Shown here: piece by piece, positions 1 through 24,458 of the stretch
Position numbering within the stretch: the first letter of the stretch is position 1
How the letters are laid out: every line of letters starts with the position of its first letter
IMG/VR virus record: IMGVR_UViG_3300006919_011815
Coordinates: 1 to 24,458 of that record
DNA: 24,458 bases
Source: a virus
Strand: one strand, 5' to 3'
Translations under genes and position numbers: made by a program
Notes under the pieces: generated by a model
Databases searched by the model: none
Seen by the model: only the letters and a program-made list of their open reading frames with translations
What the model was told of the DNA's origin: nothing

Positions 1-1200
1 AGAAGAGGAAGGACAACTACCACATATAGTAGCAGAAGATGAAGGACAACTACCACATATAGTAGCAGAAGATGAAGGACAACTACCACATATAGTAGCA
101 GAAGATGAAGGTGATACATCTTCATTAGAAATAACTAATTGTTTTTCAAACTCAAGCTTAACTGCTTTGGTCGTTCCGGCTAATCCAAGATAAACCTCAT
201 CTCCTATTGTAATAGCAGCTGTTGAATACCCAGTACCTCTGTTTTGAATTCCACAATTTTCGAATTCTTTTTCATAGCTCTTCCATTGAATTTCATATGT
301 TTCAGGGTTGATTCTAAAGCAATATGTATCAGCCCAAAACGCACTATAAAGCCATCCATCAGGAGCCAAGTAACCGTGGAAATTTCTATTGACATTTGAA
401 ACTTTGAGATACTCAGCTGGTAAATCTATTTCTTCATATGTATCATCTACACAATTTATAATTAAAATCTTCTTACCTTTACGTGGTAAGCAAAATACTT
501 TGTCTAAAGACTCAACATAGGTAGCACCTACATATTTTACATTAAATCCAGATACTCCTGAAGTAACTCTCGGACCATCTAAATATTTAAACTCACCATT
601 CTTATCTATTTTAGCCACATAATTGTTAAGAGCTGGTGGCATGTAAACTTCACCCTTTTTATCAGCTGCTGCTCCCCATATGTGACCGTGTGATCCTTTC
701 TTTGTGGGTGTAAAAGAATCCACTTCCCCAGTTTTTGTATCATATGTGTATATTTTTAATGTACTTGTATACGATGGCATATAAATAATACCATTAGCAC
801 CTTCTGCTCCTGAACGTACCTGCGGAGTCATATTAAATTTTTTGACAGTAGTTATCTCACCTGTTTTTTTGTTGAGAATACCAATAGAGCTTGAATAGGC
901 CGGCATGTAATAAGTATTACCATCTGATGCTTCAACAGTACCGATAAAACCTTTTAATCCTTCTGCTTGCTTCTCTATTGTACCTGCTGCAATATCAGTT
1001 TTAATATGCATATCAGATTTATAACCTAATGAATGAATAATACCTGCATCATCAACTCCCATAGTACGGGTTTTAGTTAGGTTACCACTTATTTCACCTT
1101 CTAAATATTTAAATTTAGGCCAACTTACATCAGGGTTAGTACTCATACCCTTATTTATATCTCTCAACACTTTAAGCAAGTATCTACTACCCCAAAACAT
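1..1200 (-). CDS. Beta-propeller protein with C-terminal 11-residue Cys repeats (partial, 3' end off window)
   Basis: The reading frame is open for 400 codons and runs off the left edge without a stop. From about residue 60 to 355 it has roughly six repeats of about 40 residues, each with a short strand motif (YYMPAYSSSIGIL, IYMPSYTSTLKIY, VYMPPALNNYVAKI, VFCLPRKGKKILII, LYSAFWADTYCFRI, VYLGLAGTTKAVKL). This is the pattern of a beta-propeller of the PQQ/NHL/WD-like type. From about residue 361 it becomes PSSSATICGSC repeats. The start at 1200 overlaps the end of the DUF1501 gene by 14 bases and has AGGAAAGG nine bases upstream. An in-frame ATG at 1146 (MSTNPDVSW) is a plausible alternative that would drop 18 residues. 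No signal peptide is evident. Being third in the DUF1549-DUF1501 operon suggests a joint function, such as a surface or envelope-binding role. Its function is not known, and a virion adhesin is also possible. Confidence 0.8.
   Translation of the reverse strand, partial: MFWGSRYLLKVLRDINKGMSTNPDVSWPKFKYLEGEISGNLTKTRTMGVDDAGIIHSLGYKSDMHIKTDIAAGTIEKQAEGLKGFIGTVEASDGNTYYMPAYSSSIGILNKKTGEITTVKKFNMTPQVRSGAEGANGIIYMPSYTSTLKIYTYDTKTGEVDSFTPTKKGSHGHIWGAAADKKGEVYMPPALNNYVAKIDKNGEFKYLDGPRVTSGVSGFNVKYVGATYVESLDKVFCLPRKGKKILIINCVDDTYEEIDLPAEYLKVSNVNRNFHGYLAPDGWLYSAFWADTYCFRINPETYEIQWKSYEKEFENCGIQNRGTGYSTAAITIGDEVYLGLAGTTKAVKLEFEKQLVISNEDVSPSSSATICGSCPSSSATICGSCPSSSATICGSCPSSS
11..109 (-). repeat. Three perfect 33-bp tandem repeats encoding CGSC-containing units
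   Basis: Three identical 33-base units occupy 11-43, 44-76 and 77-109. A fourth, diverging unit begins in bases 1-10 and continues off the window. On the minus strand each unit encodes 11 residues (PSSSATICGSC) in frame with the propeller protein. Identity at every base, including third codon positions, points to recent copy-number expansion. The units directly abut with no spacers, so this is a coding tandem repeat. Confidence 0.95.
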
Positions 1201-2386
1201 CTTTAATAACCTTTCCTTTATCAGCTAATTCAAACGGACGTCCTGATGGTGATGAATATTCTTTATTAACATCTAATCCTGCTAAATAAGCAACAGTAGC
1301 ATTAATGTCTGATATAGTCACAGGATCTTTTACAACCTTAGAAGCTGTATCATCAGTCTCCCCATAAGCCATTCCACCTTTAACACCTGCACCAATGAGA
1401 ACTGTTGAGTATGCTTTAGGGTAATGATCACGACCTGTATTAACATTAATATTAGGTGTTCGTCCAAACTCTGTAGCAATAACAATAAGAGTAGAATCAA
1501 GCAACCCTTCACTCTCTAGATCTTCAACAAGTGCACTTACACCATCATCAAGCTCTTTAACTCGATCATCAAGCTTTGTAAAGTTATCTGTATGGGTATC
1601 CCAACCACCAGATGATACTTCAATAAACTTAATATCACCTTTAACCAATCTTTTAGCAAGAAGTAAACCTTGACCTAACCGGGAAGTGCCATAACGCTTT
1701 CTCTTAGCAGATGGCTCTTTACTAATATCAAACAACTCTAAGTCTTTAGATTTAAGAAACCGAACTGTATCATCATAGAACTCGTTATAGGTATCGGCAA
1801 TAGGTGCATTAATCTTTTTGTTAATTACCTTAAGCAAAGCCATTCTTTGTTGAAGCTTATCATCAACCTTTGAGTTCTTAAGACCATCTTTTGGATCTAC
1901 AATAGGTAAGGGTGACTGGCTCTTTGGTAAGAAGCCAGAACCTGGGTGAGTGCTAATACCATTAACTAGTACAAAGTCAGGAATAGCTTTATCTCTATCA
2001 GAAACATGCGATACCCACGAACCTAAAGATGGGTGAGTGATAGTTCCTAACTGCTTGTATGATGTTCTGCTGAGGTATTGAGCTTGCTGATGTGCACCGG
2101 TCTTAGACGTTGTTGAGCGTATTACAACAGCTTTATGCATTACTTCTGCTAATTTAGGAAGTCTATTCCCTATCTGAAAATCCCCTCGAGTAATAATCTT
2201 TTCCGTATCCCCCATTACCTCTTTATCATCTTTTGGATCAAAAGTATCAATATGACTCATACCCCCATCAAGATAGATATAGATAATGTTTTTTGCCTTT
2301 ACGTTATCAGCTACTGGAGCATCTGCATATGCTTTAACTCCGTATGTACTAGCTGCCAATGCTTGTATAAATGTTCTTCTTTCCAT
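1187..2386 (-). CDS. DUF1501 family protein, Tat-exported (alkaline-phosphatase/sulfatase-like fold)
   Basis: The 399-residue protein matches the DUF1501 family from end to end. The N-terminus is a twin-arginine signal (RRTFIQALAAS, then an Ala-rich stretch to about residue 23), so export across the inner membrane in folded form is expected. Family hallmarks are DGGMSHIDTFDPK at 40-52, GGWDTH at 260-265, EFGRTP at 306-311 and GRDHYP at 318-323, followed by GAGVKGGMAYGETD. These Asp/His clusters sit where related metalloenzymes bind metal, but no reaction has been assigned to the family that I can state. It starts one base after the stop of the DUF1549/DUF1553 gene with no Shine-Dalgarno, implying translational coupling. 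It is somewhat shorter than typical bacterial members. The family assignment is firm; the role in a phage is unknown. Confidence 0.93.
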   Translation of the reverse strand: MERRTFIQALAASTYGVKAYADAPVADNVKAKNIIYIYLDGGMSHIDTFDPKDDKEVMGDTEKIITRGDFQIGNRLPKLAEVMHKAVVIRSTTSKTGAHQQAQYLSRTSYKQLGTITHPSLGSWVSHVSDRDKAIPDFVLVNGISTHPGSGFLPKSQSPLPIVDPKDGLKNSKVDDKLQQRMALLKVINKKINAPIADTYNEFYDDTVRFLKSKDLELFDISKEPSAKRKRYGTSRLGQGLLLAKRLVKGDIKFIEVSSGGWDTHTDNFTKLDDRVKELDDGVSALVEDLESEGLLDSTLIVIATEFGRTPNINVNTGRDHYPKAYSTVLIGAGVKGGMAYGETDDTASKVVKDPVTISDINATVAYLAGLDVNKEYSSPSGRPFELADKGKVIKDVLG

Positions 2387-2387
2387 A

Positions 2388-4130
2388 TTAAATAATTAGT
2401 TTGAATTCGTGAGAGTTAATAAGTACCCAAACAATATCAGAGAATCCTACTCCTTTGAATGCTTGTTGTTCTTCTTTAGAAGGTGATCTACCAATATAAG
2501 AACGGAAAACATAATCTACTGCTTCCTTTCTTTTTAGATCTAAAAGTTTCTGACCAAGTCTACTCTCAACTGACATTAACTCTTTGGTCATACCAGAGTT
2601 CATAAGAGTTAGTATCTGCATAATGTTAGCCTCTTGATTACCGTTCTCGATTAGCTCTCTATCGGACCCACCAAACTCTAACATAAAGTTTCGAGCTCTA
2701 CCATCAAAGATATGAGATGATCTAATTGCAAAAACTTTACCAGCTTTAGGTGCTCCCTTATAATACTCTTTCTCTACCTTTTTAAAATCTTTATATATCT
2801 TTAATGCTTGTGTTGAGTTAAGTGTAGCTAGATCTTCTGGAAACATATAACGAAACTTCTCTATTCTATTTTCTGGCTGCCATTTATCTATATCTCCAGT
2901 ATATAGAGTTATAATACTATCCCAAAGCTGAGCAGCAGTCATTCTTCTCATAATAGGTCCTTGGAAATTGTCTTCTGGATCTGTTTCACAACCATAGAAT
3001 TTTGTATTATATAATATAGAATTAAACTTCTTAAGATCATAGTTAACTTCTTTCATTATATCAATTAGATATAATAACAATTTATCATTACGACTCTCAC
3101 GAAGCTCATCATATTCTGCTATATTGTTAAGATTATCAATTAAAGCAAATCCAAATGCTTTATGCCATAGTCTATTAACAATATTAGCAGTAAATGTAGG
3201 ATGCTCTTCACTTATCATCCATTGTGCAAAACTTGGCTGTAATTTATTTCTCTTACGAGTTTCTTTAACTCTATCACCAACTGGTGTAACTGCCTTAACT
3301 ACTTCACCAGGATCACCATCTTTATACTTATAATCATGCGGTAAGGAGAGCACCTTTTTGAGATCACTATCTACTTTATTACGGTATCCTCCTTGTTGCC
3401 AGAATTGACCAATTTCGTTAAGAGCTCCTTTTGTTTCTTTAGCTTTGTCTGTTGCTTCTGCTTCCTTACGAAGTCTTTGATATTCCTTGCGCATGCCCTT
3501 ATCACTCCTAGTATTAACAGTAGTAAAGAAGGCACTCATTTCATAATACTCCATCTGCGACCAATCATCGAAGGGATGGTCGTGGCATTGAGCACATGAG
3601 ACATCCATACCAGCAAATGCTTGAAACGTATTAGATACATTATCAAGTAGCATACCTTCATCTCTTAGAAAGTATCCAACAGCAGGATTAGTATATATTG
3701 TTCCTTGCGCAGTTAAAATATCTTTAACTAATTTGTTATATGGTGTATTCTTTTTAATTTGATCTCTGACCCAGGTAATATATGTTTCACCAGATACATT
3801 CCCATTGAGCTTCTTTTTTAATCTTAAATTATTAGCATAAAAGTTAAACATTGTTTCATTATAACCTTGCGAATTAATAAGATATTTAACTAATTCCGCT
3901 CTATCATTATATTTTTTAAACTCCATACTCTCTTCATATGTTGGTATTCTTCCAACAATATCAAGGAAAGCCCTTCTAACAAAAACATCATCAGATGATT
4001 TCTTAGGCATTGATAGTTTTTTATACTTTAAATCTGCCGAAATGATCTCATCGATCTTTAAACTATGATTTATGTCAGCGGAAAATAAGCTTAGAGTAAA
4101 AGCTAAATATAAGGAAATAAATTTAACCAT
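2388..4130 (-). CDS. DUF1549/DUF1553 (planctomycete-type) secreted protein with CxxCH motif
   Basis: The 580-residue protein begins with a Sec signal peptide (MVKFISLYLAFTLSLFSA). DUF1549 covers about residues 20-210, with FVRRAFLDIVGRIPTYEE and the end motif SCAQCHDHPFDDWSQMEYY; the CAQCH at 179-183 fits the c-type haem attachment pattern. DUF1553 covers about 295-575, with NRLWHKAFGFALIDNLN, RRMTAAQLWDSI and the closing VLINSHEF, typical of the family. A longer frame exists from 4148 (six extra residues). I chose 4130 because the signal peptide begins there and a perfect TATAAATA ends five bases upstream; the longer start would lie upstream of that promoter. It is the first gene of the operon with DUF1501 and the propeller gene. 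Such pairs are common in Planctomycetes and Verrucomicrobia, where the function is also unresolved. Base composition resembles the neighbouring phage genes, so any transfer was not recent. Confidence 0.93.
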   Translation of the reverse strand: MVKFISLYLAFTLSLFSADINHSLKIDEIISADLKYKKLSMPKKSSDDVFVRRAFLDIVGRIPTYEESMEFKKYNDRAELVKYLINSQGYNETMFNFYANNLRLKKKLNGNVSGETYITWVRDQIKKNTPYNKLVKDILTAQGTIYTNPAVGYFLRDEGMLLDNVSNTFQAFAGMDVSCAQCHDHPFDDWSQMEYYEMSAFFTTVNTRSDKGMRKEYQRLRKEAEATDKAKETKGALNEIGQFWQQGGYRNKVDSDLKKVLSLPHDYKYKDGDPGEVVKAVTPVGDRVKETRKRNKLQPSFAQWMISEEHPTFTANIVNRLWHKAFGFALIDNLNNIAEYDELRESRNDKLLLYLIDIMKEVNYDLKKFNSILYNTKFYGCETDPEDNFQGPIMRRMTAAQLWDSIITLYTGDIDKWQPENRIEKFRYMFPEDLATLNSTQALKIYKDFKKVEKEYYKGAPKAGKVFAIRSSHIFDGRARNFMLEFGGSDRELIENGNQEANIMQILTLMNSGMTKELMSVESRLGQKLLDLKRKEAVDYVFRSYIGRSPSKEEQQAFKGVGFSDIVWVLINSHEFKLII

Positions 4131-4135
4131 ATGTA

Positions 4136-4143
4136 TATTTATA
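4136..4143 (-). promoter_or_regulatory. T4-late-like promoter for the DUF1549-DUF1501-propeller operon
   Basis: A perfect TATAAATA on the minus strand lies five bases (TACAT) before the ATG at 4130. It sits just after the stop codon of the lysozyme gene. The exact match to the T4 late consensus ties these accessory genes to phage late control. With T4-like geometry the transcript would begin at or next to the ATG. Confidence 0.65.
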
Positions 4144-4149
4144 CACAAA

Positions 4150-4842
4150 CTATATAATATCCTCTAGTTCGGTAGCATATTTCAATCGCTTTTGGGTATG
4201 TGGGGTACCTGCTTTTTCATACCGTTTTAAGAAAATCCTCGTAGCATCTTCAACATTACTTGTTTGGTTTAACATCCGCTTTACCTTTTTATATTCTGGA
4301 TGCTTTTCCATTTCATATAAAATAAAATCTATTTGCGTATCTAAATCACTCCAATCAGTACCCCGTGTCTTAGCGAATTTAGTTAAATTAATAGGGTCTG
4401 TATCATACCTACCACCCTTTTCCCACTGCGCTAGTCCGCGACCCGGACCTCCACCCAGTTGCTTAACAGCAGGATCCAAATTAGATTCTGCTTTTAAATT
4501 TGCCACTATCCCTATAGCAGCAGTTTTCGTTAACCCTCCATCCGTCAGTCTATTAACAATATATTTTGTAGAGCCTTTTGTTGGGATATCATTAGATACA
4601 GAATCAATCTCAGTAGGAGGGGTTTCAATTTTGAGCTTTTGTAATATTTCTGAGGCAACCTTATCAAACTTAGGAGAAGATATTATTTCATCAGCTTTTT
4701 CAACAGCATCTATTTTTTGTTCTATTGGCTCTGGCCTCTCTTTAAGAGCTTTGAGAATGTAGTCAGTTTCATACGCAGTAGCACCTAAAGACAGCAACCC
4801 CATTAGTATCTCTTTATAACCTTCATCAAACTGCTCTGTCAT
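4150..4842 (-). CDS. Phage tail lysozyme (Phage_lysozyme2-like peptidoglycan hydrolase)
   Basis: This 230-residue protein has a C-terminal lysozyme-like domain at about residues 90-230, with the signature AAIGIVANLKAESNLDP and GGPGRGLAQW. The Glu in KAESNLDP (about residue 119) is the expected catalytic acid by family analogy, and GLAQW is the usual substrate-cleft motif. The N-terminal 90 residues are mostly helical and charged, apart from a short hydrophobic run (ILMGLLSLGATAY), and may anchor it to the tail or baseplate. The likely role is local cell-wall digestion during DNA injection, although an endolysin role at lysis cannot be excluded. Its ATG overlaps the stop of the zinc-ribbon gene by four bases (ATGA), so the two are translationally coupled. 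No holin is visible nearby, which favours a virion-associated role. Confidence 0.85.
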   Translation of the reverse strand: MTEQFDEGYKEILMGLLSLGATAYETDYILKALKERPEPIEQKIDAVEKADEIISSPKFDKVASEILQKLKIETPPTEIDSVSNDIPTKGSTKYIVNRLTDGGLTKTAAIGIVANLKAESNLDPAVKQLGGGPGRGLAQWEKGGRYDTDPINLTKFAKTRGTDWSDLDTQIDFILYEMEKHPEYKKVKRMLNQTSNVEDATRIFLKRYEKAGTPHTQKRLKYATELEDII

Positions 4843-5042
4843 CGCTTTTTGGGGCTCTTCTTAGTAGATATGTTAGCTTTATCGGCTTCTTTTTTATTCT
4901 TATAGTACTCAACTAAGAACTTGGGTAAGTTCTTTAACGCGGAACCTTTCTCTTTAGTACAATGTCCACATCTAAAGGCAGTAAACCTCTTAGCATCACT
5001 GAAGCAACCGCATTCAGGACACCACTTATCTTCTTTAGGCAT
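4839..5042 (-). CDS. Small zinc-ribbon protein
   Basis: This 67-residue basic protein has two Cys pairs (WCPECGC near residues 8-13 and RCGHC near 25-28), consistent with a four-Cys zinc ribbon. A Lys-rich tail follows (KKSPKKR at the C-terminus). Its ATG shares an A with the TAA stop of the upstream gene, and its own stop overlaps the lysozyme start, so it is an integral part of a three-gene operon. The family is not recognised. The zinc ribbon plus basic tail could bind nucleic acid or be a small structural or assembly factor; the position between virion-type genes favours the latter. Cys spacing supports zinc binding, not a specific function. Confidence 0.75.
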   Translation of the reverse strand: MPKEDKWCPECGCFSDAKRFTAFRCGHCTKEKGSALKNLPKFLVEYYKNKKEADKANISTKKSPKKR

Positions 5043-5536
5043 TAAATGTACTGTTGAGTATAGCTCTCTTTCTCAAGTGTAAGCTCTGTCTCTGTAAGTT
5101 TTCCATCTCCTTTATCAGTTTTATTAGATAGATTCTCTTCATCTTGCTCAACTTCTTTAGGAGTAACATTAACATCGTCTTTACGTTTTTGAACGTCTGG
5201 TATAGATGGTAAGTTAACACCAAAATCGACAGGTTCACCTAAATGACATGGTACGTCAACTGTTCCAACATATCGACCACCACCGTGATCAACAGATAAT
5301 GTTAATTTATCGCCTTCGGGGCTAATACCTCTTACACGGAGATGTAAGCCTGTATCAATAAAATCATCAATAATTTCCTTTACGTTAGTTGGAAGACCTT
5401 CGTAAACTTCATCACTCTTAAAATTATCATTGAACTTAAAAACGTCATTCTGCTGAAATCCGCTTTGGATCCCACGAGCTGGGTATTTTGCCATGTAATA
5501 CTCAAATAGATGGAGAAATTTTTTGTCTTTAGCCAT
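5042..5536 (-). CDS. Unknown protein, first gene of the lysozyme operon
   Basis: The frame can be read from 5572 (176 residues). The internal ATG at 5536 (MAKDKKFLHLFEYY) gives a 164-residue protein and is preferred because the octamer ACTAAATA ends five bases before it; the longer start would lie upstream of that promoter. About residues 1-120 look like one compact domain (FDIDTGLHLRVRG-like strand region, DHGGGRYVGTVDVP). The last 45 residues are acidic, Glu/Lys-rich and probably disordered. I do not recognise a named family, although its place next to gp25 and upstream of a tail lysozyme suggests a conserved virion or assembly protein of T4-like phages. No signal peptide or membrane segment is seen. 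Confidence 0.75.
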   Translation of the reverse strand: MAKDKKFLHLFEYYMAKYPARGIQSGFQQNDVFKFNDNFKSDEVYEGLPTNVKEIIDDFIDTGLHLRVRGISPEGDKLTLSVDHGGGRYVGTVDVPCHLGEPVDFGVNLPSIPDVQKRKDDVNVTPKEVEQDEENLSNKTDKGDGKLTETELTLEKESYTQQYI

Positions 5537-5541
5537 ACTAT

Positions 5542-5549
5542 TATTTAGT
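5542..5549 (-). promoter_or_regulatory. Late-promoter-like octamer, leftward
   Basis: ACTAAATA on the minus strand is followed by five bases (ATAGT) and the ATG at 5536. It is back to back with the rightward motif at 5556-5563, so the 40-base gap between the two arms appears to be a divergent late promoter. It matches six of eight positions of TATAAATA and has the same tight spacing as other copies in the window. Confidence 0.5.
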
Positions 5550-5555
5550 CCTTTA

Positions 5556-5563
5556 GATAAATA
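5556..5563 (+). promoter_or_regulatory. Late-promoter-like octamer, rightward, before gp25-like gene
   Basis: GATAAATA matches seven of eight positions of the T4 late consensus and lies 13 bases before the gp25-like ATG at 5577. The spacing is longer than at most other copies. A short 5' leader of about seven bases would be expected, and it contains no recognisable Shine-Dalgarno. Confidence 0.5.
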
Positions 5564-5576
5564 ATTATACAAATTT

Positions 5577-6062
5577 ATGGTAGTAAGATTAGATAATTTA
5601 GAAAGTACACCTCTCGAGCAGAAATCTCTTGAGGAAGGCTACTTATATAAAGATATAAAATTTGATTTAGAATTCTCACGCTTTACCAGGCCTGAACTAT
5701 ACTCTACATCAGGACCAAAAGATCTTGCTGAACTACAAGATGGTCAAGCGGTTGTTAATTCTATTAAGAATATACTTACTACCACTCCTGGTCAAAAGTT
5801 ACTTAACCCTTTACTGGGCTTAGATTTTAGAAGCTATCTTTTTGAACCTGTAAATACAACTACTTCATATTTTTTAGGTCAGTTTATTTATTTAAATTTA
5901 GGGGTACAGGAACCTCGTATATCTCTTAATGAAGTTCGTATTACTGGTGATCCAGATAATAATCAATATGATATTGAAATTGGATTTAGCATTCCAAAAC
6001 TTGATATTAACGATCTGTCTTTAAACGCCACACTTAATAAAGATGGCTACGTTATTGTATAA
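5577..6062 (+). CDS. 25: Baseplate wedge protein, gp25-like (GPW/gp25 family)
   Basis: The length of 161 residues fits T4-type gp25. The region LAELQDGQAVVNSIKNILTTTPGQKLLNPLLGLDFRSYLFEP (about 50-91) and the later QEPRI at 111-115 match the gp25/GpW fold: a helix-turn region, then 'GxR...lGsdl..lLFEP', then the conserved Glu-Pro-Arg. In contractile-tail particles gp25 is the small wedge protein that nucleates the sheath and binds gp6. The gp6-like gene follows 26 bases downstream, matching the gp25-gp6 order of many T4-like environmental phages. The family was once annotated as lysozyme, but that activity is doubtful. The start is the first ATG after the GATAAATA motif. Confidence 0.9.
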   Translation: MVVRLDNLESTPLEQKSLEEGYLYKDIKFDLEFSRFTRPELYSTSGPKDLAELQDGQAVVNSIKNILTTTPGQKLLNPLLGLDFRSYLFEPVNTTTSYFLGQFIYLNLGVQEPRISLNEVRITGDPDNNQYDIEIGFSIPKLDINDLSLNATLNKDGYVIV

Positions 6063-6074
6063 CAAAGCCGCTTG

Positions 6075-6082
6075 ATTAAATA
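6075..6082 (+). promoter_or_regulatory. Late-promoter-like octamer before gp6-like gene
   Basis: ATTAAATA is followed by six bases (TATACA) and the ATG at 6089. It lies in the 26-base gap between the gp25-like and gp6-like genes. No Shine-Dalgarno is present in the gap. Confidence 0.5.
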
Positions 6083-6088
6083 TATACA

Positions 6089-7915
6089 ATGAGCCTTCAA
6101 GATTTTACAGACTACAGCCTTCCAAAGAATGCTTATCTCACTTTTGACGCTAACTCTTTAAAAGGGTTAATTATTGATAGGCTTAATGAAAATGAAACTT
6201 TTACAGATCAGAACTTCGAAGGATCGAATTTTAGTGCATTTATTGATGTTGTAGCTTATATGTATCACGTGTTATTGTTTCAGCTAAACACAACTTCAAA
6301 CGAGTCGACCTTTAACACTGCAACTATTTATGAAAACATGAATAAGTTGGTATCTAATATAGGATATAACCCACTAGGTGATCAAACATCACTTGTTAAT
6401 ATATCTCTTTCTGTATCGAATTTACCCTCTAACGTGTATACAATTCCTAGGTTTAGTTCTATAGCTGCAAACGGTAGTACTTACGTTACTATAGATGATA
6501 TTACATTTGAAAAAACAACTGATAATACTTTAGAGACTGTAACTACTTCCAATAGTACGCTTTATCAAGGAGTTGTAACTGAGACAACGTTCAACGCAAC
6601 CGGGGAGCCATATGAAAATATTATTTTAGTTGATACGTTTACCTCTAAACAATTTAAACAAAGTGTATCTAATGTTAAAAATACTAAATTTGTTAGCGAT
6701 AATACTTTTAATATATTTGTACAAAATAATTCCACTGGAGTTTGGACTGAATATACTGAAACATCTTCACTATTCTTAGAAGATTCAGATGCTAAGAAGT
6801 ATGAAAAACGACTTAATGGTAGCGGTAATTATGAATTTAAGTTTGGTAATAATTTAAATGGTAAGCAATTAGATGCTAATGATACTGTATTAATTTATTA
6901 TGTTACCTCGGATAATGAGGCCGGTATTATAAATCCTAATGCATTTGTAGATACCCCATTTGCGTTATACGGGTCTCCCACTTTCAATACTATTAAAGAT
7001 ATTATATATACTTCTGATCAAACATTGGTACTTCCTTCTCAACTTAGCAATATTTCTATTGACAATCAATTTGGTTCATCACCAACCAAAGTGGCTGAAA
7101 CTGTTACAGAAATAAGACGAAATGCGCCAAAAGTTTTTGCTTCTCAAAATCGCTTAGTTACAAAGAACGATTATGAGTATCAGATTAATAGAAACTTTAA
7201 TAATATAACCCGGAATGTAAAGATTTTATCCAACCAAGAATATACATCGAAGGTATTATCATATTACAATGAAATTGGGCTAGCAAATGGTAACGATGAT
7301 GCTCGTGTTTTATATTCACAAGTATTGTTTTCTTCGTCAACATCTTTTAACAATGTATACGTGTATACAGCTCCAACTAGTAATCCAACGTTAAATGGTC
7401 TTTCACCAAATTATTTAAATCCTGCCCAGAAACAATTAATTACAGATTTTTGTGATAGTAAAAAAGATATAACACAAAATGTAGTTATTTCAGACCCAAT
7501 TTTTAAGGCATTTTCTTTTGGAGCTCCAAACACTAATGACAATTCTGTTGACGATACGGTTAATAATTCTTCACTTCGAGTTACCTTAGATAAAAACCAA
7601 GCTATCAATGATGGTGCTGTTAAATCTGCAATTTACAATATTATTAATAACTATTTTGAGGCAGTACAATTAGGTAATATAATATCAGTAGCTAATATTA
7701 CAACAGATATTCTTAATATACCTGGAGTTACGGCCATAGATACTATTAATGGTGATAGTATAGTCCCCAACTTAAACTTTATTATTTGGAATCCGGATTA
7801 CAAAGAACAAGATAATGTTCTTCAATCACTCAACTACCAATTGGAAGACTTCCAGTTTGCATATTTTTACAATATTCAAAATATTACGAATAAGATTGCT
7901 ATACGACGATTGTAA
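6089..7915 (+). CDS. 6: Baseplate wedge protein, gp6-like (baseplate J-like)
   Basis: The 608-residue protein directly follows gp25. The central segment AETVTEIRRNAPKVFASQNRLVTKNDYEYQI (about residues 335-365) is the baseplate-J/gp6 signature of an Ala-Pro stretch, 'nRlVT..DYe' and following helix. The N-terminal YSLPKNAYLTFDANSLKGLIIDRLNE and FIDVVAYMYHVLLFQLN (about 50-75) fit the wedge-core helices. The C-terminal third has a strand-rich domain with GNIISVANITTDILNIPGVTAID, also typical of the family. gp6 forms the inner ring of the baseplate and transmits the sheath-contraction signal. Length and position are as expected for T4-like phages. Confidence 0.88.
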   Translation: MSLQDFTDYSLPKNAYLTFDANSLKGLIIDRLNENETFTDQNFEGSNFSAFIDVVAYMYHVLLFQLNTTSNESTFNTATIYENMNKLVSNIGYNPLGDQTSLVNISLSVSNLPSNVYTIPRFSSIAANGSTYVTIDDITFEKTTDNTLETVTTSNSTLYQGVVTETTFNATGEPYENIILVDTFTSKQFKQSVSNVKNTKFVSDNTFNIFVQNNSTGVWTEYTETSSLFLEDSDAKKYEKRLNGSGNYEFKFGNNLNGKQLDANDTVLIYYVTSDNEAGIINPNAFVDTPFALYGSPTFNTIKDIIYTSDQTLVLPSQLSNISIDNQFGSSPTKVAETVTEIRRNAPKVFASQNRLVTKNDYEYQINRNFNNITRNVKILSNQEYTSKVLSYYNEIGLANGNDDARVLYSQVLFSSSTSFNNVYVYTAPTSNPTLNGLSPNYLNPAQKQLITDFCDSKKDITQNVVISDPIFKAFSFGAPNTNDNSVDDTVNNSSLRVTLDKNQAINDGAVKSAIYNIINNYFEAVQLGNIISVANITTDILNIPGVTAIDTINGDSIVPNLNFIIWNPDYKEQDNVLQSLNYQLEDFQFAYFYNIQNITNKIAIRRL

Positions 7916-7916
7916 G

Positions 7917-7924
7917 ATTAAATA
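7917..7924 (+). promoter_or_regulatory. Late-promoter-like octamer before PKD-domain gene
   Basis: ATTAAATA begins two bases after the gp6-like stop and ends six bases (TGTTAT) before the ATG at 7931. The 15-base intergenic gap therefore consists almost entirely of the motif and its spacer. Confidence 0.5.
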
Positions 7925-7930
7925 TGTTAT

Positions 7931-10159
7931 ATGTCGCTAAGTTCTCTACAACTCGATTCCTCCGGTGAATTCGATTTGCTATATAATTTTTTCCACGTGC
8001 GGGATTATAGAAACGTGGAGACGTATGAGAGCTACGCATTACCATTTACTCCACTGTCGTTTATACCAAATTTAACTGATGGTATAGAAGATTTTGTATC
8101 TAATAAAAGATTAGTGTGGGATTTCGGTGATGGTACAACTGTAGAGAGTATTACCGCTTCTCACTCTTATGATAAACCTGGTCGATATAAAGTTACATGT
8201 TATTTATATGATAAAAATGGTACCGGTTACCTAGATACATTTTCATCAAAAGTAAATATTAAGGACTATATTGAAGATGAGCTAACCATTAGTATTAATT
8301 CCACATTAACAGCTAATACGGGTCAGTTACAGACCCCCTTTACTATTAATAGGTACAATTCTTATAGGTCTGTTAAGAATAACCTACCTACCATAGTGGC
8401 GTATTCCTCTGCTGGTAAAGATAATGATTACTTTCGTAACGGCTATATTGACGAGACTTACGGGCACCTGAGACCATCTTCTTCCTTTGTGCAGATCTTA
8501 ACATCTACCGGGGGTGTAGAAAATGTAGATGTTAGTAATATTATTACAGAAAACACACCTATTTACATTAAATTGAGTAGTGCAGAAATAGTATCGGTTG
8601 ACAAAACAGATCCAGAAGCATTTTATGCAGGATTAACAGGTACTGCGGATGTATATTTCAAGAGTGATTTTCCAGGAAATTATAATCTTACCTTTGGTTA
8701 TCAACAAGGGAGTATTTTTGAATATGCTAATACAACAAATTACGGTGTATCTGCTATTATCGAATCTAATAATACCTATGATAGATTATCATTCTCTTCT
8801 AATGGTATAGATGGTGAAGGAGTGGGTAACTCACTATCAACTTTCAACATTGGTACAACTAAATTTGCAACTACAAAAATTGCATTTGTTACTAAAGTAA
8901 AAGATACTAATAATTTTACACAAAAAAATATGCCATTGTTGAGCGCTGTCAGTGGTCAAGATTTAAATCTAGTTTTAACAGACGGTACAACCAACTACGA
9001 TGTTGTATTTACGTCTAATTTTCAAACTCTATCCACTCTTGATACAGGTGGGTTTTACAAAGGTTATTTTGTAAGTAACAATTCCTCAACGTTAGAGAAT
9101 GTATATCTTTCCGGTCATACAACTTATTTAGGTAATGTAATATCTGGTGCTAGTAATACTTTTACATTATACCCAAGTAGTTTCTATACTATTGCAAAAG
9201 AAGGTGAGAATATTGACTTTAAACAAACGTTTAAAGATATTGCAATTCAACCACTCTTTACTGATTCTAAAATTTTAATGAGTGATTTCTTGGGATCTAT
9301 TTTTGGGGATTTAAGCTCAACACAAGATGCTATTGGTAAGGCTACATATGAAAAGATTCAAAATTTCTTCGATAATAATTCTTCTATAGATGAGAGTAAT
9401 GTTGACGAGTTAGATAGTATTTTGCAAATGCTTGAATTGCCGGAATTAACTAAATATTCTTTTCCAGCTAAATTAAATCGACTTATCGATTTACTTTCTA
9501 TTAGTAAGTCTCAATTATTTGGTAGACGTAATAGAAATCAAACACATTATCAATCGTATGGTTATAGTGATAGTGAATTTTATGGTTATAATTTAGGTAA
9601 CAGGTTAACAGCTAGTAGTACTATTATTGCTGGGCAATCAATAGTAGCAGCTGAAAAGTATAGTGGTAAATTTATTACTCTGAATACTACTTTACCATTG
9701 AGTGCTAGAATTACTCCTACAATTGCTACTACAACAGGTTTTGTATATGGGACTTCTACCGGTCAATTAATATCTGCAACTTCTGACCAGCTTGATAGTG
9801 GTACGTTTATTACAATTGAGCAATTTAGCCAATGTGGGATTGCTACTGAAAGTAATGTTGAGATGTTTACACAACCTCTCTCTACTAGCTCTACGTATTA
9901 CAGATTAAGTGATTATAACTCAAGCTGGGGATGGCCGCTTATATTAGGTGATGGTCGCGATCTTTTAGATGTTTATAATTTTTATTACCAACAAGAAGTA
10001 ACAACGAATATTGAAAACTCTATAATTGATTTTACTGATCCTAATAACACTATTTCTTACACTCTTACTTCATATAATGATTGGGCAAAAAACAACGGCA
10101 CTATGTCAAATATTTTCTCCCAATCCTTGTATGAAGGTCTTAAACTTTTTGAAGATTAA
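7931..10159 (+). CDS. Large baseplate/tail protein with N-terminal PKD domain
   Basis: The protein has 742 residues. A PKD domain spans about 45-110, with the hallmark WDFGDG at 63-68, then HSYDKPGRYKVTCYLYD. The middle is strand-rich and rich in Asn/Ser/Thr. Residues about 440-535 are helical (KQTFKDIAIQPLFTDSKILMSDFLGSIFGDL through a Leu-rich SIDESNVDELDSILQMLELPE and LNRLIDLLSISKSQLFGRRNR). The C-terminal quarter has a Tyr/Trp-rich segment (SSWGWPLILGDGRDLLDVYNFYYQQ) and ends with NSIIDFTDPNNTISYTL. PKD domains in tail proteins usually act as spacers or carbohydrate-contact modules. Its place straight after gp6 suggests a wedge or peripheral baseplate component. I cannot name a T4 counterpart with confidence. 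Confidence 0.75.
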   Translation: MSLSSLQLDSSGEFDLLYNFFHVRDYRNVETYESYALPFTPLSFIPNLTDGIEDFVSNKRLVWDFGDGTTVESITASHSYDKPGRYKVTCYLYDKNGTGYLDTFSSKVNIKDYIEDELTISINSTLTANTGQLQTPFTINRYNSYRSVKNNLPTIVAYSSAGKDNDYFRNGYIDETYGHLRPSSSFVQILTSTGGVENVDVSNIITENTPIYIKLSSAEIVSVDKTDPEAFYAGLTGTADVYFKSDFPGNYNLTFGYQQGSIFEYANTTNYGVSAIIESNNTYDRLSFSSNGIDGEGVGNSLSTFNIGTTKFATTKIAFVTKVKDTNNFTQKNMPLLSAVSGQDLNLVLTDGTTNYDVVFTSNFQTLSTLDTGGFYKGYFVSNNSSTLENVYLSGHTTYLGNVISGASNTFTLYPSSFYTIAKEGENIDFKQTFKDIAIQPLFTDSKILMSDFLGSIFGDLSSTQDAIGKATYEKIQNFFDNNSSIDESNVDELDSILQMLELPELTKYSFPAKLNRLIDLLSISKSQLFGRRNRNQTHYQSYGYSDSEFYGYNLGNRLTASSTIIAGQSIVAAEKYSGKFITLNTTLPLSARITPTIATTTGFVYGTSTGQLISATSDQLDSGTFITIEQFSQCGIATESNVEMFTQPLSTSSTYYRLSDYNSSWGWPLILGDGRDLLDVYNFYYQQEVTTNIENSIIDFTDPNNTISYTLTSYNDWAKNNGTMSNIFSQSLYEGLKLFED

Positions 10160-10164
10160 TAATT

Positions 10165-13083
10165 ATGCCCGACCAATCTATAAGAACAGTTCTAGTTAAG
10201 TACTCTATCACTAATCCTGATATAACAGATGGTGTATATAGAGATACCGTGGCCCCGTTTTCTTTTCTAGATTTTATCAATAATACACAGGCTGACTATT
10301 CACCTGAGGAGTATAGCTCATTCTATAGTGCCTACCTTCAAAACTGGTATAGCCAACAAGGCACTTCAAAACAAGTACAAGAAACCGAATTCAAAGATTA
10401 TTACAGACAATTTATTAAAGAGATTGTTATTAATTATACTACAGAAACGGAGAAACGTTTTTTAGAAAAGATCGATTTCAACGACCCTACCGATTTAGAT
10501 GTAGCTATACCTTTTTTTGCAAACCGGCTCAAAGATATCGCGCTGTTCTATAAAAAGAAACGGGATGAAGGTAAATATGTAATTGATAGAAATAAGATCA
10601 AAGGTAGTACTACTGGTTTAGAGAAAGCAATTTTTGATAACATTTACAATTTTGTTTTTAACACAGAAGACTCTCTCGACACGCAAAATGAATCTGTATT
10701 AGCCGCTGTTAAAAATTTAGGTATAGAGATTGAAGAATTTATTGATGTATATGGTGATTATTTTGATCTTACAGATACAGATAATAGTAATAATATTAAC
10801 GAAGTTGAGGCCAAATATTACTTAGATCCATCAGGTATAAATGCCATTTCTACCGGTGATAACTTTTTAACTAATTTACGTACTTTTAAAATTAATCCAC
10901 CTACTCTAACTCCAGATGAGTTTGATGCTATTTGTAACCCTGATAACGCGTTAGTTCAAATATACAATGAATATAAAACTGGTGGGTTATCGATTGCTCA
11001 GTTTTATTCTTTAAAAAGATCGTTAATATCTAAATATATTGGTACCGATATATACTATATTGATACTACTACAACACCTGCAACATCAGGACTTATGGTA
11101 AGGGCAGATAATCCTGCTACTAATTCTCTTAATTTGCAAGGAGTTGATACTGCAACAGTGGAGAGTAATCAAACAAAGCTTTTGAGAGACGTTGGTCTTA
11201 ATTTTAAAGAAGATGATATTGGACTTTTTAAACTGCAAGCAGAAACTTTTTTATATAATATAGATACTACTTCGTTGGAAAACGGGAATGTATATATTTT
11301 CCCCGATCCAGCACAATATGGTAATGTTTCAACTAACCCACAGCCAGTATACCCAATATATTACAAATTCGATTATAGATTCAATACAAGAAACGTATCG
11401 AGTGGATTAGCAGCTGGGGATCCTAAAATTACAAATAAAGCTACCACCTTTGAATCATATACCACGAGAGAGCGTAATGATACTCAATTAAAAGATCGTA
11501 ACGATCTTAGCTATAAACTAAATTTTACCGACTTATATAATCAGGGGATAATTAGCAAATATCAAACAGATATTTACGGCAATGAATATGCTTTGTTTAA
11601 AAGTGAACCTTTAAAACCCATAGATACCAACGCATCAACCCAGGTAAAAAATTTACTATTAAACGGTCATGTGTTTTTTGATACAGACAGTGGTTATAAT
11701 TTTAATTATTCATTAACTGAAGTTTCTGGCACTACTGTTAAATCTGGACTTAGTACATATACAAACGGTCTTACTGCTTTAAATAATCCGTTTACTTTAT
11801 ATATGAGGGAATTTTACCCTTATCAAGAACTTATCCAGGATACTAGAAATATTAAACCTTTTTGGCGGGATGGTGGTGCCTTTACCTTTTTGGACGGGTC
11901 TGAGCTTCCTAATCCTTTAACTGGGTTGGGTCCAGGTTATCCTGCATCTACTAATTACTATTATACAGTTCTCGCTGAAGGTACATTCCCAACACCTGTT
12001 GATCTACAAACTAATCAAACTCCGCTATCAGATATTACTACGGAGGCTGCTTTTAATATTATTACGGAAACTTCTGAACTTACTTTTGATGTAGATATAA
12101 GATACTATCTTTCAGCCGGTGGGCAGTACAAACGATATGAAGGAGGGTTTTTTACAGACGATATTACATTACCTAATGACTTTATATACTCAGATAATTA
12201 CCGTTATATAGATAGTACCGATTCTAGAGGTTCTACTGTTGTATCTAATCTTAGTTCATCAAATAGTTCACTTACAAAAGAAGAACAAAAAACCTTAGAG
12301 GGTAAGTTGTATGTAAAAAATGGATCTTATTCAACATCGGAACTATTATCATCTGCTCTAGCTAAAACAATTACAAAATACTCAACTGCAGTTCAAAATC
12401 AAATTAATCAGAATCTTATAGATTTTGATATTATTCAAAATACTATTTTCCTCGAAACTAACTCTAGTCTTATTGTCGATAAAATAAGTTACAAAAATGG
12501 TAAATTTACTCAACCTGCCACTAACAACACCCTATACTCTGTTAATAGTAGCAATATGGTAGAAGTCTTTACAAATAGATTTTATGTTGAAGATACAAAT
12601 ATGATTTATTTTGCGCGTTTCCAGGATGATATAAATGATACATGTGGCCCGGTAGCAGATAACTATAAGGCAGTTTACCCGGAAATTTACGAATACAATA
12701 TTCAACAAAATACATCAAAAAAGATATATCCAGAAGGGGTTACAGATGCATCACTAAGTGCTTTTGAACTAAATATACCATCTATATCAAATAGAAATTA
12801 TACTCCTGATTCAGTACACACCCCAACAATAGCATATAATAGTTTGAATGATTTGTTTAAGTTAACGTATATTGTAAATGATAAAAATGATTTTTCACAT
12901 ATAGTTGATGTATCTTTTAAAATGTCAGATAATAAACTTTCCGTTATAGATTCAAATAGATATGAATCATTAAATAATATTACAAGAACATCAACATTTG
13001 GAGATACAACTAACTTTAACTCTGTTTCCGCTAGCAACGGTTCCTTTACAAGAGATTCTACAAACTTCACCTTTAATGTATAA
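10165..13083 (+). CDS. Large uncharacterised virion-type protein
   Basis: This 972-residue protein starts six bases after the preceding stop and has neither the octamer nor a good Shine-Dalgarno, so it is probably read from the upstream message. The N-terminal 210 residues are helical and charged, including FANRLKDIALFYKKKRDEGK and GSTTGLEKAIFDNIYNF, a pattern I associate with baseplate-attached structural proteins. An EF-hand-like Asp/Asn run (DLTDTDNSNNINEVE, about 199-213) could bind calcium. The rest is strand-rich, low in Cys and rich in Tyr, Asn and Thr, as in tail-surface proteins. There is no signal peptide or membrane segment. Its stop overlaps the next gene's ATG. Function is unassigned; a structural role is inferred from size, composition and operon position. 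Confidence 0.7.
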   Translation: MPDQSIRTVLVKYSITNPDITDGVYRDTVAPFSFLDFINNTQADYSPEEYSSFYSAYLQNWYSQQGTSKQVQETEFKDYYRQFIKEIVINYTTETEKRFLEKIDFNDPTDLDVAIPFFANRLKDIALFYKKKRDEGKYVIDRNKIKGSTTGLEKAIFDNIYNFVFNTEDSLDTQNESVLAAVKNLGIEIEEFIDVYGDYFDLTDTDNSNNINEVEAKYYLDPSGINAISTGDNFLTNLRTFKINPPTLTPDEFDAICNPDNALVQIYNEYKTGGLSIAQFYSLKRSLISKYIGTDIYYIDTTTTPATSGLMVRADNPATNSLNLQGVDTATVESNQTKLLRDVGLNFKEDDIGLFKLQAETFLYNIDTTSLENGNVYIFPDPAQYGNVSTNPQPVYPIYYKFDYRFNTRNVSSGLAAGDPKITNKATTFESYTTRERNDTQLKDRNDLSYKLNFTDLYNQGIISKYQTDIYGNEYALFKSEPLKPIDTNASTQVKNLLLNGHVFFDTDSGYNFNYSLTEVSGTTVKSGLSTYTNGLTALNNPFTLYMREFYPYQELIQDTRNIKPFWRDGGAFTFLDGSELPNPLTGLGPGYPASTNYYYTVLAEGTFPTPVDLQTNQTPLSDITTEAAFNIITETSELTFDVDIRYYLSAGGQYKRYEGGFFTDDITLPNDFIYSDNYRYIDSTDSRGSTVVSNLSSSNSSLTKEEQKTLEGKLYVKNGSYSTSELLSSALAKTITKYSTAVQNQINQNLIDFDIIQNTIFLETNSSLIVDKISYKNGKFTQPATNNTLYSVNSSNMVEVFTNRFYVEDTNMIYFARFQDDINDTCGPVADNYKAVYPEIYEYNIQQNTSKKIYPEGVTDASLSAFELNIPSISNRNYTPDSVHTPTIAYNSLNDLFKLTYIVNDKNDFSHIVDVSFKMSDNKLSVIDSNRYESLNNITRTSTFGDTTNFNSVSASNGSFTRDSTNFTFNV

Positions 13084-13604
13084 TGAGCACGATTTTTATT
13101 AACCTTTCATCTGTAACTCAAAATATTAATGTAATAGGCGACGAAATACTGTTTAAAGGAGCGCCAACGATAAATTTTGTGCTTACTGGAATTTCCGAAA
13201 CATCTAGTTCAGCACTTACGTTAGATATCAATTGGGGCGATTCAAGCACTACTCAATATGCACAAAAAGATATTGTATTTAACTATAAAACTAAATCTAT
13301 TTTTGATGAAGTGTTGTATGGTAAAGTAGGTGGAACTATTTTAAATCAATATGAGCACACTTATGTACCTTCTACAAGTTCCTTTTTTACTAATCTTACT
13401 GCTCAGTTTCTAATACATTATAATAACGGATTTTACGCAAATATTAATCAACCTATTAAATTAATTCGGGAAAGTTATTATGATAATATACAGAAGCTTG
13501 GAATTACATCAACACAAATGATAGGGGCTTCGGCTAGTAATACAATAGCTAATTTGCAATCTAAATTTAATAACGCTACATATATCACTTTCTTGAATAA
13601 TTGA
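13083..13604 (+). CDS. Small PKD-like beta-sandwich protein
   Basis: This 173-residue protein has its ATG overlapping the previous TAA by one base. It contains a diverged PKD-like pattern: LDINWGDSSTTQYAQKD (WGDS in place of FGDG, about residues 48-64), then LNQYEHTYVPSTSSFFTNLTAQFLIHYNNG, where 'YEHTY' replaces the usual 'HTYa.pG.Y'. A short helical tail (IANLQSKFNNATYITFLNN) follows. It is likely an accessory tail protein partnering the 972-residue protein, given the coupling. The fold call is by motif only. Confidence 0.65.
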   Translation: MSTIFINLSSVTQNINVIGDEILFKGAPTINFVLTGISETSSSALTLDINWGDSSTTQYAQKDIVFNYKTKSIFDEVLYGKVGGTILNQYEHTYVPSTSSFFTNLTAQFLIHYNNGFYANINQPIKLIRESYYDNIQKLGITSTQMIGASASNTIANLQSKFNNATYITFLNN

Positions 13605-13624
13605 TTGCGTCTCACGATTGTACC

Positions 13625-13632
13625 ATTAAATA
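13625..13632 (+). promoter_or_regulatory. Late-promoter-like octamer before 1106-residue gene
   Basis: ATTAAATA lies in the 37-base gap after the 173-residue gene, with nine bases between it and the ATG at 13642. ATGs at 13632 and 13636 are out of frame with the long gene, so 13642 is the start. Confidence 0.45.
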
Positions 13633-13641
13633 TGTATGTAA

Positions 13642-16600
13642 ATGGCGACAACCAATACATACTCTGTTAGCTCTGTTTCTTTTCCAACAGCGGAATATAA
13701 TGATAGGTTTATATCATTTGAGCAAACTAAATCAACGTTAGAGCAAGGGTTAGATGTTAACCTTATCGACGCTCTTTCTGGTGCACGTGATAGTAAAATT
13801 AATAATTACTCATCTTTTTACTTAACCGGTAAAAATAAATTATCTAACTTTATATCTGTATCTTCACCTTCACAAGATCCTGCTATATCGTTAGTTACAA
13901 AAATTGGATTTGAACGTCCTAATAATCAATCTTCTAAATATTTTTATATCTTCAAGAGTAACGAGAGTGTAACTACTGATCAAAAAGCGTTGGGCATACA
14001 ACCTCTCAATAAAACCGGGTTGTTTGAAAATAATTATTTTTTCGAAATTGAAGCGTTAAATAATAACTTATGTAGGATCAAGCATAACGATGGACTATTT
14101 GATTTTTATCTTAATTATAATAATACGCCGGGTATAGATAAATTTGTATTCTACCGTAATACAGATGATTATAAAGGTATTATTCGTGAGCAAAGTGATG
14201 TATTTAGATATGTTTTAGATGATGACGGGTACTTGCAACTATTTAAATTTAACAATAATGTGCTTAATATTGTTGCATTAAGTGGTGACCAGCTTACCCT
14301 TACACCTTTGTTATCAGGCAGTCTTAACCGTGGTATTAATAACTTAATGCATATTGATTACTCGTTAGATCAAAACAAACAGTATATAAATAAAAGTTTT
14401 GCTAAATATAATGTAAGAAAGTCATCTAATTTAATTTTAGATACAGCAAATAGCAGTTTAAATGAAGATGGTCAATACATGCTTACAACCGCGTATAATA
14501 CTATCTCTGCTGATAATTTCAAACTAAATTATATAACATTAGATACTAACCGTTCGGAATTTAACTTTGTTAAACGTGGTTCTAATATGGTAGATAGTCC
14601 TATCGGATTGGGGCGCGATCCTAGAGAATATTATAATTTAAATTCTGGTAACAATCAAGAAAGGGGTTTAGATAAGATTAACCTCAACTATAGCTTTTAT
14701 GATAAAGACGTGTACGTGGAAAATGGCACTGATACTTATTTCACTGCTCCCTCTTCAATTTACCCCTACAATAGGCTCAACATTAACGATACAACTTTCG
14801 CTTATAATGGTGCTTTCGCTGGGCCTACTCCTTTTTTAGCTGATAAAATTTTTATTAGGAGACAAAACACAACTCAATATGATAATGGCAGATATTTATG
14901 CACATGGTTATCAGGTGGTAATTTAGGAGAGCAAGGAATATGGGTTGATAGATACTATTACCCAGATAAGATCTCTAAAAGTGCAGCATTATCGTCAACA
15001 CCAGTTTATGCACCATCTTTCCAGGATAGTGTAGATACTATTAATCTTAAAGTATCTGATGCTATTATTAATAAAGAAAAGTTCTTTGACAAACTAAGTG
15101 ATGCTGCTATAGAGCCAAATATAGCTATTAAATATGAAAGAATTGGTAATGCAGATATTAAAGAGATTGTTAATAGCTCTGCACCATTAGTTTCTGCATT
15201 CGATATGTACAATACCTCTCGTGTTGTTAGGGGGGAAACAGAAAATTACTGTACCGATGTTGATACACGTGAATTAACGTTTGATGGTAGTAATTATACT
15301 ATTTTTAACGTTTCTGATGATATAGATAAAACCAAAAATTTCACGTTAAATTTTGATATGTATTTAGATCCGATGAACCAGTACGGATTTGAATTATTAG
15401 GTAATAATACTAATAGAGGGTTTGGCATTTTTCAAGATCAAACAGTTACCCCGTTTATCCATGTTGTAAGTGATCAAACGTTATACATATATAATACAGA
15501 TTTTGAATTACGAAATAAAATAGAATTTAAAACAAAAATTAAACAGGTATTCAAAAGAAGTGCATTAGATGATTATATAGTTACTACCTCTGGTAATCTC
15601 TTTTACAAAGTTAATACACAAGGTAATAAGATTAAATTAGATTGTGGTAGTGATATTTTAGAATATATTGGTTATTATCAAATGCATAATAATATCGATT
15701 TTATTTCCAGTGATCAAAAAGTTCGTAGAATTAATACCAATACATTTGCTGTTTCCACTCTATCAGCGGCAGAATTTGATGTATATGAAAAGGAATTTTG
15801 TCTGTATGATAATGTTTTAGAGTATAATGACACTATATATAAATTACCTGGAACTAATAACAATTGGGAAAACGATTCTACTGTTTTTTATCAAGTTAGT
15901 AATTTTGTAGTTAAGCATAACTTAGACAGTGCTCCGGAGGCTTTTCTTAAAACAGATATTAAAGATTTTTTAGTTGTTCGAGATAAAATTTATATACTTA
16001 AACCTACTGAATATTTTATCTTTAATACGAGTGGTATTTTTGAGCTATCAGGATCAATTGGTAATATTACTATACCCAGCCCAGCAACTGAAACGACTGT
16101 AGCTCTTTCCGGTGGAACATTTATTTCAATGGACTGGGTTAATGAATATCGCAATGGTGTAAACTTTCAATATCCTGTATTATTAGCTGAAGGTAATGAT
16201 GATAAGCTATATCTCTCTAAAGGTACTATGCCATCATTAACAGCAGCTGTTTTATCTGGGGTTTCATTTGGTCATAATACCCCTGCTACAAAATTAACAA
16301 ATTATAACGTTATTAACCATCTCTATGATTCATCATCTATAGATTTTAAATTAACATTAACCAATTATTTAGATACGGAGGATATTCTTACCAAAACGAT
16401 CTCTTTTGATCCTGCAAATTTTGAACCAGGATTTTATAATTTTACTTATAGGTTAGACACTATACAAGGTAACTCAACCTTATATATAAATGCTGAACTA
16501 TATGAAAATCAAACGTTTTCCCCAGGTAAGTATATGATTCAAGATATATTTAGTGATGAGTTTTTTATTGGCTCGGCAGGATTTCAAAGTAACATGGATC

Positions 16601-16962
16601 TTTCTACTTATCTCAAACAACCAGGATATTATTATACAAAAGATCTTACAATAAGAAATCCTTTCATATATGATAAGGCTATTGATACAGAGCTAGTATA
16701 TGCTTTATACTTAGTTCAACAAAAACTAGATACTTTAGTTCTATCGTTACCTGCCGGTCAACGTACCTCTAAAACAGAAATACAACAATTCTTTAAGTTT
16801 AATAGAAATAATTCTTCAAATCATATTGATATAGTTGTAAGAAATCTTAACATTACTGATATTACTATACGAGAACAAATTAAAGCATCTATTTTAGCAG
16901 AAGCTAAAGACTTTACACCAGTGGGTGTAACAATTAACGATGTAGTATTTAAAGATTATTAA
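13642..16962 (+). CDS. Giant adhesin-like tail protein with LamG-like and propeller-like segments
   Basis: This 1106-residue protein is the largest in the window. The N-terminal 45 residues (TYSVSSVSFPTAEYNDRFISFEQTKSTLEQGLDVN) look like a particle-attachment region. A concanavalin/LamG-like segment lies near 540-620 (RELTFDGSNYTIFNVSDDIDKTKNFTLNFDMYL). It is followed by short beta-propeller-like repeats at about 630-790 (DYIVTTSGNLFYKVNT, DFISSDQKVRRINTNT, FLVVRDKIYILKPTEYFIFNTSG). A second LamG-like segment covers about 890-1015 and ends with DLTIRNPFIYDKAID. The final 90 residues include HIDIVVRNLNITDITIREQI. The make-up suggests a peripheral, glycan-contacting tail protein. Domain calls rest on pattern recognition and need profile or structure comparison. 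Confidence 0.7.
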   Translation: MATTNTYSVSSVSFPTAEYNDRFISFEQTKSTLEQGLDVNLIDALSGARDSKINNYSSFYLTGKNKLSNFISVSSPSQDPAISLVTKIGFERPNNQSSKYFYIFKSNESVTTDQKALGIQPLNKTGLFENNYFFEIEALNNNLCRIKHNDGLFDFYLNYNNTPGIDKFVFYRNTDDYKGIIREQSDVFRYVLDDDGYLQLFKFNNNVLNIVALSGDQLTLTPLLSGSLNRGINNLMHIDYSLDQNKQYINKSFAKYNVRKSSNLILDTANSSLNEDGQYMLTTAYNTISADNFKLNYITLDTNRSEFNFVKRGSNMVDSPIGLGRDPREYYNLNSGNNQERGLDKINLNYSFYDKDVYVENGTDTYFTAPSSIYPYNRLNINDTTFAYNGAFAGPTPFLADKIFIRRQNTTQYDNGRYLCTWLSGGNLGEQGIWVDRYYYPDKISKSAALSSTPVYAPSFQDSVDTINLKVSDAIINKEKFFDKLSDAAIEPNIAIKYERIGNADIKEIVNSSAPLVSAFDMYNTSRVVRGETENYCTDVDTRELTFDGSNYTIFNVSDDIDKTKNFTLNFDMYLDPMNQYGFELLGNNTNRGFGIFQDQTVTPFIHVVSDQTLYIYNTDFELRNKIEFKTKIKQVFKRSALDDYIVTTSGNLFYKVNTQGNKIKLDCGSDILEYIGYYQMHNNIDFISSDQKVRRINTNTFAVSTLSAAEFDVYEKEFCLYDNVLEYNDTIYKLPGTNNNWENDSTVFYQVSNFVVKHNLDSAPEAFLKTDIKDFLVVRDKIYILKPTEYFIFNTSGIFELSGSIGNITIPSPATETTVALSGGTFISMDWVNEYRNGVNFQYPVLLAEGNDDKLYLSKGTMPSLTAAVLSGVSFGHNTPATKLTNYNVINHLYDSSSIDFKLTLTNYLDTEDILTKTISFDPANFEPGFYNFTYRLDTIQGNSTLYINAELYENQTFSPGKYMIQDIFSDEFFIGSAGFQSNMDLSTYLKQPGYYYTKDLTIRNPFIYDKAIDTELVYALYLVQQKLDTLVLSLPAGQRTSKTEIQQFFKFNRNNSSNHIDIVVRNLNITDITIREQIKASILAEAKDFTPVGVTINDVVFKDY

Positions 16963-16965
16963 AAG

Positions 16966-18930
16966 ATGATTATTGATTATTCCTCATATAAAAAAGTTTA
17001 TACTTCCGGTGATTTATTTACTCTCACAGGGTCAGATTTTTATGGTTTTGTTGAAACTAAAGATAATGTTGCCAAAGAAGTAGCAACAGGTAAAACTCTT
17101 ACATCTAAAAACACTTTTGCTACTGATTTATTTTTTACAGATAATTTTACTGATCGTGTTATTAGTGATACTAATATTACTTTGCCAAATTCCGTCGATA
17201 ACTGTACTTTTAGTCTTAATGACAATTTTAACTACGGGTTATTCAAGCTTAAATTAGATAATTTACGAAAAAACAATACCTATGTTTATTCTAGACTTTT
17301 TATAGCATCTAATAAGCTACCGTATACGGAATCCATACGATACGCTTCACTTTCTTCCAATAATTTATCTGCATTTCAGATTAATACATCAAATACCGGA
17401 AACCCTCAGTTTGTAGAAAATGTAAGATTTGAAAATAATCATTATTTAAGTGCTTTTGGATATGTAGTAGATGCTACTGTACAAGCTAATTTAGATTTTG
17501 AAGACCATTTTTCTTTATTTGCTTGTACTTCATCTGATCTCATTTGCTTAACTGGTTCGAATACAGATTTAACTGTTATAGAAGATACTACCGGGTATGA
17601 AACTACAGACGAAAATAATTTATCGTTTAAAGAGTTAGGTGGAATTGCTTCTACAAAAAAACATTTGTATCTATCTGATACCGGTAATAATGTTGTATTG
17701 CGATATGATATTGCTGGTTATGTTAATAATGATAGTTCTCTTAGAAATAAGCGTAACTATATTGAGTTAGTAGGTGGTTATGGTGACTCAAGACGTCAGA
17801 CTAAATTTGTTAGGCCGACAAAATTAGCTGTTACTGATAGCACTGTTGCTGTTTTTGATTCTGGTAACAAAGTTGTTAAAATTTTCGATGAAGAGTTTAA
17901 CTACATAACCCGTATTACATCTATTAATTTCAATACAGAGACATTAGGTGCCATGGGATTTGACCCGGACTTTAATTCTTTGTATATTTTAACATATAAA
18001 GACGTAGCGGTAAATAATATTACATCTCGAGTACCGTATTTATATCGTTTTAGCGGTGAAAACTTTAGATTTAAAGAAGAGATAATTTTAGATGATAGAC
18101 TTTCTCAAACAGAAGAAATAATAGATATTTCTTTCTCAGGTACAGATAGTAATTACTGGTATTTTGCAACAAACAAGACTGTATATAAAAAGTTTAAAAC
18201 ACGACCTTCAAAAATTGTTGGTACATATAGAACAGAACGACTTTATCTCTTGGATTTTACAGACGAGACTGTTGAAATATCTAATAATCCTGTAACTATA
18301 AATAATCGATGGAATTTTAACGATGTTAATTTTTCCCAAGCTGAGTTTATTTGGAATTTAGGTACTCAAGTCGGTGAAGCTGCTGAGACTGAGCAAGTAA
18401 GTGGTCTTCTCGATTCAAGAATTAATTGCTTTTCAATTTTCCAATCTACTAGTAGTTATGATAGGACAATTATGCTAACTAACGGTAGATTATACTTTTT
18501 TGATGAACCTATTATAAGTTCTTATCAGCGAGTTCTAAAGGATCCTAATTACACTAATTACGGGAGTGAAGGATTTTCATTAAATAGTGATAGCTTTATA
18601 CAACAATCTATTGTCAATACAGAGTTATTTAAACTAGTTGATGATGTCCTTCTTCTTAAAAATAATATCGTCGGTAGATTTACTGGTTCATTTAATAATA
18701 ATATATTAGAGCTTGATAATTACAACTATAATGTCAATTTTAGTAAATTTATAACTAAGGAAATTGAAAATTTTTACATTCATAGCAATGAAGAAAATCT
18801 TAATGGAGTTTTAAATAGATGCTTTAAACTAATATATGATGTACAAGAACAGTTAGTTAATTTAGTTGAGCCGGATATAAGTCCTGATGTCCAATCATCA
18901 TATACTATTGGCAGTATTATAGAAATTTGA
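16966..18930 (+). CDS. NHL-type beta-propeller tail protein
   Basis: The 654-residue protein begins three bases after the preceding stop, with no octamer, so co-transcription is likely. Two clear NHL-like units are seen: LGGIASTKKHLYLSDTGNN at about 224-242, followed by VVLRYD, and PTKLAVTDSTVAVFDSGNK at about 284-302, followed by VVKIFD, with looser repeats to about 420. The N-terminal 200 residues are strand-rich (FSLNDNFNYGLFKLKLDNL). The last 60 residues include a helical stretch (LNGVLNRCFKLIYDVQEQLVNLVEPD) that may form a coiled-coil or attachment tail. NHL propellers bind proteins, RNA or glycans. In this setting an outer baseplate or adhesin role is inferred. Its 3' end overlaps an 11-bp inverted repeat. 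Confidence 0.72.
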   Translation: MIIDYSSYKKVYTSGDLFTLTGSDFYGFVETKDNVAKEVATGKTLTSKNTFATDLFFTDNFTDRVISDTNITLPNSVDNCTFSLNDNFNYGLFKLKLDNLRKNNTYVYSRLFIASNKLPYTESIRYASLSSNNLSAFQINTSNTGNPQFVENVRFENNHYLSAFGYVVDATVQANLDFEDHFSLFACTSSDLICLTGSNTDLTVIEDTTGYETTDENNLSFKELGGIASTKKHLYLSDTGNNVVLRYDIAGYVNNDSSLRNKRNYIELVGGYGDSRRQTKFVRPTKLAVTDSTVAVFDSGNKVVKIFDEEFNYITRITSINFNTETLGAMGFDPDFNSLYILTYKDVAVNNITSRVPYLYRFSGENFRFKEEIILDDRLSQTEEIIDISFSGTDSNYWYFATNKTVYKKFKTRPSKIVGTYRTERLYLLDFTDETVEISNNPVTINNRWNFNDVNFSQAEFIWNLGTQVGEAAETEQVSGLLDSRINCFSIFQSTSSYDRTIMLTNGRLYFFDEPIISSYQRVLKDPNYTNYGSEGFSLNSDSFIQQSIVNTELFKLVDDVLLLKNNIVGRFTGSFNNNILELDNYNYNVNFSKFITKEIENFYIHSNEENLNGVLNRCFKLIYDVQEQLVNLVEPDISPDVQSSYTIGSIIEI

Positions 18931-18946
18931 TTGCTTAATACTGCCA
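18909..18946 (+). terminator. 11-bp perfect inverted repeat spanning the stop codon; possible terminator or RNA stem
   Basis: TGGCAGTATTA at 18909-18919 pairs perfectly with TAATACTGCCA at 18936-18946, leaving a 16-base loop that contains the TGA stop of the NHL-type gene. No T-run follows, so it is not a canonical intrinsic terminator. It could be a processing or attenuation stem that isolates the next gene, whose own late-promoter-like motif begins five bases later. The structure is certain; the function is not. Confidence 0.4.
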
Positions 18947-18950
18947 CTAC

Positions 18951-18958
18951 CATAAATA
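18951..18958 (+). promoter_or_regulatory. Late-promoter-like octamer before collar-like gene
   Basis: CATAAATA (seven of eight positions of the T4 late consensus) is followed by TATGT and the ATG at 18964. It lies directly downstream of an 11-bp hairpin, so transcription here may be reset between the propeller gene and the fibre genes. Confidence 0.6.
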
Positions 18959-18963
18959 TATGT

Positions 18964-19575
18964 ATGGCAAGTGAATCATTAACAAACACCAACATTTCCG
19001 AAACATATGTCGGTGTGCTTCATGCTAAAGGTGAGGCTTTACCCGGGTCTGGACAGGAGGATATTTATGACGGATTTGGTAATAAAAGTGCACTTAGTAT
19101 AGGAAAAGCTGGGCAAGGAATTGATGTTGATGGCGCGCTTGGTAGCAACTTTAAAGCCGCAATTGCCGATACAATATACCCAGTTGGTTCAGTTATTTTT
19201 TCTATTGACAATACTAACCCAGGTGATCGATTTACCGGTACAACTTGGCTACAAGTATCTAAAGGAAAGTTTATAGCAGGTGTCGGTCAAGGTACTGATA
19301 ATAGTAGCGATACTCATACAGTTGCAGCTGGTGATGTTGATACAACAGGGGAGTATAAGCATCAACTAACAGTTACCGAACTACCAGAACATACTCACCC
19401 TATTAAGAACTCCTCGAGGTTAGGAAATGATCCTAACGTAGGCTACTATGCCGATCATGGTAATCCTTCTAGACCACAAGCAACTCCCCTACTACCGGAT
19501 AATACAGGTGGTAATCAATCTCACAATAATATTCCGCCAACATTCGGTATGTATGTATGGCAAAGAACAGCTTAA
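18964..19575 (+). CDS. Collar-like short tail/baseplate protein
   Basis: The protein has 203 residues from ATG 18964 (MASESLTNTNIS). A TTG further upstream at 18931 is in frame but lies inside the hairpin and upstream of the octamer, so I reject it. Residues about 70-110 carry YPVGSVIFSIDNTNPGDRFTGTTWLQVSKGKFIAGVG, and the C-terminus has LTVTELPEHTHPI and NIPPTFGMYVWQRTA. This arrangement of a 'YPVGSi..s....nP...fgGTW' strand, a 'LPxHxH' metal-binding loop and a 'PPy..vy.WkRta' end is the phage tail-collar/baseplate-tip fold seen in many phage fibre-tip and gp10/gp12-type proteins. The His residues may bind metal in a trimer. It opens the fibre gene group. Confidence 0.85.
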   Translation: MASESLTNTNISETYVGVLHAKGEALPGSGQEDIYDGFGNKSALSIGKAGQGIDVDGALGSNFKAAIADTIYPVGSVIFSIDNTNPGDRFTGTTWLQVSKGKFIAGVGQGTDNSSDTHTVAAGDVDTTGEYKHQLTVTELPEHTHPIKNSSRLGNDPNVGYYADHGNPSRPQATPLLPDNTGGNQSHNNIPPTFGMYVWQRTA

Positions 19576-19587
19576 CATTTTAAAATA

Positions 19588-20601
19588 ATGCCAGATATTG
19601 AAATAGTAAAATTAAAACTAAGAAGAGGTACTGATGCACAACGTCAGGCTGTAACTCTCGAACAAGGTGAACTTGGGTATACAACTGATGCTAAACGCGT
19701 TTGGGTCGGCGACGGGTTTACTGTAGGAGGTAATAATATAAGTAATATTATACATACCCCAATGTATGTTGGTACTAGAACAGACCTGACAGATGCTGTT
19801 AACGGAGATCTTGTTTATGAAGATAATTTACTATATCAATTATCTGGTACGTATGCTGCTAATTTAACATCATGGGCTTTCATAGGTACAAGACCAGATG
19901 ATTTAACTTTAGAGTATACTGCTAGCAATACCCTTCATATTGCCAACAACGGGGTTGGTATTGCTCAACTAAGTAGTAATGTTGTCGATCTTAGCGGAGG
20001 TCTTGCTTACGGGTCAACGGGATTATCAGCACGAATTGATAATTCTACTATTACGATTAATGCGAACGGTGAACTTGAAACAACCAATGTCAATATTAGC
20101 GCTGGTGATATCGGTCTAGGTCTTAGTGGTGGAGCTGGTGATCCAATTGGTATTAATGTTACTGAAGCACTTACCTTTACAGGTGGTAAGCTTGACTTTG
20201 CTGCAGCCGGTACAGATACAGTTGATGGTGATGCTATTAAAGCAGCTGCCCTCGGAACTGGACTTCAAAAAAGCGGTTCTACAATTGCTCTTGAAACTAT
20301 AGGCGGTGGCACGGCTCAACCGCTTTTTACTTCTGTATTTGATTCAACTGGACGTATTACTTCATCAACTAATGCAGTTCAACAAAATCTTTCTGGAACT
20401 GACGGAACTGGTACTGGTCAACTCTTTTTTGGTTCGCTTAGTGAGGAAAATCCAGGCGCTACCGGAGAAACAGTTATTAATGCTTTATCAGCTAATAGTA
20501 ATCAAACAAGTGCCGTGGCCATTGCTCTATCTTCCGCAGGTTTCATTCAAATTGCATCAGGTGCAAATGGCAACTTCGCAATCCCAGTATTTAAATTCTA
20601 A
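19588..20601 (+). CDS. Tail fibre protein with Mtd-like N-terminal module
   Basis: The 337-residue protein opens with KLKLRRGTDAQRQAVTLEQGELGYTTDAKRVWVGDG (about 8-43), the RRG...GELGYTTD...GDG module that forms the N-terminal attachment domain of many phage fibres and of major tropism determinant proteins. The middle has fibre-shaft style repeats (LSGGLAYGSTGLSARIDNSTITINANGELET, LTFTGGKLDFAAAGTDTVDGDAI). The C-terminal third is Ser/Gly/Thr-rich and ends with a short strand. Fibres with these features are usually trimeric. No octamer precedes it; the gap to the previous gene is 12 bases. The next gene has the same N-terminal module, so the two are likely to sit on the same or equivalent docking sites. 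Confidence 0.8.
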   Translation: MPDIEIVKLKLRRGTDAQRQAVTLEQGELGYTTDAKRVWVGDGFTVGGNNISNIIHTPMYVGTRTDLTDAVNGDLVYEDNLLYQLSGTYAANLTSWAFIGTRPDDLTLEYTASNTLHIANNGVGIAQLSSNVVDLSGGLAYGSTGLSARIDNSTITINANGELETTNVNISAGDIGLGLSGGAGDPIGINVTEALTFTGGKLDFAAAGTDTVDGDAIKAAALGTGLQKSGSTIALETIGGGTAQPLFTSVFDSTGRITSSTNAVQQNLSGTDGTGTGQLFFGSLSEENPGATGETVINALSANSNQTSAVAIALSSAGFIQIASGANGNFAIPVFKF

Positions 20602-20606
20602 AAATC

Positions 20607-22127
20607 ATGGCTAAAAAAATCGAAATTCTCGAAAATACTCTTCTTAAACTTCTCGTTCGTCGTGGAGATAATGCAGATCGTCAAAATATTACATTAAGTG
20701 AAGGTGAATTAGGATATACAACAGATAGTAAACGTTTGTATATTGGTGATGGATCTACACAAGGTGGTCTTATTACCGGTAATAAGTTTTTAGGATCTGT
20801 TGCTGATCATACATCCTTGGTTGAAGGGGCTGTAGGAGATATAGCTTATAATACGACTAACAATATATTATATACTAAAACAGCCACTGGGTGGGATAAA
20901 ATAGCACAAATTTTCGTAGCAGCAAATGATTCAATTATCGTAAATGATACATTAGGAACTATCGCCGTCGGTACTCTATCATCTCAACATTTGAGCGGTT
21001 CAAATGAAATTACCGGTAATTCAATCGAGCTAGTTAGTGGTCAAATTTCCTTAAGCAGTACACAAATAAAATCGAATAGGATTACAGCCTTTAATACTAG
21101 TCACCTACATTTACCACAGAAACTTAATATTAATAATGTTGATTATTCGTTTCCAACAGGTGGTCTTGGAGGGGCAAATAGTTTTCTCAAAGCAGACAAT
21201 TTTGGTAATCTTAGATGGGCTGCTCCAGAATCTGGTGCCACTGTTTTCTTCAACTCATCAGCTGCAGCTGTTCCAGTTGGTGCTATGGTTGAATCAGCTA
21301 CTCTATCCTCAATGCCTACTGGTTGGTTGGTAGCCAATGGTCAGACAGTTGCGGGTGCGGATTATCCAGACCTTTCTGCCGCTATTGGTAATATCTATGG
21401 TGCTAATGCAGGTCATACAACATTTAATCTTCCAAATGAGTCAGCTAATGGCTATGTATTCATTAAGGCTCTTGCCGATACTGTTTCTACTACTAATGTT
21501 ACAGTTACTAATGGGTTAACAGCTTCCTCTAATGGTACTAATACAACTGGAACGGCAATGTCAGTACTCGATAATACTATCGAAATTGGATTACCTATGC
21601 CTGGTTTTGTAGCTTATGATACTGCAATAAATAACGGTACATTTACAACAAAAGCTACTTATACAAAATTTTGGGTAACTGGTTCTGGCGCTACGGGTGG
21701 AAGTGTTGCAGGTGGATCTGCTGCTACTATATATGGTATTCTTTCCGCTCCTATAGGAACTTCTGTTAGTTACACTGTTGGAGCTGGTCGTACTACTGCT
21801 AGAACTCATGGACAACCTTCATATATTTCTATAGGTGGTACTGAGCTAGCTCGTTCGATAGGTGCTATTGCCCCTGCGAGAGACTCTTGGGCAGATGGAC
21901 TTACTGCTAATAATGGTTCATTTTTACCTAACGACCCCCATATGGTTTCTGTACATATTCTTTCTGGAGCTTGGGGTGGTATGGATACTAGCTCTGGTGA
22001 TGAGGAAGTAAATGCTAACCCATCATTCTGGGGCGGAGCCGGAGCTCCCGGTGCTTCTAATCATAGTGTTGGAGGATCATGGGAAGACACAGCACCTGGT
22101 ATAGTTAAGTTTGAATGGGGGATGTAA
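20607..22127 (+). CDS. Tail fibre with Mtd-like N-terminus, tail-collar domain and Gly-rich tip
   Basis: The 506-residue protein has three parts. Residues about 10-50 repeat the fibre-docking module (KLLVRRGDNADRQNITLSEGELGYTTDSKRLYIGDG). Residues about 212-290 form a tail-collar domain (VPVGAMVESATLSSMPTGWLVANGQTVAGADYPDLSAAIGNIYG then TFNLPNE). Residues about 335-506 are a Gly/Ala/Ser-rich domain (FWVTGSGATGGSVAGGSAAT, GGAGAPGASNHSVGGSW) of the kind that forms receptor-binding tips. It starts six bases after the previous stop. This is the best candidate in the window for a host-range determinant. The Gly-rich tip is where sequence variation between related phages would be expected. Confidence 0.85.
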   Translation: MAKKIEILENTLLKLLVRRGDNADRQNITLSEGELGYTTDSKRLYIGDGSTQGGLITGNKFLGSVADHTSLVEGAVGDIAYNTTNNILYTKTATGWDKIAQIFVAANDSIIVNDTLGTIAVGTLSSQHLSGSNEITGNSIELVSGQISLSSTQIKSNRITAFNTSHLHLPQKLNINNVDYSFPTGGLGGANSFLKADNFGNLRWAAPESGATVFFNSSAAAVPVGAMVESATLSSMPTGWLVANGQTVAGADYPDLSAAIGNIYGANAGHTTFNLPNESANGYVFIKALADTVSTTNVTVTNGLTASSNGTNTTGTAMSVLDNTIEIGLPMPGFVAYDTAINNGTFTTKATYTKFWVTGSGATGGSVAGGSAATIYGILSAPIGTSVSYTVGAGRTTARTHGQPSYISIGGTELARSIGAIAPARDSWADGLTANNGSFLPNDPHMVSVHILSGAWGGMDTSSGDEEVNANPSFWGGAGAPGASNHSVGGSWEDTAPGIVKFEWGM

Positions 22128-22170
22128 TAGTTAAATTATATTTATACTTACTTGAAATTTAGATTATCAG

Positions 22171-22178
22171 ATTAAATA
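22171..22178 (+). promoter_or_regulatory. Late-promoter-like octamer before lectin-like/stalk gene
   Basis: ATTAAATA lies in the 56-base gap after the collar fibre gene and ends five bases (TCTGT) before the ATG at 22184. The octamer also sits inside a small CAGAT...ATCTG inverted repeat (five-base arms and loop), which may be coincidental. Confidence 0.5.
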
Positions 22179-22183
22179 TCTGT

Positions 22184-24199
22184 ATGGATTATCCTACAGA
22201 CCTTCCACTCTCAGCTGTTGCAGTACAGATATTCGAGGAAGGCATGTCACCTCAATATGATATTACTTGGTCATTTACATATGAACTAAGCAATTACACG
22301 TCTGGTGATGAAATAGGATATTGCATGTTTTTACAAGATGCTAGCTTTCCATTAAGTGGTGGTGGCGTCGGGCCTGATCTTGGATTTTCAGGAAATACCC
22401 TTCTTAGTGCAGCTTTATCTTCACAACCTTTAAATAAACCTGTTTTAGGTATTGGATTTGATAGTCTGGGAGTTTTTGCATCAGAACTCATATATACAGA
22501 CGGGGTTACTCGTACTGGTAGAAGTTATGAACCTAATAGTATTACAATAAGAGATAAAAATCTCGACATAATTACAACTCATGCTATTAGTGCTTTTGAT
22601 TTAATTAGTTCCGGTAAAAAAACTGTACGTGCTCGGCTTGGTAACTACGGTCGTAAGGTTGTTGTTGATTACAAAGCAGAGTCTGATACATTTTATAAAC
22701 ATTTACTTACCCAGGAACTTTCTGGTATTGACGTGTATTCTAATACGCGGTACCGTCCAGGTGTATCTTTTGTAAAGCCTCTTACAAGTTCGAATACAAA
22801 CGGCACGATCGTTACTACAGGCTTTCATGTTGAAGGTAATCAAACAGAAACGGAAGAAGACACATTTACATTCACACCATTAACAGCATTTGCTATTGAG
22901 AATGCGACGTCCGGACCAGTACCTCAAGAACCACCGATTTCTGAAGATAGACCTAAATTACCATTTTTAGGAATGGAGCCGAATCTTGGATGTCCGGATA
23001 ATACATGTGATTTACCAACTCTCGGTACTAGTTACACGGGTGTATTTGAAACCTCTATATTATATGGAATGTCTGCTTTTATTGGAGATATCGATCTAAA
23101 ATGGAGCACTCCTTTATACCCATACCGGTTTGTTTATACATATGACGATATTATTCGGTTAGATACAGGCTTTGTAGGTAATGAAACCTGGAATTACGGT
23201 GGTGCTTTAAGAAGTCGGTTTACCTCAGAACTACAAGATTCTTTAAAATACGCAAATTACCCACCAATTAATCTTGCACCAGATGGGTATCCTTATGTGG
23301 TTAGTACTTTAACCACCGGTACAAGCTCTATCTACAAAGATACAGATACATCACGTCTCAAAGCTACTGTATACTCACCCCTTTCCACTACTGACTGGGA
23401 AGTATTTGTTGGATGCCCGTTTTATACACTATCATGTGGAATAACTGATCAATATTTATGTGATGTTTCTCGTAGATTTGAACAACTTCGACGCGTTGTA
23501 CTTAGCCCTATTAACCCGTTCCCTGAATGCTCCATAGCTGTGACTCCTAGTGTATCACCTACCCCCTCCATTACTCCGTCTATAACAACTACACCGTTTG
23601 CTACACCTACACCTACACCTTCTGTCACACCTTCAGTAACAATTACCCCGTCTATTTCAATCACACCTAGTGTTACTCCGTCTGTTACTCCATCAGTTTC
23701 AGTTACACCGTCTGTTACTCCATCAGTTTCAGTTACACCATCTATTACTCCTAGTGTAACCCCATCATTAACTCCATCAGCTTCTCTTAATCCATCACCA
23801 CCGGCAGCTTCAGTTACACCATCTGTTACTCCTAGTGTTACGCCATCAATTTCTACTAGTGTTACTCCGTCTATTACTCCTACATCAAGTGTTACACCGA
23901 GTGTAACTCCAAGTGTAACTCCATCATTAACTCCACCAGCTTCTCCTGATCCATCACCACCGGTTGCAGCTTCAGTTACACCATCTATTACTACTAGTGT
24001 TACGCCATCTGTTACTCCTAGTGTTACACCATCAATTTCTACTAGTGTTACTCCGTCTGTTACTCCATCGATCTCTGTAACACCTTCTACAACCCCGTCT
24101 TCATCACCGGCAGCTCCATCACCGTCAGCTACACCATCAATAACACCATCAACTACTCCTGCTCCATCTCCACCAGCTCCAACTCCGACCCCATCGTAA
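22184..24199 (+). CDS. Lectin-like protein with long Ser/Thr-Val-Thr-Pro C-terminal stalk
   Basis: The protein has 671 residues. About 20-230 resemble an L-type lectin/concanavalin-like domain: YDITWSFTYELSNYTSGDEIGYCMFLQDAS, a Gly-rich GGGVGPDLGFSG, then VLGIGFDSLGVFAS, the order of 'G-aFvl...GyG' and 'v.geFDt' strands in that fold. A second domain (about 260-445) has Cys pairs (GCPDNTCD; CPFYTLSCG; YLCDVS; PECS) that could form disulfides outside the cell. From about residue 447 to the end it is almost entirely (S/T)-(V/I)-T-P with Pro/Ala/Ser interruptions, a likely extended polyproline-type stalk or glycosylation-prone segment. An outer-capsid or tail-surface glycan-binding adhesin is the best guess. 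The start follows a late-promoter-like octamer by five bases. Confidence 0.78.
   Translation: MDYPTDLPLSAVAVQIFEEGMSPQYDITWSFTYELSNYTSGDEIGYCMFLQDASFPLSGGGVGPDLGFSGNTLLSAALSSQPLNKPVLGIGFDSLGVFASELIYTDGVTRTGRSYEPNSITIRDKNLDIITTHAISAFDLISSGKKTVRARLGNYGRKVVVDYKAESDTFYKHLLTQELSGIDVYSNTRYRPGVSFVKPLTSSNTNGTIVTTGFHVEGNQTETEEDTFTFTPLTAFAIENATSGPVPQEPPISEDRPKLPFLGMEPNLGCPDNTCDLPTLGTSYTGVFETSILYGMSAFIGDIDLKWSTPLYPYRFVYTYDDIIRLDTGFVGNETWNYGGALRSRFTSELQDSLKYANYPPINLAPDGYPYVVSTLTTGTSSIYKDTDTSRLKATVYSPLSTTDWEVFVGCPFYTLSCGITDQYLCDVSRRFEQLRRVVLSPINPFPECSIAVTPSVSPTPSITPSITTTPFATPTPTPSVTPSVTITPSISITPSVTPSVTPSVSVTPSVTPSVSVTPSITPSVTPSLTPSASLNPSPPAASVTPSVTPSVTPSISTSVTPSITPTSSVTPSVTPSVTPSLTPPASPDPSPPVAASVTPSITTSVTPSVTPSVTPSISTSVTPSVTPSISVTPSTTPSSSPAAPSPSATPSITPSTTPAPSPPAPTPTPS
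23530..24196 (+). repeat. Ser/Thr-Val-Thr-Pro coding repeat region with internal duplications
   Basis: The region encodes many variants of [12 protein letters not shown]. At the DNA level there are nested repeats. A 30-base unit (starting TCTGTTACTCCATCAGTTTC) is found twice in tandem at 23681-23740. A larger block at 23762-23880 recurs imperfectly at 23921-24066, with in-frame insertions of 3 and 24 bases. All changes keep the reading frame, pointing to recombination or slippage within a coding array. Confidence 0.9.
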
Positions 24200-24222
24200 C
24201 AATCGCTACACTCTAGTGAGAT

Positions 24223-24458
24223 ATGTCTGTAACTCCGACTCCAACGCTGACTGTAACGCCGTCGAAAACTCCTTCTGGTAGTTCATCTTCCCCTTCACCT
24301 TGCCCCAGTAGTACTCCAAGTAAGACTCCATCAGTAACTCCTTCGATTACACCAACAATCTCTGTTACACCTTCTGTTACTCCATCAGTAACTCCTTCGA
24401 TTACACCAACAATCTCTGTTACACCTTCTGTTACTCCATCAGTAACTCCTTCGATTAC
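24223..24458 (+). CDS. Second Ser/Thr-Val-Thr-Pro repeat protein (partial, 3' end off window)
   Basis: An ATG at 24223 opens a frame that stays open to the window end (78 codons plus two bases). It begins [20 protein letters not shown], has a Cys-containing linker ([14 protein letters not shown]) and then enters [18 protein letters not shown] repeats. It lies 23 bases after the stop of the preceding stalk protein. GTGAG upstream is a weak ribosome site, and no octamer is seen, so it is probably co-transcribed. Only the repeat start is visible. It may be a repeat-only linker protein or the N-terminal stalk of a longer protein. An alternative is that the two genes were once one and a stop arose between them, but the new ATG and the non-repeat intergenic bases argue for separate genes. 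Confidence 0.7.
24331..24458 (+). repeat. 54-bp tandem repeats encoding [18 protein letters not shown]
   Basis: Units start at 24331, 24385 and 24439. The first two are identical over 54 bases and the third matches over its 20 visible bases. Each encodes 18 residues in frame with the partial gene from 24223. The array continues off the window. Confidence 0.93.

Follow-up and report, generated by a model that had tools for sequence, protein, structure and literature searches.

A pair of bacterial-type genes, encoding a PSCyt2-PSD1 (DUF1549/DUF1553) protein and a DUF1501 protein, is a real, conserved and phage-owned unit that has been kept by uncultured phages, for which we hypothesise a role at the host envelope. 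Established here are the identity of both genes, their pairing and conservation, the purifying selection upon them, their late-promoter position, the fold class of the DUF1501 protein and their proximity to peptidoglycan hydrolase genes.

The gene pair and its surroundings in the window

The window (i.e., the whole stretch of DNA that was analysed) is an IMG/VR virus record of 24,458 bases, in which both genes lie on the minus strand (Table 1). An earlier sequence-only reading of this DNA had named them as DUF1549/DUF1553 and DUF1501 genes adjoining gp25/gp6 and a tail lysozyme, and both points were borne out by Pfam and profile matches. The Tat signal, haem motif, nearby lysis genes, old age of the viral clade and non-T4 phage carrier described below had escaped that reading. 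The domains score above their curated cut-offs (132.1 bits vs. 29.8 for PSCyt2, and 80.7 bits vs. 28.5 for PSD1), and the DUF1501 match is full-length (332.8 bits, profile positions 1–390 of 390). The PSCyt2-PSD1 ORF spans 2388–4148 (–); an upstream TTG was rejected as its start, the gene starting at 4130 (MVKFIS...). Following the gp6-like gene, the plus strand encodes more tail proteins, i.e., one with a Gp10 C-terminal domain and two Mtd-N proteins, one of which also has a collar domain. Further on (22184–24458), a long protein with many PTPS/TPSV-type repeats is encoded, with more such repeats at the contig end.

Table 1. Features of the window (positions in the 24,458-base record)
Feature	Position	Strand	Basis or remark
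Propeller-like gene, cut at contig end	1..1146	(-)	Start set by promoter spacing; repeat pattern
Second TATAAATA	1152..1159	(-)	5 nt ahead of propeller ATG (1146)
DUF1501 gene	1187..2386	(-)	Pfam 4.2e-99; 399 aa
PSCyt2 (DUF1549) + PSD1 (DUF1553) gene	2388..4130	(-)	Pfam 3.5e-38 and 1.4e-22; 580 aa
TATAAATA late-promoter core	4136..4143	(-)	5 nt upstream of PSCyt2-PSD1 ATG (4130)
Phage_lysozyme2-domain gene	4150..4842	(-)	Directly upstream of the pair; Pfam PF18013 7.7e-33
gp25	5577-6062	(+)	Profile/domain match
gp6-like gene	6089-7915	(+)	Profile/domain match
Further ATAAATA core with 5-nt start spacing	18951-18958		

The same reading had added a beta-propeller gene as third member of an operon, with the first two genes 1 base apart and the DUF1501 and propeller genes overlapping by 14 bases. 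The gap was confirmed, while the overlap probably stemmed from a wrong start: since a second TATAAATA is located 5 nt ahead of the in-frame ATG at 1146, the propeller gene most likely starts there, with its own promoter and clear of the DUF1501 gene. A three-gene operon was rejected on this separate promoter and start and on the slot behind the pair, which is variable, being occupied by other genes in L003 and L014, with a homologue of the propeller gene situated elsewhere in L009. The occupant in L014 is a second DUF1501 gene (L014:11203-12624), and the propeller's place in L003 shows a weak trypsin-like match behind DUF1501 (L003:13009-13664; 1.9e-3, under cut-off). The propeller assignment rests on the repeat pattern of a gene cut by the window, and no Pfam, PHROG or PDB match was found for its product. 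At its C-terminus this protein has a Cys-rich tandem repeat of 11 residues (SSSATICGSCP; period 33 at window positions 1–111), and a propeller-like protein encoded at L001:12949-14430 likewise has a terminal SSSATICGSCP repeat.

Phages that carry the pair

Searching viral and metagenomic contigs, as the sequence-only reading had advised, showed that about 22 IMG/VR records have close copies of the pair, some of them beside gp25/gp6. The carriers proved to be mostly T4-like, much as it had proposed, and T4 core genes are found on their contigs: Gp23 was present in 7 of the 20 pair-carrying records examined, and record G006 (170,908 bp) encodes homologues of gp55, gp17, gp20, gp18 and gp44, several of which were also found in G001 or G008. 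Among the best matches listed, the G006 Gp23 is at most about 34% identical to GenBank phage records. G019, the record of locus L038, is a different kind of phage (with a terminase, a 2,340-aa tape measure, DnaB and a DNA polymerase), in which no Gp23 was found and which is hence not classed as T4-like; it also contains a large apparent sugar/surface-polymer biosynthesis cluster (L132 and L133), judged from N-terminal sequences only.

Two outcomes that would have undone the sequence-only reading, a chimeric join and genes confined to bacterial chromosomes, did not materialise. The same gp25-side join recurs in the independent contigs L001, L002, L003, L005 and L027, so that a chimera was rejected, and the genes occur on many phage contigs. 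None of the GenBank phage records encodes the PSCyt2-PSD1 or DUF1501 protein of this pair. A literature search returned no phage paper on these families, the lone DUF1501 mention in phage literature being a weak CDD match of a 61-aa protein. As far as these searches show, the pair is new to phages, in keeping with the earlier statement that no phage system built on these genes had been described. Since 20 other records with a related Gp23 (one of 230 kb; most of them fragments) are without the pair, it is accessory and dispensable for lysis in general.

Origin, selection and probable hosts

The phage pair shares with the PVC-bacterial combination of PSCyt2 (PF07583, DUF1549)-PSD1 (PF07587, DUF1553) and DUF1501 (PF07394) its domains, CxxCH and Tat motifs and conserved DUF1501 residues, as well as the order of PSCyt2-PSD1 followed by DUF1501, seen in nearly every bacterial locus fetched and in the viral loci. 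It differs, however, in its location in phage genomes, in the late promoter of its T4-like carriers, and in length (i.e., PSCyt2-PSD1 of about 580 aa vs. mostly 620–850 aa in the bacterial loci fetched). Moreover, it forms a deep clade. In the trees of both proteins, which had been suggested as a means of placing the donor, all viral copies fell into a single clade (SH-aLRT of 100 each; stems of 0.75 and 1.01) with broadly matching internal branching. Four added bacterial rows of the DUF1501 tree (L230, L231, L232 and L234) were in the wrong frame and were disregarded. The viral copies are 50–95% alike but only about 30–45% identical to bacterial ones. Given these long-stemmed single clades and the matching branching, the pair seems to be an ancient, single acquisition whose two genes have since moved together. 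Recent transfer from bacteria was rejected, because the best bacterial matches score about 400–450 bits vs. about 990–1160 bits for full-length viral ones, and because there is one viral clade. The bacterial sister of this clade was Verrucomicrobial in both trees, with a support of only 86 and with different bacteria in each. It was clear from the dN/dS values (0.025–0.095 over 15 comparisons) that the pair is under strong purifying selection. Furthermore, the pair of L004 is of the window type (91% identical) and lies at the amidase/ribonucleotide reductase (RNR) site used by other lineages, which suggests exchange between phages.

The second DUF1501 of L014 is 74% identical to a gene in one of the sampled Verrucomicrobiota genomes and 73% to one in the sampled Planctomycetota genomes, and no second DUF1501 follows the pair in its near relative L030; judged by these identities, it is a later, separate uptake. 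This uptake, together with the fact that the loci found for the DUF1501 and PSCyt2-PSD1 families are nearly all from PVC bacteria and Acidobacteria, makes PVC bacteria the probable hosts, so that the earlier hint of a PVC-group host now appears likely. CRISPR-like short DNA matches to 388 Verrucomicrobiota genomes fell only inside the two coding families, and the records read contained no tRNA to assist host assignment; one tmRNA gene, predicted to encode a long tag peptide, was noted in G006 (L129:4252-4661). Shine-Dalgarno motifs precede 8–12% of starts (vs. 6–8% in shuffled leaders), compared with 19% vs. 12% in PVC loci, and this scarcity is compatible with a PVC host without being specific for it.

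A late promoter set five nucleotides from the start codon

The perfect TATAAATA that had been reported five bases from the PSCyt2-PSD1 ATG is indeed present (Table 1). The number of such 8-mers in the window (8 vs. 6.8 expected) is at chance level and was rejected as evidence; it is the spacing alone that exceeds chance, with three occurrences of ATAAATA-N5-ATG against 0.35 expected and 0 of 100 shuffles reaching three. Across the PSCyt2-PSD1 starts compared, [CT]ATAAATA was found exactly 5 nt ahead of the ATG in 14 of 15 cases, the sole exception being L016, of non-T4 type. Spacing 5 likewise accounted for 24 of the 97 ATAAATA motifs in G006, 12 of 58 in G001 and 9 of 36 in G008, and for none of 35 in the non-T4 record G019.

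The spacing was further compared across phages (stretches L121–L129 and L134–L140, plus 20 related records). ATAAATA-N5-ATG was present in all 20 related records, far exceeding the reversed control, and 6 of 18 ATAAATA motifs in Pelagibacter phage HTVC008M were at spacing 5. In the T4 and P-SSM2 stretches no ATAAATA was found at this spacing, the distance there being 12–55 nt. The 5-nt arrangement is thus general in a large group of uncultured T4-like phages. Because the core of T4 late promoters lies at about –13 to –6, a core 5 nt from the start codon implies that transcripts should begin at or beside the AUG, and the late mRNAs of these phages would be leaderless or nearly so.

Predicted properties of the two proteins

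The PSCyt2-PSD1 protein has a signal-peptide-like N-terminus (by hydropathy) and a single CxxCH haem-binding motif (CAQCH at residue 179), of which C179, C182 and H183 are invariant across 54 viral and bacterial sequences. It is therefore a predicted haem protein that is apparently exported. Its structure model (pLDDT 89.5) gave no significant fold match in PDB or BFVD.

The DUF1501 protein bears a twin-arginine motif (RRTF) at its N-terminus, with R3, R4 and F6 invariant in viral copies, and is apparently exported by this signal. Its AF2 model (pLDDT 89) was matched by Foldseek to sulfatases, sulfamidase, LtaS and alkaline phosphatase (best match with an E of 1.6e-7 and a probability of 1.00, at a TM-score of only about 0.4), and its weak PDB sequence matches were all sulfatases. 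The protein models as having an alkaline-phosphatase/sulfatase-superfamily fold and is a predicted enzyme. R3, R4, H99, D263, D280, R309, R319 and H321 are invariant in all 60 DUF1501 sequences; H265 is conserved, as is E306 save for a D in one viral copy, and D40 is invariant in viral copies only. No catalytic nucleophile could be assigned among the conserved residues of these 60 sequences.

The literature searched yielded no activity for any DUF1501 or PSCyt2-PSD1 protein. PSCyt2 genes have been linked, with no function given, to polysaccharide and sulfatase neighbourhoods (PMC5615132), and DUF1501 has been noted to carry a Tat motif (PMC5122149). The latter study places a DUF1501-DUF1800 pair near bacterial chitin synthases, which resembles the phage pair in having a Tat-motif DUF1501, whose operon is associated with a polysaccharide enzyme, but its partner is DUF1800 instead of PSCyt2-PSD1, and it is chromosomal with no phage link (PMC5122149).

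Peptidoglycan hydrolase genes near the pair

Every T4-like neighbourhood read to usable length has a peptidoglycan hydrolase gene within a few genes of the pair. At the gp25 site (the window, L001, L003 and L027, with L002 and L005 in the same arrangement), a Phage_lysozyme2 gene is directly upstream. L014/L015, from a different phage lineage, carry in that same place a homologue 70% identical to that of the window, with an amidase further up. An amidase gene is located three genes upstream of the pair in L004, directly downstream in L009 and L025, and upstream in L010–L013, L018 and L030–L036, where a Phage_lysozyme-domain gene also lies downstream (the L013 amidase is in the record, outside the stretch read for synteny). 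These last loci encode, between the pair and the lysozyme-domain gene, a small signal-bearing protein (p157) with a weak outer-membrane beta-barrel match (1.6e-4, below the Pfam cut-off). G006 has one Amidase_2 in its entire length, about 5 kb from the pair.

The arrangements at the amidase site have a common ancestry, and RNR and phosphoribosyltransferase genes lie near the pair there; in most lineages the pair is at this amidase/RNR site, away from structural genes. In the non-T4 loci L016 and L038, the neighbours of the pair are not lysis genes but DUF5824 and sugar-biosynthesis/glycosyltransferase genes. Similar N-terminal segments were observed in the Phage_lysozyme2 protein of the window and in Phage_lysozyme-domain proteins (L018:12132-12950; L012:12100-12972), among which catalytic domains have apparently been swapped.

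Possible roles of the pair

The predicted late timing, two export signals and the hydrolase neighbourhood favour a role at the envelope, of which assistance with exit would be the simplest form. We lean, with a confidence somewhat short of even, towards the pair being a late, exported module of an old phage lineage, with the envelope or the surface glycans of a PVC-type host as its target, probably to aid virion exit or lysis. An envelope-modifying or -degrading function had been raised by the sequence-only reading and, given also the fold class, is the best reading of the data. In such a scheme, gp55-type late transcription (motif spacing) would start at or next to the AUG; PSCyt2-PSD1 would pass through Sec and receive covalent haem from host machinery in the periplasm (signal peptide and CxxCH), and Tat would export the folded DUF1501 protein (invariant RRxF). 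The latter might then act on a surface polymer by cleaving or transferring a sulfate or phosphate ester, assisted by the haem protein in a redox or structural capacity, and an envelope layer resistant to the neighbouring amidase or lysozymes might thereby be loosened, as their position suggests. Like phage lysis modules (endolysin, holin, spanin), the pair comprises late genes adjoining amidase and lysozyme-domain genes, as synteny and promoter position show, but neither of its proteins resembles a known lysis protein. To our knowledge, no lysis component made up of a haem protein and a sulfatase-fold enzyme has been described. Against an exit role, proximity is not function, and T4-like phages carry several peptidoglycan hydrolases. 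A bolder and rather doubtful proposal is that the pair represents a new class of phage envelope-breaching system, in which a Tat-exported sulfatase-fold enzyme and a Sec-exported c-type haem protein would open an outer layer of PVC-type cells during lysis, both genes being retained and passed between phages together.

The main rival, which we consider unlikely, is that these are auxiliary metabolic genes sustaining a host process (e.g., sulfated-polysaccharide uptake or breakdown, or periplasmic electron transfer), their proximity to lysis genes being incidental. Bacterial PSCyt genes do cluster with sulfatases and carbohydrate-binding modules (PMC5615132). PVC genomes hold many PSCyt copies (2–54 in six genomes), a planctomycete relative of the second L014 DUF1501 is followed by a sulfatase-like gene, and the amidase-site pair lies near the RNR and phosphoribosyltransferase genes. 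Such genes resemble the pair in being of bacterial type and retained by phages under purifying selection, but the pair is an old virus-specific clade and not a recent host copy, and both its proteins are apparently exported. A late promoter would moreover leave the pair little time in which to feed the host; hydrolase neighbours recur in several arrangements, and among the genes beside the pair no transporter or catabolic gene for a pathway of this kind was seen. The export signals and fold class would equally suit an exported pair that alters a host polymer late, for superinfection exclusion or receptor removal, stopping virions or rival phages from binding to the dying cell or debris. The surface-sugar genes around the pair in L016/L038 and p157 downstream of it in several lineages fit this idea; the p157 match is weak, though, and exclusion genes are usually early instead of late, so that we regard it as improbable. 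Least probable are virion components, packaged or displayed on the particle and acting at entry, which the sequence-only reading had also put forward. The late promoter and the adjoining baseplate genes and tail-lysozyme-domain gene of the window lineage would suit such proteins, but both carry export signals and most lineages have the pair away from structural genes.

Significance

Many PVC genomes have tens of copies of the DUF1501 and PSCyt/PSD families, to which no function has been assigned. The compact two-gene phage version, with its strong selection, late promoter and hydrolase neighbours, narrows their possible roles and offers a small testable system. We know of few phages for PVC bacteria, which are the probable hosts of the uncultured, mostly marine-looking T4-like phages that this pair marks out as a group.

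Follow-up and report, generated by a model that had tools for sequence, protein, structure and literature searches.

Results

Genes and features of the locus

The window, by which we mean the whole stretch of DNA analysed here, comprises the 24,458 bases of one IMG/VR virus record. Its minus strand carries genes for a 176-aa protein, a Phage_lysozyme2 protein, a PSCyt2/PSD1 protein, a DUF1501 protein and a repeat protein, and its plus strand carries genes for gp25, a gp6-like wedge protein, a PKD protein and tail or fibre proteins. The PSCyt2/PSD1 (DUF1549/DUF1553) and DUF1501 genes, referred to below as the pair, are divergent from the baseplate genes. The features of the locus are as follows.

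1..1146, minus strand: repeat protein, propeller-like by eye, running off the window; downstream neighbour of the pair (sequence)
1187..2386, minus strand: DUF1501 protein, 399 aa, predicted alkaline phosphatase superfamily fold (Pfam; model pLDDT 89.5; PDB Z 20.6)
2324..2386, minus strand: twin-arginine signal, residues 1-21, RRTFIQ at residues 3-8, putative cleavage site (RR motif in 21/21 viral and 65/69 bacterial copies)
2388..4130, minus strand: PSCyt2 (DUF1549) and PSD1 (DUF1553) protein, 580 aa from ATG 4130 (Pfam; conserved start; AlphaFold2 mean pLDDT 89.0)
3582..3596, minus strand: CAQCH, residues 179-183, followed by D-H-P-F-D-D-W (22/22 viral copies covering the site; CxxCHxH in 30/30 unseeded bacterial PSCyt2 proteins)
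4077..4130, minus strand: Sec-type signal peptide, residues 1-18, putative cleavage site (sequence; 21/21 viral copies Sec-like)
4136..4143, minus strand: T4-type late promoter element TATAAATA, 5 nt before ATG 4130 (same position in 19/21 viral loci)
4150..4842, minus strand: phage tail lysozyme domain protein (Phage_lysozyme2), directly upstream of the DUF1549 gene (Pfam 7.7e-33)

Pfam matches the DUF1501 protein with an E-value of 4.2e-99 (332.8 bits against a gathering score of 27), PSCyt2/DUF1549 with 3.5e-38 (132.1 against 29.8 bits) and PSD1/DUF1553 with 1.4e-22 (80.7 against 28.5 bits); neither gene of the pair has a significant PHROG match. The conserved start of the DUF1549/DUF1553 protein is ATG 4130, the mechanical ORF having opened at TTG 4148, and with this start CAQCH falls at residues 179-183. 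The repeat protein has a late element of its own at 1152-1159 and no Pfam family above the cut-off.

Conservation of the pair and its export signals among viruses

Searches with each protein, together with alignments, identified relatives of the pair in 25 other IMG/VR contigs. The 22 contigs that extend into both genes all have them side by side in the same order, the other three ending inside DUF1549. Identity to the window's proteins is 61-95% for the viral DUF1501 copies and 51-95% for the DUF1549 copies (62% for the partial copy of contig L129). Among 50,697 phage isolate records, DUF1549 gave no match and DUF1501 a single weak partial one (MT837425, 31.8% over 35% of the query); a phage context for DUF1501 is described as a weak match of a 61-aa protein (PMC5418858). 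Close viral copies have dN/dS ratios of 0.038-0.058 for DUF1501 and 0.031-0.052 for DUF1549 (dS about 0.5 to 1.2), and a further comparison (L005-L105) gave 0.031 and 0.065. The range for the pair (0.03-0.065) is equal to or below that of the lysozyme (0.060-0.084) and of gp25 and gp6 (0.047-0.092, one gp6 comparison being near saturation). These low ratios indicate that both genes have been kept working under strong purifying selection.

The N-terminus of the DUF1549/DUF1553 protein, read from ATG 4130, is MVKFISLYLAFTLSLFSA, followed by D after the putative cleavage site, and that of the DUF1501 protein is MERRTFIQALAASTYGVKAYA, likewise followed by D. Signals were scored with a crude rule-based test, and 322 further viral ORFs, each 100 aa or longer, served as background. 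By this rule all 21 viral DUF1549 copies are Sec-like, as against 61/322 of the background, and 21 of 22 viral DUF1501 copies are Tat-like, as against 0/322; the one miss is taken to be the second DUF1501 of contig L010, in which the RR stands a few residues further in. The motif RRx[FLVIM] is present in 21/21 non-redundant viral DUF1501 copies, and DUF1501 has both marks of a Tat substrate, an RR motif near the start and a weakly hydrophobic stretch. The sequence CAQCHDHPFD[DE] is present in 22 of the 24 viral DUF1549 copies, the remaining two being fragments that stop short of the site. The initial annotation had read a Sec-type signal and CAQCH in one protein and the twin-arginine signal RRTFIQ in the other; all three are there, and a search for phage homologues that had lost the signals or the CxxCH found both kept in every viral copy covering them. 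This conservation lends good support to the prediction that both proteins leave the host cytoplasm, and that they do so by two different routes.

Bacterial relatives of the pair

GTDB species genomes were scanned with CAQCHDH or NP[EA]VGYFL as seeds, and the best 80 of at least 589 stretches were analysed. Among the matches listed, the best bacterial DUF1549 relatives are mostly from Verrucomicrobiota, Planctomycetota and Lentisphaerota, and the aligned rows are 26-37% identical to the window's protein. DUF1501 adjoins the DUF1549 match in most of these best 80 of at least 589 loci, and RRx[FLVIM] is present in 65 of the 69 DUF1501 copies drawn from them. A sulfatase-like neighbour was seen in 16 of the same 80, a family named by eye and counted without a baseline; EF-hand proteins were rejected as regular neighbours of the bacterial pairs, being found at just 2 of the 80. 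Because the scan was seeded with these motifs, CxxCH conservation in its rows is biased, and PSCyt2 was therefore sought by profile in six genomes as a control. Five of these PVC genomes hold 13-65 profile matches each and the sixth holds 2. CxxCHxH is present in 30/30 of the unseeded proteins, which are the best-scoring PSCyt2 matches of the six genomes, and 28/30 have a second CxxCH in a PSCyt1-type segment that the phage protein lacks.

Since the bacterial copies share them, the CxxCH and the signals are inherited family features that the phages have retained. Two-route export thus survives from the initial interpretation, while the signals and the CxxCH, there treated as traits of phage late proteins, belong to a bacterial PSCyt2-DUF1501 operon that was taken over. 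The pair is not a phage invention: the same genes, order, RR motif and CxxCHxH make up the PSCyt2-PSD1/DUF1501 operons of Planctomycetota and Verrucomicrobiota (PF07583, PF07587, PF07394), from which the phage copies differ in lacking the PSCyt1-type segment, in a DUF1549 identity of at most 37% and in their position behind a phage late promoter. A twin-arginine DUF1501 and a partner gene are also described in one operon adjoining chitin synthase genes (PMC5122149); the partner there is DUF1800, whereas here it is DUF1549/DUF1553, and DUF1800 was rejected as a homologue of the latter by a profile comparison that was not significant (probability 3.7).

A maximum-likelihood tree built from 79 proteins places the viral DUF1501 copies in one clade (100/100; 18/18 viral rows) on a stem of 0.79 changes per column. 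The viral copies form one old clade, with at most 37% identity to the aligned bacterial DUF1549 rows. Contig L010 carries a second DUF1501 gene, a separate acquisition that groups with a Verrucomicrobiales copy, both on long branches.

A late promoter element close to the start codon

In the window, and at 19 of the 21 viral loci tested, the octamer TATAAATA or CATAAATA occupies exactly positions -13 to -6 relative to the start codon of DUF1549; the two loci without it are L012 and L118, the latter with DNA polymerase III genes. The T4 late element spans exactly -13 to -6. TATAAATA is described as the T4 late promoter element (PMC2984593, PMC3014915), standing at the -10 position (PMC7892883). 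Tested as a T4-type late unit, the pair has a NATAAATA element upstream in the window and those 19/21 loci, and one relative of 171 kb (G001) encodes a homologue of the late sigma factor gp55 (43% identity, E 1e-16). This is the only gp55 homologue among 14 records, mostly fragments, with none in the window; Gp23 is present in 7/14 and the S77 prohead protease in 6/14. The likeness to T4 late genes lies in the promoter element and in the gp55, Gp23 and S77 protease homologues of related contigs. The label "late", given to these proteins in the initial annotation, agrees with the element at 4136-4143 on the minus strand, from which we infer late expression of the pair.

The spacing of the element was surveyed in 25 stretches of these phages, the window included, over 49 gene families, some of which are single ORFs that may not be genes. 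NATAAATA was followed within 40 nt by an ATG-started ORF 166 times (305 sites), and 5 nt was the commonest spacing in 26 of the 49 families, every other spacing being commonest in three or fewer. Of five control octamers, four peaked at 4 to 7 families, and the fifth, which overlaps the motif shifted by one base, peaked at 20 families at 4 nt. In 41 kb of the cyanophage P-SSM2 there were eight such sites within 60 nt, with spacings of 15 to 51 nt. An element 5 nt before the ATG predicts leaderless late mRNAs in this phage group, and it is this closeness that sets the group apart from T4 late genes; our literature search on leaderless late genes of this kind found no paper. On the sequence evidence, then, an uncultured T4-type phage group carries an operon otherwise typical of Planctomycetes and Verrucomicrobia under the phage's own late promoter.

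Gene neighbourhood of the pair

At 19 of 22 loci the pair has an amidase or lysozyme gene, encoding a peptidoglycan hydrolase, no more than 5 kb away; the other three are L118, L012 and L128, the last of which is cut off beside the pair. A small one-helix gene is often there too, and may be holin-like, its PHROG having no function. As L118 and L012 have neither the late element nor lysis genes beside the pair, lysis is not its only setting.

The pair stands beside baseplate genes in the window and in close relatives, a position that would suit tail or capsid decorations despite the signals. We consider a place in the virion highly improbable, given that the pair is on the opposite strand to the baseplate genes and has no significant PHROG match, that the genes around it vary from one phage lineage to the next and the pair itself does not break up, and that its export signals are conserved and shared with its relatives, which are cellular bacterial proteins. 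The view of the initial annotation that export is unusual for virion parts is in line with these observations.

Structural models of the two proteins

The AlphaFold2 model of DUF1501 (79 sequences, mean pLDDT 89.5) is a full alkaline phosphatase superfamily domain, with ENPP6 as its best match in the PDB (5ege_A, Z 20.6, rmsd 3.0, 244 aligned), followed by PafA (Z 20.4) and sulfatases (Z about 18-19). Matches to NPP, PafA and sulfatases range over Z 18-20.6 and rmsd 3.0-4.4, and 495 of 1000 chains were found at Z 8 or more. H99, D263, H265, E306, R309 and H321 are invariant or nearly so across the 79 sequences, E306 and R309 within a conserved block E306-F-G-R309. This fold suggests a metal-dependent hydrolase. 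The site is atypical: D40, which we equate with the first metal-ligand Asp in NPPs (sites being mapped by motif and by comparison with NPP residues), is D in only 21/79 rows, none of the Ser/Thr positions among the 79 rows is an invariant nucleophile, and the second-metal and nucleophile residues of NPPs are not clearly kept in this mapping by motif rather than by coordinates. Catalysis by DUF1501 is therefore not assured, and our literature search found no function, activity or substrate for DUF1501, DUF1549 or DUF1553.

Fold relatives such as sulfatases and NPPs, the late element, the export signals and the glycosyltransferase-like genes that L122 and L012 have close to the pair would also suit superinfection exclusion or receptor removal. 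In that case the exported hydrolase would modify a glycan on the cell surface, which would keep released virions from being trapped and secondary phages from attaching. Nothing among these points to such a role specifically, and we regard it as unlikely.

In the DUF1549/DUF1553 protein, C179, C182, H183 and H185 are invariant in 68/68 aligned sequences, the bacterial rows among them having been seeded by CAQCHDH or NP[EA]VGYFL, and M160, a possible axial haem ligand, is kept in 63/68. The otherwise confident AlphaFold2 model (68 sequences, mean pLDDT 89.0) dips to a pLDDT of 73 over residues 181-190, at the protein's most conserved motif; an unmodelled cofactor would explain this dip, which does not in itself demonstrate haem. 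CxxCH followed by D-H-P is a signature of the family, for which we found no cofactor described in the literature, and the covalent haem c that the initial annotation envisaged on CAQCH is possible and unproven. Foldseek searches of the model against PDB and BFVD returned nothing below E 0.001, and a PDB sequence search nothing useful. Examined for a known cytochrome c fold, the model likewise gave no clear PDB match; the best-scoring structures, phycobilisome linker domains, were rejected, reaching only Z 5.5 (rmsd 4.0, 109 aligned) and spanning both chain ends in many rows. As a separate lead rather than a claim, the two ends of the protein resemble each other (hhalign probability 94.7, E 6e-8).

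Clues to the host

One related contig (L124) encodes the iron-sulfur protein of a type B succinate dehydrogenase. Its closest match stands at 72% among 194 genomes from an Opitutia seed's phylum (Verrucomicrobiota), at 69% among 149 from that of a Rubripirellula seed (Planctomycetota) and at 67% among 149 from that of an Acidobacteria seed; plasmids of Bacteroidota and actinobacteria gave 60-64%, and one of Paracoccus 27%. Other relatives encode an exported EF-hand protein and small exported barrel-like proteins, and one encodes a signal-bearing protein with a PEP-CTERM-like tail that scores 14.7 bits, below the cut-off of 20.7. These proteins are compatible with a PVC host without proving one. 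The ribonucleotide reductase, about 60% identical to that of Rhodobacter and Ruegeria phages, points away from such a host; the alphaproteobacterial host that it suggests was set aside, as the SdhB-like protein speaks against it, neither being decisive. The major capsid protein is at best about 33% identical to those of cyanophages, from which no host follows.

Discussion

We tentatively favour the view that the pair is a late exported hydrolase with a CxxCH protein as its partner, at work in the host envelope around the time of lysis. What is new here is the late element at -13 to -6, the nearby peptidoglycan hydrolases and the alkaline phosphatase/NPP/sulfatase fold of DUF1501. A T4-type lineage would have taken over a PSCyt2/PSD1-DUF1501 operon, probably from a bacterium of Planctomycetota or Verrucomicrobiota type, without the N-terminal PSCyt1-type part common in bacterial copies. 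Once placed under a phage late promoter, the operon would be expressed along with the lysis genes. Late in infection, as the conserved signals suggest, the DUF1549/DUF1553 protein would be exported unfolded by Sec and the DUF1501 protein by Tat, folded with its metals, so that the two would come together in the periplasm or on the surface of the cell. There DUF1501 may act as a metal-dependent hydrolase of phospho- or sulfo-ester type, with the CxxCH protein as its partner. Its target, at a guess, would be an envelope or surface glycan or lipid, attacked alongside the phage peptidoglycan hydrolases, and the benefit, equally a guess, would be easier lysis and release.

The exported pair might instead consist of auxiliary metabolic genes that feed the infected cell. 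It could release phosphate, sulfate or sugar held in polymers outside the cell, or it could carry electrons by way of a haem bound to the CxxCH protein, in a manner similar to that proposed for phage soxC and soxD. The many PSCyt2 copies of PVC genomes, the sulfatase-like genes that sometimes adjoin bacterial relatives and the succinate dehydrogenase subunit of one related contig fit this idea, and there is a precedent in phage soxC, which is accompanied by a cytochrome c protein, soxD (PMC8190135). As presented in that source, the likeness lies in a phage-encoded enzyme with a cytochrome-motif partner and a process drawn in the host periplasm; the families are different, SoxD bears CxxCHG, and the pathway is known for sox. 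A late promoter and a neighbourhood of lysis genes fit poorly, however, with a metabolic boost for replication, and we consider the auxiliary role somewhat less likely.

It is also conceivable that these phages have Verrucomicrobiota or related bacteria as hosts and, late in infection, operate an export programme of their own from leaderless mRNAs, comprising the pair via Sec and Tat, the EF-hand protein, small outer-membrane barrels and the one PEP-CTERM-like protein, with which the host surface would be rebuilt before lysis; this remains speculative.

Several PVC bacteria carry dozens of PSCyt2 genes in a single genome. The phage version is minimal, usually single-copy and strongly selected, and would represent the smallest unit that has kept a use for its carrier. 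Phage genetics, or expressing just these two genes, may offer an easier path to function than bacterial genomes in which copies number in the tens. If the late element truly gives leaderless mRNAs, it would also represent an unusual translation start for T4-type late genes.

Genes accompanying the pair in related contigs

Several related IMG/VR contigs carrying the DUF1549/DUF1553 and DUF1501 pair (L-numbers) encode further proteins of note.

L010:11203-12624, +, second DUF1501 gene, directly after the pair
L012:6360-8249, +, glycosyltransferase near the pair
L124:16974-17723, -, iron-sulfur subunit of a type B succinate dehydrogenase/fumarate reductase, encoded by the phage
L104:7336-8166, -, signal-peptide protein with a PEP-CTERM-like C-terminal tail
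L108:14461-14820, -, small EF-hand protein, predicted exported
L104:3244-3618, -, small EF-hand protein, predicted exported
L006:11676-12149, -, small predicted-exported protein, outer-membrane barrel-like
L015:15060-15767, -, small predicted-exported protein, outer-membrane barrel-like

The second DUF1501 gene is 27% identical and, judged from its place in the DUF1501 tree, was acquired separately. The iron-sulfur subunit matches Verrucomicrobiota at 72%, with no match among 50,697 phage records. Among the predicted exported proteins, the PEP-CTERM-like tail scored below the Pfam cut-off, as did the weak OMP_b-brl match of the L006 protein, and the L015 protein had no Pfam match. The small EF-hand protein, whose cluster comprises six loci (L108, L104 and four others), bears a lysine-rich tail.

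Side by side stand a weak, below-cut-off DUF4214 match in the glycosyltransferase and phycobilisome linker domains as the top, though weak, structural matches of the predicted DUF1549 model.

Late elements and window ends

Tandem repeats at both window ends encode PSVTPSIT-type and CPSSSATICGS-type tails.

1-111, coding tandem repeats
23585-24458, coding tandem repeats
4136-4143, -, T4-type late element before the DUF1549 ATG
1152-1159, -, T4-type late element of the downstream repeat protein

Across 25 stretches of these phages, window included, the ATG lies exactly 5 nt after a T4-type late element in 26 of 49 gene families; this spacing was not seen in 41 kb of cyanophage P-SSM2. Such close placement leads us to predict that the late mRNAs of this phage group would be leaderless.
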